Part shown: piece after piece, positions 1 to 64,000 of the stretch
Position numbering within the stretch: position 1 is the stretch's first letter
How the letters are laid out: every line of letters begins with the position of its first letter
Assembly: GCF_003812745.1 (NCBI RefSeq)
Contig: NZ_CP033831.1
Span: 2,418,001-2,482,000, forward strand
From: Serratia sp. FDAARGOS_506
GTDB taxonomy: Bacteria; Pseudomonadota; Gammaproteobacteria; Enterobacterales; Enterobacteriaceae
Direction: 5' to 3'
Length of the DNA stretch: 64,000 nt
Notes under the pieces: model-generated
What the model saw: the letters and a program-made list of their open reading frames with translations, nothing else
The model's database searches: none
What the model was told of the DNA's origin: nothing
Position numbers and translations under genes: made by a program

Positions 1-151
1 ACTCATTGCAATTGCCGATAAACGCCAGCCGTTCATCGCTTTCCAGCAGTTCCAGCAGGCTGAGGTTGTAGTCGCCGGGCACGCCGTAAATGCGATCGAC
101 GTTCAAGGCGTGAAGCTGTTGCAGAATGAATGACCCGATAGTTATTTTCAT
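1..151 (-). CDS. ipdC: Indolepyruvate/alpha-keto acid decarboxylase, N-terminal fragment
   Basis: Only the first 50 codons are in the window; the gene runs off the left edge. The peptide begins MKITIGSFILQQL and contains GVPGDYNLSLLE and GNCNE, the N-terminal signature of thiamine-diphosphate-dependent 2-keto acid decarboxylases (indolepyruvate, phenylpyruvate or pyruvate decarboxylase). The Glu in GVPGDYN...E lies where the family has the cofactor-activating glutamate region. A GGAG ribosome site lies just upstream of the ATG. In enterobacteria this enzyme usually converts indole-3-pyruvate to indole-3-acetaldehyde in auxin synthesis. The fragment cannot separate indolepyruvate from other keto-acid substrates, so the symbol is tentative. 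Confidence 0.75.
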   Translation of the reverse strand, partial: MKITIGSFILQQLHALNVDRIYGVPGDYNLSLLELLESDERLAFIGNCNE

Positions 152-823
152 TGATTGCTCCGGATTATTTATCTTTATTTTGTCAGGCGAAAATCAGCAA
201 AAATAAATTGCTGGCGATGTTGTGTCGTTAGCTTTAACAGTTATTTAAAGCGTCGGCTTGTTCAAGACAGAGTTGGCAGCCGGTAAATTGGCGGTTTGTA
301 TTCGGCGCTTTACGCGATTGAGTAATACATAAAAAGTAGGGTTATTGCGTGTTGGCGTATGGCGGTATTTTTCATTGATGGCATATCGACAGAAAAACGG
401 CGCCGTGTTGGCATTTATCCTGATGCAGGGGAAATCACTCGGTACTTTTGACGCCGCGTTAAATCCTGTCGAGGGACACCCGGCTGTTGGTCTGGAAAAG
501 AAAAACCGCAGCTGACGTAAAGGGGGATTTTAGTGATCTGCCGCACGCTTATTTCAAGAAACCATTCTGCAACCAATTAAAAACCAAAAATTAACAATGA
601 TCGTTTTTTATTCGTCGATTTTCGTCAGCTTTGCTTTACGGGGCGGCAGTGCGCGCCACGTCGGGCCGGCGTTAAAATACGCCGACACGGGCACTCATAT
701 AACGTGGTGGCCATCACATTCCGTGGGAAGTGATACGTAAACTTTTCTCTACGTGCACGCAAATGACGTATACCTACCAGAGAGGGTGGTGCCCCAGTGG
801 CACTGACCGATGGGGAAAGAGCG
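152..823. other. Divergent intergenic region, no gene seen
   Basis: About 670 bases separate the decarboxylase (leftward) from the stress protein (rightward). The region is AT-rich near 560-620. It holds one perfect 6-bp hairpin, CGGCGT-TAAAAT-ACGCCG at 667-684, and a looser ACGTA/TACGT inverted pair at about 736-756. It must carry promoters for both flanking genes. I found no convincing TyrR, FNR or CRP site, no tRNA and no plausible open frame. Confidence 0.5.
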
Positions 824-1252
824 ATGAAAAGCTATCGACACATTCTGGTACTGATTCACGATGAACGCGATGGGCGGCCGTTGCTGCGTCAAACGGTGGC
901 GATGGTGCACGGGCTGCCGATCGCCATCACCGTCGGCCACCTTAACGCCGACTATGCGGAGCTGGAGTACGGCAGCGATGCGTTGGTCAAAGATCGTCAG
1001 GCGCAGGAGGTGATCGCCGCCAAGGCGATGCTGAGCCGGCTGGTGAGCGCGGTCGATGCGCCGGTGGCGGTCAAGGAAATCGTCACCATCCGGCGCTTTA
1101 AAGACGTCAGCGATTTCATTCATCAGGCCGGTATCGATCTGGTGGTGGTCGGGCACCAAAACCGCCTGTTCGGTCTCTATTCCTCTTATTCTCTGGAGTT
1201 CGTGAACCGTCTCGATGTCGATGTGTTGGTCAAGCACCTTTCCCGCGAATAG
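824..1252 (+). CDS. Universal stress protein (UspA family)
   Basis: A 142-residue cytoplasmic protein of the UspA fold. It opens with a first beta strand YRHILVLIHD and ends with GIDLVVVGHQNRL, the G-H-(x)n region that in ATP-binding Usp proteins contacts nucleotide, followed by VDVLVKHL, the last strand. The second motif is not a clean G-2x-G-9x-G-S/T, so ATP binding is doubtful; it is closer to the UspA/UspC type. I chose ATG 824, preceded by GGGGAAAGA, over an in-frame GTG at 797 that lacks a good ribosome site. It stands alone with no operon partner. The exact stress role cannot be read from sequence. Confidence 0.85.
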   Translation: MKSYRHILVLIHDERDGRPLLRQTVAMVHGLPIAITVGHLNADYAELEYGSDALVKDRQAQEVIAAKAMLSRLVSAVDAPVAVKEIVTIRRFKDVSDFIHQAGIDLVVVGHQNRLFGLYSSYSLEFVNRLDVDVLVKHLSRE

Positions 1253-1459
1253 CGTGCGACAAAGCGGACTTTTCCCACGGTTTTGCCGCCCGAAAAGCGA
1301 TAGCATATGAAGACCGGTGCAACCTGTTAAAAGTTATTGGGAATTTTCCGGTGCTAAACTTAACCACAGCACAACGGGCGTTGGATAAATTAGATACAGC
1401 TTGATCTTGCCTGGGCTATCGGTAAGAATCTTCGGCCGTATTTTTACAGGAGCTTTACG

Positions 1460-2050
1460 ATGTTTCTCAAACGGACTCTTTTGGCATGTTCTCTGGCGTT
1501 GATATTTCCTGCACTGCCTTCTTACGCTGAGGTTGGTACAGAAAGTGGCAATACCGCGCAGGCTGAAAAACCGGGTCTATGGCAGCGCTTTACCCATAAC
1601 GTGGCGGAGACCTGGAACAACTCGCCTAACCACGATCTCTATATCCCGGCCATTACCTGGCACAACCGCTGGACTTACGATGACGAACATATCGATAAGT
1701 ACAACGAGCGCCCGTGGGGGGCGGGCTACGGCATCTCCCGCTACGACAGCGACGGTGACTGGCATGGCATCTACATCATGGCGTTCAAGGATTCCTTCAA
1801 CAAGTGGGAGCCGATCGGCGGTTACGCTTACGAGAAGATCTGGCGCCCGCTGGATGACAAGGATTTCCGCCTGGGGCTGGGCTTCACCGCCAGCGTCACC
1901 GCGCGCGACAACTGGAAATACATTCCTATCCCGGCCCCGCTGCCGTTGGCCTCTATCGGCTATCAGCGGCTGACGTTCCAGGCGACCTACATTCCCGGCA
2001 CCTATAACAACGGCAACGTATTCTTCGCCTGGCTGCGCTGGCAGTTCTAA
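1460..2050 (+). CDS. pagP: Lipid A palmitoyltransferase PagP
   Basis: A 196-residue outer-membrane enzyme that moves palmitate from phospholipid to lipid A, giving resistance to cationic peptides. Residues 1-23 are a signal peptide (cleavage near SYA). The mature part shows the amphipathic N-terminal helix ([14 protein letters not shown]) and the catalytic residues His68 (ITWHNRW), Asp111 and Ser112 (FKDSF), matching the known His-Asp-Ser triad. The chain ends in WQF, with the terminal Phe typical of barrel proteins. The ATG follows CAGGAGC. In relatives pagP is controlled by PhoPQ, but I found no clear PhoP box in the 207-base upstream region. Confidence 0.96.
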
Positions 2051-2176
2051 ATTTCCTGAATTCCGAAAAACGGCGCGGTGGCGAGATAAAAGGAACTTGT
2101 CGCCGCCGGCGGCGTCGGAAGGGTATCCCGGCGCGTTGCGCCGATCGCATGCCGTTATTACAGGAGTTTTACCACT

Positions 2177-2665
2177 ATGATCACCAAACATCGTTTACTG
2201 CTGGCTTTGGCGCTGTCCGCTACCCTGGCCAGCGGCGCCACTCAGGCCGCCGGACTGATGGATTCGCTCAGCAGCGCAGCGGGCGAACTGAGCAAATCGG
2301 GCGGCGACAGCAGCGGTGGCATGTCGCTCTCCTCGCTAACCGGCCTGCTGAACGGTGGCGACAAGGCGTTGAGCTCCAGCAGCATGACCAATGCCGCCGG
2401 TATCCTGCAGTACTGCGTGAAAAACAACGTGCTGTCGGCTAACGGTGCCGAAGGGGTGAAAGATCAGCTGCTCAGCAAGCTGGGCATCACCAGCACCGAA
2501 AACGCCAAGAGCCAGGATTATCAGCAGGGCCTGGGCGGCTTGCTGCAGACCGGCGAAGGCAAAAGCCTGGATCTGAACAGCCTGGGCACCTCGCAGATCA
2601 CCGAGAAGGTGAAGCAAAAAGCCTGCGATCTGGTGCTGAAACAGGGTAAATCCTTTATTTCATGA
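2177..2665 (+). CDS. Exported DUF2501 (YjjA-like) protein
   Basis: A 162-residue protein with a signal peptide (cleavage near TQAAG, residue 25). A Ser/Gly-rich stretch follows, then the conserved segment AAGILQYCVKNNVLSANGAE, which marks the DUF2501 family (E. coli YjjA). Two Cys residues (in LQYCVK and QKACDL) could form one disulfide in the periplasm. The start is preceded by CAGGAG. A strong terminator follows directly, so it is probably transcribed alone. No function is established for the family. Confidence 0.85.
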   Translation: MITKHRLLLALALSATLASGATQAAGLMDSLSSAAGELSKSGGDSSGGMSLSSLTGLLNGGDKALSSSSMTNAAGILQYCVKNNVLSANGAEGVKDQLLSKLGITSTENAKSQDYQQGLGGLLQTGEGKSLDLNSLGTSQITEKVKQKACDLVLKQGKSFIS

Positions 2666-2672
2666 TGAACGA

Positions 2673-2698
2673 ACGGCGGAGCGCTCCGCCGTTTTTTT
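2673..2698 (+). terminator. Rho-independent terminator of the DUF2501 gene
   Basis: A perfect GC-rich palindrome, ACGGCGGAGC/GCTCCGCCGT, is followed by a run of seven to eight T. It starts eight bases after the stop codon. Confidence 0.9.
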
Positions 2699-2713
2699 GC
2701 ATAAGCAGGAAAA

Positions 2714-2977
2714 ATGAAAAAAACGTTGATGCTTTCCCTGTTGGCAGGGATGACGATACTGCAGGGGTGTTCCGTGAAATCCAACGATGCGCCGCCGCCG
2801 CCGCAGGTGAAACCGATCGGCATGGCGAACCCGGCCGACGTGTATTGCACCCAAATCGGCGGCAAGCTGAATGCCAAAGAGAACGCGGCAGGCCAGTATT
2901 CCACCTGTACCTTGCCGAGTGGGCAGGAAATTGAAAGCTGGGAGCTGTTCCGCCGCGATCACCCGGTGAAAAAGTAA
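2714..2977 (+). CDS. yoaF: DUF333 lipoprotein (YoaF-like)
   Basis: An 87-residue lipoprotein. The signal peptide ends in a lipobox, ILQGC, with lipidated Cys19. The domain IGMANPADVYCTQIGGKL followed by a second Cys and LPSGQEIESWELFRRDHP is the DUF333 pattern and matches E. coli YoaF closely in length and order. Ser at +2 predicts sorting to the outer membrane. The role is unknown. It is flanked by a terminator upstream and a convergent gene downstream. Confidence 0.85.
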   Translation: MKKTLMLSLLAGMTILQGCSVKSNDAPPPPQVKPIGMANPADVYCTQIGGKLNAKENAAGQYSTCTLPSGQEIESWELFRRDHPVKK

Positions 2978-3012
2978 CCCTCGCGGCGCCGGCGCTTCCG
3001 ACCGGCGGCCGA

Positions 3013-3630
3013 TCAGAATTGGCGATCCCCTATCGACTGCAGCTGCAGGCTGCCGTCCTTCTGTAGCGTCAGCGGCATGCGCCAATCGCTCTGTTTATCC
3101 AGGTTGAACGGCCGGGAACGGAACATGCAGCCGGTCTTGATGTTCTTGATTTTCATGACGTGTTCCGCGTCCGCATTGATTTTTACCTCGAAGCTGCCGG
3201 CGGGCGGAATAAAGACTTCCGCCAGCTGCTGCGGCGCCGCCGGTGTTTCCAGCTTGACCAGCACTGCGAAATCGTTGCCTTGATTATCCAGCGTCAGCCG
3301 ATGCAGGCCGGTCGCGGGCAGCCGTGTCGGCTGATGCAGATAACCGGCTGAGGCGGGCCACGGTTGTCCGGCATTGTCATGCAGCGGCCCACCGCACTGC
3401 TCACGCGCCTCGCGCAGCGGCATTTCGCGCTTTATCGCGCGATTGTAATCGGTGGGGGCGGCGAGGCTGAACTCGTCGTCATAGTGGTGGGCGCGCAGAT
3501 AGCGCTTGGCGCCGAGCACCCCGACGGCGACCAGCATGAAGAACAAAAATATTCTCAGGCGATTTTTAAAAATCAGCCCAAACAGCTTCCCGGGGAGTTG
3601 AAACAGCCACCTTGCGATCGTCAATAACAT
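3013..3630 (-). CDS. Hypothetical single-pass membrane protein
   Basis: A 205-residue protein that I do not recognise. Residues 25-41 (LRIFLFFMLVAVGVLGA) form one transmembrane segment after a short basic N-terminus. The rest, presumably periplasmic, contains two Cys (EQCGGP and TGCMF) that may pair, and a beta-rich region resembling small secreted or pilus-like carrier domains (VLVKLETPAAPQ, FIPPAGSFEVKI). The start is supported by AAGGGAAAA seven bases upstream. It is convergent with the DUF333 gene and has no operon partner. Confidence 0.75.
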   Translation of the reverse strand: MLLTIARWLFQLPGKLFGLIFKNRLRIFLFFMLVAVGVLGAKRYLRAHHYDDEFSLAAPTDYNRAIKREMPLREAREQCGGPLHDNAGQPWPASAGYLHQPTRLPATGLHRLTLDNQGNDFAVLVKLETPAAPQQLAEVFIPPAGSFEVKINADAEHVMKIKNIKTGCMFRSRPFNLDKQSDWRMPLTLQKDGSLQLQSIGDRQF

Positions 3631-3736
3631 CGTTTTCCCTTCACGCCCAAGCCGTTACGTCTGCGGTAACTTCGCTTGCCTCAGTATAGCCAAAGCGTTG
3701 CCTCCAGGCGGCATGTGCCATGAAATTCCTGTTTTT

Positions 3737-4426
3737 TTACCCTAAACCTTCCTCTAACAGCAACAGCAGCAGGAAACCGACAAAGAACATCGCGGCGGTG
3801 AACGGTGTCTCTTTCCCGCCTTCATGCGCTTCGACCAGCAGCTCCTCGGTCACCAGGTAGAGCAGGGCGATCAGGCCAAAGGCCAAAAAGGCGGTCAGCC
3901 AAAATGCGCCCAGCATGGCCACCGGCGCGCCCAGCAGGCCACCGATGGGCAGCAGCAGCGCCAGGCCAACTATCGCCGCCATGGCACGCAGCCGCCTGCC
4001 GAGAAAGTCTTTCAAATCGCCAACGATCGACAACCCCAGGAACAGCACTTCCAGCGTTAACGCCAGCGTCAACAGCAGGCCGGCTTTGGCACCGGCCGCG
4101 AAGGCAATACCCAGCACCAGCCCATCGATAAAGATATCGACGCCGACCGCGGCGATAAAACCGACCGGCCCCTGCGCTTTTTCCCCCAACTGCCGAACCA
4201 GCAGCATTAACAGCACCCCCGCAGCGCCGCCCAGCAACACGGCCACAGGCGATTGCTGCTTGAGATCGGGCAGGATTTCGGTGGCGGCGGCGGCGAAAAC
4301 GATGCCGGCGGTAAAGTGATGGATGACGCGCATCGCGGCGGCGCCTGGGCGGCGATAGAGCGCCACCGCAGCGCCGACGACGGTGGCTGCGGCGGGAAAC
4401 AGCGTATAAAGCACGGCGGAGGTCAT
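3737..4426 (-). CDS. ZIP-family metal transporter
   Basis: A 229-residue inner-membrane protein with about seven to eight hydrophobic helices. It resembles the ZIP family of divalent-metal (usually zinc) importers. The helix with HHFTAGIVFAAAATEILPD matches the conserved second ZIP helix. The metal-site helices read VDIFIDGLVLG and LEVLFLGLSI where classic ZupT has HNxPEG and HExPE, so the metal ligands differ and specificity may not be zinc. It is divergent from a DeoR regulator across 139 bases holding a perfect palindrome, so the two may be linked in control. Confidence 0.8.
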   Translation of the reverse strand: MTSAVLYTLFPAAATVVGAAVALYRRPGAAAMRVIHHFTAGIVFAAAATEILPDLKQQSPVAVLLGGAAGVLLMLLVRQLGEKAQGPVGFIAAVGVDIFIDGLVLGIAFAAGAKAGLLLTLALTLEVLFLGLSIVGDLKDFLGRRLRAMAAIVGLALLLPIGGLLGAPVAMLGAFWLTAFLAFGLIALLYLVTEELLVEAHEGGKETPFTAAMFFVGFLLLLLLEEGLG

Positions 4427-4514
4427 CGCGTCATAATCCCTTATCTGTGATGTCCCTTTCAGTCTAGACGAGCGCCGCCGCTTCAGCGTGGCGAAAAAAA
4501 GTGTTTGTTCGATT

Positions 4515-4532
4515 ATGTACGTTTGTGTACAT
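4515..4532. promoter_or_regulatory. Palindrome between the ZIP and DeoR genes, candidate operator
   Basis: ATGTAC-N6-GTACAT is a perfect inverted repeat. It lies 33 bases upstream of the DeoR-family start and about 90 bases from the divergent ZIP start. The position suits an autoregulatory operator. Binding by this DeoR protein is inference. Confidence 0.5.
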
Positions 4533-4565
4533 TTATGATCACTTTAGCATCACCGGATTTACGCG

Positions 4566-5348
4566 ATGTCCAAACTGTTACCGAATGAACGCCACCAGGC
4601 CATTCTCGACGCGCTTCGCCAACAGGGCCGGGTGCTGGCCCTGGAGATGGCGCAGCGGTTGAACACCACTGAAGCGACCATCCGCCGCGATCTGCGCCAG
4701 CTGGCAGCGCAGAACCTGTGCAAACGCATCTATGGCGGCGCGCTGGCGCCGACGCCGGCCGAAGGCCCGGTTGCGGCGCGCATTGCGCTCAGCGGCGATG
4801 AGAAGCTGGCGTTGGCGCAGACGGCGCTGGGGTTGATTGGTGAAGAGCAGCTGATCTTTCTCGATGCCGGCAGCACCCACCTGTATCTGGCGGATCTGTT
4901 GCCGCGCGATCGGCGTTTGACGGTGGTGACCAATGCATTGAGCATCGCCGGAAAAATGCTGGAACGGCCGGGGCTCCGCACCATCCTGATCGGCGGTGAG
5001 CTGGATGCGCAGGTCGGCGGCTGCGTAGATGCCAAGGCGGCGGAAGAGATAGACGGTTTTCATTTCGATCTGGTGTTCACCGGCATTTGCGCCTACGACC
5101 CGGATGGCGGCTTCTCCGCACTGAGCTACCAGGACGCCACGTTCAAAAAGCGGCTGCTGACGCGCGCCGGCAGCGTAGCGGTGCTGTGTACCCGCGACAA
5201 GCTCAATACCTACGCTCCTTACCCCTTCCTGCCCGCCGGGCGGGTGGATCATCTGGTGACGGCGCGCGGCGCGCATCCGCAGCTCGAGCTGCAGGTGGCG
5301 CAGGGCGGCGGCCAGGTTTGGCACAGCGATTTACCGACCGGAGAATGA
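4566..5348 (+). CDS. DeoR/GlpR-family transcriptional regulator
   Basis: A 260-residue cytosolic repressor. The N-terminal winged helix-turn-helix (about residues 6-57, with TTEATIRRDLRQLA and KRIYGGAL) is the DeoR signature. The C-terminal sensor domain (about 75-235) contains IFLDAGSTHLYLADLLP and ILIGGELD, which in this family bind a sugar phosphate. The stop overlaps the start region of the following VOC protein (ATGA), indicating co-transcription. The neighbours do not reveal a sugar pathway, so the ligand is unknown. Confidence 0.9.
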   Translation: MSKLLPNERHQAILDALRQQGRVLALEMAQRLNTTEATIRRDLRQLAAQNLCKRIYGGALAPTPAEGPVAARIALSGDEKLALAQTALGLIGEEQLIFLDAGSTHLYLADLLPRDRRLTVVTNALSIAGKMLERPGLRTILIGGELDAQVGGCVDAKAAEEIDGFHFDLVFTGICAYDPDGGFSALSYQDATFKKRLLTRAGSVAVLCTRDKLNTYAPYPFLPAGRVDHLVTARGAHPQLELQVAQGGGQVWHSDLPTGE

Positions 5349-5350
5349 TG

Positions 5351-5734
5351 ATGAAAATAGCCCATGTTGCCCTGTGGACCCGTGACATCGACGCGCAGCT
5401 GGCGTTCTGGCAGCGTTATTTCAACGGTAAAGCGGGCGAGGAGTACGTCAGCCGCAACCGGCCGGGGTTCGTTTCCCGCTTTGTCAGCCTGGCGGCGGGG
5501 CCGACGCTGGAGATCATGCGCGTACCGACGCTGTTGCCGGCGCAGCCCCAGGAAGAACGGGTGGGCTGGGCGCACATCGCGCTGTCGCTGGGGGATGAAG
5601 GGCAGGTCGACCGGTTGGCGCAGCGCGCGCAGCAGGAGGGCATTCTGCAGTCCGCGCCGCGCTGGACCGGCGACGGCTTCTATGAGGCCGTCCTCCGCGA
5701 TCCGGACGGCAACGCAATCGAAATCACCGCCTGA
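5351..5734 (+). CDS. VOC-family (glyoxalase/bleomycin resistance-like) protein
   Basis: About 127 residues with the beta-alpha-beta-beta-beta repeat of the vicinal oxygen chelate fold: IAHVALWTRDIDAQLAFW at the start, GWAHIALSLGD in the middle and VLRDPDGNAIEI at the end. His (HVALW), His (HIALS) and Glu (NAIEI) are the usual metal ligands. Three tandem ATGs occur at 5345, 5348 and 5351; the last has the best spacing from GGAG. It overlaps or abuts the DeoR stop, so the pair is an operon. The substrate is unknown; lactoylglutathione lyase activity is possible but not shown. Confidence 0.88.
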   Translation: MKIAHVALWTRDIDAQLAFWQRYFNGKAGEEYVSRNRPGFVSRFVSLAAGPTLEIMRVPTLLPAQPQEERVGWAHIALSLGDEGQVDRLAQRAQQEGILQSAPRWTGDGFYEAVLRDPDGNAIEITA

Positions 5735-6643
5735 TCACTCCTCTTCGATGCTGGCAAACTGCTCACCCAGATAATCGAGCAGCAGCCGCACCGCCGGCAA
5801 TAAACCGCGGCGCGACGGGTAGACCGCATGTACCACGCCGCCCTGCGGCTGCCAGCCGGGCAGCAGCTGGACCAGTTCGCCGCGCAGCATGTCGTCACGC
5901 ATCATCATCGCCGGCAGCTGAACGATGCCGGCGCCGGCGATGGCGGCGGTGCGCAGCATCAGCATGTCGTCGGTGACCAGCCGCGGTGTGTGTTCCCACT
6001 CGACCCGTTCACCCTGCGGGCCGGTCAGCCGCCATTGGTGCTGAGCGCGCGCCGGGCCGAGATCGAGCGTCGGGTATTTACGCAGGTCTTCCGGCGTGTG
6101 CGCCGGCCCGAGGGTGCGCACCAGCGCCGGGCTGGCGGCGACGCACCAGGTGCGCTGCGCCAGGATCTTCAGCACCAGATCGCTGTCTTCCAGCGGCGGC
6201 GGCCGCACGCGGATCGCCAGATCCAACCCTTCCCCCACCACGTCCACCCGGCGGTTGGTGGCCTCCAGATGCACCGTCACCTTCGGATAGTCGGCCATAA
6301 AGGCCGCCACCATGCTGCCGACGCGGGTGTGCAGGATCGCCACCGGGCACGACATGCGCACCGTACCGCAGGGCTCGGCGCGCGTCTGTTCGATCGCCTG
6401 CTGCGCCGCTTCCGCTTCCACCAGCATCGCCTTGCAGTGCGCGTAATAGTTTTGGCCGAGCTCGGTCACCGAGAAACGCCGCGTTGAGCGTTGTATCAGG
6501 CGCACGCCCAGCCGCTCTTCCAGCAGCGCCACGCGGCGGCTGAGCTTGGATTTGGGAATGCCCAGCGCCCGGCCGGCGGGAGCAAATCCCTGGTGATCGA
6601 CCACGCTGGCGAAGAAAAACAGATCGTTCAGATCGGTCAGCAT
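5735..6643 (-). CDS. LysR-family transcriptional regulator
   Basis: A 302-residue regulator. The N-terminal helix-turn-helix (FASVVDHQGFAPAGRALGIP and SKLSRRVALLEERLGVRL) is typical of LysR, followed by a substrate-binding domain with VRMSCPVAIL at its start. I chose ATG 6643 (MLTDLNDLFFF), 14 codons inside the longest frame, because AAGGGAT lies just upstream and homologues start here. It is divergent from the pirin gene across 125 bases, the usual arrangement of a LysR protein and its target. Its stop codon directly abuts that of the convergent VOC gene. Confidence 0.92.
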   Translation of the reverse strand: MLTDLNDLFFFASVVDHQGFAPAGRALGIPKSKLSRRVALLEERLGVRLIQRSTRRFSVTELGQNYYAHCKAMLVEAEAAQQAIEQTRAEPCGTVRMSCPVAILHTRVGSMVAAFMADYPKVTVHLEATNRRVDVVGEGLDLAIRVRPPPLEDSDLVLKILAQRTWCVAASPALVRTLGPAHTPEDLRKYPTLDLGPARAQHQWRLTGPQGERVEWEHTPRLVTDDMLMLRTAAIAGAGIVQLPAMMMRDDMLRGELVQLLPGWQPQGGVVHAVYPSRRGLLPAVRLLLDYLGEQFASIEEE

Positions 6644-6768
6644 CTTATCCCTTATCGTTCTACCAGTAGAACGCTGAGTGTACATCTTGCCTACTACTGC
6701 AGCAAATCCCGGCGGATTAAACTTCTGTCATCAACTTAAGGCCGTGAGGTCTGAAACGGGAGTTCAAG

Positions 6769-7650
6769 ATGAAAAAAATCCTCGGTATTCACAACAGCCC
6801 GGAAGCACATTGGGTCGGTAACGGTTTCCTGGTGAATTCGCTGTTCTCTTATAACGATTTGGGGGCGGAAATGAGCCCGTTCCTGCTGCTGGATCATGCG
6901 GCGCCAACCAAATTCCGCTCTGCCTCCGGCACCCGCGGCGTGGGCCAGCACCCGCATCGCGGTTTTGAAACGGTGACCATCGTCTATCAGGGCGAAGTGG
7001 AACACCGCGACTCGACCGGCAGCGGCGGGGTGATTGGTCCCGGCGACGTCCAGTGGATGACCGCCGCCTCCGGCATTCTGCACGAAGAGTTCCATTCGCG
7101 GGACTTCTCACGCAAGGGCGGCACCATGGAAATGGTGCAGCTGTGGGTCAACCTGCCGGCCAAGGACAAAATGGCCGAGCCGGGTTACCAGACGCTGCTG
7201 AACGCCGATATTCCGGTGGTACCGCTGGCGGACGGCGCCGGGCAAGTGCGGGTGATCGCCGGTGACTTCGGCGGCCATGCCGGCCCGGCACGCACTTTCA
7301 GCCCGCTCAACGTGTGGGATATGAAGCTGAATGCCGGCCATACCACCACGCTGACGGTGAAAGAAGGCCATACGCTGGCATTGGTGATGCTGCACGGCGC
7401 GATCCTGGTCAACGGTGAAGAAGTGGTGCGCGAAACCCAAATGGTGCGTTTCGACCGGGCGGGGGATTCGATCACTATCGAAGCCAACAACGACGTCGCG
7501 CTGCTGGTGCTGAGCGGCGAACCGATCGATGAGCCTATCGTCGGCTACGGCCCGTTCGTTATGAATAGCGACGCGGAAATCCAGCAGGCGTTCCGCGACT
7601 TCAACAGCGGCAAGTTCGGCAGCATGAACGCCGAAGCGAGCGCCGGCTGA
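6769..7650 (+). CDS. Pirin family protein
   Basis: A 293-residue bicupin. The N-terminal cupin has the metal-binding set His61, His63 (GQHPHRGFET), His105 and Glu107 (ILHEE), as in pirins that bind iron and in YhhW-type quercetin dioxygenases. A pirin of S. marcescens is known to bind the pyruvate dehydrogenase E1 subunit and alter pyruvate catabolism; whether this is that copy cannot be told from the sequence. The start follows GGGAG. It is divergent from a LysR regulator and is followed 118 bases later by ycaC, an arrangement often seen with pirin. Confidence 0.92.
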   Translation: MKKILGIHNSPEAHWVGNGFLVNSLFSYNDLGAEMSPFLLLDHAAPTKFRSASGTRGVGQHPHRGFETVTIVYQGEVEHRDSTGSGGVIGPGDVQWMTAASGILHEEFHSRDFSRKGGTMEMVQLWVNLPAKDKMAEPGYQTLLNADIPVVPLADGAGQVRVIAGDFGGHAGPARTFSPLNVWDMKLNAGHTTTLTVKEGHTLALVMLHGAILVNGEEVVRETQMVRFDRAGDSITIEANNDVALLVLSGEPIDEPIVGYGPFVMNSDAEIQQAFRDFNSGKFGSMNAEASAG

Positions 7651-7706
7651 TCGCAGGCACCTGAGCCGTGAAGCGTTCTTCGGCTCAGGCGCTACACTTA
7701 AACCTC

Positions 7707-7733
7707 AACGCCCCGTCCCAGCGGCGGGGCGTT
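7707..7733 (+). terminator. Terminator-like hairpin after the pirin gene
   Basis: AACGCCCCG pairs with CGGGGCGTT, followed by a short T run. A second inverted pair, CCTGAGCCG/CGGCTCAGG at 7660-7689, lies just before it. The short T run makes termination efficiency uncertain, and read-through into ycaC is possible. Confidence 0.5.
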
Positions 7734-7767
7734 TCATCCGCAACATCTACCCCACAGGAGTAAAACC

Positions 7768-8394
7768 ATGACTGCAAATTACAAACGCCTCGACAAGGAC
7801 CAGGCCGCCGTATTGCTGGTGGATCATCAGGCAGGGCTGCTTTCGCTGGTGCGTGATATCGATCCCGATCGGTTTAAAAACAACGTGCTGGCGCTGGGTG
7901 ATTTAGCGAAGTACTTCAATCTGCCGACCATTCTGACCACCAGTTTTGAAAACGGCCCCAACGGCCCGTTGGTGCCTGAATTGAAGGCTCAATTCCCCGA
8001 TGCCCCGTTCATTCCTCGCCCCGGCCAAATCAACGCCTGGGACAACGATGACTTCGTCAAGGCGGTAAAAGCCACCGGCCGTAAACAGCTGATCATCGCC
8101 GGCGTGGTGACCGAAGTGTGCGTGGCCTTCCCGGCGCTGTCGGCGCTCAATGAAGGCTTCGAGGTCTTTGTGGTGACCGACGCCTCCGGCACCTTCAACG
8201 AGCTGACGCGTCAGTCGGCCTGGAGCCGCATGGAAGCCGCCGGCGCGCAGCTGATGACCTGGTTCGGCGTCGCCTGCGAGCTGCACCGCGACTGGCGCAA
8301 CGACATTGAAGGCCTGGGCACGCTGTTCTCCAACCATATCCCGGACTACCGTAACCTGATGACCAGCTATAGCACGCTGACGAACGGTAAGTAA
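7768..8394 (+). CDS. ycaC: Isochorismatase-family hydrolase YcaC
   Basis: A 208-residue cytosolic protein, the same length as E. coli YcaC. The isochorismatase-like hydrolase fold is shown by VLLVDHQAG (Asp19) and AGVVTEVCVAF (nucleophile Cys118). The natural substrate of YcaC is unknown; it forms an octamer in E. coli. The start follows CAGGAG. It lies downstream of the pirin gene and is probably induced with it by the LysR protein, which is inference. Confidence 0.93.
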   Translation: MTANYKRLDKDQAAVLLVDHQAGLLSLVRDIDPDRFKNNVLALGDLAKYFNLPTILTTSFENGPNGPLVPELKAQFPDAPFIPRPGQINAWDNDDFVKAVKATGRKQLIIAGVVTEVCVAFPALSALNEGFEVFVVTDASGTFNELTRQSAWSRMEAAGAQLMTWFGVACELHRDWRNDIEGLGTLFSNHIPDYRNLMTSYSTLTNGK

Positions 8395-8548
8395 CACGGC
8401 GGCCCTTTACCCAACCTTTCGCCTTTCATCACGTTAGACGCGGGATGTAAGCAAAACGTAGCGGGGCGAAAAGGTAGCGAAAAGCGGCTTTCTCATTGGC
8501 CGGGGGCGGGGTAGCGTAATCCCGAACCCGGCAAATGAGGCTAATTTA

Positions 8549-8878
8549 ATGAAACAAGCAATCAAGATCCTGGCGCTGCCCTGCATGGGCATGGCGCTGT
8601 TGTTCAGCGCGAGCGCGATGTCGGCCCCCAAGGCGCCTGCGGCCAACGCGTTGCCGCCCGCGGCGGATGAAGCGATGCGCATGCCGCCTTTCCCGGGCGG
8701 GCACCCGCCCAAGCCGGGGTTCTGCCACGGCGGCGAACTGTTCTGTGCCACCTCGGCCAGCGACAATCCGGTAGAAACCATCAACAAGCTGACGGCGGTG
8801 ATCCCGGCGGGTAGCGCCAAGCATTACGAGGTGCGCGTCGCGGTGGTGGACGTGCCTGACGCCCCGCCCGCGCGTTAA
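8549..8878 (+). CDS. Hypothetical exported protein
   Basis: A 109-residue protein that I do not recognise. Residues 1-25 form a signal peptide (cleavage near MSA). A Pro/Ala-rich linker follows, then PFPGGHPPKPGFCHGG and LFCATS, a cluster of two Cys and two His that could be a disulfide or a metal site. The C-terminal part (AVIPAGSAKHYEVRVAVVDV) looks beta-rich. The start is modestly supported by GAGG 12 bases upstream. It is not obviously in an operon. Confidence 0.7.
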   Translation: MKQAIKILALPCMGMALLFSASAMSAPKAPAANALPPAADEAMRMPPFPGGHPPKPGFCHGGELFCATSASDNPVETINKLTAVIPAGSAKHYEVRVAVVDVPDAPPAR

Positions 8879-8953
8879 CGGGCCATGTCATCCCGCTCTG
8901 GTTCGCACGTCCAAGGCGCGTTAGGCTAAGGCGAGCGTTTATCGGGAGGCGGG

Positions 8954-9406
8954 ATGACCCTTTTATCACCATTGCCTTATCTCCAGCCCGGCGAGCGCGC
9001 GCTGTTGTTCGACGGCGAATGTAATCTGTGTCACGGGCTGGTGAGGTACCTTATTCGCGCCGATCGGCAGCGGCGCATTCTGTTGGCGACAGTGCAATCC
9101 GTCGAAGGACAGGCGATCCTGCAGGCGTTGGGGTTGCCGACCGATCGTTTCGATTCCGTGGTCTATGTTGAGCAGGGGCGTTATTGGCTGCGTTCGGCGG
9201 CGCTGTTCCAGGCGCTGCGCCAGTTGGGGGGGCCGTACCGCGTGCTGGCGCTGGCGCGTTACCTGCCGCAGCGGCTGGCGGACAGGGTCTATGATGCGGT
9301 CGCCGGCAATCGCTACCGGCTGTTTGGCCGCAACGAGGGCACCGGCCTGCCGGGCGCCGATCAACCCGGGCGCTATCTGCCCCGGCGGCGGGAACCGCCG
9401 GCCTGA
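8954..9406 (+). CDS. DCC-family thiol-disulfide oxidoreductase (DUF393)
   Basis: A 150-residue protein with the DCC signature LLFDGECNLCHGLVRYL, which places Asp20, Cys23 and Cys26 in the thioredoxin-like motif that names the family (YuxK-like). The C-terminal part YDAVAGNRYRLFGRN is also conserved. It has no signal peptide, so it is cytosolic. The family is poorly characterised. The start follows GGGAGGCGGG. Confidence 0.9.
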   Translation: MTLLSPLPYLQPGERALLFDGECNLCHGLVRYLIRADRQRRILLATVQSVEGQAILQALGLPTDRFDSVVYVEQGRYWLRSAALFQALRQLGGPYRVLALARYLPQRLADRVYDAVAGNRYRLFGRNEGTGLPGADQPGRYLPRRREPPA

Positions 9407-9492
9407 GCTTTACGCTTCTTTACCATCCAACCGCTTGAAATATCAACACTCCAGCTCCATATAATGGAACGTTCAGCCAACAAGGAGCGCGT

Positions 9493-9744
9493 ATGGGAAT
9501 CAGTGAAGAAGAGCACATCCGCCGTTTGACCCAGGAGAAGAACGACATGGGCAATGCGGCGAAATGGGTGGCGATCGTTTCCGCCGTCTACTTTGCCTTG
9601 ATGGTGTTTTACGGCCACCCGACCGGCGTGTTGGCGATGTCGGGCGCGGTGTTCATCGTCTCTACGACCACCTGGCTGAAAAAACGTCAGAAGGTCAAAT
9701 CTTACCGCATGGCGTTGGCCAAAATCAGCGACGATCAGCCCTGA
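9493..9744 (+). CDS. Small two-helix membrane protein, unknown
   Basis: An 83-residue protein with a charged N-terminus (ISEEEHIRRLTQEKND), two hydrophobic helices (WVAIVSAVYFALMVFYG and GVLAMSGAVFIVSTTTW) and a basic tail. I do not recognise the family. A strong ribosome site (AAGGAG) supports it. A TATAAT box about 30 bases upstream looks like its promoter. The 3' end overlaps the convergent acetyltransferase by ten bases. Confidence 0.75.
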   Translation: MGISEEEHIRRLTQEKNDMGNAAKWVAIVSAVYFALMVFYGHPTGVLAMSGAVFIVSTTTWLKKRQKVKSYRMALAKISDDQP

Positions 9745-10283
9745 TAGTCACCGCGCTTTAGCGTATACACCAGGCTCGGCGCCGCGCCGGGCACGTCATC
9801 CAGCGTATCCACCCGCTGCATACCAATCTTTTCCAGCACCCGCCACGAAGCCTGATTCTCCGCGCGCACAATGGCGGAAATCTCACCCAGTTCCAGCCCG
9901 ATAAAACCGTATTGCAGTGAAGCCCGCGCCATCTCGGTGGCCAGCCCCATGCCCCATACCCGGGTGTCGAAGCGATAGCCGAGGTTAACGGTGCGCTGCC
10001 CGCCGAGCGGTTTCCAGGACAATCCGCCAAAACCGATAACCCAATCCGGCTGCTCGCGCAGGGCGAGCGCCCAGGAGCCGTAGCCGTGTTGCCGCCAGCC
10101 GGCGAGCCGCTCCTGCAGCGCCGAGGCGGCCTGCGCTTCGCTGGTGAGCGGGCCCGCGGGGTTGAAGCGTTGGGTTTGCGGATCGCCAAAAATGGCGTAG
10201 AAACGTTCGAGGTCCGCCATCACCGGCGGCCGCATCTGCAGGCGTTCGCTGAAGTACGGGGTTGAAGGATTAAAGCTCTGCAT
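9735..10283 (-). CDS. GNAT-family N-acetyltransferase (RimJ/RimL type)
   Basis: A 182-residue protein. It shows the layout of ribosomal-protein-alanine-like acetyltransferases: SERLQMRPPVMADLERFY at the start, WVIGFGGLSW in the middle, then WGMGLATEMARA (the acetyl-CoA pyrophosphate loop) and NQASWRVLEKIGM. I chose ATG 10283 (MQSFNPSTPYF), preceded by GGGAGAAACG, rather than the longer frame that overlaps the end of the upstream DUF2076 gene. The substrate is unknown. Confidence 0.9.
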   Translation of the reverse strand: MQSFNPSTPYFSERLQMRPPVMADLERFYAIFGDPQTQRFNPAGPLTSEAQAASALQERLAGWRQHGYGSWALALREQPDWVIGFGGLSWKPLGGQRTVNLGYRFDTRVWGMGLATEMARASLQYGFIGLELGEISAIVRAENQASWRVLEKIGMQRVDTLDDVPGAAPSLVYTLKRGDYQG

Positions 10284-10378
10284 CGTTTCTCCCGGCCGGA
10301 TAAATGAACAGCGTTTACTGTAGTCCAGATCGGCGAAACGGGAAATCCCCCCTCTGCGGGTGAGAGGGGCGAGGGGCA

Positions 10379-11122
10379 TTACAGGAAGGAGTCGTCGTCG
10401 TCGTTGTAATCGTCGGCGTAGTCCGTGTCATCCTGGTAGTTGGCGTTCTGGAAGCCGTTGTCCTGATTCAGGAAGCTGCCGCCGTCGCCGTTGTTGAAGG
10501 TATCAAGGTTGTTGGAGGCGTCGAAATTGCGCATCGCGCTGTCGTCCAGCGGCGCCGGGTTTTCTTCGATAATATTCACGATTTCCTGCGGCTGCGAATG
10601 GCGGAACATACCGGTCAGCATGTCGGCCAATACCACGCCGCCGGCGACACCCGCCGCCGTTTGCAAGGCCCCACCCAGGAAGCCGCCGGCGCGCGAAGGC
10701 GCTGCCTGTTGCGGTTGGGCATAGGCTGGCTGCTGCGGCTGTGAGTAGCCCCCCTGCTGCGCGTTATTCCAGGCCGCCGCATTTTGCTGTTGCGCCTGAT
10801 ACTGTTCACGCGGGCTCGGCGTACTGCGGTTGCCGCCGCCGAACAGGCCGGCCAGGAAGCCACCGCTGCTCTGCTGGCCGTTGGCGGTTTGCTGCAGCTG
10901 CGCCACTTGGGCCTCCAGCTCTTTGACCCGCTGGTCCATCTGCTTGAGCGCCGCTTCCTGAATGATCATCGCCTGCGCCATGTAGTAAGGGGCGGAAGGC
11001 TGTTCGCGAATATGCTGATTGATTTGCTGCTCTGCCTGGAGATCCCGTGGGCCAGTCTTGGTCTCGGCTTCTTTCAGGCGGCCAAACAGACCATCGATAA
11101 GGCGTTGTTCTTCGGATTGCAT
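10379..11122 (-). CDS. DUF2076 domain protein
   Basis: A 247-residue protein of the DUF2076 family. The N-terminal MQSEEQRLIDGLFGRLKEAE and YYMAQAMIIQEAALKQ are conserved, followed by a short coiled coil (QRVKELEAQVAQLQ). The centre is rich in Gln, Gly, Ala and Pro (about residues 85-150), then comes a hydrophobic Gly/Ala stretch (GGALQTAAGVAGGVVLADML). The C-terminus is a highly acidic Asp/Asn tail (DDTDYADDYNDDDD). Relatives are described as periplasmic ligand-binding sensor-like proteins, but the function is unknown. AGGAG lies before the ATG. Confidence 0.87.
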   Translation of the reverse strand: MQSEEQRLIDGLFGRLKEAETKTGPRDLQAEQQINQHIREQPSAPYYMAQAMIIQEAALKQMDQRVKELEAQVAQLQQTANGQQSSGGFLAGLFGGGNRSTPSPREQYQAQQQNAAAWNNAQQGGYSQPQQPAYAQPQQAAPSRAGGFLGGALQTAAGVAGGVVLADMLTGMFRHSQPQEIVNIIEENPAPLDDSAMRNFDASNNLDTFNNGDGGSFLNQDNGFQNANYQDDTDYADDYNDDDDSFL

Positions 11123-11247
11123 AGGAGTACCTCAGGAGATAAATAACGGTGCTGGATGATCGCTGTCATCGGTAACCATCACCCTAGCGCGTTTACATGA
11201 ACCAATAAATAAATGGCGGGTAAACCTGTCTATGAATTTGTTACCAA

Positions 11248-12033
11248 TTACGGCAGCGGGATCAGCATCACCAGCTTCAGACCACCGTGCTCGGCCGGAT
11301 GGAAGGTGAGCTGGCGATAGCGCAGCGCACCTTGCTGAGGGTGATCGAATGCGCGCTCGCCGCCTTCGCGCGCCATCACGTCATGCTGTTTCCACCAGTG
11401 GTTAAAGTCCGCACTGTTGTGCGTCATGTTGCGCACGAAGGCGCGCATCTCTTCGGTATTTTGATGATGGCTGGTTTCGGCGCGAAATTCGGCCACCACG
11501 CGGCGAGCACGCTCTTCCCAATCGCTGACCAGCGTTTTCGCCAGTGGGTGGAAGAACATGAAGTGCAGCAGGTTGGGGCTGTTGGCCACATCCAGCCAGC
11601 CGCTGAACAGCGCCGCCGCCTGCGGGTTCCAGGCGACGACGTTCCAGGTTACGTCCAGCAGGTAGCAGGGTACCGTCATCTGGTGCACGCTTTGCAGCAC
11701 TACGTCGTTGGCCGTTTCGCGGTGCGTTTCCTGTTCGGGGTCGGCGACGCGCGCCAGGGTAAACAGATAGTGGCGTTCGGCGGGGCCGAGCCGCAACGCC
11801 TTGGCGATGCGTGCCAGCGTATAGGGGGAAATGGACACTTCGCGCCCCTGTTCGATCCAGGTATACCAGGTGGCGCTGATACCGCTGATTTGCGCCAGCT
11901 CTTCGCGCCGCAGACCGCTGGTGCGACGGCGCGAAGAGCTCGGCAGGCCGAGCATTTCCGGCGTGATGCGTTCGCGGTGCGCGCGCAGGAACGCGCCGAG
12001 GGCCTTTGGCCCGGATAAGGCTTCTGATGACAT
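11248..12033 (-). CDS. XRE-type regulator with MmyB-like ligand domain
   Basis: About 261 residues. The N-terminal helix-turn-helix contains LRREELAQISGISATWYTWIEQ, the hallmark of the MmyB/actinobacterial-type XRE group. The C-terminal part (PCYLLDVTWNVVAWNPQAAA onwards) is the MmyB-like ligand-binding domain, thought to bind a fatty acid or similar small molecule. I prefer ATG 12033 (MSSEALSG); ATG 12069 gives 12 more residues and is also possible. It is divergent from a methyltransferase with a repeated element between them. Confidence 0.9.
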   Translation of the reverse strand: MSSEALSGPKALGAFLRAHRERITPEMLGLPSSSRRRTSGLRREELAQISGISATWYTWIEQGREVSISPYTLARIAKALRLGPAERHYLFTLARVADPEQETHRETANDVVLQSVHQMTVPCYLLDVTWNVVAWNPQAAALFSGWLDVANSPNLLHFMFFHPLAKTLVSDWEERARRVVAEFRAETSHHQNTEEMRAFVRNMTHNSADFNHWWKQHDVMAREGGERAFDHPQQGALRYRQLTFHPAEHGGLKLVMLIPLP

Positions 12034-12080
12034 AGCGTGGTACCTATTTATACCAGGATAACTGCTCATATTGTACCCGT

Positions 12081-12103
12081 ATAGTAGCCTGATTATAGTA
12101 GCC
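12081..12103. promoter_or_regulatory. Direct repeat in the regulator/methyltransferase divergent promoter
   Basis: ATAGTAGCC occurs twice, at 12081-12089 and 12095-12103, with a 14-base period, in the short divergent region. It is a plausible binding site for the adjacent XRE regulator. This is based on position only. Confidence 0.45.
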
Positions 12104-12150
12104 GAAAGCCTTCAGGCACAGGCGAAAGCCGGATAATAATGGGAGCAAAC

Positions 12151-12921
12151 ATGAGCATCAGCAACAGCCATAAAAACGCGGTAGACCGGCAGTTCGGCGA
12201 GCAGGCCAACGCCTATTTAACCAGCGCGGTGCACGCGCAGGGCAAAGATTTGCAACGTCTTGCACAGTTACTGGAACCGCACGCCGACGCGCGCCTGCTC
12301 GATCTGGGCTGCGGCGCAGGGCACGCCAGTTTCACGGCGGCGGCCAGGGTGGCGCAGGTGGTGGCCTACGATCTGTCGGCGCAAATGTTGGCGGTGGTGG
12401 AGCAGGCGGCGGCGGAGAAAGGCCTGAGTAACATTCAGCTACAGCAGGGCGTGGCGGAGTCTTTACCGTTTGAGGACGCCGGCTTCGATCTGGTTATCAG
12501 TCGCTATTCGGCGCACCACTGGCACGACGTTGGCCAGGCGCTGCGCGAAGTCAGGCGGGTATTGAAGCCGGGCGGCAGAGCGATCTTTATGGACGTGGTC
12601 TCGCCGGGACATCCGCTGCTGGATATCTATCTGCAAACCGTGGAAGTGCTGCGCGATACCTCACATGTGCGCAACTATGCGCCGGGCGAGTGGCTGGCGC
12701 TGTTGACCGAGGCCGGGCTGGTCGTGCGCGAGGTGACGTCGGATCGGTTGATGCTGGAGTTCGCCAGTTGGGTGGAGCGCATGCGCACGCCGGCGCATTT
12801 CGTTACCGCGATCCGCGCGCTGCAGCAAAGCGTGTCGCAGGAGGTGGCGACGCACTTCGCTATTCAGCCGGACGGCTCCTTTACCAGCGATATCATGATG
12901 TTTGAAGTGACGAAGGGCTGA
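12151..12921 (+). CDS. Class I SAM-dependent methyltransferase (YafE-like)
   Basis: A 256-residue cytosolic methyltransferase. LLDLGCGAGHASFTAA is motif I (S-adenosylmethionine binding), VVAYDLSAQML is motif II, and FDLVISRYSAHHWHDVGQAL with LREVRRVLKPGGRAIF are motifs IV and VI of the UbiE/YafE group. ATG 12151 sits seven bases after GGGAG; ATG 12139 is a weaker alternative. It is divergent from the MmyB-type regulator, so that protein may control it. The substrate is unknown. Confidence 0.9.
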   Translation: MSISNSHKNAVDRQFGEQANAYLTSAVHAQGKDLQRLAQLLEPHADARLLDLGCGAGHASFTAAARVAQVVAYDLSAQMLAVVEQAAAEKGLSNIQLQQGVAESLPFEDAGFDLVISRYSAHHWHDVGQALREVRRVLKPGGRAIFMDVVSPGHPLLDIYLQTVEVLRDTSHVRNYAPGEWLALLTEAGLVVREVTSDRLMLEFASWVERMRTPAHFVTAIRALQQSVSQEVATHFAIQPDGSFTSDIMMFEVTKG

Positions 12922-12927
12922 AAGCAA

Positions 12928-12952
12928 CGGGGCAGCCGATGAAGGCTGCCCC
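12928..12952. terminator. Hairpin between convergent methyltransferase and aqpZ
   Basis: A perfect 10-bp stem, CGGGGCAGCC/GGCTGCCCCG, has a five-base loop and lies between two gene ends that face each other. There is no strong T run on either side, so it may stop transcription only weakly or just stabilise both mRNA ends. Confidence 0.55.
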
Positions 12953-12978
12953 GTGAAACGCTATCGACTGTGATGCGC

Positions 12979-13674
12979 TTATTTTTTATCTTCCAGCAGG
13001 CAGCGGTAGATCAGGCCGCCGATAATGCCGCCGACCAGCGGCACCAGCCAGAAGACCCACAGCTGCTGTAGCGCCCAGGTGCCCTGGAATATCGCTACAC
13101 CGGTGCTGCGCGCCGGGTTGACGGAGGTGTTGGTCACCGGGATGCTGATCAGGTGGATCAGGGTCAGCGTCAGGCCGATCGCCAATGGGGCGAAGCCTGC
13201 CGGCGCACGTTTGTCGGTCACGCCATGAATAACGATCAGGAAGAAGGCGGTCAGCACCAGCTCAATCACGATCGCAGCCTGCAGAGAATAACCGCCTGGT
13301 GAGTGTTCGCCGTAACCGTTGGAGGCGAAACCGCCTGCGGTAGCGTCGAAACCGGCTTTGCCGCTGGCGATCAAATACAGCACCGCCGCTGCGGCGATAC
13401 CGCCGATCACCTGAGCGATAACGTAAGGGATCACGTCTTTCGCCGCGAAACGACCGCCGGCGAATAAGCCAACGGTAACCGCCGGGTTAAAATGCCCGCC
13501 GGAAATATGTCCGACGGCATAAGCCATCGTTACCACGGTCAGACCGAAAGCGAGCGCGACGCCGAGGAAACCAATACCCAGCTGTGGGAATGCTGCTGCT
13601 AATACTGCGCTACCACAACCACCAAACACCAACCAAAATGTGCCAAAAAATTCAGCAAAAAGTCGCTTTGACAT
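12979..13674 (-). CDS. aqpZ: Aquaporin Z
   Basis: A 231-residue inner-membrane water channel, exactly the E. coli AqpZ length. It has six transmembrane helices and the two NPA half-helices (GGHFNPAVT and SVNPARST, with the Arg of the selectivity filter after the second NPA). ATG 13674 ([14 protein letters not shown]) is the family start, 13 codons inside the longest frame. It is transcribed alone with a 426-base upstream region. Confidence 0.97.
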
Positions 13675-14100
13675 AGATTCCATCCTACGGAATAGACTAA
13701 CGGGCGTTAGCACTAAAAACTATAGAACAGCTTTTTCAGATCATGCAGATATTCTATAGAATTTTCTTAATGCACCTTGAATAACGGCGGTATTAAATCC
13801 CCGGCATTTAATTTTGTCTATGGGAAAAACGCCGTTTTTCGCCGTGTTGGCGCGCGTTTGCCGATTTTTTTATCTTTGATATAAGAATTTACCCTAAGCG
13901 AAATGAGCGGCTATTTTTGGGCGTTTTTTTCCAGCGGTTTTCTCCATTCAATATCCTCAGGTTAATTGCTAATTTCTATTTGCCAGTCAACCTTATTGCC
14001 TTTTGCACATTTGACGAAGCGCCTATCGTCATCTAAGTGTCATGCTAAATTAATATCTTCTTCTGCCTGATAACGCTTCATTCAACCTCGGGTAAAAACC
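13675..14100. promoter_or_regulatory. Divergent upstream region of aqpZ and the phytase-like esterase
   Basis: This AT-rich region of 426 bases has no gene. CTATAGAA occurs twice (13720-13727 and 13754-13761), 34 bases apart; the first overlaps a possible leftward -10 (TATAGT) for aqpZ. Several T runs occur at 13865-13935, but none follows a good hairpin. I could not assign a regulator. Confidence 0.45.
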
Positions 14101-15462
14101 ATGAAAATAAAATCGCTCTCCCTGCTGTTGGCTTCACTGTTTCCTGTATTCACCTACGCTGCAGATATTGAGGTGGCGCGCTATGTGGTCGGCTTCCCCG
14201 GCGGGGAACGCGTCGCCTATCAGGGGGGGTTCGCCAAGAATTTCCCGCAGGGGCTGCCGGTGGGGATCGGCTCAGGACTGACATTCAATAGCAAGCAGGG
14301 CGACGATCTGGTGCTGACGACGCTGACCGATCGCGGCCCGAATGCTGATGCCCCTGCGGTGGGCAAGCAAGAAGCCAAGATTTTCGCCAATCCGCAATTC
14401 GTACCTCTGTTGATGGACATTCGTATCGGCGGCGGCAAGGCCGTGGCCGAGAATGCGCGGCCCTTGCATGATGAAAAAGGGCCGATTAGCGGGCTGCCGC
14501 TGCCGGGCGAGCTGATTGGTTCCACGAACGAAGTGGCGTTGAATGACGCGTTGCAGCCGCTGTCCGGCGATCGCCGCGGGTTGGATACCGAAGGCATTAC
14601 CAGTGATGGCAACGGCGGCTATTGGCTGTGTGATGAGTACGGCCCGTTTCTGATCCATATCGACGGCAAAGGTAAAATTCTCGCCAAATACGGCCCAACG
14701 CCGCAGGCCGGCGAGCAGGCAGTGGCGGGCGGTTTGCAGAACATCCTGAAGTGGCGCCAGCCCAACCGCGGTTTTGAGGGGCTGACCCGAATGCCGGATG
14801 GGCGCATTCTGGCGGCGGTGCAGAGCACGCTGGATGTCGATGGTAAAAGCAAAAACAAGGCGCAGTTTACCCGGCTGGTGAGTTTCGATCCGCGCAGTGG
14901 CAAAACCGCCATGTACGGCTATCCCATCGATATCGACAGCTATAAAAAAGCCAAAGACGCCAAAATTGGCGATGTGGTGGCGTTGGACAATCAGCGCATT
15001 CTGTTGATTGAGCAGGGCAGCGGTAAAGATAAAACAATGATCAACAAGATCTATCTGGTGGATCTCGCGCAGGCCAGCGATCTGAGCGCGTTTGACGGCC
15101 AGGGGAAAGCGCTGGAGTTCGACGATGCGAAAGAGCTGGCCAAACGCGGCGTGAAGCTGGCACAGAAACGGGAAGTGGCGGATCTGCGCCAGTTGGGTTG
15201 GCGCCAGGAGAAAGCGGAAGGATTGGCGCTGATTGACGATCGCACGCTGGCGGTGATCAATGACAACGATTTCGGCCTGCAGGCCAAGCTGGTGGACGCA
15301 TCGCCAAAGAGCAAGAAAATCGGCGACTACCAGTTGGAGAAAGAAGGGCGGTTAAGCCTCGACGGCGACAAGACCGACGCCCGTATTGAATTGCGCCCTC
15401 TGGAGCAGCCGGAGTCGCTGAGCGAGCTCTGGGTGCTCACCTTGCCGCAACCCTTGAAGTGA
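14101..15462 (+). CDS. Exported esterase-like phytase-family protein
   Basis: A 453-residue secreted protein. Residues 1-20 are a signal peptide (cleavage at TYAAD). The rest matches the esterase-like activity of phytase domain, a beta-propeller: GLPVGIGSGLTF, LTDRGPNADAP, GLDTEGITSDGNGGYWLCDEYGPF, GFEGLTRMPDGRILAA, and near the end KAEGLALIDDRTLAVINDND. The Asp/Glu loops probably bind calcium. The true substrate (phosphate ester or other) is unknown. A terminator-like hairpin follows nine bases after the stop. Confidence 0.88.
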   Translation: MKIKSLSLLLASLFPVFTYAADIEVARYVVGFPGGERVAYQGGFAKNFPQGLPVGIGSGLTFNSKQGDDLVLTTLTDRGPNADAPAVGKQEAKIFANPQFVPLLMDIRIGGGKAVAENARPLHDEKGPISGLPLPGELIGSTNEVALNDALQPLSGDRRGLDTEGITSDGNGGYWLCDEYGPFLIHIDGKGKILAKYGPTPQAGEQAVAGGLQNILKWRQPNRGFEGLTRMPDGRILAAVQSTLDVDGKSKNKAQFTRLVSFDPRSGKTAMYGYPIDIDSYKKAKDAKIGDVVALDNQRILLIEQGSGKDKTMINKIYLVDLAQASDLSAFDGQGKALEFDDAKELAKRGVKLAQKREVADLRQLGWRQEKAEGLALIDDRTLAVINDNDFGLQAKLVDASPKSKKIGDYQLEKEGRLSLDGDKTDARIELRPLEQPESLSELWVLTLPQPLK

Positions 15463-15470
15463 CCGACATC

Positions 15471-15488
15471 GGGGGCGATAGCGCCCCC
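15471..15488. terminator. Hairpin between convergent esterase and ltrA genes
   Basis: GGGGGCG pairs with CGCCCCC around a four-base loop, in the 33-base gap between two gene ends. A short T-rich stretch (ATTTGCTT) follows on the plus strand. Confidence 0.6.
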
Positions 15489-15495
15489 ATTTGCT

Positions 15496-16671
15496 TCAGG
15501 CCTCCGCGTGCCGCTGCGGCGCTCTGCCGCGAGAGATGCTCTCCCACACCGCTACCGCCACCATGATCAGCGTCGTCACGCCATTAACCATCAGCAGGTC
15601 GGTTAAATAGGCGACGGGGGCCAATACCGCCAGCGCCAGCAGCCCGACCAGGTGCGACAGCGGGAAGCGATGATACACCAGCCGTTTATACAGCGCGTTG
15701 GCGAACAGGTAGAGCGCCGGGCCGAGCAGCAACACCGCCGCCGTGGTGTGTTGGATGCGGCCGTCGGGATGGGCGATCACCAGCTCGTTGGCCACGGCGC
15801 AGACGATGATGGCGCCCACCAGCGCGACGTGCACGTAATGGAAGTAAGCGCCCAGCTGGCCGGGGTTTTCCGCCTGGCTGATGGCGTGGCTGCCGGCTTT
15901 GCTGCTGGTGTCGAAGTAAACCCACCACATCGCCAGGCTGCCGAGAAAGGCCACCAGCGAGGCGATGAGCACCGGCAGGCTCCAGCTTTCCATCTCGCTC
16001 AGGGTGGCGCCGGTGATCAGAATGGTTTCCCCCAGCGCCACAATCACGAACAGCTGGCAGCGCTCCGCCAGATGGTGACCCTCGATGGTCCATTCGCTGC
16101 TGCTGTCCGAGCGCCCCAGCACCGGCAGCCGGAAGCCGAACATCGGCGAGACGTATTCGCACAGCACGGCGATCGTCCACAGCGCCAGGCGGGCATTGCC
16201 TTCCGCCAGCCCACCGGTGATCCAGAAGACGGCGGAGATGCACAGCCAGCCGAGAATGCGGTGAAAGTTTCGTTCTAACGGATGCCCGGGCGCCAGCAGG
16301 CGCAGCACCGTGACGGAGCGCCCGACCTGGATGGCGACATAGAACAGCGCGAAGATCAGGCCGCGCTCGCCAAACGCCTGTGGCAGCGCGGCGGCGGCGA
16401 ACAGCCCCAGCAGCATGATAGCGAACAGCAGCAGGCGGATCTGACGGGTATCCGGATTGAACCAGTTGGTGACCCAGGCGGTGTATTGCCAGGCTAGCCA
16501 GACGGCGAACCACAGCAGCAGGGTTTCCAGCGCGCCGGTCAACGTCAGGTGATGCAACAAATAGTGGGAAAGTTGAGTCACGGCGAAAACGTAGATCAGA
16601 TCGAACAGCAGCTCGGAAAATGAGACCGAAGCGCCCTGACCGTCACGCACGCGCAGCAGGTTTTGCGACAT
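15496..16671 (-). CDS. Low temperature requirement protein A (LtrA family)
   Basis: A 391-residue inner-membrane protein with about ten to twelve hydrophobic helices. SFSELLFDLIYVFAVTQLSH is the characteristic N-terminal segment of the LtrA family, and the helix with ERCQLFVIVALGETIL is its second conserved block. I chose ATG 16671 (MSQNLLRV), preceded by AGGAAGAACG. The family was named from Listeria growth at low temperature; the biochemical role is unknown. Confidence 0.9.
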   Translation of the reverse strand: MSQNLLRVRDGQGASVSFSELLFDLIYVFAVTQLSHYLLHHLTLTGALETLLLWFAVWLAWQYTAWVTNWFNPDTRQIRLLLFAIMLLGLFAAAALPQAFGERGLIFALFYVAIQVGRSVTVLRLLAPGHPLERNFHRILGWLCISAVFWITGGLAEGNARLALWTIAVLCEYVSPMFGFRLPVLGRSDSSSEWTIEGHHLAERCQLFVIVALGETILITGATLSEMESWSLPVLIASLVAFLGSLAMWWVYFDTSSKAGSHAISQAENPGQLGAYFHYVHVALVGAIIVCAVANELVIAHPDGRIQHTTAAVLLLGPALYLFANALYKRLVYHRFPLSHLVGLLALAVLAPVAYLTDLLMVNGVTTLIMVAVAVWESISRGRAPQRHAEA

Positions 16672-16979
16672 AAGCGTTCTTCCTAAAGGGTAAGCCACAA
16701 AATCAGCGTAGCTCAGCGCGCCCCGGCGGGTAAAAAATCTTAAATAGCGGCGGCGCGCGTTCTTTCTTTCGCGCCGTCTTTAATTGTTCATCAAATAGGG
16801 GTAAGGTGAATTCTATTAAAAGCGTCCCCGCCTTAAAATACACACTCGCTCTTACTTCCTCCTTATTCTCCTCACAATGATTGATGTTCTTTACGTTGCA
16901 TGACGTCCGTTTTCATTGGCTAGCGGATAATTAACATCACTGACAACGAGCTAATAAACAAGAACACCTGGAGTCAATC
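16672..16979. promoter_or_regulatory. Divergent upstream region of ltrA and the DUF1471 gene
   Basis: This 308-base region has no open frame of interest. GGCGCG/CGCGCC arms around 16755-16779 can form a hairpin with a T-rich loop. The right half is AT-rich and must hold the promoter of the DUF1471 gene. I saw no recognisable regulator site. Confidence 0.4.
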
Positions 16980-17264
16980 ATGAAACTTATCCCAAGCATC
17001 GCAGCAGTATTGATCGCCGCCGCTTCCTTCTCCACTTTCGCCGCGCCGCTGTCGTCGGTGAAACAGGTCAACAGCGAACAGGCCGCCAATCTGCAAAGCC
17101 TCGGCGTGGTGTCGGTTTCCGGCATTAGCGGTTCACCGCATGACGCCATTCATGCCCTGAAAGAAAAAGCCGCGGCGGACGGCGCCGGCCATTATCGCAT
17201 TATCGGTCTGGACACCCCCGGGGATTCCAGCAATTGGCGCGGCAATGCGGAAATTTACCGCTAA
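16980..17264 (+). CDS. DUF1471 (YdgH/BhsA/McbA-like) periplasmic protein
   Basis: A 94-residue secreted protein. The signal peptide ends at TFAAP (residue 22). The mature part, with LQSLGVVSVSGISGSPHDAI followed by LKEKAAADGAGHYRIIGL, is the DUF1471 fold, a small alpha/beta domain found in stress- and biofilm-related enterobacterial proteins such as BhsA. CTGGAG precedes the ATG. The specific role is unknown. Confidence 0.9.
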   Translation: MKLIPSIAAVLIAAASFSTFAAPLSSVKQVNSEQAANLQSLGVVSVSGISGSPHDAIHALKEKAAADGAGHYRIIGLDTPGDSSNWRGNAEIYR

Positions 17265-17284
17265 GCGTTGGCTTTTTTACCCTC

Positions 17285-17382
17285 TGGCCACGGCAACGTG
17301 GCCAATAAAATAAACGGTCGTAATAATTATCTGATAGGGCGCGCGTGGGCGGCTTATTTTCAGGTCATTATTACGACCGTTT
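17285..17382 (+). terminator. Two consecutive hairpins after the DUF1471 gene
   Basis: The first hairpin (17285-17304) is TGGCCACG-GCAA-CGTGGCCA, an 8-bp stem closed by a GNRA tetraloop. The second has a perfect 16-bp outer stem, 17312-17327 with 17367-17382 (AAACGGTCGTAATAAT and its complement), a partial inner stem (CTGA/TCAG), and a following TTTTCTTTTTC run that suits transcription termination. The 39-base interior is longer than usual for a terminator. Confidence 0.6.
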
Positions 17383-17503
17383 TCTTTTTCCGCTGCGGCT
17401 GAGGTTGCATTTTATTACAACTGTGTCCGCCGCTTTCGGAATCATGTTAATGATTACTTAAGAAATTCAGCTCACATTGAGGGCTTAACCCAAGGAGGCC
17501 TCA

Positions 17504-18061
17504 ATGTTAAATGCGACCCGGCTGCAACTGATGAATCACTTCGCTTACCTGCAGCAATTCATGGCTTCACCGCGCACCGTCGGTACGCTGGCACCTTCTT
17601 CCCCGTGGCTGTGCCAGGCGATGCTGAACCAGGTTGAATGGACCCGGGCGCTGTCGATCGCGGAGCTGGGTGCGGCGGACGGCGTACTGACCAAACGTAT
17701 TCTGGGGCGGATGCGCGCCGATGCGGCGCTGGAGGCTTTCGAGATCCAACCGCATTTCGTGCATCGGCTGCGTGGGATAGACGATCGGCGGCTGCAGGTG
17801 ATGGCCCATTCGGCAACCCAGATGGCGACGGATTACGACGTGGTGTTTTCCTGCTTGCCCCTGCTGTCGATCCCGGTCAGGATCAGCGTGCGCATTCTTC
17901 AGCAGGCCCGGCAGCGGCTGCTGGCGCGCAACGGCACGCTGGTGCTGTTCCAATACAGCCACCTGTCGGAAAAATTGCTGTCCCGCTATTTTCATTGGAA
18001 GCGTTTGCGGGTGGTGCGCAACTTCCCGCCGGCGCTGGTGTATGTCTGTACGCCGCGTTAA
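17504..18061 (+). CDS. SAM-dependent phospholipid-methyltransferase-like protein
   Basis: A 185-residue protein similar to PmtA-type phosphatidylethanolamine N-methyltransferases and rRNA-adenine-dimethylase-like enzymes. RTVGTLAPSSPWLCQAML is the conserved N-terminal stretch, SIAELGAADGVLTKRIL is the SAM-binding motif I, and DVVFSCLPLLSIP replaces the catalytic-loop motif. A strong AAGGAGG lies nine bases before the ATG. Whether it makes methylated phospholipid here is unknown. It is convergent with an acetyltransferase; the two stop codons abut. Confidence 0.82.
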   Translation: MLNATRLQLMNHFAYLQQFMASPRTVGTLAPSSPWLCQAMLNQVEWTRALSIAELGAADGVLTKRILGRMRADAALEAFEIQPHFVHRLRGIDDRRLQVMAHSATQMATDYDVVFSCLPLLSIPVRISVRILQQARQRLLARNGTLVLFQYSHLSEKLLSRYFHWKRLRVVRNFPPALVYVCTPR

Positions 18062-18523
18062 TTACAGCGTTTTCGCCATCACTACGACTTCTTCGTCATG
18101 TTGCCGCCGGCGCTCCAGAGGCTGCCAACCCCAGCCGGCGTACAGCGCTTCCGATTTGTCGGTGATGAGATGCAAAACCGAATGATGACGCTGCCGTGCC
18201 GCTTCGACGATCGCCATCTCCAGGCGATGGGCAATGCCCTTGCGGCGGTGATCGGGATGAACGAACACGCCGGCCAGCCACGGGGTGAGATCCTGGCGCT
18301 GGTGATCGTCGCTGGGCCAAAGGCTGGCCATGCCAACCGGACGATCGCCGTCGATCATCATCAACGTCAGATGATCGTCGCCAGGCCGGCTGCATTGGGC
18401 GAAGCGCAACTGGGTGCGCTCCAGCGATCCGCCGTGCTGTGAGCCCCACTGGCCGAAGGCCCAGGCGGCACACACATCGGCAAACTGCGGGCACTCTGAC
18501 AGCGGAATAATGCGTTGAGCCAT
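18062..18523 (-). CDS. GNAT-family N-acetyltransferase
   Basis: A 153-residue acetyltransferase. AGVFVHPDHRRKGIAHRL is the acetyl-CoA-binding motif A (with the R/Q-x-x-G-x-G/A pattern), and ALYAGWGWQPLE is the C-terminal motif B. It has no signal peptide. The substrate is unknown. It is convergent with the methyltransferase-like gene, with no spacing between stop codons. Confidence 0.9.
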   Translation of the reverse strand: MAQRIIPLSECPQFADVCAAWAFGQWGSQHGGSLERTQLRFAQCSRPGDDHLTLMMIDGDRPVGMASLWPSDDHQRQDLTPWLAGVFVHPDHRRKGIAHRLEMAIVEAARQRHHSVLHLITDKSEALYAGWGWQPLERRRQHDEEVVVMAKTL

Positions 18524-18686
18524 GGATGTCCCCTATTTTTATGGTTTCCACTCTATTTAACCGATTTCTCCGCCATTTTTTTAACTTTTTAAAGCCGTTC
18601 TTTTAGCGCTTTCGCGGTGTTTTACTGCGTACCCGCCGCCATTTGCCGGATTTCTTTTGGCAATTGCCGCGCAGGATTGCAAGTGC

Positions 18687-18705
18687 TAATGAGAGTGATT
18701 ATCAT
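18687..18705 (+). promoter_or_regulatory. Fur box upstream of the iron-uptake pair
   Basis: TAATGAGAGTGATTATCAT resembles the Fur consensus (GATAATGATAATCATTATC), with the right half TGATTATCA especially close. It lies 32 bases before the proposed start of the binding-protein gene, so the pair should be repressed by Fur in iron-replete cells. Confidence 0.8.
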
Positions 18706-18736
18706 GCGCGCACTATTCCTCCGTGTCGGCTTAATC

Positions 18737-19852
18737 ATGCGCAATTCCCTTATTTTACTGCTGCTTTCCTTATGGCTCGGCGCGTTCTCCGCTCAGGCGA
18801 AAACGGTGACCGATATCACCGGCCGCCAGGTCGTGGTGCCGGACAACCCGCAGCGTATTGTGGTGGGGGAAAGCCGCATGCTGTATACGCTGGCACTGCT
18901 GGAGCCGGGCAACCCCGCGCAGCGCATCGTCGGCTGGCCGGCGGATCTGGCGCGGTTCGATGCGCAAAGCTGGCAGCTCTATACGCAGAAGTTCCCGCAG
19001 ATCGCCGCGATCCCCGTTATCAGCGGCAATAATTTCCGCCAGGTTAATATTGAAAGCCTGCTGCAGCTGAAGCCGGATCTGGTGATCCTGGCGCGTTACG
19101 CGCGTGAAGACGGCGACAACGATCTGCTGGTTTCCGCGCTGAACAAGGCCGGCGTGGCGGTGATCTACGTCGATCTGCGCATCGATCTGCTGAACAACAC
19201 CGTGCCGAGCGTGCGGCTACTGGGTGAAGTGCTCAATCGCCAGCAGCGTGCTGAGCAGTTCATCGCGTTTTATCAGCAGCATATGGCGGTGATTCAGCAG
19301 CGGCTGGCGGGCTATCAGGGGCCGAAGCCCAAAGTGATGCTGCACCTGCATTTGGGGCGGCGCGATACCTGCTGCACCACCGCCGCGCACGGCAACCTCG
19401 GCGATCTGCTGGCCTTCGCCGGCGGCGACAACATCGCCAACGCCAGCGTCAAAGGGGTGTATGGCGAGCTGAACCCGGAAACCATTCTGAGCGCCAATCC
19501 CGACGTTTACCTCGCCACCGGCATGGCCGGGCCACAGGGCAAGCGGCTGTCTGATCTACGCCTCGGGCCGCAGGTCAGCCAACAGGACGCCGCCGACAGC
19601 TTCCGCCGGCTGATCGCCAAACAGCCGATGCTGGCCAGCCTGCAGGCGGTGAAGCATCACCGCGCCTGGAGCGTCTGGCACAACTTTTACCTCAGCCCGT
19701 ACCACGTGGTGCTGGTCGAGATGTTCGCCAAAGCGTTTTACCCGGATCTGTTCGCCGACATTAACCCGCAGCAGACCTTCCAACAGCTGTATCAGCAGTT
19801 TTTGCCGTTACCTTTTTCAGGGACCTATTGGAGTCAGTTAGATAATGAATAA
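18737..19852 (+). CDS. Iron-siderophore ABC transporter substrate-binding protein
   Basis: A 371-residue periplasmic binding protein. Residues 1-21 (MRNSLILLLLSLWLGAFSAQA) form a signal peptide. TVTDITGRQVVVPDNPQRIV is the conserved start of FecB/TroA-like class III binding proteins for siderophores or haem, and LLQLKPDLVIL and LNPETILSANPDVYLATG are further family motifs. ATG 18737 lacks a strong ribosome site; ATG 18704, inside the Fur box region with GAGAG upstream, would add 11 residues and is a real alternative. The gene overlaps the TonB receptor by eight bases. No permease or ATPase gene is adjacent. Confidence 0.9.
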   Translation: MRNSLILLLLSLWLGAFSAQAKTVTDITGRQVVVPDNPQRIVVGESRMLYTLALLEPGNPAQRIVGWPADLARFDAQSWQLYTQKFPQIAAIPVISGNNFRQVNIESLLQLKPDLVILARYAREDGDNDLLVSALNKAGVAVIYVDLRIDLLNNTVPSVRLLGEVLNRQQRAEQFIAFYQQHMAVIQQRLAGYQGPKPKVMLHLHLGRRDTCCTTAAHGNLGDLLAFAGGDNIANASVKGVYGELNPETILSANPDVYLATGMAGPQGKRLSDLRLGPQVSQQDAADSFRRLIAKQPMLASLQAVKHHRAWSVWHNFYLSPYHVVLVEMFAKAFYPDLFADINPQQTFQQLYQQFLPLPFSGTYWSQLDNE

Positions 19853-21968
19853 CAACAAGCGCGGCTGGTGGTGCGCATTGCCTTTGGCGGCCTGCGCGAC
19901 ATCGCCGACGTGGGCGGCGGAGAAAGCTGCGCCGCAGGAAGAGAGCCTGGTGGTGGTCGGCCGCAAAGATGCCGACGGCGTGCAGAGCTATCAGCCGTTG
20001 ACCAGCGTCACCGGTACCCGCAGTGAAACCAGCCTGCTGAACGTGCCGCAGGCGATCGACGTGGTGCCGCCGCAGGTGATTACCGATCAGGCGGTCAGCA
20101 GCCTGGACGAAGCGCTGTACAACGTCAGCGGCATTACCCAGGCCAACACGCTGGGCGGCACCCAGGACGCGGTCATGAAGCGCGGCTTCGGCGACAACCG
20201 CGACGGCTCCATTTTGCGCGACGGCGTGCGCTCGGTGCAGGCGCGCAACTTTACGCCGACCACCGAGCGGGTGGAGGTGCTCAAGGGGCCGGCCTCGATG
20301 CTGTACGGCATGGGCGAGCCGGGCGGGATGATCAACATGATCACCAAAAAGCCCCAGTTGCAGCAGCATACCCACGTGGAAGGCTGGGGCAGCAGCTTCA
20401 ACGGCGGCGGCGGCCAACTCGACGTTACCGGGCCGCTCGGCACGTCGGGGTTTGCCTATCGCATGATCGTCGATCACGATGAAACCGATTACTGGCGCAA
20501 CTTTGGCCGTAATCGCCAGACGGTGATCGCGCCCTCGTTGATGTGGTACGGCGAGAACACCACCGTGCGGCTGGCCTACGAGCATATGGAATATCTGGTG
20601 CCGTTCGATCGCGGCACCATTATCGATTCGCGCACCGGCAAACCGGTGAATACGCCGCGCGATCGCCGTTTCGACGAAGCCTATAACGCCACCCGTGGCG
20701 ATCAGGACAGCATTACCCTGCAGATCGATCAAACGCTCAACGAGCGCTGGAAAAGCTCGCTGACCTACGCCTACAGCCGCAACAGCTACAGCGATAATCA
20801 GGCGCGCGCCACGGCGTTGAACCCGGTGACCGGCGTGTTGAGCCGCCAGGCCGACTCGACCGCCAACGCCGTCAGCCACGCCAACGCGGTGCAGCTGACG
20901 CTCAATGGCGACGTGGACTGGGGCAGCATCAACCACCAGATGCTGTTCGGCTTCGATTTTGAAGATAACCGCACCTTCCGCGGCGACATGATCCGCGGCA
21001 AGAAGAACAGCGATTTCAATATCTATCATCCGGTATACGGCCTGATGCCGCCGTCGACCGCGGTCAGCGCCAAAGACAGCGACCAGCGGGAAAACCTCAC
21101 CAGCTACGGTTGGTTTATGCAGGATTCCATCCAACTGACCGATCAATGGCTGGTGATGGGCGGTTTGCGTTACGACGCTTTCGACGTTTATGCCGGCAAA
21201 GGACGACCGTTCCAGACCAATACCGACAGCTCGGACAGCAAGTTGGTGCCGCGCGCTGGGGTGATGTACAAGCTGACGCCTTACGTGTCGCTGTACAGCA
21301 GCTATACGGAGTCGTTCAAGCCGAACTCCTCCATCGCCACCCAAATTGATTCGCTGCCGCCGGAGCAGGGCAAGTCGTGGGAAGTGGGCGGCAAACTGGC
21401 GCTGCCGAACGGCGTCACCGGCACGCTGGCGTTGTTCGACATCACCAAGCGCAACGTGATGGTCAATGAGCTGGTGGAGGGCGAAACCGTGACGCGCACC
21501 GCCGGGCGCGTGCGTTCGCAGGGGGTGGAGCTGGACGTGGCCGGTAATCTCACCGATTCGCTGAGCCTGATCGGTTCCTATGCGTATACCGACGCGCGGG
21601 TAGTGGACGATCCGGATAACAAGGGGAAAGAGATGACCAACGTGGCGCGCCACACCGCCTCGCTGTTTCTGACCCAGAACCTGGGCAGCCCGGGTCTCTA
21701 CAGCGGCGATGAGGTGCGCATCGGCGCCGGCGCGCGCTACGTAGGACGCCGCCCGGGTGACGCTGCCAACAGTTTCTACCTGGATAATTACACCGTTGCC
21801 GATGCGTTCGCCGCTTACACCATGCCGATCAACGGCTATCGGGTAAAATGGCAGCTGAACGTGAAGAACCTGTTCGATAAAACCTACTACCCGTCCAGCG
21901 GCGGCAATTTGCGCGTGGCGGTGGGGGAACCGCGTGAGGTGGTGCTGCGCGGCAGTATCGATTTCTAA
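19845..21968 (+). CDS. TonB-dependent siderophore receptor
   Basis: A 707-residue outer-membrane receptor. After a signal peptide (cleavage near TWAAE) comes a likely TonB box, EESLVVVG. The plug domain contains LNVPQAIDVVP, MKRGFGDNRDGSILRDGVR and VEVLKGPASMLYGMGEPGG, as in the ferrichrome/pyoverdine-type receptors. A 22-strand barrel follows, ending in SIDF with the C-terminal aromatic residue needed for barrel assembly. It is translationally coupled to the upstream binding-protein gene (ATGAATAA overlap), so both belong to one Fur-controlled unit. The siderophore is not identifiable by eye. Confidence 0.94.
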   Translation: MNNNKRGWWCALPLAACATSPTWAAEKAAPQEESLVVVGRKDADGVQSYQPLTSVTGTRSETSLLNVPQAIDVVPPQVITDQAVSSLDEALYNVSGITQANTLGGTQDAVMKRGFGDNRDGSILRDGVRSVQARNFTPTTERVEVLKGPASMLYGMGEPGGMINMITKKPQLQQHTHVEGWGSSFNGGGGQLDVTGPLGTSGFAYRMIVDHDETDYWRNFGRNRQTVIAPSLMWYGENTTVRLAYEHMEYLVPFDRGTIIDSRTGKPVNTPRDRRFDEAYNATRGDQDSITLQIDQTLNERWKSSLTYAYSRNSYSDNQARATALNPVTGVLSRQADSTANAVSHANAVQLTLNGDVDWGSINHQMLFGFDFEDNRTFRGDMIRGKKNSDFNIYHPVYGLMPPSTAVSAKDSDQRENLTSYGWFMQDSIQLTDQWLVMGGLRYDAFDVYAGKGRPFQTNTDSSDSKLVPRAGVMYKLTPYVSLYSSYTESFKPNSSIATQIDSLPPEQGKSWEVGGKLALPNGVTGTLALFDITKRNVMVNELVEGETVTRTAGRVRSQGVELDVAGNLTDSLSLIGSYAYTDARVVDDPDNKGKEMTNVARHTASLFLTQNLGSPGLYSGDEVRIGAGARYVGRRPGDAANSFYLDNYTVADAFAAYTMPINGYRVKWQLNVKNLFDKTYYPSSGGNLRVAVGEPREVVLRGSIDF

Positions 21969-22021
21969 GCTACGGGCGGTGAAATTTGCTTAAATAACCG
22001 CCCCAACGTTAAGGAGAACCC

Positions 22022-22540
22022 ATGAGCCTGCAGATTCGTTTGGCGCAGCAACGGGATATCGTGCATCTGATGGCGGTTGAACGTTCGGCGGCGCAGCTGT
22101 TTCGCCAACAGCCGGAATGGCGCTTTATCGCCGAAGGCGAGGTGATGGCCCCGCAGCAGCATGCCGCGTTTATCGCCGAGCGCCGTGAATGGCTGGCGGA
22201 AAGCGACAACGGCGAGTGCGCCGGTTTTATCGCCGTGCAGACTCAGGGGAAAGATTGGCACATCGCCGAACTGTCGGTCGCCGGCACCTGGCAGCGGCAG
22301 GGCGTCGGCCGTCGCCTGATCGGCGCGGTGGCGGAAGAGGCCAAACGGCAGGGGGCTGACCGCCTGACGCTTACCACCTTCATCGAGGTGCCGTGGAATG
22401 CGCCTTACTACCGGCGACTGGGATTTCAGCCGCTTGACGATGCGCGGCTCACGGCCGCCTTGCGGCGGCATCTGGATGAGGACCTGGCGCACGGCTTTGC
22501 CGTCGGCAGTCGCTGTGCCATGGAATTTACACTATCGTAA
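22022..22540 (+). CDS. GNAT-family N-acetyltransferase
   Basis: A 172-residue acetyltransferase. WHIAELSVAGTWQRQGVGRRLI is the acetyl-CoA-binding motif (Q-R-Q-G-V-G), and WNAPYYRRLGFQPLDD is motif B with the usual Tyr. AAGGAG lies eight bases before the ATG. The substrate is unknown. It is separated from the receptor by 53 bases and may be transcribed with it. Confidence 0.9.
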   Translation: MSLQIRLAQQRDIVHLMAVERSAAQLFRQQPEWRFIAEGEVMAPQQHAAFIAERREWLAESDNGECAGFIAVQTQGKDWHIAELSVAGTWQRQGVGRRLIGAVAEEAKRQGADRLTLTTFIEVPWNAPYYRRLGFQPLDDARLTAALRRHLDEDLAHGFAVGSRCAMEFTLS

Positions 22541-22553
22541 ATATTGAAATACA
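22536..22553 (+). promoter_or_regulatory. Possible TyrR box upstream of aroL
   Basis: CGTAAA-N6-AATACA resembles the TyrR consensus TGTAAA-N6-TTTACA, with nine of twelve positions matching. It lies about 100 bases before aroL, which is under TyrR control in E. coli. The match is weak, so the call is tentative. Confidence 0.35.
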
Positions 22554-22649
22554 GAGTGGTCAGGGTATGATGCCACCACCACGCCATCGCACCCGCTCGG
22601 TATTTTGGTATGCAATGCACTCAAGTCACCGCATAAGGGACAACCCGTA

Positions 22650-23174
22650 ATGACACAAACCCTGTTCATGATAGGCGCTCGCGGAGCCGGCAAGACCACG
22701 GTAGGCAGCGCACTGGCGCTGGCGTTGGGCTATCAGTTCGTCGATACCGATCTGTTTATGCAGCAGGCGGCGCAGATGAGCGTGGCGGAAATGGTCGAAC
22801 GCGAGGGCTGGCTGGGGTTCCGCCGCCGTGAGACCATCGCGTTGCAAACCGTGACCAAGCCGTCAACTATAGTTGCCACTGGCGGCGGCGCGATCCTGGC
22901 GGAGGAGAACCGTCAGTTTATGCGTCAGCATGGCACCGTTATCTACCTGCGTGCGCCGGCCAGCGTGTTGGCGCAGCGGTTGGAAGAGTACCCGGAAGAT
23001 GCGCAGCGCCCGACGCTCACCGGCAGGCCGATCGCCGAGGAGATGCTAGAGGTGCTGGCGGCACGCGAAGCGCTGTATCAGGACGCTGCGCATTACGTGA
23101 TGGATGGCGCTGCCGATCCGCAGCGTGTGGTGGAACAAATTCTCGCGGTGTTGCCGCGTGAGACGGTGAAATAA
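22650..23174 (+). CDS. aroL: Shikimate kinase II
   Basis: A 174-residue cytosolic kinase, the same length as E. coli AroL. It phosphorylates shikimate with ATP in the chorismate pathway. [11 protein letters not shown] (residues 9-19) is the P-loop, [10 protein letters not shown] holds the shikimate-binding Asp, GFRRRE the Arg, and [12 protein letters not shown] the Gly-rich shikimate site. I chose ATG 22650, preceded by AAGGGA. In E. coli it heads the aroL-yaiA-aroM operon; here yaiA and aroM are displaced downstream. Confidence 0.95.
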
Positions 23175-23188
23175 CCCTTTCTGCTCTT

Positions 23189-23210
23189 CGGGCGCTGGGC
23201 GCCCGTTCTC
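23189..23210. terminator. Hairpin between convergent aroL and AraC-type genes
   Basis: CGGGCGC pairs with GCGCCCG around a three-base loop, followed by TTCTCC on the plus strand. It lies between two facing gene ends, 15 bases after the aroL stop. Confidence 0.6.
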
Positions 23211-23954
23211 CTATTCCGTTTGCCGAGCCGGCGCAAAGTAAGCCCCGGGGGTGACGCCGAAGCGGCGGCGAAAGGCGGCGATATAGGCGCTGACGTTGTC
23301 GTAGCCACAGGCATCGGCCACCTCGCCGACCGTTTCGCCGCGTGATAATCCCTCCAGTGAACGTAACACCCGCGCCTGCTGGCGCCACAGCGCGAAGCTG
23401 ATGCCGGTTTCCTGCAGAAAGCGGCGGCTCAGGGTGCGCGGGCTGAGCCCGGCCCAGGCGGCCCAGTCGCGCTGGCTGCGCGGGCCGGCGGGATCGTTCA
23501 GCAGCGCCCGGGCGATGTTCAGCAACCGGTCGTCCTGCGGCAGCGGCAATTGCAACGGCGCGCGGCTTGCCGTGTGCATTTCGTCCAGCAGCACCTGCAG
23601 CAGCCGCCGTTGCGGCGCACTCAGCGGGCCGACGGGGAACTGCGCGATGCGCTCTACCAGGGCCTGCAACAGCGCAGAGGCCGTGAACAGCTGCGGCTGC
23701 GGCGGCATCTCCGGCACGCTTTCCACCGGCAGATACAGACTCCAGCCCGCCACGTCGCCGCAGGCCAGCGCCTGATGGGCGCATCCCGGCGGCAGCCAGC
23801 CCAGCGTACCGCCGGTGATCGCCCATTGCCGGCCTGGGAGTTCCATTGCCAGCATGCCGCGCGTCAAGAGATAGATCTGGCCGCCTTCGTGCCGGTGCCA
23901 GGGCGTCAGGTGCTTTTTTTCATGTTGAAGGCGTTGGCTGCGGATCTGCGTCAT
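23211..23954 (-). CDS. AraC-family transcriptional regulator with cupin sensor
   Basis: A 247-residue regulator. The N-terminal cupin (TPWHRHEGGQIYLLTRG ... GTLGWLPPGCAHQA) is a ligand sensor of the type seen in NimR/YdeO-like AraC proteins. The C-terminal double helix-turn-helix contains WAAWAGLSPRTLSRRFLQET and VADACGYDNVSAYIAAFRRR. It is divergent from an NTF2-like gene across 96 bases, and these two genes together split aroL from yaiA. The inducer is unknown. Confidence 0.92.
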   Translation of the reverse strand: MTQIRSQRLQHEKKHLTPWHRHEGGQIYLLTRGMLAMELPGRQWAITGGTLGWLPPGCAHQALACGDVAGWSLYLPVESVPEMPPQPQLFTASALLQALVERIAQFPVGPLSAPQRRLLQVLLDEMHTASRAPLQLPLPQDDRLLNIARALLNDPAGPRSQRDWAAWAGLSPRTLSRRFLQETGISFALWRQQARVLRSLEGLSRGETVGEVADACGYDNVSAYIAAFRRRFGVTPGAYFAPARQTE

Positions 23955-24050
23955 GTTGGCCGTTTAACGTTATTAAAAGTCTTGATGTGGTTATTATGCC
24001 ATCGCCTGACCGGGATAGGATCGCCGTTCACCCTATTTCGGAGAAACGTG

Positions 24051-24455
24051 ATGACTCAACTTACCCCACTGGATCTGGTACTCGATACGCTGCGGCAGGT
24101 GGTCGCCAGCCCGGAGCACCGGCCGATGCAGCTCGCCGCCCGTTTCAGCGCAGACTACCGCCAGCAGGTGGATGGCAAGGTGCTGAACTTCGAGCAGTTT
24201 GAACAACACATGGCGCTGCTGAAGCGGCAAACTCGCCGCATGACGCTGAGCGTGATCGCGGCAGCGGAGCAGGGCGAGGCGGTGTTGACCCACCATCTGG
24301 TCGAGCTGGAAAAGCGCGACGGCTCCAGCAGCCGCGTGCGAGTGTTGGCGCACTTTACCGTACGTGAAGGTCGCATTTGCGCCTGCGACGAACTGACCGA
24401 GCTGTTGGCGGGCGCCCCCGGCGACCGCGATCTCGGCTCGCGCGTGCCGGAATGA
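24051..24455 (+). CDS. NTF2-like (SnoaL-type) small protein
   Basis: A 134-residue protein with the cone-shaped NTF2-like fold pattern: an N-terminal helix (LDLVLDTLRQVV), RFSADYRQQVDGKVLNFEQFEQHMALL in the helical part, then beta strands (VLTHHLVELEKRDG, VRVLAHFTVREGRICACDELTELL). ATG 24051 is preceded by CGGAGAAACG. Members act as small-molecule isomerases, hydrolases or binding proteins; the ligand is unknown. Divergence from the AraC regulator suggests that this is its target. Confidence 0.8.
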   Translation: MTQLTPLDLVLDTLRQVVASPEHRPMQLAARFSADYRQQVDGKVLNFEQFEQHMALLKRQTRRMTLSVIAAAEQGEAVLTHHLVELEKRDGSSSRVRVLAHFTVREGRICACDELTELLAGAPGDRDLGSRVPE

Positions 24456-24502
24456 GGGCGGCTGCTATACTTGCTACTGTGTGAAACACACGGGAGAACG
24501 GC

Positions 24503-24703
24503 ATGCGCGAAAATGATCAACCTGCTTATCCACGGAGCGCCCGCGTCGTAGAGGTGTTTCGGGGCGACCCGAACCTGCATCTGCGCCGTTTTGAAGTGCG
24601 CACCGACGACATTGAGCCGAATACGCTGCTCAGTGAACATGAAACCGAGCAGGAAGCGCTCGACGCCAAGCACCGCTATGAGGACGAGGCGTTAGAGCTC
24701 TGA
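24503..24703 (+). CDS. yaiA: YaiA family protein
   Basis: A 66-residue protein that matches E. coli YaiA (63 residues) along its length: PAYPRSARVVEVFRG near the start, then LLSEHETEQEALDAKHRYED near the end, where YaiA has [21 protein letters not shown]. The function is unknown. In E. coli yaiA sits directly behind aroL; here 1.3 kb with two unrelated genes separates them. A terminator follows. Confidence 0.9.
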   Translation: MRENDQPAYPRSARVVEVFRGDPNLHLRRFEVRTDDIEPNTLLSEHETEQEALDAKHRYEDEALEL

Positions 24704-25005
24704 CCTGCAGCCCAGCGGAAACCGGCGCCAGGCCGGTTTCCTGTTTATGGCTTGGATCGACGCCCCTCATTCCCTTTCTGCGCTGATTTAGCAGCTTGTC
24801 CTGCCATTCATTATTTTCAAAGCGTATCGTTATTTTAATCGACGTGGCGAAGTTGGCGTTCTGCGCATTATTTTCATTTAAAAAGCACGAATGCCTTTTA
24901 TTTTGCAGCTGACAAAAAATAAACAGCTTGACGCTGCGCAGTTCGGGTTTTAGTTTTTAATTATAAAACAGGAACTGAGTTCCATATAGTGGAACAAGGC
25001 GAATC
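24704..25005 (+). promoter_or_regulatory. yaiA terminator and IclR-gene control region
   Basis: The region begins with a terminator at 24717-24747: GGAAACCGGC pairs with GCCGGTTTCC, followed by TGTTTAT. The rest is AT-rich. At its right end lie GGAAC-TGA-GTTCC (24971-24983) and the overlapping perfect palindrome GTTCCA-TATAG-TGGAAC (24979-24995), 10 bases before the IclR-family start. The latter is the likely autoregulatory operator. Confidence 0.75.
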
Positions 25006-25779
25006 ATGACAACGCTGGAAAATGCCGCTGCGGTATTAAAACTCTTTTCTCAACAACGCGTGATGCATGGCCAACCGGGTATTGCATTCAGTGACGTGGT
25101 GGGCCAATTGGCGCTGCCGAAAAGCACGGTATCTCGCCTGCTGCAGGCCATGGAAAACCAGGGCATGCTGGAGCGCGATCCCGATAGCCGGCGTTATCGC
25201 ATCGGCGCGCTGTTGCTGGCGGCATCCAGCCACTACCTGTCGATGCCGTTGGTGGACAGCCTGGCGGCCAGTATGGCGCAGCTGTGCCGCCAGACGGCGT
25301 GTACCGGCTACCTTTCGATATTGGAAGGGCAGGAGATCATGGTAATGCGCATGTTCCCCGGCCGCCACTTTTTGCAGGTGGTCACCCCGGCGGGTTACCG
25401 TTCGCCGGCGGCGGAAACTTCGGTCGGGCGGGCGATACTGGCGCGTGAAAGCGACGAGCAGGTTCGGGCGCGTTACGCCGGCGGTTACCGGGCGTCTTCG
25501 CCCAATGCGCCGCAAACGTTGGATGCGCTGTTGCAGAAGTTGCAGCAGGTGAGGCGTCAGGGATGGTCGCTGGCGCGCAATGAAACCTTAAACAGTATCA
25601 GTTCGCTGGCGACCGCGCTGGTGAACAAGCACGGCAGCGAGACGGTAGGGCTGTGCCTGTCCTTCCCTTCGCAGGGAGAAGAGCAGCCGTTTGTGCCGGA
25701 AGTCCTGGCCGAATTAACCGCAGTCAGCCGCCAACTGGCGGAAAAATATGGCGATGATTATTGGCAACAGATCAAATAA
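25006..25779 (+). CDS. IclR-family transcriptional regulator
   Basis: A 257-residue regulator. The N-terminal winged helix-turn-helix is in residues 5-70 (LPKSTVSRLLQAMENQGMLE then YRIGALLLAA). The IclR effector domain follows, with VTPAGYRSPAAETSVGRAIL and a C-terminal LCLSFPSQGEE segment. A perfect palindrome lies directly in front of the gene and another in front of the downstream transporter gene, both sharing GTTCCA-N5-TGGAAC, which fits IclR-type operators. It therefore probably controls itself and the transporter-DUF1177-aroM operon. Confidence 0.93.
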   Translation: MTTLENAAAVLKLFSQQRVMHGQPGIAFSDVVGQLALPKSTVSRLLQAMENQGMLERDPDSRRYRIGALLLAASSHYLSMPLVDSLAASMAQLCRQTACTGYLSILEGQEIMVMRMFPGRHFLQVVTPAGYRSPAAETSVGRAILARESDEQVRARYAGGYRASSPNAPQTLDALLQKLQQVRRQGWSLARNETLNSISSLATALVNKHGSETVGLCLSFPSQGEEQPFVPEVLAELTAVSRQLAEKYGDDYWQQIK

Positions 25780-25910
25780 CGCGCCTGAGCTATCGCGTTT
25801 CATCATAATTAACGAGCGCCGACACCAGGGAGCTCATTAATTATATTTCACCGTATTTTATTGGTGAGAAGTAGATAGGGTAAATAAGAAAATAAACACG
25901 TTATGACGCC

Positions 25911-25935
25911 GGCAGTTCCAAATAATGGAACTGCC
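25911..25935 (+). promoter_or_regulatory. Candidate IclR operator in front of the transporter operon
   Basis: GGCAGTTCCA and TGGAACTGCC form a perfect 10-bp inverted repeat around AATAA. The inner GTTCCA-N5-TGGAAC is the same as at 24979-24995. It lies 64 bases before the transporter start, in a 219-base gap. Confidence 0.75.
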
Positions 25936-25998
25936 GCGGCGAGCTATCGCCTGGCGTTATTTCCGGCATGCGGCAGGAAATATTCAGGGAAACCAAGA

Positions 25999-27555
25999 AT
26001 GAAATCAAATAATCCGCTAAAAGAGGCCGGCACGCTGTTGGTCATGGCGTTGCTTTCGGTGGTGGGGGCGATCATCGGCGTTCAGCTGATCACCACGCTG
26101 GGCGTGACGCCCAACACTTCGATCATCGGTGCGCTGATCGCCATGCTGCTGGCACGCATTCCGCTACAGATGTTCCAACGCTACCGCTCGGTGCATACCC
26201 AGAACCTGGCGCAAACGGTGATCTCCTCCGCCACCTTCGGCGCGGCCAACTGTCTGCTGATGCCGATTGCGGTGCCTTATGTGATGGGGCAACCGCAGCT
26301 TATTTTGCCGATGTTCTGCGGCGTGGCGGCGGCGATGCTGCTCGACGCCTATCTGCTTTATCGCCTGTTCGATACCAAAGTGTTCCCCGCCGCCAATGCC
26401 TGGCCGCCGGGCGTCGCCGCCGCGGAGGCGATTAAAGCCGGCGATCGCGGCGGCAAGCAGGCCTGGCTCCTGGTGGTAGGCGTCGTGGTGGGCATCGCCG
26501 GCTCAATGCTCAAGATCCCTATGGCGGCCTTCGGCACCGCCTTTATCGGCAATATCTGGGCGCTGAGCATGTTCGGCGTCGGGCTATTGCTGCGGGCCTA
26601 TGCCGAGCCGGTGGCCGGTTTGGATATCAACGCCCATTTTATTCCGCACGGCGTGATGGTCGGCGCCGGCCTGGTGGCGCTGATCCAGGTTGCCCAGGTG
26701 ATCCGCAGCCGCCGCGCCGATAGCGCCGGTTATACCCAGCCGGACAGTGCGGTAAGCAAAGCGCTCGGCCTGGGCGCAGTCGGCTACATCGCCATCGCCG
26801 CGTTTTTGGCTCTGGTCGGCGGGCTGTTTAGCGAGATGTCGCTGCCGATGTTGGCGCTGTTCGTGATTTACGCGGCGTTCGCTGCTTTCGTTCATGAATT
26901 GATCGTCGGTATTGCCGCCATGCACTCAGGCTGGTTTCCGGCATTCGCGGTGGCATTGATCACTCTGATCGTCGGTATCCTGATCGGTTTCCCACCGCTG
27001 GCGTTGTGCATCCTGACCGGTTTTACCGCCGCCACCGGGCCGGCCTTCGCCGACATGGGCTTTGATTTGAAAGCCGGCTTCATCCTGCGCGGTTACGGCC
27101 AAGATCTGCGGCAGGAACTGCTGGGGCGCCGCATTCAGCTGTTTGCGGCGCTGATCGCCTTTCTCATCGCCATTCCGGTGGTTTACCTCTCTTATCACAG
27201 CTATTTCCTACAGGACCTGATCCCGCCGGTCGCGCGCGTTTACGCGAAGACCATCGAGGCCGGTGCGCAGCCGGGCATCGCCTGGAGCCTCTTGATCTGG
27301 GCGATCCCCGGCGCTGTGGTGCAGCTGATCGGCGGTCCTAAGCGCCAGCTCGGCGTACTGCTGGCAACCGGCTTACTGATCAACAACGCCTTGGCCGGGT
27401 GGGCGGTGCTGGTCGGCATCGCGCTGCGTGTGGCGATCCTGCGCCGTTGGGGCGATCGCGGCCGCACACCGATGGAGATCATGGCGGCCGGGTTTATCGC
27501 CGGCGACGCGCTCTACAACTTCTTCAGCTCGATTTTTTCCAGCAAGGGCAAATAG
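25999..27555 (+). CDS. OPT/YSL-family transporter
   Basis: A 518-residue inner-membrane protein with about 12 to 14 hydrophobic helices. TLGVTPNTSIIGALIAMLLA near the start, NAWPPGVAAAEAIKAGDRGG, and MEIMAAGFIAGDALYNFF near the end resemble the oligopeptide/metal-chelate transporter (OPT) family. I chose ATG 25999 (MKSNNPLKEAG); the longer frame starts inside the operator region. DUF1177 follows after 34 bases and aroM after it, so the three form an operon. OPT substrates are peptides or metal-chelator complexes; here the substrate is unknown. Confidence 0.83.
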   Translation: MKSNNPLKEAGTLLVMALLSVVGAIIGVQLITTLGVTPNTSIIGALIAMLLARIPLQMFQRYRSVHTQNLAQTVISSATFGAANCLLMPIAVPYVMGQPQLILPMFCGVAAAMLLDAYLLYRLFDTKVFPAANAWPPGVAAAEAIKAGDRGGKQAWLLVVGVVVGIAGSMLKIPMAAFGTAFIGNIWALSMFGVGLLLRAYAEPVAGLDINAHFIPHGVMVGAGLVALIQVAQVIRSRRADSAGYTQPDSAVSKALGLGAVGYIAIAAFLALVGGLFSEMSLPMLALFVIYAAFAAFVHELIVGIAAMHSGWFPAFAVALITLIVGILIGFPPLALCILTGFTAATGPAFADMGFDLKAGFILRGYGQDLRQELLGRRIQLFAALIAFLIAIPVVYLSYHSYFLQDLIPPVARVYAKTIEAGAQPGIAWSLLIWAIPGAVVQLIGGPKRQLGVLLATGLLINNALAGWAVLVGIALRVAILRRWGDRGRTPMEIMAAGFIAGDALYNFFSSIFSSKGK

Positions 27556-27589
27556 CCCATGCCGATGACATTGGTGAGGTAAAACGACC

Positions 27590-28519
27590 ATGAGTTTGCA
27601 ACAAACGCTGCAGGTTTTTGAATTGATTGATAGCGCATTCGTCAGCGGCCAGGACGTCGTCGATCTGTTTGCGCCTTACCCGGCGATCCGGGCCAGCACC
27701 TTGCGCGCCGACGGGCCGAAGGGTGGCACCGATTTCGTGCGCATCGAGATCCCCGGTAGCGCAGGTAAGTTCGGCGGCGGTACGGCGCCGACGCTGGGCA
27801 TTATCGGCCGCCTGGGCGGCATCGGCGCACGGCCGACGCGTATCGGGCTGGTGTCCGACGGCGATGGCGCGATCGCCGCCATTGCCGCCGCGCTGAAGTT
27901 GGCGGAGATGCAGCGTAAGGGCGACACGCTGCCGGGCGATGTGATCGTCACCACCCATATTTGCCCGAACGCGCCCACCCGGCCGCATGACCCGGTCGAT
28001 TTTATGGATTCGCCGATCGATGACGTGACGATGAACGATAATGAAGTGGTACCGGAGGTTGACGCCATCCTGTCGATCGATACCACCAAAGGCAACCGCA
28101 TCATCAACCACAAAGGCTATGCGCTGTCGCCGACGGTGAAAGAGGGCTACATCCTGCGGGTGGCGGAAGATCTGCTGCGCATCATGGAGATGACCAGCGG
28201 CCGCCCGGCGGTGACCTTCCCAATCACCACGCAGGATATCACCCCTTATGGCAACGGTGTACATCACCTCAACAGCATCCTGCAGCCCTCGACCGCTACT
28301 GCGGCGCCGGTGGTCGGCGTGGCGATTTGCAGCGAATCGGTGGTGCCGGGCTGCGGGACCGGCGCCAGCCACGAAACGGACATTGCGCTGGCGGTTAAAT
28401 TCGCGGTGGAAGTCGCCAAAGAATTCGGCCGCGGCACCTGCCGGTTCTACGATGCCGCCGAATACGACCGGCTGTTGGCGCTGTACGGCAGTCTGAGCCA
28501 CCTGCAAAAAAGGAGATAG
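27590..28519 (+). CDS. DUF1177 domain protein
   Basis: A 309-residue cytosolic protein of the uncharacterised DUF1177 family. Conserved stretches rich in potential metal or substrate ligands are visible: TTHICPNAPTRPHDPVDFMD (residues about 122-141), YGNGVHHLNSIL, and ESVVPGCGTGASHETDIALA near the C-terminus. The many conserved His/Asp/Glu suggest an enzyme, perhaps hydrolase-like, but I know of no assigned reaction. It lies between a transporter gene and aroM, with four bases to the latter, so it most likely acts on the imported compound. Confidence 0.88.
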   Translation: MSLQQTLQVFELIDSAFVSGQDVVDLFAPYPAIRASTLRADGPKGGTDFVRIEIPGSAGKFGGGTAPTLGIIGRLGGIGARPTRIGLVSDGDGAIAAIAAALKLAEMQRKGDTLPGDVIVTTHICPNAPTRPHDPVDFMDSPIDDVTMNDNEVVPEVDAILSIDTTKGNRIINHKGYALSPTVKEGYILRVAEDLLRIMEMTSGRPAVTFPITTQDITPYGNGVHHLNSILQPSTATAAPVVGVAICSESVVPGCGTGASHETDIALAVKFAVEVAKEFGRGTCRFYDAAEYDRLLALYGSLSHLQKRR

Positions 28520-28523
28520 ACCC

Positions 28524-29201
28524 ATGACGGTCTCATTCGCCACGCTGACCCTCGGTCAGGCGCCGCGCAGCGATATCATGCCGCTACTGTCTGCTTATCT
28601 GCCGGCGGAGCGGGTGAGGCACGTCGGTTTGCTGGATGGCCTGGATGCCGGGCAGATCGCCGAGCGTTATGCGCCGCAACAGGGCGATAAGCTGCTGGTG
28701 TCGCGCCTGTTGGACGGTACACAGGTGACGCTCTGTGCCGCTCGCGTCGAAAGCGGACTGCAGCAGAAGATCCGCGAGCTGGAGGCGGCGGGGTGCCAGG
28801 TGATCCTGCTGCTGTGCACCGGCGAGTTCGAGCGATTGCAGACGGAACGGGCGCTGTTGCTGGAGCCGGATCGCATTATCCCACCGTTGATCTCCGCGAT
28901 CGTCGGTGAACACCGCGTTGGCATCGTGGTGCCGATGGCGGAACAGGTTGGGCAGCAGGCGCGTAAATGGCGGCAACTGGCGACGCCGCCGAGCTATGCT
29001 GTCGCCAGCCCCTATCTGGCTGATGATGCCGCGCTGGAGCAGGCGGCTTGCGCGCTGCTGCGGCAGGGGGCGGAGGTGGTGGTGCTCGATTGCATCGGTT
29101 ATCACCAGCGCCATCGCGCTTTTTTGCAGGCGCGTCTGTCGGTGCCGGTGCTGCTGTCCAACGTACTGGTCGCCAAGCTGGCTGCAGAGTTAATCGACTG
29201 A
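28524..29201 (+). CDS. aroM: AroM family protein
   Basis: A 225-residue cytosolic protein, the same length as E. coli AroM and clearly homologous (LEPDRIIPPLISAIVGEH, VVLDCIGYHQRH, PVLLSNVLVAKLAAELI). The fold pattern resembles Asp/Glu racemase-like enzymes: a Cys in each half, Cys98 in LLLCTGEF and Cys190 in VLDCIGY, at positions where two-cysteine racemases carry their bases. From memory, E. coli AroM keeps only the second Cys. GGAG lies nine bases upstream, inside the DUF1177 end. The role is not established despite the aro name; the neighbours suggest work in the same pathway as DUF1177. Confidence 0.92.
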   Translation: MTVSFATLTLGQAPRSDIMPLLSAYLPAERVRHVGLLDGLDAGQIAERYAPQQGDKLLVSRLLDGTQVTLCAARVESGLQQKIRELEAAGCQVILLLCTGEFERLQTERALLLEPDRIIPPLISAIVGEHRVGIVVPMAEQVGQQARKWRQLATPPSYAVASPYLADDAALEQAACALLRQGAEVVVLDCIGYHQRHRAFLQARLSVPVLLSNVLVAKLAAELID

Positions 29202-29412
29202 TTCAAATAGCGATAAGTAAGCTCTCGACGCGGCCTCAGGCGCTTTGCACCCGTGCATCTCCTTGGGCTACAGCAGCACTGACTACCGGTGAGAAGCCCG
29301 GCAGCGTTTTTCACTGCGCCGCGATCGCATTTCGCGCGAAAAACCAGTGACAGATCAACCGCAATCCCCCAATATGGATTTTCCATCAAGATGATTACGC
29401 GGGTGCCAGTCT
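29202..29412 (+). other. Structured gap between aroM and ppnP
   Basis: This 211-base gap has no gene. It contains several inverted pairs: GGGCT/AGCCC around 29265-29300, CACTG (about 29312) with CAGTG (about 29345), and ATGGA-TTT-TCCAT near 29374-29386 just before ppnP. It could hold the aroM terminator and a structured ppnP leader or small RNA. It does not fold as a tRNA and matches no riboswitch that I recognise. Confidence 0.4.
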
Positions 29413-29703
29413 ATGCTGAAAGTGAATGAGTATTTTGCCGGAAAAGTGAAGTCTATCGGTTTTGACAGTAGCAGCATCGGTCTTACCAGCGTGGGCGTGA
29501 TGGAAGAGGGCGAATATACCTTCTCCACCGCGCAGCCGGAAGAAATGACGGTGATCACCGGCGCGCTGAAAGTGCTGCTGCCGGGGGCGCCGGACTGGCA
29601 GGTGTTTACGCCGGGCGAGAAGTTCTTCGTGCCGGGGCACAGCGAGTTCAACCTGCAGGTGGCCGACGCGACCGCCTATCTGTGCCGCTACCTGAGCAAA
29701 TAA
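29413..29703 (+). CDS. ppnP: Pyrimidine/purine nucleoside phosphorylase PpnP
   Basis: A 96-residue single-cupin enzyme, formerly YaiE, that cleaves many nucleosides with phosphate to give base and ribose-1-phosphate. It follows E. coli PpnP (94 residues) closely: [49 protein letters not shown] and YLCRYL. The ribosome site is weak (GGGTG). It occupies its E. coli position after aroM and before rdgC. A hairpin (29725-29750) follows. Confidence 0.96.
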
Positions 29704-29724
29704 ACTTTGTTCGTCAGGGGAACG

Positions 29725-29750
29725 CAGGGCTCAGCGGATGCTGGGCCCTG
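29725..29750. terminator. Hairpin between convergent ppnP and rdgC
   Basis: CAGGGCTCAGC pairs with GCTGGGCCCTG (11 bp with one G-T wobble) around GGAT. It lies between two facing gene ends; the T content after it is low (TCATTTCTG). Confidence 0.55.
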
Positions 29751-29768
29751 GTCATTTCTGAGGCGGGA

Positions 29769-30680
29769 TTAACGCTGGGCTTCGCCGCCGAGCGCTTCGA
29801 TGGTGTTTTTGATCAACGCCGCCAGCTCGCTGGTCATCAGGATAAAGTCGGCGTCAAAGCGCTGGGCGAAGTCATCGCGATCGATGTCGTCGTTCTGCTC
29901 GCGCAGCGTGTCGGCGAACTTCAGGCGCTTGAGCGAGCCGTCGTCCGACAGCATCAGCTGAATGCGTTCCTGCCAATCCACCGCCAGCTTGGTCACCAGT
30001 TTGCCGGCTTCGATATGCACCGCGATTTCGTCGCTGATCAGGTTCTGTTTCTTGCAGCGGATCACGCCGCCTTCTTCCAGAATCGCTTTCAGCTCCGCTT
30101 CATCCTGAATGGCGAAGCCGGCCGGCATCTCGCCGGAACGCACCCATTCGGTCAGCGTCAGTTCGATCGGGCTTTCCATGGTCAGCGGCACCACCGGCAG
30201 CGAGCCGAGGCTCTTGCGCAGCAGCGCCAGCGTATCTTCGGCGCGTTTGGCGCTGGCGGCATCGACCATGATCAGATCGTTGACGGTGTCGATCCACATG
30301 AAGGTCTGGTTGAAGCGGCTGAACGCGCGCGGCAGCAGGCTGTGCAGCACTTCGTCCTTCAGCGCGTCTTTCTCGGTCTTCTTCAGTTTACGATGTTGTT
30401 CCGCCTCCAGGCGCTCAATCTTGGCCTGCAGCTCTTGCTTGATGACCGGTGACGGCAGGATTTTCTCTTCCTTGCGCGCGCAGATGACGATCTGGCCGTT
30501 GACCGCGTGCGTCAGCGCATCGCTGTGCGAGCCCATCGGGGAGACCCAGCCGGTCTTCGCCATGTCCTGGCTGCCGCACGGCGTGAAGGCGAACGCGCTG
30601 AGTTGTTTTTCCATTTCATCCGCGTTTAACGCCACTTCGCGGCTCAAACGGTAAACCATCAAATTCTTAAACCACAGCAT
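29769..30680 (-). CDS. rdgC: Recombination-associated protein RdgC
   Basis: A 303-residue nucleoid-associated protein, the E. coli RdgC length. It forms a ring around DNA and restrains Rec[21 protein letters not shown] starts the protein, [16 protein letters not shown] is the conserved N-terminal block, and [20 protein letters not shown] another. I chose ATG 30680 (MLWFKNL) to match the family, 11 codons inside the longest frame. It is transcribed away from mak across 216 bases. Confidence 0.97.
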
Positions 30681-30896
30681 AATGTTATCCCTGGCTGGGC
30701 GTGCGTTCGGCACGCTGATTCGTCAAAAGCAGGGCGGCATGATAACGAATTGACGCTGAAAAATCGCCCCATTCTCTCCGAATTGCGTCGCCGTACGCAG
30801 CGGAAAAGGCCTGGCCGGGGAGAGGGAAACAGGTGATTCATCCGCGCGCTTACATTAGGCTGTGGCAACGCTGCGCTGCATCGAGGAGAAAAAAAC

Positions 30897-31811
30897 GTGC
30901 GCATTGGCATCGATTTGGGTGGGACAAAAATTGAAGTGATTGCGTTGGCGGACGACGGGCGAGAGCTGTTTCGCCATCGCATCGCCACGCCGCGCCATGA
31001 CTATGGGCAAACCCTGGCGGCGATCGCCGGGCTGGTGAAACTGGCGGAAGATCATACCGGCGAACAGGGATCGGTCGGGATCGGCATTCCCGGCACGCTG
31101 TCGCCGTTTACCGGGCGGGTGAAAAACGCTAACTCGGTATGGCTCAACGGCCAACCGCTGGACAAGGATCTGTCGGCGCTGCTGGCGCGCGAGGTGCGTA
31201 TCGCTAACGACGCCAACTGCCTGGCGGTGTCGGAAGCCACCGACGGCGCAGGCGCCGGCGCGAAAACCGTGTTTGCGGTCATTATCGGCACCGGCTGCGG
31301 CGCCGGCGTGGCGCTGAACGGCCAGGCGCATTCCGGCGGCAATGGCATCGCCGGCGAATGGGGCCACAACCCGCTGCCGTGGCAGGATGACGATGAGCTG
31401 CGCTACGCCCGCGAAGTGCCGTGCTACTGCGGCAAACCGGGCTGTATCGAAACCTTTATTTCCGGCACCGGTTTCGCCACCGACTATGCGCGCCTGAGCG
31501 GCAACGCGCTGCAAGGGCACGAGATTATGGCGCTGAGCGAGCGGGGCGATGCGCTGGCGGAGCAGGCGATCGTGCGCTACGAAATGCGACTGGCGAAAGC
31601 GTTGGCGCACGTGATCAACATTCTGGATCCGGACGTGGTGGTGCTCGGCGGCGGCATGAGCAACGTGGATCGCTTGTACCGCAATGTGCCGCCGTTGGTG
31701 AAAGGCTGGGTGTTCGGCGGCGAGTGTGAAACGCCGATCCGCAAGGCGGTGCACGGCGACTCCAGCGGCGTACGCGGTGCGGCCTGGCTGTGGCCGCAAC
31801 AGCAGCGCTAA
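30897..31811 (+). CDS. mak: Fructokinase (manno(fructo)kinase) of the ROK family
   Basis: A 304-residue sugar kinase. [16 protein letters not shown] is the ATP phosphate-1 motif; [10 protein letters not shown] and [18 protein letters not shown] (with the catalytic Asp) follow; [15 protein letters not shown] is the zinc-binding ROK signature with three Cys. The start is GTG at 30897, nine bases after GAGGAG. It phosphorylates fructose, and mannose less well, in the cytosol. It keeps the E. coli position (YajF) next to rdgC; araJ, which follows in E. coli, is absent. Confidence 0.95.
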
Positions 31812-31822
31812 GCGTTGCAACA

Positions 31823-31846
31823 AAGCGCGAGCCTGCTCGCGCTTTA
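31823..31846 (+). terminator. Hairpin after mak
   Basis: AAAGCGCGAGC pairs with GCTCGCGCTTT, starting 12 bases after the mak stop. The T run is short (TTT), but the stem is long and GC-rich in its centre. Confidence 0.7.
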
Positions 31847-31903
31847 AACGACTCCCTGTACAAAACTGGACGGCGCTTTATGCTTTAGCTAAGGAGGGCG
31901 CGT

Positions 31904-31972
31904 ATGGCAATTCGGGCCAATATGCACGAAGCCAAATCCAATCTGAGCCAGCTGGCGGACACCCGCCGTTAA
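31904..31972 (+). pseudogene. Truncated Phd/YefM-type antitoxin remnant
   Basis: A 22-codon frame, MAIRANMHEAKSNLSQLADTRR then stop, matches only the N-terminus of Phd/YefM antitoxins (the N-M-H-E-A-K-x-x-L-S-x-L motif). A near-perfect ribosome site, TAAGGAGGG, lies a few bases before the ATG. The remaining 50 or more residues and any toxin gene are missing. The frame ends inside the last codons of the convergent antiterminator gene, so the deletion joint lies at that gene. It is most likely a relic, though the short peptide could still be made. Confidence 0.75.
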
Positions 31973-32817
31973 GCCGGTTTTTCCTCGCTTTCGCTGCGTA
32001 CCCGTTCGATATGAATGGTCAGGAACATCATCTCCTCCGTGGTGAGCTGATGCTGATAGTGCTTTTCGATGTGGCGGTTGATCTTGCCGGCGCAGGCGAA
32101 TGACTCTCGGTACTTCTCTTTCACTACCTGATACAGCGAGTCGTCGTCGCTGTCGACGTAGTTTTTCCCCAGCAGGCGCTGGGCAAAGAATTTCAAATGG
32201 GTGACGAAACGGTGGTAGCTCAGGGCTTCCTCGTTGTAATCAAAGCGGAAGTGGTATTTGACCAGATTGAGGATCTCTTGCATCACGCGGGTGATGTGCA
32301 GCGTGTTGTGCATCTCGTCGTTAAGCTGGGCGTTGACCAGGTGCAGGGCGATAAATCCGGCCTCGTCTTCCGGCAGCGCGGTATCCAGCCGCTGGGCGAT
32401 CAGAGCCAGCGCCTCCAGGCCGACGGCGAACTCGGCCGGGTAGAGCTTTTTAATCTCCCACAGCAACGCATTTTTGATATCCAGCCCTTCGGCGTGTCGC
32501 TGCAGGGCGAAGTGGATGTGGTCGGTCAGCGTGATGTAGACGATGTTATGCAATTTACCCGGCAGGCGTTCTCGGGCAAGGGTAATAATCCTGTCGGCGG
32601 TGGTGACGCAGGCCAGCGGGATCTCGGAGAGCAGTTCTTTATAGCGCTCGGCGATTTCGCCGCCGTTATGGGTGAACACCTTTTCGATCAGGCTTTCGTC
32701 CAGCGTGTCGCCGGGCTTCTTTTTAAAGCCGATTCCTTTTCCCATTACCACCGTCTCTTCCTGACGGTCATCCAGCGTAATCACCACGTTATTATTGAGT
32801 ATTTTAGCGATTCTCAT
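31969..32817 (-). CDS. BglG/LicT-family transcription antiterminator
   Basis: A 282-residue RNA-binding antiterminator. Residues 1-56 (MRIAKILNNNVVITLDD ... KGIGFKKKPGD) are the CAT RNA-binding domain. Two PTS regulation domains follow, with their conserved His residues (ITLTDHIHFAL, GFIALHLVNAQ, YHRFVTHLKFF, MFLTIHIERV) that PTS proteins phosphorylate. The leader carries its own antiterminator RNA motif and terminator, so the gene is autoregulated. No PTS permease or beta-glucosidase gene is adjacent, so its other targets are elsewhere in the genome. The stop overlaps the antitoxin remnant. Confidence 0.94.
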   Translation of the reverse strand: MRIAKILNNNVVITLDDRQEETVVMGKGIGFKKKPGDTLDESLIEKVFTHNGGEIAERYKELLSEIPLACVTTADRIITLARERLPGKLHNIVYITLTDHIHFALQRHAEGLDIKNALLWEIKKLYPAEFAVGLEALALIAQRLDTALPEDEAGFIALHLVNAQLNDEMHNTLHITRVMQEILNLVKYHFRFDYNEEALSYHRFVTHLKFFAQRLLGKNYVDSDDDSLYQVVKEKYRESFACAGKINRHIEKHYQHQLTTEEMMFLTIHIERVRSESEEKPA

Positions 32818-32850
32818 GGTTTTTCCCGGTGTTTCAGCATCCTGAAAACG

Positions 32851-32892
32851 AAAAAACCTGACGCCCGGAAGCGATCCCGGGCGTCAGGTTTT
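32851..32892 (-). terminator. Leader terminator of the antiterminator gene
   Basis: On the minus strand, AAAACCTGACGCCCGG pairs with its exact complement around an eight-base loop, then six T follow. It lies between the promoter and the coding region and shares its 5' arm with the end of the antiterminator motif, so the two structures are mutually exclusive. Confidence 0.9.
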
Positions 32893-32952
32893 GCCTGTAT
32901 TTTATGTTTCTGTCCTGCGGCCTGAGCGGCGGAGGGGATACAGTAACAATCC
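32887..32952 (-). promoter_or_regulatory. Ribonucleic antiterminator (RAT) motif with enlarged loop
   Basis: On the minus strand, GGATTGTTACTGTAT (32952-32938) and ATACAGGCAAAACC (32900-32887) are the two halves of the BglG/LicT RNA target, whose known form is GGATTGTTACTG...GCAGGCAAAACC within about 30 bases. Here 37 bases separate the halves, so the hairpin has a much larger top. The 3' half overlaps the terminator stem. Confidence 0.85.
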
Positions 32953-32964
32953 TGTTATGCCTGC

Positions 32965-32992
32965 ATAATAACCCGTGCTCGCCGCGGCTCAA
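32965..32992 (-). promoter_or_regulatory. Promoter of the antiterminator gene
   Basis: On the minus strand, TTGAGC (32992-32987) and TATTAT (32970-32965) are separated by 16 bases, a plausible sigma-70 promoter. The start would fall just upstream of the RAT motif, as expected for this kind of control. Confidence 0.65.
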
Positions 32993-33048
32993 CGCTTTTC
33001 ACCGCGGAGTGCCGCCGCGGTCACACTTCTGTGCCGCGCACGGCGGGA

Positions 33049-36000
33049 TCATTCCAGCCTGAAGTGCGCCTCCAGCCGGCTGACGCCGAGCCCGTTGACC
33101 TTTTTCACTTTGATCTGCACCGGAATGCGCTCTTTCATCGCCTCGACGTGGCTGATCACGCCAATGGTTTTACCGGAAGCATTCAGGCTGTCCAGCGCGT
33201 CCAGCGCGGTATCGAGGGTTTCGGCGTCCAGCGTGCCAAAGCCTTCGTCGAGGAACAGCGAGTCGATGCTGGTTTTGTGGCTGACCAGATCGGACAACGC
33301 CAGCGCTAGCGCCAGGCTGACCAGGAAGCTTTCGCCGCCGGACAGGGTACGGGTATCGCGCAGCGCGTCGGCCTGCCAGGTGTCCACCACCTGCAGCTCC
33401 AGCGCGTCGCTGGTTTTGCGCTGCAGCAGGTAGCGCCCGTGCAGCCGGCCGAGCTGAAGGTTGGCCAGATAAACCAGATGATCGAGCGTCAGCCCCTGCG
33501 CGAAGCGGCGGAACTTGTCGCCTTCTTTCGAGCCGATCAGCTGGTTGAGGTAGCTCCAGTCGTCGTAGTCTTGCTGGCTGCGGGCGATTTGCTCGAACAG
33601 CGCCTGTTGATTGAGACGGCGGGCGGCGTCGCTTTCCAGCTGGTTGCGCAGCTCGCCCTGGCTCAGCTGCAGCGCCTTCAACTGCTGTGCCAGTTCGGCC
33701 AGCGATTGGGTGAGCGCGTCGAGATCCGCGTTGGCCTCATCCGTCCCTTCCGGGCGGTTCTGCCGATGCTGCTCCAGCGTTTGCGTCGCCTGAGCCAGCA
33801 GGGCCGCAGCCTCTACCTGCCGCTGTTGCAGCTGCTCTTTACGCTGCTGCAATTCGCGGCGCAGGGCGTCGTCCAGCAGCGCGGCGGCGAAGGTGGTTTC
33901 ATCGGCGAATTCGCTGTCGGCCAGCGCCTGCAGCCATTGCTGCTCCGCCTGCTGCAGCCGTTCCTGCATTTGGGTGTGCTGTTGTTGCAACCCGGCCTGC
34001 TGGCCGGCCAGGCGCTCGCGCAGTTCCTGCGCCTTTTGCCACTGCTCGGCGGCCTGCAAGCTGGCCTGTTCACAGGCGATTTGTTTGGCGCGCAGCTGTT
34101 CGCGCACCTCGGCGACTCGCTGTTCGCCGAACAGCGCCAGCCGCTGCGCGCGCCGCTCGGCGAGGGTCTTCTCGCCTTCCTGCCAGCGTTGAAGCAGGTC
34201 TTGCTGCTGTTGCAGGCTGGCGGCATGAGTTTTCTGCAACAGCATAAAGCGCTCTTCGAGCAGCGCCAGCTGTTGCTGCGCCTGCTGCTGCTGCGTTTGC
34301 AGAGCGGCGAGCGCGTCTTTTGCCTGTTGTACCGCCTGCGCCGCCTGTTCATGCTGCTGCAGCGCGTGCTGCCCGCGCCGCTCTTCGTCGTCGCAGCCGC
34401 TCAGCCAGGCGCTGAGTTGCTCGCCCTCCGCCAGGGTAAAGTCGAACGCCAGCGGCGCGCTGAGCTGCTGCCATTGCTGCTGTTGGGCAGCCAGCTGCTG
34501 CTCATCCTGCGCGATAGCCTGCTGCTGGCGTTGCTGCTGCTCTTGCAGGCCTTCACAGCGGGTGCGCAGCTCGGTGCCCTGGGTTTGCAGTTTCTCGGCG
34601 AGGGTGCGCATCTCAACCAAGCGCTGTTCCGTCGCCGAAGGCTGCACCGCCTGATATTGCTCCACCGCCGGGTGGTTGGGGGAGCCACACAGCGGGCAGG
34701 GGGCACCGCTCTGCAGCAGGGCGCGCTCCGCTTCCAGGCTGACGATGCGTTTTTCCAGCTCGTGGATCCGCTCCACTTCCTGTAGCTGCGCCTTGTGCTG
34801 CTTGAATTGCTGACGCGCGCTCTCCAGCTGTTGTTGCAGTCCGGCGAGCTGTGTTTGCCGCTCGGCGTGCTCCGCCTGTTGCCGGGCAAGACGGTCACGG
34901 GTCTGCCGGTACAGGGAAGCGAGCGTGAACAGCTGCTGACGCGTTGGGCGCAGATCCGCCAGGGTGCTCAGGCGCTGGCGCAGCGGGGCCAGCGGCGTTT
35001 GCGCCTCCAGCGCCTGCTGCTGTTGCTGTTGAACGGTCAGCGCTTCACTCAGCGCATTCAACTGTTGCTGATACTGCCCGGCCTGAGCCGTCAGCTGGCT
35101 GCGCTGAGCGGTGAGCTGCTCCAGCGCAGTTTGCTGCTGGGCGCACTGCTGCGCGGCGGCATCGCCGGCCTGTCGCCGTTCGGTCTGCGTCGACTGCAGT
35201 TGGGCGATCTGATGGTCGAGCGGGGCGACCTGGTCATCGATCAGCTGTTGCTGCTGCCGCATATGCTCGGCATGAGCTTGCTGCGCCAGACGGGCCTTTT
35301 CCACCGCCTGCTGCAGCGGCGCCAGCTGCGCCGAGTGCCGCTCCTGTTGCTGCGTCAGCTGGGCTGCCTGCTGTTGTATCGTCTGCAGCTCGGCGCGGCA
35401 GCGATCGCGTTCGCCGCGCAGCGGCCGTAATTTCTCGGCCGGTTCGCTCAGCGCCAGCCGCTGCAGCTGCGGGGCGGCCTCGGCCTGCTCGCGATGGGTG
35501 GTTTCCAGCCGCCGTTGCCCCTCGTTTTGCTGTTGCTGGAGGCGTTGCCATTGTTGCAACCAGCTCAGCGCCTGTTGCTGCCGCTGGGTTTGTTCGCCGA
35601 GGGCGATTTCCTGCGCGCTCAGCGCCGTCAGCCGTTCAGTCAGGGAGTGGCGCTGTTCATCGTTCAGCAGCTCGATGCCGCTGGCGCGCTGGTGCAACGC
35701 ATCCAGGTCGGTTTTGGCCTGCTTGTGGGATTCGAACACCTGTTCGGACAGCCGCCCGTAGATTTCGGTGCCGGTCAGCTCTTCCAACAGCTCGGCGCGA
35801 TCGTTGGCATCGGCGTTGAGAAACGCGGCGAACTGCCCCTGAGACAGCATCATCGATTTGGTGAAGCGGCCGAAGTCCAGCCCGGTAATGGCGGCGGTGA
35901 TCTCCAGCTTGTCGCGCACTTTGTCCGCCAGGATCTTGCCGTCCTCGCGGCGCGCCAGTTCGACCTTCGGCGCCTGCAGATTGCCGTCCGGCGCGTTTTT

Positions 36001-36300
36001 GGCGCGGCGCTGGCTCCAGAAGGCGCGATAGCCGACGCCCTTGACCTCGAATTCGACCTCCGCCAGCGATTCGGCGGTGTGACGGGTCATCAGTTCATTC
36101 TGGCTCGGCGTGACGTTGAGGCGCGGCGTCTGGTGATACAGCGCCAGGCAAATGGCGTCCAGCAGGGTGGTTTTGCCCGCGCCGGTCGGGCCGGTAATGG
36201 CGAACAGGCCGTTGCTGGCGAACGGCTCGGCGGTGAAGTCAATTTTCCACTCGCCCTGCAGCGAGTTGAGGTTTTTTAACCGCAGGCTGAGGATCTTCAT
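33049..36300 (-). CDS. sbcC: Exonuclease subunit SbcC
   Basis: A 1083-residue SMC-like ATPase that works with SbcD to cleave hairpins and protein-blocked DNA ends. The P-loop GPTGAGKTT is at residues 37-45. Two very long coiled coils, unusually rich in Gln, flank the zinc hook CPLCG near residue 530. The C-terminal half holds [20 protein letters not shown] (signature) and [14 protein letters not shown] (Walker B). It is somewhat longer than E. coli SbcC (1048), the excess lying in the coiled coils. The start overlaps the sbcD stop by four bases (ATGA). Confidence 0.97.
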
Positions 36301-37529
36301 GGTTGGGTCTCCTCAGGATTGTGCTGCACCGCATCGACCACCTGACGGAACAGTTGATGCATCCGCCGTTGGCGCGCTTCGGGCATGTCGGCCTCCTGCG
36401 CCAGGCGCCGTTCGAACACCTCGTTGACGCTCAGCTCGTTCAGCGTTTCCTTGTCCTGCTGCGCGATCGCCTGGCGGCGTTGCTCTTTGCTGCGCCGCAG
36501 CAGCACGACTTCCACCGGCAGCTCATCCGCCATCAGTTGGATGCGGCGCTGAATATCGCTGAGGTAGTCCTGCGTCGCCACTTCGATATCCAGCCACACC
36601 GGCAGCTCGCCGGCATAGTCGGCAAATTGCTGCAGCTGTCGTTCGATCTCAGCCAGATCGCCTTTAATCAGCTGCATGGGCTGGAACTGCGGGATCGTTA
36701 GCGCTTTTACCTGCTGAAGAGCGCCGTCGGCGAAATCGACCAGGAAGACGCTTTTGGCTTTGCCCAGCTCATCGAAGCTGAGTGGAATCGGTGAGCCGCT
36801 ATAGCGTATATGTTCCGACTTGGCGACGTTCTGCGCGCGGTGAATGTGACCCAGCGCTATATAGTCGGCGGGAGGGAAAGCCTGTGCCGGGAAGGCGTCA
36901 AGGGTGCCGATATAGATGTCGCGCACCGAGTCGGAGGTGGTGACGCCGACGGTGGTCAGGTGGCCGGTGGCGACGATCGGCAGCGGCTGGCCCAGCCGAT
37001 CGCGGCGCTCGCAGGCCGCCTGATACAGCGCTTGGTAATGTTCGGCGATGGCTTCCTGCAGCGCCTGCTGTTTCTGCGCGCCGGATTCGCCGGCGCGGCT
37101 GGTGAGCAGATCGCGTGGCCGCAGAAACGGAATGGCGCACAGCACGGCACCCGGCTGGCCGTCGCGTTGGTTAAGCACCACAATCTGTTGCTCGAGGGCG
37201 CCCTGCGCACTCGCGATCACCGTGGTGTTCAGGCAAGAGAGCAGTTCCCGCGATTCGTTCAGCGTCGCTACCGAGTCGTGGTTGCCGCCCAAAACCACCA
37301 GTTGGCAGCCGGTGCGCTGCAGTTCCACCACGAAGCGGTTGTACAGCTCGCGGGCGTAGCTGGGCGGCGAGCCGGTATCGAACAGATCCCCGGCGACGAT
37401 CAGCGCATCCACCTGCTGCTGCTCGATCTGTTCGATCAGCCAGTTCAGAAAAGCCTGGTGCTCGGCGGCGCGGCTTTTGGTGAAAAAGTACTGGCCAAGA
37501 TGCCAGTCAGAGGTGTGGATCAGGCGCAT
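36297..37529 (-). CDS. sbcD: Exonuclease subunit SbcD
   Basis: A 410-residue Mre11-like nuclease. The phosphoesterase metal motifs are in order: SDWHLG near residue 7, AGDLFD near 46, GGNHDS near 81, and ALGHIH near 228. It partners SbcC, and the genes overlap by four bases. It is divergent from phoB across 215 bases that also contain the Pho box. Confidence 0.97.
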
Positions 37530-37672
37530 GACACTCCCGGATGCAAAGGTAATGGCGATGATTATAAAGGCCGCGGCGGCGGCTGTCCCGGCGCAATGGC
37601 GACGACTACGGAATGATTTTTCTTTGCGCCGGGAAATAATCGCTATGCTTACTGCCTATAACAGCCGCTTTT

Positions 37673-37706
37673 TTTCATAAAAGTGTCACAAAACTGACGC
37701 ATAATG
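37673..37706 (+). promoter_or_regulatory. Pho box and -10 of the phoB promoter
   Basis: TTTCATAAAAGTGTCACAAA followed by ACTGACGC contains two 11-base PhoB repeats (consensus CTGTCATAAAACTGTCA), and CATAATG directly after it is the likely -10. The layout is almost the same as the E. coli phoB promoter and predicts autoactivation of phoBR under phosphate starvation. Confidence 0.88.
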
Positions 37707-37744
37707 GCGCCCGCAAAGTCGCTAACACATTGGCAGGATTGACG

Positions 37745-38434
37745 ATGGCAAGACGCATACTGGTGGTGGAAGACGAAGCGCCGATCCGTGAGATGGTGTG
37801 CTTTGTGTTGGAACAGAATGGTTACCAACCGTTGGAAGCCGAGGATTATGACAGCGCCGTGACGCGCCTGTCTGAGCCGTTCCCTGATTTGGTGTTGCTC
37901 GACTGGATGTTGCCCGGCGGTTCCGGCATTCAGTTTATCAAACATATGAAGCGCGAAGCGCTGACCCGCGATATTCCGGTCATGATGCTGACCGCGCGCG
38001 GCGAAGAGGAAGACCGCGTGCGCGGCCTGGAAGTGGGGGCGGATGATTACATCACCAAGCCGTTCTCGCCCAAGGAGCTGGTGGCGCGCATCAAGGCGGT
38101 CATGCGCCGTATTTCACCGATGGCGGTGGAAGAAGTGATTGAAATGCAAGGGCTGAGCCTGGATCCGTCCTCCCACCGCGTGATGGCTAACGATCAGGCG
38201 TTGGATATGGGGCCGACCGAGTTCAAGCTGCTGCACTTCTTTATGACCCACCCGGAGCGGGTTTATAGCCGTGAGCAGTTGCTTAATCACGTCTGGGGCA
38301 CTAACGTTTATGTGGAAGACCGTACCGTTGACGTGCATATCCGTCGGCTCCGCAAGGCGTTAGAAACCAGTGGGCATGATAAAATGGTTCAAACCGTTCG
38401 GGGCACCGGCTACCGGTTCTCAACGCGCTACTGA
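37745..38434 (+). CDS. phoB: Phosphate response regulator PhoB
   Basis: A 229-residue OmpR-type response regulator, the E. coli length. The receiver domain has the acidic pair in VVEDEAP, phospho-acceptor Asp53 (LLDWMLPGG), and the Lys in [10 protein letters not shown]. The winged-helix domain carries [15 protein letters not shown] and [10 protein letters not shown]. Start ATG 37745 ([10 protein letters not shown]). It activates the Pho regulon in low phosphate. A Pho box lies upstream; phoR follows after 24 bases. Confidence 0.98.
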
Positions 38435-38458
38435 TCGCGCCGCGCTGGAGAATATGCC

Positions 38459-39775
38459 GTGTTAGAACGTCTGTCGTGGAAGAGGCTGGCTCTGGAGCTG
38501 GCTCTTTTTTGTCTGCCCGCCTTACTGCTGGGGCTGATTTTCGGTTATTTGCCCTGGTTCCTGCTGGCCTCCGCGCTGGCGGCGCTGGTGTGGAATTTCT
38601 ACAACCAGCTCAAGCTCTCCCATTGGCTGTGGATCGACCGCAGCATGACGCCGCCGCCCGGCCGCTGGAGCTGGGAGCCCCTGTTCTATGGCCTGTATCA
38701 GATGCAGCAGCGCAATCGCCGCCGCCGGCGCGAGCTGGCGCTGCTGATCAAGCGCTTTCGCAGCGGGGCCGAATCGCTGCCTGACGCGGTGGTGATGACC
38801 ACCGTCGAAGGCAACATTTTCTGGTGCAACGGGCTGGCGCAGCATCTGCTCGGCTTCCGCTGGCCGGAAGACAACGGCCAGCACATCCTCAACCTGCTGC
38901 GTTATCCGGAATTCAGCCATTATCTGCAACAGCAGGAGTTCTCGCGCCCGCTGACGCTGCAGCTGAACAACGAACACTACGTCGAATTCCGCGTGATGCC
39001 TTATTCCGAAGGGCAGCTGCTGATGGTGGCGCGTGACGTCACCCAGATGCGCCAGCTGGAGGGCGCGCGGCGCAACTTCTTCGCCAACGTCAGCCATGAA
39101 CTGCGCACGCCGCTGACGGTGCTGCAAGGCTACCTGGAGATGATGGGCGACGAAGAGCAGGACGGTTCGCTGCGCAGCAAGGCGCTTAGCACCATGCAAG
39201 AGCAGACCCGCCGGATGGACGGGCTGGTCAAGCAGCTGCTGACGCTGTCGCGCATCGAGGCGGCGCCCAATGTCGACATGAACGAGCGGGTGGATATCCC
39301 GCTGATGCTGCGGGTGTTGCAGCGCGAGGCGCAATCGCTGAGTGGCGGTAATCACGAGATCACCTTCCGGGTGAACGAACAACTCAACGTGTTCGGCAAT
39401 GAAGACCAGTTGCGCAGCGCGGTGTCTAACCTGGTGTACAACGCGGTCAACCACACGCCGAAGGGCACTCATATCGAAGTGAGCTGGCAGCAGACGGCGC
39501 ATGGCGCGCAGTTCCAGGTCAGCGATAACGGGCCGGGCATCGCCGCCGAACACCTTCCGCGCCTGACCGAGCGTTTTTACCGCGTCGACAAGGCCCGTTC
39601 GCGCCAGACCGGCGGCAGCGGGCTGGGGCTGGCGATCGTTAAACACGCGCTCAGCCATCACGACGCGCGGTTGGAGATCCTTAGCGAGCCGGGGATCGGC
39701 ACCCGCTTTATCTTTACCTTACCCAACCGGTTGATTGTTCCCGCCGCTTTATCAGAGAATGCGGTGAAAAATTAA
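38459..39775 (+). CDS. phoR: Phosphate sensor histidine kinase PhoR
   Basis: A 438-residue membrane kinase. Two N-terminal helices ([19 protein letters not shown] and [13 protein letters not shown]) anchor it, then a PAS domain, then the dimerisation box [15 protein letters not shown] with phospho-His213 (as in E. coli) and the ATPase boxes [20 protein letters not shown] and GGSGLGLAI. The start is GTG at 38459 with GGAG upstream. It phosphorylates PhoB and reads phosphate via the Pst system. A PstS-like gene follows after 14 bases. Confidence 0.97.
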
Positions 39776-39789
39776 CGCGAGACACCGGT

Positions 39790-40752
39790 ATGACCCGAAT
39801 AACCCGAGGGCTGTTGCTTTGCCTGGCGCTGCTGGCCGGACGCGGCGCGCTGGCGCAACCCGACGGCATGTTGGCGGGCAACCTGTCCAGCGTCGGTTCC
39901 GACACCCTGGCGAATCTGATGGCGCTGTGGGCGCAGGATTTCAGCCAGCATTACCCCAACGTTAACCTGCAGATCCAGGCCGCCGGCTCCTCTACCGCGC
40001 CGACCGCATTGGCGGCGGGCGCCGCGCAGTTGGGCCCGATGAGTCGGCCGATGAAAGCGGCCGAGGTTTCGGCGTTCGAACACCGCTATGGCTATGCGCC
40101 GCTGGCGGTGCCGGTGGCGGTGGATGCGCTGGTGGTATTGGTGCATCAGGATAACCCGCTGCGCGGCCTCAATCTGCAGCAGCTCGATCGCATTTTTTCC
40201 GCCACCCGGCGCTGCGGTGAAAGCCAGCCGCTGACGCGCTGGGGCGAGCTGGGGCTTAGCGGCGACTGGGCGACGCGTTCGCTGCAGCGCTTCGGCCGCA
40301 ACTCGGCTTCCGGCACTTACGGCTATTTCAAACTGCGCGCGCTGTGCGGCGGCGACTTTATGCCGCGCGTCAATGAGTTGCCCGGTTCAGCTTCGGTGGT
40401 GCAGGCGGTGGCCGGTTCGCTCAACGGCATCGGCTATGCCAGCATCGGCTTTCGCGCCAGCGGCGTGCGGCTGCTGCCGTTGGCGGAATCGGGGGAGGAT
40501 TATGTGGCACCTACCGCCGACAACGTGCGTAACGATCGCTACCCGCTGTCGCGCTACCTCTATATCTACATCAACAAAGCGCCTAATCAACCGCTCGAAC
40601 CACTGACTGCCGCGTTCCTCGATCGCGTGCTGTCGACCGCAGGGCAGAGCCTGGTCAATCACGACGGCTATCTGCCGCTGCCGCCGGGCGCCCTGCAAAA
40701 GACTCGCCAGGCTCTTGGGTTGCCGCCGCTCGCACCGGCCCTGATGCAATAA
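39790..40752 (+). CDS. PstS-like phosphate-binding protein in the phoBR operon
   Basis: A 320-residue exported protein. The signal peptide ends at ALAQP (residue 23). [40 protein letters not shown] and [13 protein letters not shown] are the phosphate-loop motifs of PstS-type binding proteins. It begins 14 bases after phoR, so it is the third gene of the operon. E. coli K-12 has brnQ here. It could be an additional high-affinity phosphate scavenger, or a ligand sensor for PhoR. The latter is speculation. Confidence 0.9.
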
Positions 40753-40757
40753 ACGAC

Positions 40758-40786
40758 AAAAAGCGGCGTAATTTTCGCCTTTTTTA
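40758..40786 (+). terminator. Terminator of the phoBR operon
   Basis: AAAAAGCGGCG and CGCCTTTTTT flank a short loop directly after the stop codon of the PstS-like gene, with a clear T run. The stem is interrupted by one unpaired base. Confidence 0.65.
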
Positions 40787-40929
40787 GCGGCGGATCGGAG
40801 CTTATGCCACGCGAAAATAGGGCATTTATTGGCGTTTTCGCGCGGTAAAGTGATATATGCTTCACGTTTCGTGAATTCATTGTTCAAAAATGATACAAAT
40901 CATGTAGTGTATATTTATTGATAGCCAAT

Positions 40930-41019
40930 ATGATCGACTGGTGGATAAAGTTTATATGGTCGATAGCTCTGCTTTTCGCCGTGCGTCTTGCCTTGAAGCG
41001 CTATAAACGTTTACCTTAG
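40930..41019 (+). CDS. Possible small membrane peptide, 29 residues
   Basis: A 29-codon frame in the phoBR-brnQ gap reads MIDWWIKFIWSIALLFAVRL followed by ALKRYKRLP and a stop. One hydrophobic helix with a basic C-terminal tail is the usual design of bacterial small membrane proteins, with the tail in the cytosol. No strong ribosome site is visible (only GATAG nine bases upstream), so translation is uncertain. AT-rich promoter-like sequence lies before it at 40875-40920. I do not recognise a family. Confidence 0.4.
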   Translation: MIDWWIKFIWSIALLFAVRLALKRYKRLP

Positions 41020-41236
41020 CCTTCGTTGTCGGATTAAACCTCCATTTTTATAACTCCTAAAATTTTGCCCATCTCATGAGCGGCCACTTTCGAATAGGGA
41101 CATAAACGCCGGATCGATTGCGTTTACGGTGCTTATTTTGGCGCTGCGATGATCGGGCATGCCGGCAACCGGGTGGGGCGTCACGCCACCACGCTATCGG
41201 ACAATTTTTTCATTTGAACAGGCAACACGACATCGT
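41020..41236 (+). promoter_or_regulatory. brnQ leader region
   Basis: The 217 bases before brnQ have no further gene. GGTGGGGCG and CGCCACC (about 41171-41190) form a hairpin about 45 bases before the start. The ribosome site is weak (ACAGG). The region may contain the brnQ promoter; I cannot assign a regulator. Confidence 0.4.
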
Positions 41237-42553
41237 ATGAGTCATCGTTTAACGTCAAAAGATATCCTGGCACTGGGCTTTATGACCTTTGCCTTATTTG
41301 TTGGGGCCGGGAACATCATCTTCCCGCCGATGGTCGGCTTGCAGTCCGGTGAACACGTCTGGACCGCGGCGCTGGGCTTCCTGATCACTGCCGTCGGTCT
41401 GCCGGTGATTACCGTCATCGCGCTGGCGCGCGTCGGCGGCGGCATCGATGCCCTCAGTTCGCCGATCGGCCGCGGCGCGGGCCTGCTGCTGGCGACCGTC
41501 TGCTACCTGGCTGTCGGCCCGCTGTTCGCCACGCCGCGCACCGCCACCGTGTCCTTTGAAGTGGGCATCGCCCCGCTGACCGGCGACGGCGCCATGCCGT
41601 TGTTCATCTACAGCCTGGTGTACTTCGCGCTGGTGATCGGCATCTCCCTGTATCCGGGCCGCCTGCTCGACACCGTCGGCCATGTGCTGGCACCGCTGAA
41701 GATCGTCGCGCTGGCCGTCTTGGGTATCGCCGCGCTGTTGTGGCCTGCCGGCGCACCGATTCCGGCGACGACGGCCTACCAGAGCGTGCCTTTCTCCTCC
41801 GGCTTCGTTAACGGCTATCTGACTATGGATACGCTGGGCGCGCTGGTATTCGGCATCGTTATCGTCAACGCGGCGCGCTCGCGCGGCGTGAAAGACGCCG
41901 GTTTGTTGACCCGTTACACCATTCTGGCCGGTTTGATTGCCGGCGTGGGTCTGACGCTGGTTTACCTGAGCCTGTTCAAGCTGGGTTCCGGCAGCGGCGC
42001 GTTGGTGCCTGACGCCACCAATGGCGCGGTGATCCTGCATGCTTATGTTCAGAACACCTTCGGTGGCCTGGGCAGCTTCTTCCTGGCGGCGCTGATCTTC
42101 ATCGCCTGTATGGTGACTGCGGTGGGCTTGACCTGCGCCTGTGCCGAGTTCTTCGCGCAATACCTGCCGTTCTCGTACAAGACGCTGGTATTTATTCTGG
42201 GCCTGTTCTCGATGGTGGTGTCCAACCTCGGTCTGAGCCACCTGATCCAGATCTCCATTCCGGTGCTGACCGCGATTTACCCGCCGTGCATCGTGCTGGT
42301 GGTGCTGAGCTTCACCCTGCGTTGGTGGCACAGCGCGCCGCGCATCATCGCGCCGGTGATGCTTGTCAGCCTGTTGTTTGGTATCCTTGACGCGGTGAAA
42401 GCGTCCAGCTTCCAGCAGCTGCTGCCGGCCTGGACTACTCACCTGCCGCTGGCGGAGCAGGGGTTGGCATGGTTGCCGCCTTCGCTGCTGATGCTGGTGC
42501 TGGTCGCGATTTATGATCGGGTGTGCACGCGTTCCCAAGTGACCGCGCACTGA
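41237..42553 (+). CDS. brnQ: Branched-chain amino acid transporter BrnQ
   Basis: A 438-residue sodium-coupled importer for leucine, isoleucine and valine with twelve transmembrane helices (E. coli BrnQ has 439 residues). [20 protein letters not shown] is the family start. I chose ATG 41237 ([10 protein letters not shown]) over an upstream in-frame ATG at 41159 that would add 26 non-hydrophobic residues. A clear terminator follows. Confidence 0.97.
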
Positions 42554-42575
42554 TAATCCCCCGGCTTAATCTAGG

Positions 42576-42601
42576 GCCACGGACATGTCCGTGGCTTTTT
42601 T
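42576..42601 (+). terminator. Terminator after brnQ
   Basis: GCCACGGACA/TGTCCGTGGC is a perfect 10-bp palindrome followed by six T, beginning 22 bases after the brnQ stop. Confidence 0.92.
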
Positions 42602-42626
42602 ACGTTTAAAACTATGGGTCATCTTC

Positions 42627-44033
42627 ATGCAACAACAGTCACCCACCACTGCCCCCGACAATAAGCTGAAACGCGGCCTCAGCACGCGTCATATCCGCTT
42701 TATGGCGCTGGGATCGGCCATCGGCACCGGGTTGTTCTACGGCTCGGCGGACGCCATCAAAATGGCCGGCCCGAGCGTGCTGCTGGCTTACCTGATCGGC
42801 GGCATCGTGGCCTTTATCATCATGCGCGCACTGGGGGAGATGTCGGTCAACAACCCGCAGGCCAGCTCGTTTTCCCGCTACGCGCAGGACTACCTCGGCC
42901 CGATGGCGGGTTACATCACCGGCTGGACCTACTGCTTTGAAATCCTGATCGTCGCCATCGCTGACGTGACCGCCTTCGGCATCTATATGGGGGTCTGGTT
43001 CCCGGAAGTGCCACACTGGATCTGGGTGTTGAGCGTAGTGCTGATCATCGGCGCCATCAACCTGATGAGCGTCAAGGTGTTCGGCGAGCTGGAGTTCTGG
43101 TTCTCGTTCTTCAAAGTTGCCACCATCATCATCATGATCGCGGCCGGCATCGGCATCATCATTTGGGGTATCGGCAACGGCGGGCAACCGACCGGCATTC
43201 ATAACCTGTGGTCGAACGGCGGCTTCTTCAGCAACGGCGTTATCGGCATGATCCTGTCGCTGCAGCTGGTGATGTTCGCTTACGGCGGCATTGAAATCAT
43301 CGGCATCACCGCCGGCGAAGCCAAAGATCCGAAAAAATCGATTCCGAAGGCCATCAACTCGGTGCCATGGCGCATTCTGGTGTTCTACGTCGGCACGCTG
43401 TTCGTCATCATGTCTATCTACCCGTGGAACCAGGTGGGCACCAACGGCAGCCCGTTCGTGCTGACCTTCCAGCATATGGGTATCACCGTGGCGGCGGGCA
43501 TTCTCAACTTCGTGGTGATCACCGCTTCGCTGTCGGCGATCAACAGCGACGTCTTCGGCGTCGGCCGCATGCTGCACGGTATGGCCGAGCAGGGCCACGC
43601 GCCGAAGATGTTCAGCAAGGTGTCGAAACGCGGCATTCCCTGGGTGACGGTGGTGGTGATGATGCTGGCGCTGCTGCTGGCGGTATACCTCAACTACATC
43701 ATGCCGGAAAGCGTATTCCTGGTGATCGCCTCCCTGGCGACCTTCGCCACCGTATGGGTGTGGATCATGATCCTGTTCTCACAAATCGCCTTCCGCCGCA
43801 GCCTGAGTAAAGAGCAGGTGAAGCAGCTGGCGTTCCCGCTGCGCGGTGGGGTGTTCACCTCGGTGGTGGCGATCGTGTTCCTGGTGTTCATCATCGGCCT
43901 TATCGGCTACTTCCCGACCACGCGTGTTTCGCTGTACGCCGGCCTGGTCTGGGTGGTATTGCTGCTGGCGGGATACTGGTTCAAGGTCAACCATCAGAAA
44001 AAACGCGTGCCGCTGGCGACGCAGCAAGACTAA
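42627..44033 (+). CDS. proY: Proline-specific permease ProY
   Basis: A 468-residue amino acid permease of the APC family with twelve helices. [40 protein letters not shown] and FELEFWFSF-like segments are almost the same as E. coli ProY (457 residues). I chose ATG 42627 (MQQQSPTT). It follows brnQ as in E. coli, but a terminator lies between them. In E. coli malZ comes next; here 2.6 kb is inserted. Confidence 0.95.
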
Positions 44034-44040
44034 ATGGAAA

Positions 44041-44069
44041 AACACCGGCTAAGGCCGGTGTTTTTTTAG
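44041..44069 (+). terminator. Terminator after proY
   Basis: AACACCGGC pairs with GCCGGTGTT around TAAG, followed by seven T, starting eight bases after the stop. Confidence 0.93.
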
Positions 44070-44078
44070 GGGCTGGCG

Positions 44079-44366
44079 TCAAGCGAAGTCCAGCTTGCGC
44101 AGTTTCGAAACGTCGATGGACTGCCTGGCCTGCCACAGATCGTAAGCATCCTGCATGCCCATCCAAACCTGTTCGGAACTGCCTATCACGATGGACAGGC
44201 GGATGGCCATTTCCGGCGAGATATCGGACTTTCCGCTGATCAGGCGTTGAACCGTGGAGGGCGCGACGTCCAGCGCTTTAGCCAGCGCGCGCGCGCTGAG
44301 ATTCAGCGTTTCCATGGTTTCTTTGATCAACTCGCCAGGATGAGGGGGATTATGCATGCGGTTCAT
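44079..44366 (-). CDS. higA: HigA-family antitoxin
   Basis: A 95-residue XRE-type antitoxin. MHNPPHPGELIKETMETLNL is the typical HigA/VapI start, and ALAKALDVAPSTVQRLISGK is the helix-turn-helix. It lies downstream of its toxin gene with a one-base overlap (TAATG), the reversed toxin-first order typical of higBA. It neutralises HigB and represses the operon. The pair sits between proY and mscM, where E. coli has none, so it is acquired DNA. Confidence 0.94.
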   Translation of the reverse strand: MNRMHNPPHPGELIKETMETLNLSARALAKALDVAPSTVQRLISGKSDISPEMAIRLSIVIGSSEQVWMGMQDAYDLWQARQSIDVSKLRKLDFA

Positions 44367-44644
44367 TAGTGATAGTCCTCATAATTCACGATATAAACAT
44401 CACCCTCGACCAGTTCAAACGTGATACGCCAGTTGCCGGTTACGGTGACGGACCATTGCCCGCTGCGAGCGCCCGTTAGCGGGTGCAAGAAGAAGCCAGG
44501 CAGATCTACGTCATCAATCACTTTCGCCAGATCCAGCACGCTCAGCCGTAGCGCGATTTTCTTCGCCTGCTTGGCGTCGATACCCGCCGTTGAACCGGTT
44601 TCGAAAAACTTTTTGAGTCCCTTATGCTTGAAGCTTCTTATCAT
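44366..44644 (-). CDS. higB: HigB-family mRNA interferase toxin
   Basis: A 92-residue RelE-fold toxin. IRSFKHKGLKKFFETGSTAG at the start and the segment with HPLTGARSGQWSV, WRITFELVEGDVYIVNYEDYH at the end are typical of the HigB/plasmid-maintenance killer family, including the C-terminal Tyr/His. It cleaves mRNA at the ribosome. The full length looks intact, so the system is probably active. Repeated TGTTGCG elements precede it. Confidence 0.94.
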   Translation of the reverse strand: MIRSFKHKGLKKFFETGSTAGIDAKQAKKIALRLSVLDLAKVIDDVDLPGFFLHPLTGARSGQWSVTVTGNWRITFELVEGDVYIVNYEDYH

Positions 44645-44671
44645 CCTGACGGCTCCATAAGTGTTGCGCTA

Positions 44672-44707
44672 TACGCATCATAGCCAGGTGTTGCGTGTTG
44701 CGCAACA
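44672..44707. promoter_or_regulatory. Candidate HigA operator with repeated TGTTGCG
   Basis: TGTTGCG occurs at 44672, 44689 and 44696; the last extends into the perfect palindrome TGTTGCGCAACA (44696-44707). All lie within 65 bases upstream of higB. The position suits HigA autoregulation. Confidence 0.55.
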
Positions 44708-44729
44708 AAATGGGGCGTTTTTTAACCTA

Positions 44730-44999
44730 CTATGACAAGCGTTTGTCTTCCACTTCATCCTCCCCGGCGGCGCGCGCTTCGATACGCATGTCGCCGCCGT
44801 TAAGGCGTTCCTCCTCTTCCTCGCCGGCGCAGCGCGCCAGCACTTCGCGAATGTCCTGCATATTGCTGCTGAGGGCGCTCAGCGAAGGTTGCAGATTGCG
44901 GGGCATGCGGCTTTCGTCCAGCGAAGCGCTGTGCAGGCAGCCGATAAACAGCAGGGTGGCCATCAGGGTAAACAGCCGATGACGTAACCGTTTCAGCAA
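44730..44999 (-). CDS. Small predicted lipoprotein, unknown
   Basis: About 89 residues if a TTG at 44999 is used; that codon has GAGGGAAA seven bases upstream. ATG 45035 (MRHHLHH) gives a longer form with a weaker ribosome site. The N-terminal helix LFTLMATLLFIGC ends in a possible lipobox (FIGC). The mature part has ALSSNMQDIREVLARC, then an acidic region rich in Glu (GEEEEERL). I do not recognise the family. It lies next to higBA and mscM. Confidence 0.6.
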   Translation of the reverse strand: MLKRLRHRLFTLMATLLFIGCLHSASLDESRMPRNLQPSLSALSSNMQDIREVLARCAGEEEEERLNGGDMRIEARAAGEDEVEDKRLS

Positions 45000-45131
45000 G
45001 GGCTTTCCCTCTCGGTGGTGAAGGTGATGGCGCATTAACGCCGTTTTCGCCGGGGAAAAGAAGGGGATGGAGATATCTGCTGGCAATTGAAAGAACATCA
45101 TTACCAGCAGACACAGTTACGTCAGCCGACG

Positions 45132-46388
45132 TCAGGAAGCGTTCGCGTTTTGTAGCAGCATGCCGCGCAGGTCATTGCCGGTTGGCGTTTGATGCACGCG
45201 CAGGCCGAACTCGTCGATCACCGCCAGAATATGGTCGAAAATATCCGCCTGAATGCTTTCATACTCCGCCCAAACCGTGGTGTTGGTGAAGGCGTAGATT
45301 TCCAGCGGCAGGCCTTCCGGCGTCGGCGCCAGTTGGCGCACCATCAGCGTCATGTTCTGATGAATGCGCGGGTGAGCGCGCAGATAGGCTTCCAGATAGG
45401 CGCGCAGCGTGCCGAGGTTGGTCAGGCGGCGGCCGTTGAGCGGCGAGGCCAGATCGACGGCGATCTCCTGGTTATGTTGGCTCAGCTCCTGGGTCTTGAC
45501 GTCCAGGTAGCTGTGCAGCAACGGGTTGCGCTGCAGGCGGCGCTGTTCCTCTTCCGACAGGAAGTGCACGCTGCCGGTGTCGATATTCAGGCTGCGCTTG
45601 ATGCGGCGCCCGCCGGATTCCGACATCGAACGCCAGTTTTTGAACGAGTCGGAGATCAGCGCGTAGGTGGGAATGGTGGTGACGGTGTTGTCCCAGTTAC
45701 GCACTTTGACCGTGGTCAGGCCGATGTCGGTGACCGCACCGTCGGCGCCGTATTTCGGCATTTCCAGCCAGTCGCCGATCTTCAGCATGTCGTTGGCGGA
45801 GAGCTGAATGCCGGCCACCAACCCGAGGATCGGATCCTTGAACACCAACATCAAGACCGCGGTCATGGCGCCCAGGCCGCTGAGCAGCAGCAGCGGCGAT
45901 TTGCCCATCAGCAACGAAACGATCATGATGCCGATCAGGATCGCCGCCACCAGTTTCAGGCCCTGGAAAATGCCGCGCAGCGGCAGCTGATTGGAGATCG
46001 GGCTTTGGCGCAGCAGCGCCAGCAGCGTATCCAGCAGCGAGAACAGCGACAGCAGGGTGAAGGCGAGGATCCACACCTGCGCGGCGGTGACGATCACCGC
46101 CTGGGTCTGGCTGCCGCTTTGCAACCACAGCGTCGCCTGGATGCTGATGATCACCCCTTGCAGCAGCAGCGCCACGCGCTGGAACAGTTTGTATTGGGTG
46201 ATGGCCTGTTGCCAGACGCGCTGCGATTGCTGGCCACGGCGCTGAAGGGCGGCCAGCACCACCCGGTGCAGCACCAGGTGGATCGCGACCGAGATCAGGA
46301 CAATCAACCCCAATACCATCAACAGCGACATCACTCCGCCGAATTCCAAACCAAACTGTTCCAGCCAGCGCGTTATCTGTTGTTGCAT
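45132..46388 (-). CDS. mscM: Miniconductance mechanosensitive channel MscM (YbdG)
   Basis: A 418-residue inner-membrane channel of the MscS family. Five N-terminal helices precede the pore region [20 protein letters not shown], followed by the conserved beta-domain [20 protein letters not shown] and [20 protein letters not shown]. It matches E. coli YbdG along its whole length. It opens when membrane tension rises in osmotic downshock. In E. coli ybdG lies elsewhere, so the gene has moved relative to that order. Confidence 0.94.
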
Positions 46389-46523
46389 TACCGCTCCTTA
46401 AAAAATGCGCAAAAAATATCCTGTAAACTTAAAACGCGTTAGCCTAAGGGTTAACGTGCAGGATTTGTGCCTATTTACCTTTTTTTACATCGTGTTAGCG
46501 TTATTTCTCGGTCTCCGCCCCCC

Positions 46524-46562
46524 GGCTCATCCCCGGGTTTTGCGGCCAGAGAGGAGGGGGAG
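46524..46562 (+). promoter_or_regulatory. Candidate MalT boxes upstream of malZ
   Basis: The complement of 46524-46534 reads GGGGATGAGCC, nine of ten to the MalT consensus GGGGA(T/G)GAGG, and GAGGAGGGGGAG (46551-46562) is a second, looser match. E. coli malZ is MalT-activated, so control by maltotriose is likely. Confidence 0.6.
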
Positions 46563-46635
46563 TTGCACTTAACGTGGCATTGTTCGTTTCTTGAAGAACG
46601 CCGTCGATTTCGTTTGGTACAGCAGGAGAAACAGT

Positions 46636-48459
46636 ATGCTTAGCGCCTGGCATCAACCGGTCCCGCCTTTTGTGGTGAAACAAGGGCAACGTTTGGATAT
46701 CACGCTGTGGTTACAGGGGGATGAACTGCCGGAACGGGTGTTTTTGCGCGCCGAACCGGACAACGAAGAGTGGCTGCTGGCGATGAAAGCGCAGCGCCAC
46801 GAGGGGATGCGGCGCTACCAGGCCAGCCTGACGCTGAATGAGGGCGAGCCGACGCGGCGTTACTGCTTCAAGCTGCTGTGGGCCGATCGTCAGCAGTGGT
46901 TCGGCCCGCAGGGCTGGTCGTCAACGCCGCCGGGCCAGCTGGCGCAGTTCGCCGTCGACGAACCTGACAACGCTCCTGAGTGGGTGGCTGATCAGCTGTT
47001 CTACCAGATTTTCCCCGATCGCTTCGCCAGCAGCGGCGGCGAGCACGGCATTCAGAGCGGCAGCTACCGCCATCACGCGGCCGGCGCCGAGGTGATTCGG
47101 CGCGACTGGCAGCACCCGCTGGAGGATCGCCACGCCGCCTCGACTTTTTACGGCGGCGATCTGGACGGCATCAGCGCCAAACTGCCGTACCTGCAGCAGC
47201 TGGGCGTGACGGCGCTGTATCTGAACCCGATTTTTACCGCACCGAGCGTGCATAAGTACGATACCGAGGACTATTACCAGGTCGATCCGCACTTCGGCGG
47301 CAACGCGGCGCTGCAGCGTTTGCGAGTGAGCACTCACAAGGTGGGCATGAAACTGGTGTTGGACGGGGTATTCAACCACACCGGTGACTCGCATCCATGG
47401 TTCGACCGCCATCGTCAGGGCGAAAACGGCGCCTGTCACCACCCCGATTCGCCGTATCGCAGCTGGTTCAACTTTTACCCGGACGGCCGCGCGCTTGACT
47501 GGAAGGGCAATGCCAGTCTGCCGAAGCTCAACTTCGCCGAGCCGCAGGTGGCGGAAGCGATCTATCGCGGGGAAGGCAGCGTGGTGCGCCACTGGCTGCG
47601 CCCGCCGTACAGCATCGACGGTTGGCGGCTTGACGTGGTGCACATGCTGGGGGAGAACGGCGGCGCCACCGGCAACCTGCACCACCTGGCTGGCATCTAT
47701 CAGGCGGTGAAGCAGGAGAACCCGCAGGCCTACGTCTTGGGCGAGCACTTCGGCGACGCGCGCCGCTGGCTGCACGCCGGCGTGGAGGACGCGGCGATGA
47801 ACTACATGGGGTTCGCGCTGCCGGTGCGGGCATTTTTGGCGGGGCTGGACGTGGCCTATCACCCGGTGCGGCTGGACGCCGCCGGGTGCGCGCAGTGGAT
47901 GGACGGTTACCGCGCCGGGCTGCCGCACGGCCGCCAGCTGATCCAGTTCAACCAGTTGGACAGTCACGATACCGCGCGTTTCCTCACGCTCTTGCAGGGG
48001 AACGCGGCGCGTATGCAGATGGCGGCGGTGTGGCTGCTGAGCTGGATTGGCGTGCCTTGTCTCTATTACGGCGATGAGATTGGTTTGGACGGTGGCAACG
48101 ATCCGTTCTGCCGCAAGCCGTTCCCGTGGGACGTCGGCGACTGGGACCGGCCGCTGTTGGCGCTGTTCCAGCGTATGGCGGCGCTGCGGAAACAGAGCGT
48201 GGCGGTGCGCCGCGGCGGCTGCCAGGTGTTGTACGCCAGCGGGGAAACGCTGGTGTTCGTGCGCCTGTATCAGCAGGAACAGGTGCTGGTGGCGCTGCAG
48301 CGCGACGGCAGCGGCCAGGCGCAGCTGCCGCACAACCCGCTGTTGGCGCGCGGCCCATGGCGGCGTGTGGAAGGGCGAGGAGAGCTGAGCGAAACAGCAG
48401 GTGGGCTGCGCCTGCAGCTGGCGGAAGAGTCGGCCACCGTGTGGCGTTATGAAGGCTAA
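46636..48459 (+). CDS. malZ: Maltodextrin glucosidase MalZ
   Basis: A 607-residue cytosolic glycoside hydrolase family 13 enzyme (E. coli MalZ has about 604). It removes glucose from the reducing end of maltodextrins. An N-terminal beta-sandwich domain is followed by the barrel with [26 protein letters not shown] (region I), [12 protein letters not shown] (catalytic Asp, region II), YVLGEHFGD (catalytic Glu, region III) and [10 protein letters not shown] (region IV). ATG 46636 has CAGGAGA upstream. It is likely under MalT. Confidence 0.96.
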
Positions 48460-48466
48460 AGAAACT

Positions 48467-48488
48467 GCGGGGGCCTAAAGGCCCCCGC
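48467..48488. terminator. Hairpin between convergent malZ and ggt
   Basis: GCGGGGGCC pairs perfectly with GGCCCCCGC around TAAA. It lies between the two facing gene ends. No T run follows on the plus strand, so it may act as a bidirectional but weak terminator. Confidence 0.65.
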
Positions 48489-48512
48489 GATTAAGGTGAG
48501 TAGGCGTTTACA

Positions 48513-50276
48513 TCAGTAACCGACCGCGGAGCCTGCCGGGCGACGCACGTCGTTGGCGCCGTACAGATAGCCTTCGCGCACCTTGCCGGACACCGCCGAG
48601 TCGTTGCCGGAGTTGGCCGGGCTGACGCCCGCCGCGCCCGGCAAACCGACCAGAATCAGTTCGGCGGCGCCCCACGGCGTTTGCTCGACCATCTTATACC
48701 CCATGCCGTTCAGCAGCTTCAGCGTATCGGCAGAAACGCCGCGCTGCTCGTAGTACACCTCATCCGGCAGCCACTGATGGTGGATGCGCGGCGCGTCTAC
48801 CGCTTCCTGCGGCGCCATGCCGTGGTCGATCACGTTCAACGCGGTCTGCAGGGTGATGGTGATGATGCGCGAACCGCCCGGCGAACCCAGCACCATAAAG
48901 ATCTTGTTGTCCTTGGTCACCAGCGTCGGGCTCATCGACGATAGTGGGCGCTTACCGGGGGCAATGCTGTTGGCGGTGCCCTGCACCAGCCCGTACAGGT
49001 TTTTCTCGCCCACTTTCACCGTGAAGTCGTCCATCTCGTCATTGAGGAAGAAGCCGGTGCCCGGTGCGATCACCACGGCGCCGAAGCGGCCGTTGACGGT
49101 ATAGGTGGTGGAGACGGCGTTGCCGTCATGGTCGACGATCGAATAATGGGTGGTTTCCGGTTTCTCATGCGGTTCCATGCCAGGCTGCACGTTTTCCGAC
49201 GGCGTGGCCTGGTCCGCGACGATTTTCTTGCGGATTTGCTCGGCATAGCTCTTGCTCACCAGCCGGTCGATCGGGTTCTTGATGAATTCCGGGTCGCCGA
49301 GATAGGTGTTGCGGTCCATATAGGCATGGCGCATCGCTTCGGTCATGGTGTGAATGGCCGCCGCCGAGTTGAAACCCATGCTTTTCAGGTCGTAGCCTTC
49401 CACCACGTTGAGGATTTCGCACAGCGTCACACCGCCGGAGCTGGGAGGCGGTGCCGACACGAACTTGTAGCCGCGATAGCTGCAGGTGATCGGCGGCGTT
49501 TCGGTGACCTTGTAATTGGCGAAGTCGGCGGCGGTCAAAATGCCGCCGCCCTGTTTGGCCGCCGCCTCCACCGCCTGCGGGATTTTGCCTTTATAGAAGG
49601 CGTCGGTTCCCCCTTTGGCGATGGCCTCCAGCGTGTTGGCCAGATCGGTTTGCACCAGTTTATCCCCCGGTTGCAGCGGGCTGCCGTCCGGGCGCAGGAA
49701 GATTTTTGCCGACTCGGGATCTTGTTTGAAGCGCGCGACGGTGGTGTCGAGGATATCCGTGTCGGCGCGGGTCAGCACAAAGCCTTCGCGCGCCAGCTTG
49801 ATAGCCGGCGCCAGCACCTGTTCGCGGCTCAACTTGCCGTACTTCTCACGCGCGGTTTCCATCCCCAGCACGGTGCCCGGCACACCCGCGGCCAGATAGC
49901 CGTACAGGCTGGCGTCTTTCTTCACCTTGCCGCCGGCATCCAGATACATGTTGGCGCTGGCCGCCGCCGGCGCGGTTTCGCGGAAGTTGATGAAGGTGTC
50001 GGTGCCGTCCGCCAGGTGGACGGTCATAAAGCCGCCGCCGCCGATGTTGCCGCAGCAGGGGTTAACCACCGCCTGCGCATAGCCCACCGCCACGGCGGCG
50101 TCGATGGCGTTGCCGCCCATCTTCAGGATATCCACGCCGACCTGCGAGGCCAGGTGTTGCGAGGTGACCACCATGCCGTTTTTGGCTTCCACCGCCGGGT
50201 TGGATGCCGCATACAGGCTGCCGCTGACCAGCAGCGCCGCCATGGTCAGGGGTTTGCTCCATTTCTGTAAAAACAT
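48513..50276 (-). CDS. ggt: Gamma-glutamyltranspeptidase
   Basis: A 587-residue periplasmic enzyme that cleaves glutathione and other gamma-glutamyl compounds and transfers the glutamyl group. Signal peptide 1-24. The proenzyme cuts itself before Thr375 in the motif ETTHYSIVD; that Thr becomes the nucleophile of the small subunit. GNIGGGGFMTVHLADG, INFRETAPAAA and the oxyanion GSPGGSRIITITLQ are also seen. AAAPPPSSGG is present. It is inserted between malZ and acpH, where E. coli has none. Confidence 0.97.
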   Translation of the reverse strand: MFLQKWSKPLTMAALLVSGSLYAASNPAVEAKNGMVVTSQHLASQVGVDILKMGGNAIDAAVAVGYAQAVVNPCCGNIGGGGFMTVHLADGTDTFINFRETAPAAASANMYLDAGGKVKKDASLYGYLAAGVPGTVLGMETAREKYGKLSREQVLAPAIKLAREGFVLTRADTDILDTTVARFKQDPESAKIFLRPDGSPLQPGDKLVQTDLANTLEAIAKGGTDAFYKGKIPQAVEAAAKQGGGILTAADFANYKVTETPPITCSYRGYKFVSAPPPSSGGVTLCEILNVVEGYDLKSMGFNSAAAIHTMTEAMRHAYMDRNTYLGDPEFIKNPIDRLVSKSYAEQIRKKIVADQATPSENVQPGMEPHEKPETTHYSIVDHDGNAVSTTYTVNGRFGAVVIAPGTGFFLNDEMDDFTVKVGEKNLYGLVQGTANSIAPGKRPLSSMSPTLVTKDNKIFMVLGSPGGSRIITITLQTALNVIDHGMAPQEAVDAPRIHHQWLPDEVYYEQRGVSADTLKLLNGMGYKMVEQTPWGAAELILVGLPGAAGVSPANSGNDSAVSGKVREGYLYGANDVRRPAGSAVGY

Positions 50277-50463
50277 AGTTATTCCTACCCTGTCAGTTTT
50301 TATTGTGTTGTGTTTGCTTGCCGTTGTTCGCTTGCAAAGCGCGAGCCAGCGTTATTGATAGTAGCCGCAGATGGGCGCACGCGCGGCGGACAGGGCGGGA
50401 AATGTGAGCGGAAACAGGGAAATAAAGCACTGCTGGTGGGCGGTCTGCCCCATAAAGGGGCAT

Positions 50464-50489
50464 AAAAAAACCGGCCGCGTGGGCCGGTT
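50464..50489 (-). terminator. Terminator of the peroxiredoxin gene
   Basis: On the minus strand, AACCGGCC pairs with GGCCGGTT around a five-base loop, followed by seven T. It begins about 20 bases after the stop codon. Confidence 0.93.
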
Positions 50490-50509
50490 GATTCACTATC
50501 AGGCTGAAA

Positions 50510-51112
50510 TTACAGCTTGGCAGCGTTTTCAGACAGGTATTTTGCAACGCCGTCTGGAGAAGCGCCCATACCTGCTTTGCCTTTTTCCCACTGAGCCGGG
50601 CACACTTCACCGTGCTCTTCGTGGAATTGCAGCGCGTCAACGGTACGGATCATTTCGTCGATGTTACGGCCGATTGGCAGGTCGTTAACAACCTGAGCAC
50701 GCACGATGCCGTCTTTGTCGATCAGGAAGGAGCCGCGCAGCGCAACGCCGGCTTCCGGGTGTTCGATGCCGTAAGCTTTCTGGATTTCACGCTTAACGTC
50801 AGCAACCATTGCGTACTTCACTTCACCGATGCCGCCTTTGTCGACAGGGGTTTTACGCCATGCGTTGTGAACGAACTCTGAGTCGAAGGAAACGCCAACC
50901 ACTTCAACGCCACGCTTCTGGAACTCTTCATAGCGGTGATCGAAAGCGATCAGCTCGGAAGGGCATACGAAGGTGAAGTCCATTGGCCAGAAGAACAGGA
51001 CGGCTGGTTTGCCGTTCAGGTGCTTCTTCAGGTTGAAGTTTTCAACGATTTCGCCGCTACCCAGTACGGCAGCTGCAGTGAAGTCAGGGGCTTGACGAGT
51101 TACCAGGACCAT
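50510..51112 (-). CDS. Typical 2-Cys peroxiredoxin (AhpC/TSA family)
   Basis: A 200-residue cytosolic peroxidase. The peroxidatic Cys is in WPMDFTFVCPSE, the resolving Cys in HGEVCPAQW near the C-terminus, as in Prx1/AhpC-type dimers. GSFLIDKDGIVRAQ and LPIGRNIDEMIR are the usual interface motifs. ATG 51112 has AGGAG upstream; the longer frame to 51229 is noncoding leader. An OxyR-like site lies in the leader, so induction by peroxide is likely. E. coli K-12 has no gene here. Confidence 0.96.
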   Translation of the reverse strand: MVLVTRQAPDFTAAAVLGSGEIVENFNLKKHLNGKPAVLFFWPMDFTFVCPSELIAFDHRYEEFQKRGVEVVGVSFDSEFVHNAWRKTPVDKGGIGEVKYAMVADVKREIQKAYGIEHPEAGVALRGSFLIDKDGIVRAQVVNDLPIGRNIDEMIRTVDALQFHEEHGEVCPAQWEKGKAGMGASPDGVAKYLSENAAKL

Positions 51113-51211
51113 AATTACTCCTGTAATAGGTGTTAAAGGGTGGATGTAAAAACAAGGGCCAGTATAGGGGCCGCGACTTGGTGAATAAAGGGTAAAAGAC
51201 CAATCGATGAG

Positions 51212-51248
51212 ATAGCTTTCACCTATCAAAGTCGTTGATATAATTTAG
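51212..51248 (-). promoter_or_regulatory. OxyR-like binding site upstream of the peroxiredoxin gene
   Basis: ATAGCTTTCACCTAT (51212-51226) fits the OxyR half-site ATAGNTNNNANCTAT at every fixed position. Seven bases later GTTGATATAATTTAG matches it partly, giving the 37-base spacing of a full OxyR site. It lies about 100-135 bases before the peroxiredoxin start. Confidence 0.7.
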
Positions 51249-51341
51249 CGAGCTTTAAAAATAACCTTTTCCCACAAAAGGGCAAGCGGCAAAACGTAAA
51301 TTCTTGCAAGGCATTGCAATTTCAATGGCTTGGGCTTGACC

Positions 51342-51923
51342 TCAGAGCGCTTTGTCCTTCGCCTGCCGCATCATTTGCGGGTAAAATTGCCAGAACTGTG
51401 TTTCAAGCTGATGATAATGTTGCTCGACGTCGGCGAACGAGCCGGCCAGCGCATCGAGGCGCGGGCGGCGGCTGGCCATGCCCTGCAGCACCCGGGCGAT
51501 GAACGGCAATTCGGCGTAGCGCTCCAGCCAGCGTTCCGGCCACAGGTAGCCGTTCAGGTTCTGAAAGCGCGGCGGCGTGAGCGGCAGAAAAGGTTCGATC
51601 TGACTGCGCGCTTCCTGGGTAAACTGGTGCAGATCGCGCGAGGGCTCCAGCTGCTGCCAGTGGCGCGCCAGAAAATGGTCCCACACCACGTCGAGGGTGA
51701 TCGGCGCCACGCGGCGGTAAGGGGCGCTGAAATAGTCGCGGCTGGCTTTGACCTGCGGCAGGCTGTCGGTCAGCACGTCGACGCGGCGATGCATCATGAT
51801 GCCGGCCACCACGTCGGGCTGGTAGTCGGCGGCGGGGTTGCCGCGCACGAAATCGGCCAGCAGGTTGCCCAGCAGCGAGCTGTCCGCCAGCATGGCCAGG
51901 TGAAGATGAGCGAGAAAATTCAT
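51342..51923 (-). CDS. acpH: Acyl carrier protein phosphodiesterase
   Basis: A 193-residue enzyme that removes 4'-phosphopantetheine from acyl carrier protein. [25 protein letters not shown] and [14 protein letters not shown] give the conserved His/Asp set of the HD-like AcpH family (YajB). It keeps the E. coli position upstream of, and divergent from, queA, with 119 bases between them. Confidence 0.96.
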
Positions 51924-52042
51924 CCCTCAACTATACCCGAAGTCAGGCAAATCCTCCTTATTTCTTGCCGCTGACCGCCCCCGGCTTTAGACTAGGCCGC
52001 CTGTTTTTTACCAACCAGCCCAAATTGAAGAAGTGAATACCC

Positions 52043-53113
52043 ATGCGCGTCGCTGATTTTTCGTTTGAACTTCCCGAATCCCTGATTGCCCACTATCCCC
52101 AGGCCGAACGCAGCGCATGCCGCCTGCTGCAGCTGGACGGGCCGAGCGGGGCATTGACGCACGGCGTATTCACCGATCTGCTGGATAAACTGGAAGCCGG
52201 CGATCTGCTGGTGTTCAACAATACCCGCGTGATCCCGGCGCGCATGTTCGGCCGCAAGGTTAGCGGTGGCAAGATTGAAGTGTTGGTGGAGCGCGTGCTG
52301 GACGACCATCGCGTGCTGGCGCACGTGCGTGCGTCGAAAGCGCCGAAGCCGGGCGCCGAGCTGCTGCTGGGGGATGACGAGAGCATCGCCGCGACCATGG
52401 TAGCGCGCCATGAGACGCTGTTTGAACTGCGCTTCAACGACGAGCGCGACGTGTTCACCATCCTCAACGCTGCCGGCCACATGCCGCTACCGCCTTATAT
52501 CGCTCGCCCGGATGAAGACGCCGACCGCGAACTGTATCAGACGGTCTACAGCGAGAAGCCCGGCGCGGTCGCCGCGCCGACCGCCGGCCTGCACTTCGAC
52601 GAGCCGCTGCTGGCGGCGCTGCGCGCCAAGGGCGTGGAAATGGCGTTCGTGACGCTGCACGTCGGGGCCGGCACCTTTCAGCCGGTGCGCGTGGAAACCA
52701 TCGAAGATCATGTGATGCACGCCGAATACGCCGAAGTGCCGCAGGACGTGGTCGATGCCGTGCTGGCCTGCAAGGCGCGCGGCAAACGCGTCGTCGCGGT
52801 GGGCACCACCTCAGTGCGTTCGCTGGAAAGCGCCGCGGCGGCCAGCAAAGAGGCGCTGATTGCGCCGTTCTTCGGTGACACCAGCATCTTTATCTATCCG
52901 GGTTATCACTATCAGGTGATCGACGCGCTGGTGACCAATTTCCACCTGCCGGAATCCACCCTGATCATGCTGGTGTCGGCCTTCGCCGGCTATAAAAATA
53001 CCATGAACGCCTATCAGCAGGCGGTGGCCGAGCAGTATCGCTTTTTCAGCTACGGCGATGCGATGTTCATCAGCCGTAACCCGCAGGCGGAAAACGAATC
53101 CGTCGGCGGCTAA
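52043..53113 (+). CDS. queA: tRNA ribosyltransferase-isomerase QueA
   Basis: A 356-residue cytosolic enzyme that adds and rearranges the ribosyl part of S-adenosylmethionine onto preQ1 in tRNA to make epoxyqueuosine. [20 protein letters not shown] is the family start; [44 protein letters not shown] and [15 protein letters not shown] are hallmark motifs. The length equals E. coli QueA. tgt follows after 72 bases. Confidence 0.98.
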
Positions 53114-54425
<1,312 letters not shown>

Positions 54426-54469
54426 GAAACGCTTGATCTAATAATTGATAACTTAATGAGGGAATTTCA

Positions 54470-54802
54470 ATGAGCTTTTTCATTTCTGACGCCGTCGCAT
54501 CCGCAGGGGCTCCGGCTCAGGGAAGCCCGTACTCTCTGATCATTATGCTGGTGGTGTTCGGCCTGATCTTCTACTTCATGATCCTGCGCCCACAGCAGAA
54601 ACGCGCTAAAGATCACAAGAAGCTGATGGACTCCATCGGTAAAGGCGACGAAGTGTTGACCACCGGCGGCCTGATCGGTCGCGTGACCAAAGTGGCCGAC
54701 ACCGGCATCATCGCCATCGCGCTGAACGACACCACGGAAGTGATGATCAAGCGTGACTTCGTGGCGGCCGTTCTGCCGAAAGGTACCATGAAGGCCCTGT
54801 AA
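54470..54802 (+). CDS. yajC: Preprotein translocase subunit YajC
   Basis: A 110-residue inner-membrane protein of the SecDF-YajC complex. A single helix (YSLIIMLVVFGLIFYFMIL) is followed by RPQQKRAKDHKKLMDSIGKG, the family signature, and a small cytosolic beta domain. AGGGAAT precedes the ATG. It is followed by secD after 24 bases. Confidence 0.97.
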   Translation: MSFFISDAVASAGAPAQGSPYSLIIMLVVFGLIFYFMILRPQQKRAKDHKKLMDSIGKGDEVLTTGGLIGRVTKVADTGIIAIALNDTTEVMIKRDFVAAVLPKGTMKAL

Positions 54803-54826
54803 TCTTTTTTCCCGAAGGGAATTGCC

Positions 54827-56674
54827 GTGCTAAACCGTTATCCTTTGTGGAAGTATCTGATGTTGATCGTCGTGATCCTCGTCGGTCTGCTTTATGCGCT
54901 TCCCAACATCTACGGTGAGGATCCGGCCGTACAAATCACTGGCGCGCGCGGCGTCGCCGCCAGTGAAACTACGCTGGACCAGGTCCGTACCGTATTAGAA
55001 AAAGACAACATCGCGAGCAAGTCGATTGCGCTGGAAAATGGCGCCATCCTGGCTCGCTTTAAAGATCCTGACGTTCAGCTGCGCGCCCGCGAAGCGCTGG
55101 TGACCGAGCTGGGTGACAAATTCGTCGTGGCGCTGAACCTGGCGCCGGCCACGCCGACCTGGCTGGCCATGCTGGGCGCGGAGCCGATGAAGCTCGGCCT
55201 GGACCTGCGCGGCGGTGTGCACTTCCTGATGGAAGTGGACATGGACACCGCGCTGAGCAAGCTGCAGGAACAGACCATGGATACCCTGCGCAGCGAGCTG
55301 CGTGAGAAGGGCATTCCTTACGCGTCTATCCGCAAGCTGGACAACAACGGCGTGGAAGTGCGTTTCCGCGACGATGCGGCCCGCGACCAGGCGATCAGCT
55401 ACATCGGCCCGCGTCAGCGCGATCTGGTGCTGTCCGCCAACGGCGCCAACACCATGAAAGCCAACCTGACGGACGCCCGTCTGAGCGAAGCGCGCGAATA
55501 CGCCGTACAGCAGAACATCACTATCCTGCGTAACCGCGTCAACCAGCTCGGCGTCGCCGAACCGCTGGTGCAGCGCCAGGGCGCCGATCGCATCGTGGTC
55601 GAGCTGCCGGGCATTCAGGACACCGCGCGCGCCAAAGAAATTCTGGGCGCCACCGCGACCCTGGAGTTCCGTTTGGTGAACACCAATGCGGACGCCACTG
55701 CGGCGGCCAACGGCCGCGTGCCGGGCGACTCCGAGGTGAAATACACCCGTGACGGCCAGCCGATCGTGCTGTACAAGCGCGTGATCCTGACCGGTGACCA
55801 CATCACCGACTCCACCTCGAGCACCGACGAATACAACCAGCCGCAGGTTAACATCTCGCTGGACAGCGCCGGCGGCACGTCCATGTCCAACTTCACCAAG
55901 GACAACATCGGCAAGCCGATGGCGACCCTGTTCGTGGAGTATAAGGACAGCGGCAAGAAAGACGCCAACGGTCGTGCGGTGCTGGTGAAACAGGAAGAAG
56001 TGATCAACGTGGCGAACATTCAGTCGCGTCTGGGCAACAGCTTCCGTATCACCGGTATCGGCAACCCGAACGAAGCGCGTCAGCTGTCGCTGCTGCTGCG
56101 TGCCGGTGCGCTGATCGCGCCGATTCAGATTGTCGAAGAGCGCACCATCGGTCCAACCCTGGGTCAGCAGAACATCACCCAAGGCCTGGAAGCCTGTCTG
56201 TGGGGCTTGGTGGCGTCCATCGTCTTCATGGTGGTCTGGTACCGTAAGTTCGGCGTGATCGCCACCACGGCGCTGGTCGCCAACCTGGTGCTGATCGTCG
56301 GCGTGATGTCCCTGTTGCCGGGGGCGACGCTGACCATGCCGGGCATCGCCGGGATCGTGTTGACGCTGGCGGTGGCGGTCGACGCCAACGTACTGATTAA
56401 CGAACGTATCAAGGAAGAGCTGAAGAACGGCAGGTCCGTTCAGCAGGCGATCCATGAGGGCTATAAAGGCGCGTTCTCCAGTATCGTCGACGCCAACATC
56501 ACCACGCTGATCACCGCGGTCATCCTGTACGCAGTGGGCACCGGTTCGATCAAAGGCTTTGCGATCACCACCGCTATCGGTGTGGCGACGTCCATGTTCA
56601 CCGCGATTGTCGGTACCCGTGCCATCGTCAACCTGCTTTACGGCGGCAAACGCATTAACAAGCTGTCTATCTGA
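54827..56674 (+). CDS. secD: Protein-export membrane protein SecD
   Basis: A 615-residue membrane protein that uses the proton gradient to pull exported proteins out of the Sec channel. Six transmembrane helices; the first ([18 protein letters not shown]) precedes a large periplasmic domain that starts with [16 protein letters not shown]. The SecD/F motif [16 protein letters not shown] lies in the fourth helix region, with [13 protein letters not shown] after it. The start is GTG at 54827 with GAAGGGA upstream. Its E. coli counterpart also has 615 residues. Confidence 0.98.
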
Positions 56675-56684
56675 GGAGTGCGTT

Positions 56685-57653
56685 GTGGCACAGGATTATA
56701 CTGTTGAGCAACTCAACTACGGCCGTAAAGTCTATGACTTTATGCGCTGGGACTACGTGGCCTTCGGCATCTCGTTGGTGCTGTTGGTCGCGTCGATCGC
56801 CACCATGTCGGTGCGCGGGTTTAACTGGGGTCTGGATTTCACCGGCGGTACGGTGATTGAAATCAACCTGGAGAAACCGGCTAACCTCGACCTGATGCGC
56901 GATACGCTGGAGAAGGCCGGGTTCCAGGATCCGATCATCCAGAACTTCGGCAGCAGCCGCGACGTGATGGTGCGTATGCCACCGGCGACCGGCACCGCAG
57001 GCCAGGAACTGGGCAACAAGGTGATCGGCGTGATCAACGACTCGGTGGATAAAAACGCCACCGTGAAGCGTATCGAGTTCGTCGGCCCGAGCGTGGGCAG
57101 CGAACTGGCGCAAACCGGCGGCATGGCGCTGCTGGTCGCGTTGATCTGTATCCTGATCTACGTCGGTTTTCGCTTCGAATGGCGTCTGGCGTTGGGGGCG
57201 GTTATCGCGTTGGCGCACGACGTGATCATCACGCTGGGCGTGCTGTCGCTGTTCCACATCGAGATTGACCTGACCATTGTCGCGTCTCTGATGTCGGTTA
57301 TCGGCTACTCGCTGAACGACAGCATCGTGGTTTCCGACCGTATTCGTGAGAACTTCCGCAAGATCCGCCGCGGCACGCCTTATGAGATCATGAACGTGTC
57401 GTTGACCCAGACGCTGAGCCGTACGCTGATGACCTCCGGGACCACCCTGATGGTGGTGCTGATGCTGTACATCTTCGGTGGCGCGATGCTGCAAGGCTTC
57501 TCGCTGGCGATGCTGATCGGCGTGTCTATCGGTACCGTCTCCTCCATCTACGTCGCGTCCGCGCTGGCGTTGAAACTGGGGATGAAACGCGAACACATGC
57601 TGCAGCAAAAAGTGGAAAAAGAGGGCGCAGATCAGCCTTCGATTCTGCCTTAA
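56685..57653 (+). CDS. secF: Protein-export membrane protein SecF
   Basis: A 322-residue partner of SecD (E. coli SecF has 323). The first helix is followed by [20 protein letters not shown]; the conserved helical motif [20 protein letters not shown] lies in the C-terminal half. I chose GTG 56685, which has GAGGAG upstream and lies ten bases after the secD stop; the longer frame begins inside secD. A strong terminator follows the operon. Confidence 0.97.
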
Positions 57654-57680
57654 CCGCCGCAGTATTCAGCGAAATGAGAG

Positions 57681-57708
57681 GGAGCGCCAATAGGCGCTCC
57701 TTTTTTTT
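57681..57708 (+). terminator. Terminator of the yajC-secD-secF operon
   Basis: GGAGCGCC pairs with GGCGCTCC around AATA, followed by eight T, 27 bases after the secF stop. Confidence 0.95.
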
Positions 57709-57719
57709 GCCTCGGGGTT

Positions 57720-58280
57720 TTAATGTTGCTGCACCACCGCCGGTTGAGCGGTCGAAACCAGACTGTGCAGACGGATATAGCCCAGCTGTTCCGGCGTCAA
57801 GCCGCTGAAACGCAACTCGAAGTCCTGGCCGGGTTTCGGCAGCAGCGAGTCGGCGCTGGCGATCGGTTGCGACAGCGCCTCGGCGGTCAACGGCCGGCCG
57901 GTGGCTTCATCCAGTGGGCCCCATTCCACCACCGCGTTGAACGGCGGCAGCGTGGCCTGCGAGAGGATGCGCACATGCAGCTGCGCCTGCGTGCCGTTGG
58001 CTTCGCTCTTGATGTGGCTTAGTGAAACGCTCAGCTCGCCGATGCTGCTCTGCAAACGGGCAGCGCTCCGGGCCGCCGGCAGCAGGTAGACGCCGTTGTC
58101 GGAATGCTGATTGAGCAGATTCTGCCGCTCCAGCGCGGTGGTTTGGTCGGTCAGCACGCTCACTTTCTGGTTCAGCGCGGCGACCTGATGGCGCAGCTGA
58201 GGCACGGCGGCGTTGTGCGCGCAGCCTGCCAGTAACATGGCGGCGGTGAGCAGGGCGATTTTGGGGTAACAGGTTGTCAT
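57720..58280 (-). CDS. yajI: DUF3251 lipoprotein YajI
   Basis: A 186-residue lipoprotein. The signal peptide ends in the lipobox LLAGC (Cys20). A short coiled-coil-like region follows (LRHQVAALNQKVSVLTDQ), then a beta-rich domain of the DUF3251 family. It matches E. coli YajI and keeps its position before nrdR, although yajD and tsx, which lie between secF and yajI in E. coli, are absent. The function is unknown. Confidence 0.92.
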   Translation of the reverse strand: MTTCYPKIALLTAAMLLAGCAHNAAVPQLRHQVAALNQKVSVLTDQTTALERQNLLNQHSDNGVYLLPAARSAARLQSSIGELSVSLSHIKSEANGTQAQLHVRILSQATLPPFNAVVEWGPLDEATGRPLTAEALSQPIASADSLLPKPGQDFELRFSGLTPEQLGYIRLHSLVSTAQPAVVQQH

Positions 58281-58455
58281 GACGGCGATTTCCTATGCTG
58301 AATCTCCTGCTATCAGCTTAGTCCGCCCGGAGGCGAAAGTCATATTGGCGCCGTCTCCCGGCCGCGTGTCGCAACAAATGGCCGCCGCCCTTTGTTGTGG
58401 CTGCACTTCGGGTTAAACTGCATTTATCTATAAAAAACGTTTATCAGGACGTGTT

Positions 58456-58905
58456 ATGCATTGCCCTTTCTGCGCCGCCGTTGATACCAAAGTCATTGAT
58501 TCCCGCCTGGTGGGGGACGGTTCGCAAGTGCGCCGCCGCCGTCAGTGTTTGGTGTGCAATGAACGCTTCACCACCTTCGAGGTGGCCGAGCTGGTGATGC
58601 CGCGAGTGATTAAAAGCGATGAGGTGCGCGAGCCGTTCAACGAAGACAAACTGCGCCGCGGTATGCTGAAAGCGCTGGAAAAGCGCCCGGTAAGTTCGGA
58701 CGACGTGGAAAACGCCCTTAACCATATCAAATCCCAACTGCGTGCTACCGGCGAACGCGAAGTGCCGACCAAGCTGGTGGGCAATCTGGTGATGGACGCG
58801 CTGAAAAAGCTGGATAAGGTCGCCTACATTCGCTTCGCGTCGGTATACCGCAGCTTCGAAGACGTGCGCGAGTTCGGCGAAGAGATCGCCCGCCTGCAAG
58901 ACTAA
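58456..58905 (+). CDS. nrdR: Transcriptional repressor NrdR
   Basis: A 149-residue repressor of ribonucleotide reductase genes, the E. coli length. The N-terminal zinc ribbon is MHCPFC ... [12 protein letters not shown] with four Cys. The ATP-cone domain follows ([20 protein letters not shown] and so on); it senses dATP/ATP. The gene is followed by ribD after ten bases, forming the conserved nrdR-ribD-ribE-nusB group. Confidence 0.98.
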
Positions 58906-58915
58906 AGGATCTTTC

Positions 58916-60025
58916 ATGCATCACGACGAATTTTACATGGCGCGCGCCTTCGAACTGGCGCGGCTGGGGCGTTTCACCACCGCGCCCAATCCAAACGTCG
59001 GCTGCGTTATCGTGCGCGACGGCGAAATTGTCGGTGAAGGCTATCATCTGCGCGCCGGCGAGCCGCACGCGGAAGTGCATGCGTTGCGCATGGCGGGCGA
59101 CAAGGCGCGCGGCGCCACCGCCTATGTCACGCTTGAACCCTGCAGCCATCACGGCCGTACGCCGCCCTGCGCCGATGCGCTGGTGGCCGCCGGCGTCACG
59201 CGGGTGGTCGCGGCGATGCAAGATCCCAATCCTCAGGTGGCGGGGCGCGGCTTGTACAAGCTGCAGCAAGCCGGCGTCGAAGTACGTCATGGCCTGATGC
59301 TGGCCGAGGCCGAAGCGGTCAACCTGGGCTTCCTCAAGCGTATGCGCACCGGTTTCCCTTACGTGCAGCTGAAGCTGGGCGCGTCGCTGGACGGCCGCAC
59401 GGCGATGGCCTCCGGCGAAAGCCAGTGGATCACCTCACCCGAAGCGCGTCAGGACGTGCAGCGCCTGCGCGCGCAGAGCGCCGCCATTCTCAGCACCAGT
59501 GCCACCGTGCTGGCGGACGATCCGTCGCTGACGGTGCGTTGGGATGAATTGGACGCCGAGACGCAGCGCCTCTATCCGCGCGACAATCTGCGCCAGCCGC
59601 TGCGCATCCTGCTCGACAGCCAAAACCGCATTACCCCGCAGCACCGCGTGGTGCAGCAGCCGGGTGCCACTTGGCTGGCGCGCCTGCAGGCGGATGAACA
59701 GGCCTGGCCGCAAGACGTTGAGCAGTTTATCTGCCCGGCGCACGGCGGCGGCGTCGATCTGGTGGTGATGATGATGTTGTTGGCCAAGCGCCAGGTGAAT
59801 TCAATCTGGGTGGAGGCGGGTGCCACGCTGGCCGGCGCTCTGCTGCAGGCCGGCCTGGTGGATGAGCTCATTTTGTACATCGCGCCGAAACTGTTGGGCG
59901 ATAATGGCCGTGGCCTGTGTCATCTGCCGGGCCTGGAGCGGTTGGCCGACGCGCCGGAATTTGTCTTTAGCGATGTGCGTCAGGTCGGCCCCGATCTGCG
60001 TTTGCGCCTGCGGGCGAAACACTGA
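58916..60025 (+). CDS. ribD: Bifunctional riboflavin deaminase/reductase RibD
   Basis: A 369-residue enzyme catalysing two steps of riboflavin synthesis. The N-terminal deaminase has GEPHAEVHALRMAG (zinc His and catalytic Glu) and TLEPCSHHGRTPPCADAL (two zinc Cys). The C-terminal NADPH reductase begins near FPYVQLKLGASLDGRTAMAS and ends with GGATLAGALL-like IWVEAGATLAGALLQAGL. No FMN riboswitch is visible here. It is followed by ribE after 107 bases containing a TATGATAGAAT promoter-like stretch. Confidence 0.97.
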   Translation: MHHDEFYMARAFELARLGRFTTAPNPNVGCVIVRDGEIVGEGYHLRAGEPHAEVHALRMAGDKARGATAYVTLEPCSHHGRTPPCADALVAAGVTRVVAAMQDPNPQVAGRGLYKLQQAGVEVRHGLMLAEAEAVNLGFLKRMRTGFPYVQLKLGASLDGRTAMASGESQWITSPEARQDVQRLRAQSAAILSTSATVLADDPSLTVRWDELDAETQRLYPRDNLRQPLRILLDSQNRITPQHRVVQQPGATWLARLQADEQAWPQDVEQFICPAHGGGVDLVVMMMLLAKRQVNSIWVEAGATLAGALLQAGLVDELILYIAPKLLGDNGRGLCHLPGLERLADAPEFVFSDVRQVGPDLRLRLRAKH

Positions 60026-60132
60026 ATCTCGCGCCTGCGCGCCGGTTTTACAAAAGCGCCGCGCAGGCGATGAAAGAATATGATAGAATCCGCCCCCCTG
60101 CGGGGTATTGAACCCATTTTTAAGGAAAGCCC

Positions 60133-60603
60133 ATGAAAGTTATCGAAGGTGTTGTTGCTACTCCAAATGCCCGTGTGGCGATCGCAATTGCACGTTTTAA
60201 CAATTTCATCAACGACAGCCTGCTGGAAGGCGCCATCGACGCGCTGAAACGCATTGGTCAGGTTGCTGACGACAACATCACCGTTGTCTGGGTCCCGGGC
60301 GCTTACGAGCTGCCGCTGACGGCGAGCGTATTGGCCAAAACCGGCAAATACGACGCGGTTATCGCGCTGGGCACCGTTATCCGTGGGGGCACCGCGCACT
60401 TTGAATATGTGGCGGGCGAAGCCAGCTCCGGTATCGGCAACGTTGCAATGAATGCCGAAATCCCGGTTGCTTTTGGCGTGCTGACCACCGAAAGCATCGA
60501 GCAGGCGATCGAACGCGCCGGCACCAAAGCGGGTAACAAGGGCGCTGAAGCCGCGCTGACCGCACTTGAAATGATTAATGTTATCAAAGCTATTAAAGCC
60601 TGA
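60133..60603 (+). CDS. ribE: 6,7-dimethyl-8-ribityllumazine synthase (also called RibH)
   Basis: A 156-residue enzyme that condenses the RibD-pathway aminouracil with dihydroxybutanone phosphate in riboflavin synthesis; it assembles into 60-mers in relatives. [58 protein letters not shown] and [17 protein letters not shown] are the substrate-binding blocks, with the catalytic His in TAHFEY. AAGGAAA lies eight bases upstream. nusB follows after 20 bases. Confidence 0.98.
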
Positions 60604-60623
60604 ATTTAGTTAAGGGGAATTCC

Positions 60624-61040
60624 GTGAAACCTGCTGCTCGTCGCCGCGCTCGTGAGTGCGCTGTTCAAGCGCTTTACTCTTGGCAGTTGTCTAAAAACGA
60701 CCTTGCCGATGTTGAACACCAGTTCCTGACGGAGCAGGATGTCAAAGATGTTGACGTCGCCTATTTTCGCGAGTTGCTGTCCGGCGCGGCAGTGAATGCA
60801 GGTATGCTGGACGAACTGATGGCGCCTTACCTGTCGCGTCAGCTCGAAGAGCTGGGCCAGGTGGAGCGCGCAGTGCTGCGCGTCGCGTTGTTTGAACTGA
60901 AAATGCGCGAGGATGTCCCTTATAAGGTGGCTATCAACGAAGCGATCGAACTGGCGAAAACCTTCGGTGCGGAAGACAGCCACAAGTTTGTGAACGGGGT
61001 GCTGGATAAAGTGGCGCCAACCCTTCGCAAGAAAAAGTAA
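60624..61040 (+). CDS. nusB: Transcription antitermination factor NusB
   Basis: A 138-residue RNA-binding protein that joins NusE (S10) on boxA RNA to keep rRNA operon transcription going. [20 protein letters not shown] starts it; the helical core includes [14 protein letters not shown] and [20 protein letters not shown]. The start is GTG at 60624 with AAGGGGAA upstream, as in E. coli. It follows ribE closely and is likely in the same transcript. Confidence 0.98.
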
Positions 61041-61043
61041 AAC

Positions 61044-61076
61044 ATTAAGGCCGGCATTCCCGGCCTTAATTTCTTC
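61044..61076 (+). terminator. Hairpin between nusB and thiL
   Basis: ATTAAGGCCGG and its exact complement CCGGCCTTAAT surround five bases, followed by TTCTTCT. The stem is strong but the T run is broken, so it may cut transcription into thiL only partly. Confidence 0.65.
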
Positions 61077-61091
61077 TAGTGGAATATCGAT

Positions 61092-62084
61092 ATGGCATGC
61101 GGCGAATTTGACCTCATTGCCCGCTATTTTGACCGGTTTAAGCGCGTGCGCCGGGATGTACAGTTGGGCATTGGAGATGACTGCGCACTGCTGGCAGTGC
61201 CGGAAAAACAGCTGGTGGCCGTCAGTACCGATACGCTGGTGGCGGGCGTGCACTTCCTGCCGGACATCGATCCGGCCGATCTCGGCTATAAGGCGCTGGC
61301 GGTCAATCTGAGCGATCTGGCGGCGATGGGGGCCGATCCGGCCTGGCTCTCGCTGGCGCTGACTCTGCCGGAGGTGAACGAACCCTGGCTGAAGGCCTTC
61401 AGCGACAGCCTGTTCGATCAGCTCAACTATTACGGCATGCAGCTGATCGGCGGCGATACCACACGCGGCCCGCTGAGCATGACGTTGACCATTCAGGGGC
61501 TGATCCCGGCCGGCCGGGCGTTGACCCGCAGCGGCGCGCGCATCGGCGACTGGATCTATGTGACAGGCACGCTGGGCGACAGCGCCGCCGGTCTGGCGAT
61601 CCTGCAGGATCGTCTGGCGGTGACGGAGACGGCGGCGCGCGATTATCTGGTCGCTCGCCATCTGAGGCCGCAGCCGCGGGTGCTGCAGGGGCAGGCGCTG
61701 CGCGATCTCGCCAGCTCGGCGATCGACATCTCCGATGGCCTGATCTCCGATTTGAAGCACATCCTGAAGGCCAGCGAATGCGGCGCGCGCATTGTGCTGG
61801 ACGAGTTGCCGATGTCGCAGGCGCTGAGCAGTCACGCCGACGCCGAGCAGGCACTGCGTTGGGCGCTGGCGGGTGGCGAGGATTACGAGTTGTGCTTTAC
61901 CGTGCCGGAGATCAACCGCGGCGCGTTGGAAGTGGCGCTGAGCCACCTCGGGGCCGACTACACCTGCATCGGCCAAATTGGCCCGCTGTCTGAAGGCATC
62001 CGCTATTATCGCAACGACGAAGCGGTAGAGCTGGACTGGGTCGGGTTCGATCATTTCAACGCGGAGCCGGGCACCCATGGATGA
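61092..62084 (+). CDS. thiL: Thiamine-monophosphate kinase
   Basis: A 330-residue kinase that makes thiamine diphosphate from thiamine monophosphate. [16 protein letters not shown] is the family start; [25 protein letters not shown] and [13 protein letters not shown] hold the metal-binding Asp residues of the PurM/ThiL fold, with [13 protein letters not shown] and [10 protein letters not shown] further on. pgpA overlaps its end by eight bases. Confidence 0.97.
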
Positions 62085-62571
62085 AGCCAAGCGTCGGCTG
62101 CGGATGAGCAATCCGTGGCACCTGCTGGCCACCGGGTTTGGCAGCGGTTTGTCACCGGTGATGCCGGGCACCATGGGATCGCTGGCGGCGATCCCGTTCT
62201 GGCTGCTGCTGATCCAGCTGCCGTGGCAGCTCTACTCACTGGCGGTGATGTTCAGCATCTGTATCGGCGTCTATATTTGCCACCGTACGGCAAAAGACAT
62301 GAAGGTGCACGATCACGGCAGCATCGTCTGGGACGAGTTCGTCGGCATGTGGATCACGCTGATGGCGCTACCGGTCAACGACTGGCGCTGGGTCGCTGCC
62401 GGTTTCGTCATCTTCCGCATTCTGGATATGTGGAAACCGTGGCCGATCCGCTGGTTCGACCGCAACGTGCATGGCGGCATGGGCATCATGGTCGACGATA
62501 TCATCGCCGGGGTGCTGTCTGCCGGCATCATCTACCTGATTGGGCACCACTGGCCGATCGGACTGTTCTGA
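62077..62571 (+). CDS. pgpA: Phosphatidylglycerophosphatase A
   Basis: A 164-residue inner-membrane enzyme that dephosphorylates phosphatidylglycerophosphate. [55 protein letters not shown] and [17 protein letters not shown] hold the conserved Asp/Glu/His cluster; three helices are present. The start ATGGATGAAGCC overlaps thiL by eight bases, so the genes are translationally coupled. Confidence 0.97.
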
Positions 62572-62603
62572 CAGACGGGCGCGGTGTTTCGCGCCTGCTT
62601 CTC

Positions 62604-63578
62604 TTATTCAAATCCCGTCACCCGATGCGGCACGTAAGCCGTCTCCAGTTCCGCTATCTCTTGCGGCGACAAACTCAAATCGACCGCGGCGATGGCGTCA
62701 TCCAACTGCTCGCTGCGTGAAGCACCGACGATCGGCGCGCTGACCGCCGGTTTGTTCAGCAGCCAGGCCAGCGCGATCTGCGCGCGTGAAACGCCGCGTT
62801 CGTCAGCAAGGCTGGCGACGCGCTCGGCGATAATGGCGTCGATGCCTTCAGTTTCCTCATAGAGGCTCTTGCCGAACTGGTCGGAAACCAGCCGCGCGGT
62901 GGTTTCGCCCCAGGGGCGGGTCAGACGGCCGCGCGCCAGCGGGCTCCACGGCAGCACGGCGATGCCTTCGGCGGCGCATAGCGGGTGCATTTCGCGCTCT
63001 TCTTCACGCTGAATCAGGTTGTATTGATCCTGCATGCTGACGAAGCGTGTCCAGCCGTGCAGATCGGCGGTATACAGCGCCTTGGCGAACTGCCAGGCGT
63101 ACATCGAGGAGGCGCCGATGTAACGCGCCTTACCGGCTTTCACCACGTCGTGCAGCGCTTCCAGCGTCTCTTCGAGCGGCGTTTCGTAATCCCAGCGATG
63201 GATCTGCAGCAAATCGACATAGTCGGTGCCCAAACGCCGCAGGCTGTCGTCGATGGACTGCATGATCTTGGCACGCGACAAACCGCGCTCCAGGTTGCTC
63301 AGAGGGAAATACACCTTGGTGGCGATCACCACATCTTCGCGACGCGCATAATCGCGCAGCGCCCGGCCGAGGATTTCCTCGCTGCTGCCGTCGGAATAGC
63401 TGTTGGCGGTGTCGAAAAAGTTGATGCCGGCTTCCAGCGCCTGTTTTAGCAGCGGGCGGCTGCTCTCTTCCGGCAGCGTCCAGGCGTGATTGCCGCGGTT
63501 CGGTTCACCGTAGGTCATGCAACCCAGACAGATACGCGAGACGTTCAGATCGGTGTTGCCCAATTTCAGGTACTTCAT
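62604..63578 (-). CDS. yajO: Aldo/keto reductase YajO
   Basis: A 324-residue NADPH-dependent reductase of the aldo/keto reductase family. The catalytic set is visible: Asp and Tyr in NFFDTANSYSDGSSEEILGR, Lys in VVIATKVYFP, and His in DLLQIHRWDYETP. SPLARGRLTRP and IVGASRSEQLDDA bind NADPH. E. coli YajO can make 1-deoxyxylulose 5-phosphate, an intermediate shared with Dxs next door. It is convergent with pgpA, as in E. coli. Confidence 0.95.
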   Translation of the reverse strand: MKYLKLGNTDLNVSRICLGCMTYGEPNRGNHAWTLPEESSRPLLKQALEAGINFFDTANSYSDGSSEEILGRALRDYARREDVVIATKVYFPLSNLERGLSRAKIMQSIDDSLRRLGTDYVDLLQIHRWDYETPLEETLEALHDVVKAGKARYIGASSMYAWQFAKALYTADLHGWTRFVSMQDQYNLIQREEEREMHPLCAAEGIAVLPWSPLARGRLTRPWGETTARLVSDQFGKSLYEETEGIDAIIAERVASLADERGVSRAQIALAWLLNKPAVSAPIVGASRSEQLDDAIAAVDLSLSPQEIAELETAYVPHRVTGFE

Positions 63579-63638
63579 GCTTGCCTCCCATTCACAGCTC
63601 AGACAGTAACTGTAGCGCGGATCCCGGAGGGCGGAAAT

Positions 63639-63668
63639 GAAAACGCCCCCGAAGGCGGAGGCGTTTTG
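63639..63668 (-). terminator. Terminator of dxs
   Basis: On the minus strand, AAAACGCC pairs with GGCGTTTT; an inner CCGCC/GG stem closes the loop, and the arm itself ends in four T. It lies 18 bases after the dxs stop. Confidence 0.8.
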
Positions 63669-63685
63669 TCAGGCGCGAGTGGTGA

Positions 63686-64000
63686 TTACTGCGCCAGCCA
63701 GGTTTCGATTTGGCGCTGAATGCCGGCGGCGTCCAGCCCCAGTTCGGCGCGCAGTTCTTCCTGGGTGCCCTGCGAGACGAAGCTGTCCGGCAGGCCGAGG
63801 TTCAGCACCGGCACCGGACGGCGTTTGGCCATCAGCAGTTCGTTGACGCCGCTGCCGGCGCCGCCCATGATGGCGTTCTCCTCCAGCGTGACCAGCGTTT
63901 CATGGCTGGCGGCCAGTTCGAGCACCAACTGCTCGTCCAGCGGTTTGACGAAGCGCATGTCGACCAGCGTGGCGTTGAGCGCTTCCGCTGCCGCAGCGGC
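63686..64000 (-). CDS. dxs: 1-deoxy-D-xylulose-5-phosphate synthase, C-terminal fragment
   Basis: The last 104 codons; the gene continues past the right edge. [40 protein letters not shown] and [19 protein letters not shown] are the C-terminal domain of transketolase-like Dxs, which condenses pyruvate and glyceraldehyde 3-phosphate in the methylerythritol pathway. It is followed by a terminator and then yajO in the same direction. Confidence 0.97.

Follow-up and report, generated by a model that had tools for sequence, protein, structure and literature searches.

A DUF1177-AroM locus that points to peptide uptake and processing, and its relation to aroM of Escherichia coli

Introduction

The locus analysed here raises the question of what an IclR-family regulator, an OPT-family transporter, a DUF1177 protein and AroM could do together, and how this set of genes relates to aroM of Escherichia coli, a gene named from its position beside aroL. 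The window is the whole 64,000-nt stretch of DNA that was analysed (Serratia sp. FDAARGOS_506, NZ_CP033831.1, 2,418,001-2,482,000), and all positions below are window positions. A first-pass annotation had proposed that the transporter imports a compound that DUF1177 and AroM process and that IclR senses. The literature searched, available in part, contained nothing on an IclR-OPT-DUF1177-AroM unit and one passing mention of DUF1177. As judged from sequence, the genes that neighbour DUF1177 point to peptide uptake and processing.

Results

The gene order in the window is aroL, an AraC-like gene, a SnoaL-like gene, yaiA, iclR-OPT-DUF1177-aroM, ppnP and rdgC, with the AraC-like gene between aroL and yaiA on the minus strand as read by eye. 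In E. coli K-12 the order is aroL-yaiA-aroM-ppnP-rdgC; the flanks match, and the unit does occupy the E. coli aroM site between yaiA and ppnP, as had been claimed. The features of the locus are as follows.

24717..24741, plus strand: terminator-like hairpin 3' of yaiA, with a 10-pair stem and a short tail rich in T, recognised by consensus match alone
24979..24995, no strand: operator-like palindrome GTTCCATATAGTGGAAC directly upstream of iclR, of the pattern GTTCC-N7-GGAAC
25006..25779, plus strand: iclR, IclR-family transcription regulator (PF01614, 81.3 bits, cut-off 24; PF09339, 41.3 bits, cut-off 22)
25915..25931, no strand: operator-like palindrome GTTCCAAATAATGGAAC upstream of the OPT gene, GTTCC-N7-GGAAC, with 11-base perfect arms at 25910-25920 and 25926-25936
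25999..27555 (longest frame from 25903), plus strand: OPT-family transporter gene (PF03169, 112.5 bits, cut-off 25.8)
27590..28519, plus strand: DUF1177 gene (PF06675, 448 bits; predicted zinc-exopeptidase fold)
28524..29201, plus strand: aroM (PF07302, 252 bits; predicted Asp/Glu-racemase fold with the Cys pair C98, C190)

The open reading frames and Pfam matches bore out four genes in the same direction, with gaps of 34 bases between OPT and DUF1177 and 4 bases between DUF1177 and aroM. Both IclR domains (HTH_IclR and IclR_C) scored above their Pfam cut-offs, and the window IclR attained no NCBIfam equivalog cut-off. A start of the OPT gene at 25999 is more likely than one at 25903, since from 25903 the palindrome at 25915-25931 would fall within the gene. 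Counted from the ATG at 25999, the iclR-OPT spacing is 219 bases. Because of this spacing, and because a separate operator-like palindrome precedes each, the layout is better read as an iclR regulator gene plus a three-gene OPT-DUF1177-aroM operon than as one four-gene transcript; the order, strand and gaps of the four-gene unit first proposed stand, but its singleness probably does not. The hairpin at 24717-24741 stands between yaiA and the iclR unit, and the window contains 10 such terminator-like hairpins versus 5.7 expected (sd 2.6).

DUF1177 was rare: its sole match in a phylum sample of 299 genomes was the window's own genome. A family sample of 178 genomes, this one included, contained DUF1177 in 19, AroM in 67 and both in 16, and a class Bacilli sample of 250 genomes contained DUF1177 in 23 (counting the included centre genome, which was chosen for carrying DUF1177), AroM in 23 and both in 21. 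Fisher tests of co-occurrence gave p values of 1.6e-5 (family) and 3.4e-26 (Bacilli), uncorrected for the relatedness of the genomes. AroM adjoined DUF1177 in all 16 family genomes with both genes, two of them with broken copies, and was wholly absent from 3 of the 19 DUF1177 carriers. Among the 21 Bacilli with both genes, AroM lay within 10 kb of DUF1177 in 20 and far off in one; it was directly adjacent in 15 of the 20 and 2.6-8.2 kb away in the other 5, four of these on the opposite strand.

Neighbours on the same strand and within 8.5 kb of DUF1177 were counted at 86 loci, with AroM scored at E below 1e-15; the 80 genome loci were the best 80 of 432, and the set is therefore biased to near relatives. 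Within this set, AroM lay beside DUF1177 at 76 loci, OPT at 64, either OPT or an Opp/Dpp-type ABC peptide transporter at 80, a PepE, M29 or M20 peptidase at 55 and a racemase at 33, with no AroM within reach at 10 and neither kind of transporter at 6. Complete IclR-OPT-DUF1177-AroM-PepE-racemase cassettes were found on Klebsiella and Sodalis plasmids, one of them between insertion-sequence genes, and a haloarchaeal plasmid carried the same core as ABC-DUF917-DUF1177-AroM-aminopeptidase-racemase. A near-match search for close copies of the Klebsiella plasmid cassette in E. coli gave no match, nor did a search for DUF1177 in phages. The first-pass annotation had staked its proposal on recurrent linkage of DUF1177, AroM and OPT genes elsewhere, and such linkage was found. 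Chance adjacency was dropped as an explanation, since the linkage recurs in the family sample, in Bacilli and at the 86 loci.

The recurrent transporter, peptidase and AroM neighbours of DUF1177 support a role in uptake and processing. The imported compound had been proposed to be a peptide or a metal-chelator complex; the peptide is favoured, because Opp/Dpp-type ABC genes replace OPT elsewhere and peptidases and racemases recur, and metal-chelate uptake was set aside as the main reading.

The GTTCC-N7-GGAAC pattern occurred only twice in the window, before iclR and before OPT, with 0.05 copies expected. These two palindromes were also the only exact matches to GTTCCANATANTGGAAC across the genome; with two mismatches allowed, there were 12 genome matches versus 4 for the reversed control, and one of the ten further matches was of the form GTTCC-N7-GGAAC. 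With one mismatch allowed, a palindrome lay near the iclR start at 29 of 36 proteobacterial loci versus 2.2% of random stretches, and was absent near iclR from the other 7 and from both plasmid cassettes. These comparisons support the palindromes as candidate sites for local IclR control. The conserved palindromes favour the proposed role of IclR as local regulator, but IclR is not universal at DUF1177 loci, PucR being present at 26 of the 86. A third operator-like site, at 9454-9470, has one mismatch to GTTCCANATANTGGAAC and coincides in part with a TATAAT-like sequence that precedes a small ORF.

AroM and DUF1177 had been described as without a known reaction; both nevertheless have predicted folds, of a cysteine-pair racemase and a zinc exopeptidase, respectively. 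In the predicted structure, the operon AroM has a two-domain Asp/Glu racemase fold, and its C98 and C190 pair with the invariant cysteines of the cassette racemase (hhalign, probability 96.4). It has the predicted fold and the cysteine positions of the superfamily, and these two may be its catalytic cysteines. The window AroM scored 21.1 bits against PF01177, below the cut-off of 31, and belongs to its own family, PF07302. Cysteines were surveyed after dropping collection rows with AroM matches of <180 residues and merging sequences identical in the last 200 residues (196 to 158). Among non-redundant solo AroMs beside ppnP or rdgC, 47 of 48 missed at least one of the two cysteines, and both were retained in 11 of the 59 non-redundant AroMs whose locus has no DUF1177. 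E. coli AroM (row L133) is Ser/Cys, with Ser replacing the first Cys, and so lacks the pair.

DUF1177 has a predicted zinc-exopeptidase fold, a fold shared by families that we take to be M42, M28, M20 and M17, and it may be a peptidase. The two-metal ligand set of zinc exopeptidases is HxD, D, EE, D/E and H. Reading DUF1177 by eye, we did not see the HxD and EE motifs; its conserved candidate metal ligands are D90, H123, C125, D164, H226 and H261. Its profile gave no confident match to M20, M29, DUF917 or M42, and no credible sequence-level relatives were found in the PDB.

The descent of E. coli aroM was examined on AroM trees. On a tree that left out 98 of the 158 AroM rows, the AroMs sampled at the yaiA-ppnP site formed one clade (support 100/100), within which solo AroMs clustered with Pantoea operon AroMs (99/95). 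A clade of site operon AroMs apart from the solos appeared in 0 of 200 bootstrap trees, and the AU test did not reject such a tree at 5% (p 0.084). Two intermediates retained only iclR, operator and aroM. A tblastn search (E 0.05) of 54 stretches upstream of solo aroM found no remnants of OPT or DUF1177, and IclR matches and operator copies only in these two intermediates. The shared site, the single clade and the intermediates support the earlier suggestion that E. coli aroM is a survivor of the operon at the same site.

Fifteen positions at least 95% conserved in 99 linked AroMs had another consensus in 47 solo AroMs, a contrast that leaves out solo rows L214, L220, L222 and L223, of which L214, L220 and L223 are the solo rows with both cysteines. 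The dN/dS of solo AroM (0.05-0.12, 10 pairs) was like that of operon AroM (0.02-0.14, 7 pairs), and aroM matches were present in 5,375 of 5,426 E. coli genomes. On a tree that left out 37 of the 158 rows, loss of the cysteine dyad took at least 3 changes and loss of DUF1177 at least 6; these are few events, and an independent-pairs test of one loss against the other, with 3 pairs on supported branches, had no power. Because E. coli AroM has lost the signature conserved in operon AroM, its function cannot be read off the operon.

Discussion

We consider it somewhat more probable than the contrary that the unit is induced by its substrate and serves to import and dismantle an unusual small peptide, and that E. 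coli aroM descends from it. The compound would probably be dipeptide-sized and contain a residue, plausibly aspartyl, in D-, iso- or cyclised form. IclR bound to both GTTCC-N7-GGAAC palindromes may repress the genes until the compound is sensed; the OPT protein, to judge from its family and neighbours, would import the peptide. The operon AroM, with its two cysteines and predicted fold, would invert a stereocentre, and DUF1177, with its predicted zinc-exopeptidase fold, would cleave or open the amide. Final breakdown would fall to general peptidases: PepE, M29 or M20 in other cassettes and, in the window genome, an S51 peptidase whose gene is present elsewhere, PepE being absent from the window operon by ORFs and Pfam. 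E. coli aroM would derive from the operon at the same site, having lost OPT, DUF1177 and the racemase-type signature and been retained for another role.

A bolder version, which we hold tentatively and at somewhat less than even confidence, places DUF1177 and AroM at the centre of a peptide-catabolic pathway, so far undescribed, that bacteria and archaea share. Imported dipeptides in D-, iso- or cyclised form would become usable through the joint action of an enzyme with the zinc-exopeptidase fold and an epimerase with a cysteine pair; E. coli AroM would be a retired epimerase, its signature replaced, kept in 99% of genomes for a new, non-racemase role.

The compound could instead be a cyclic dipeptide or hydantoin-like ring, whose ring carbon AroM would epimerise and which DUF1177 (DUF917 in Bacilli) would open ahead of the peptidases. 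Cyclodipeptide-oxidase clusters without a cyclodipeptide synthase are enriched in AroM, DUF917, hydantoin racemase and OPT genes, according to the portion available (PMC11055893), and DUF917 lay beside DUF1177 at 21 and hydantoinase genes at 6 of the 86 loci (genome loci, best 80 of 432). Neither was scored in enterobacterial DUF1177 loci, however, and PepE, the usual extra gene of proteobacterial loci, belongs to a family described, in the part of the source available, as linear Asp-X dipeptidases (PMC11078827); we regard the ring as rather unlikely.

It is improbable that OPT imports a metal-chelator complex whose chelator DUF1177 and AroM recycle: OPT/YSL transporters of plants and fungi do carry metal chelates, and some genomes of the window's genus have at the same yaiA-ppnP site an operon that we take to be has-like haem uptake, but peptide ABC genes take the place of OPT elsewhere and peptidases occupy 55 of the 86 loci. 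Detoxification of Trojan-horse peptide antibiotics, with the cassette importing or meeting the peptide and cleaving it harmlessly, would fit the plasmid cassettes, one between insertion-sequence genes, and the microcin C resistance that S51 peptidases provide, as stated in the part of that source available (PMC9239234); an importer as core gene would be odd for pure defence and the window operon is without PepE, making this equally improbable. That the four genes are mere neighbours that do not act together is very improbable: the yaiA-ppnP site is variable in the genus, with DUF1177-AroM, no insert or other genes, but these genes recur as a linked group at other positions, among Bacilli and in a haloarchaeon.

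Import and dismantling of a peptide, the reading we prefer, would name together the transporter, two enzymes and operator of a missing peptide-salvage pathway. It gives a history to aroM, an unexplained gene, and makes a sharp prediction: the operon AroM would be a racemase or epimerase and E. coli AroM would not. The predicted fold is also a first structural handle on DUF1177.

Among known systems, zinc exopeptidases (TET aminopeptidase, 5ds0 and 9qr6; Vibrio aminopeptidase, 1amp) resemble DUF1177 in predicted fold, but sequence kinship was not found, and the metal motifs usual in these enzymes were not seen in DUF1177, which conserves other residues instead. The cyclodipeptide-oxidase clusters without synthase share with DUF1177 loci the recurrence of AroM, DUF917, racemase, OPT/ABC transporters and peptidases, whereas DUF1177 has 0 occurrences in the main text, as available, of that report (PMC11055893). 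The E. coli aroL-yaiA-aroM region has the same chromosomal site and flanks as the window unit, but aroM is alone there, without iclR, OPT or DUF1177, and encodes Ser for the first Cys. Although AroM is a separate Pfam family and most lone enterobacterial AroMs are without the Cys pair, its nearest known relatives are the Asp/Glu/hydantoin racemase superfamily PF01177, with aspartate racemase (3s7z, 2dx7), hydantoin racemase (2eq5) and allantoin racemase (5lfd).

Conserved linkage of DUF1177 and AroM

The four genes of the unit lie on the forward strand between yaiA and ppnP, and two palindromes accompany them:

25006-25779, + strand, IclR-family regulator gene, between yaiA and ppnP
25999-27555, + strand, OPT transporter gene; its longest frame begins at 25903
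27590-28519, + strand, DUF1177 gene
28524-29201, + strand, aroM, last of the unit ahead of ppnP
from 24979, palindrome GTTCCATATAGTGGAAC, ahead of iclR
from 25915, palindrome GTTCCAAATAATGGAAC, ahead of the OPT gene

The host genome is 4.86 Mb, and among the matches listed (best 80 of 432) the closest named match of its DUF1177 was in Serratia sp. Ag1 (90% identity). The ppnP site of Ag1 carries iclR, OPT and DUF1177; an adjoining AroM was not found. Before yaiA, the window contains a TonB-dependent receptor-like gene (19845-21968, a few genes upstream of the unit, judged by eye), a GNAT-like gene (22022-22540) and an AraC-like gene (23211-23954, minus strand).

DUF1177 and AroM were detected in 19 and 67 of the 178 genomes of the family sample, with 16 containing both, and in 23 each of the 250 genomes of the Bacilli sample, with 21 containing both (Fisher test, 1.6e-5 and 3.4e-26, respectively, kinship ignored). 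These counts take in the window's own genome and, for the Bacilli, the centre genome, which was picked for having DUF1177. DUF1177 adjoined AroM in 16/16 family genomes holding both and lay within 10 kb of it in 20/21 such Bacilli genomes. Among the 299 genomes of the phylum sample, AroM was found in six and DUF1177 only in the window's own.

Some loci showed broken genes or different pairings. DUF1177 genes in several pieces lay beside AroM in two genomes, G321 (three loci; completeness 49) and G345 (two loci; completeness 85), and in one genus member (L249) the AroM match beside DUF1177 was split into two pieces in different frames. In three Providencia loci (L047, L060, L078), DUF1177 was accompanied by an IclR gene together with a permease of the cytosine/purine type, and neither AroM nor OPT was present.

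Gene neighbourhoods point to a small peptide

We scored same-strand neighbours within 8.5 kb of DUF1177 in 86 loci, comprising 80 genome loci (best 80 of 432) and six plasmid loci; families were named by Pfam scan of one representative per cluster and by profiles built from the clusters. The linkage of DUF1177, AroM and OPT, from which the first-pass annotation had proposed an uptake-and-processing pathway, recurred elsewhere, with AroM in 76/86 and OPT in 64/86 loci. IclR was present in 52 and PucR in 26 loci, a racemase in 33 and DUF917 in 21. Any peptidase was found in 55 loci (M29-like aminopeptidase in 29, PepE in 21, M20 in eight), and an OPT or Opp/Dpp-type ABC gene in 80. In the haloarchaeon Salinigranum, the genes are annotated, in order, as ABC transporter, DUF917, DUF1177, AroM, aminopeptidase, racemase and aspartoacylase-like gene, and an IclR-OPT-DUF1177-AroM-PepE-racemase cassette occurs on Klebsiella and Sodalis plasmids. 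Mainly because OPT is swapped for peptide ABC transporters, and one peptidase for another, around a DUF1177-AroM core, the gene content points to a small peptide as the imported compound. Since the known substrates of PepE are Asp-X dipeptides (PMC11078827), there is a hint that the compound is aspartyl.

The complete cassette on the Klebsiella plasmid pRHB26-C08_2, typed as conjugative, is flanked by insertion-sequence genes.

Putative IclR operators

The pattern GTTCC-N7-GGAAC occurs in the window only at 24979 and 25915 (0.05 expected), and these were the only exact genome matches to GTTCCANATANTGGAAC. With up to two mismatches there were 12 genome matches versus four for the reversed control, including a further GTTCC-N7-GGAAC at C2:760532, so the pattern may have additional targets beyond the unit. 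Allowing one mismatch, the palindrome was found near the iclR start in 29/36 proteobacterial loci, beta- and alphaproteobacteria among them, versus 2.2% of random stretches, and was absent there from both plasmid cassettes examined. We infer that IclR binds these palindromes.

A one-mismatch copy, GCTCCATATAATGGAAC, at 9454-9470 overlaps a TATAAT-like box and sits 22 bases 5' of a small ORF near 9493 whose product resembles a membrane protein.

Probable descent of the E. coli aroM

Within the window's genus, DUF1177 and AroM were present in 13 of 28 ppnP loci, with the complete unit seen in one and iclR and OPT beyond the fetched stretches in the other 12. The yaiA-ppnP spacing was 181-355 bases in seven loci, and the remaining eight had other content or content not resolved. 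Two of three loci read closely (L252, L256) contained at this site what we take to be a has haem-uptake-like operon (receptor, haemophore, exporter). Because has-like genes occupy the same site in other members, the site is an insertion hotspot in the genus.

All sampled AroMs from the yaiA-ppnP site formed a single clade. Solo (lone) AroMs clustered with Pantoea operon AroMs in one tree (joint clade, 99/95), whose 16 outgroup rows were all DUF1177-linked and two-cysteine; in another tree the solo clade had 98 SH-aLRT. An alternative tree holding the site's operon AroMs together appeared in 0/200 bootstrap trees and was not rejected at 5% (AU p = 0.084), so we are unsure of the precise branching. 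Under either tree, loss from an operon-borne ancestor is the simpler reading. Two intermediate loci (L127, L186) have iclR, the operator and a two-cysteine aroM and lack OPT and DUF1177; DUF1177 was not found anywhere in their genomes (G460, G326).

Most solo AroMs lack the cysteine pair

The comparison set comprised 158 non-redundant AroMs; for 99 of them the fetched locus also contained DUF1177, and for the other 59 it did not. The racemase-type cysteines (C98 and C190 in the window's AroM) were both present in 99/99 linked AroMs; 48 of the 59 unlinked AroMs missed at least one. The 11 retaining both were the two intermediates, L214, L220, L223 and six Bacilli-sample rows from genomes with DUF1177 elsewhere. 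One genome (G458; L214, L109) has an operon-linked AroM plus a lone two-cysteine AroM near yaiA. The correlated losses of cysteines and DUF1177 represent few events on the tree and cannot be treated as statistically independent.

At least one cysteine was missing in 47/48 lone AroMs adjoining ppnP or rdgC, and in 46 of these 47 the first position was Ser, Asn, Gly, Ala, Thr or Phe; it is Ser in E. coli K-12. Fifteen positions at least 95% conserved in the 99 linked AroMs, including Q12, R15, D38, R61, G100, Q141, S162 and Y164, had a different consensus in 47 solo AroMs, a set omitting four divergent rows, three of them two-cysteine. Among solo AroMs, dN/dS was 0.05-0.12 in 10/11 pairs, the eleventh being saturated (rough estimates, several with dS >1), and aroM was present in 5,375/5,426 E. 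coli genomes, which argues that the gene is kept. The cysteine loss and the 15 shifted positions suggest that it is probably not kept as a two-cysteine racemase.

Comparison with known systems

In the open-licence papers searched, DUF1177 is named in one that deals with other DUFs, and no account was found there of the IclR-OPT-DUF1177-AroM unit, the fold of DUF1177 or a descent of E. coli AroM from the unit. AroM with OPT and DUF917 is recorded in oxidase clusters in one paper (PMC11055893). The proposed system is of a known kind, a peptide uptake and catabolic operon; as far as we searched, the DUF1177-AroM enzyme pair is new.
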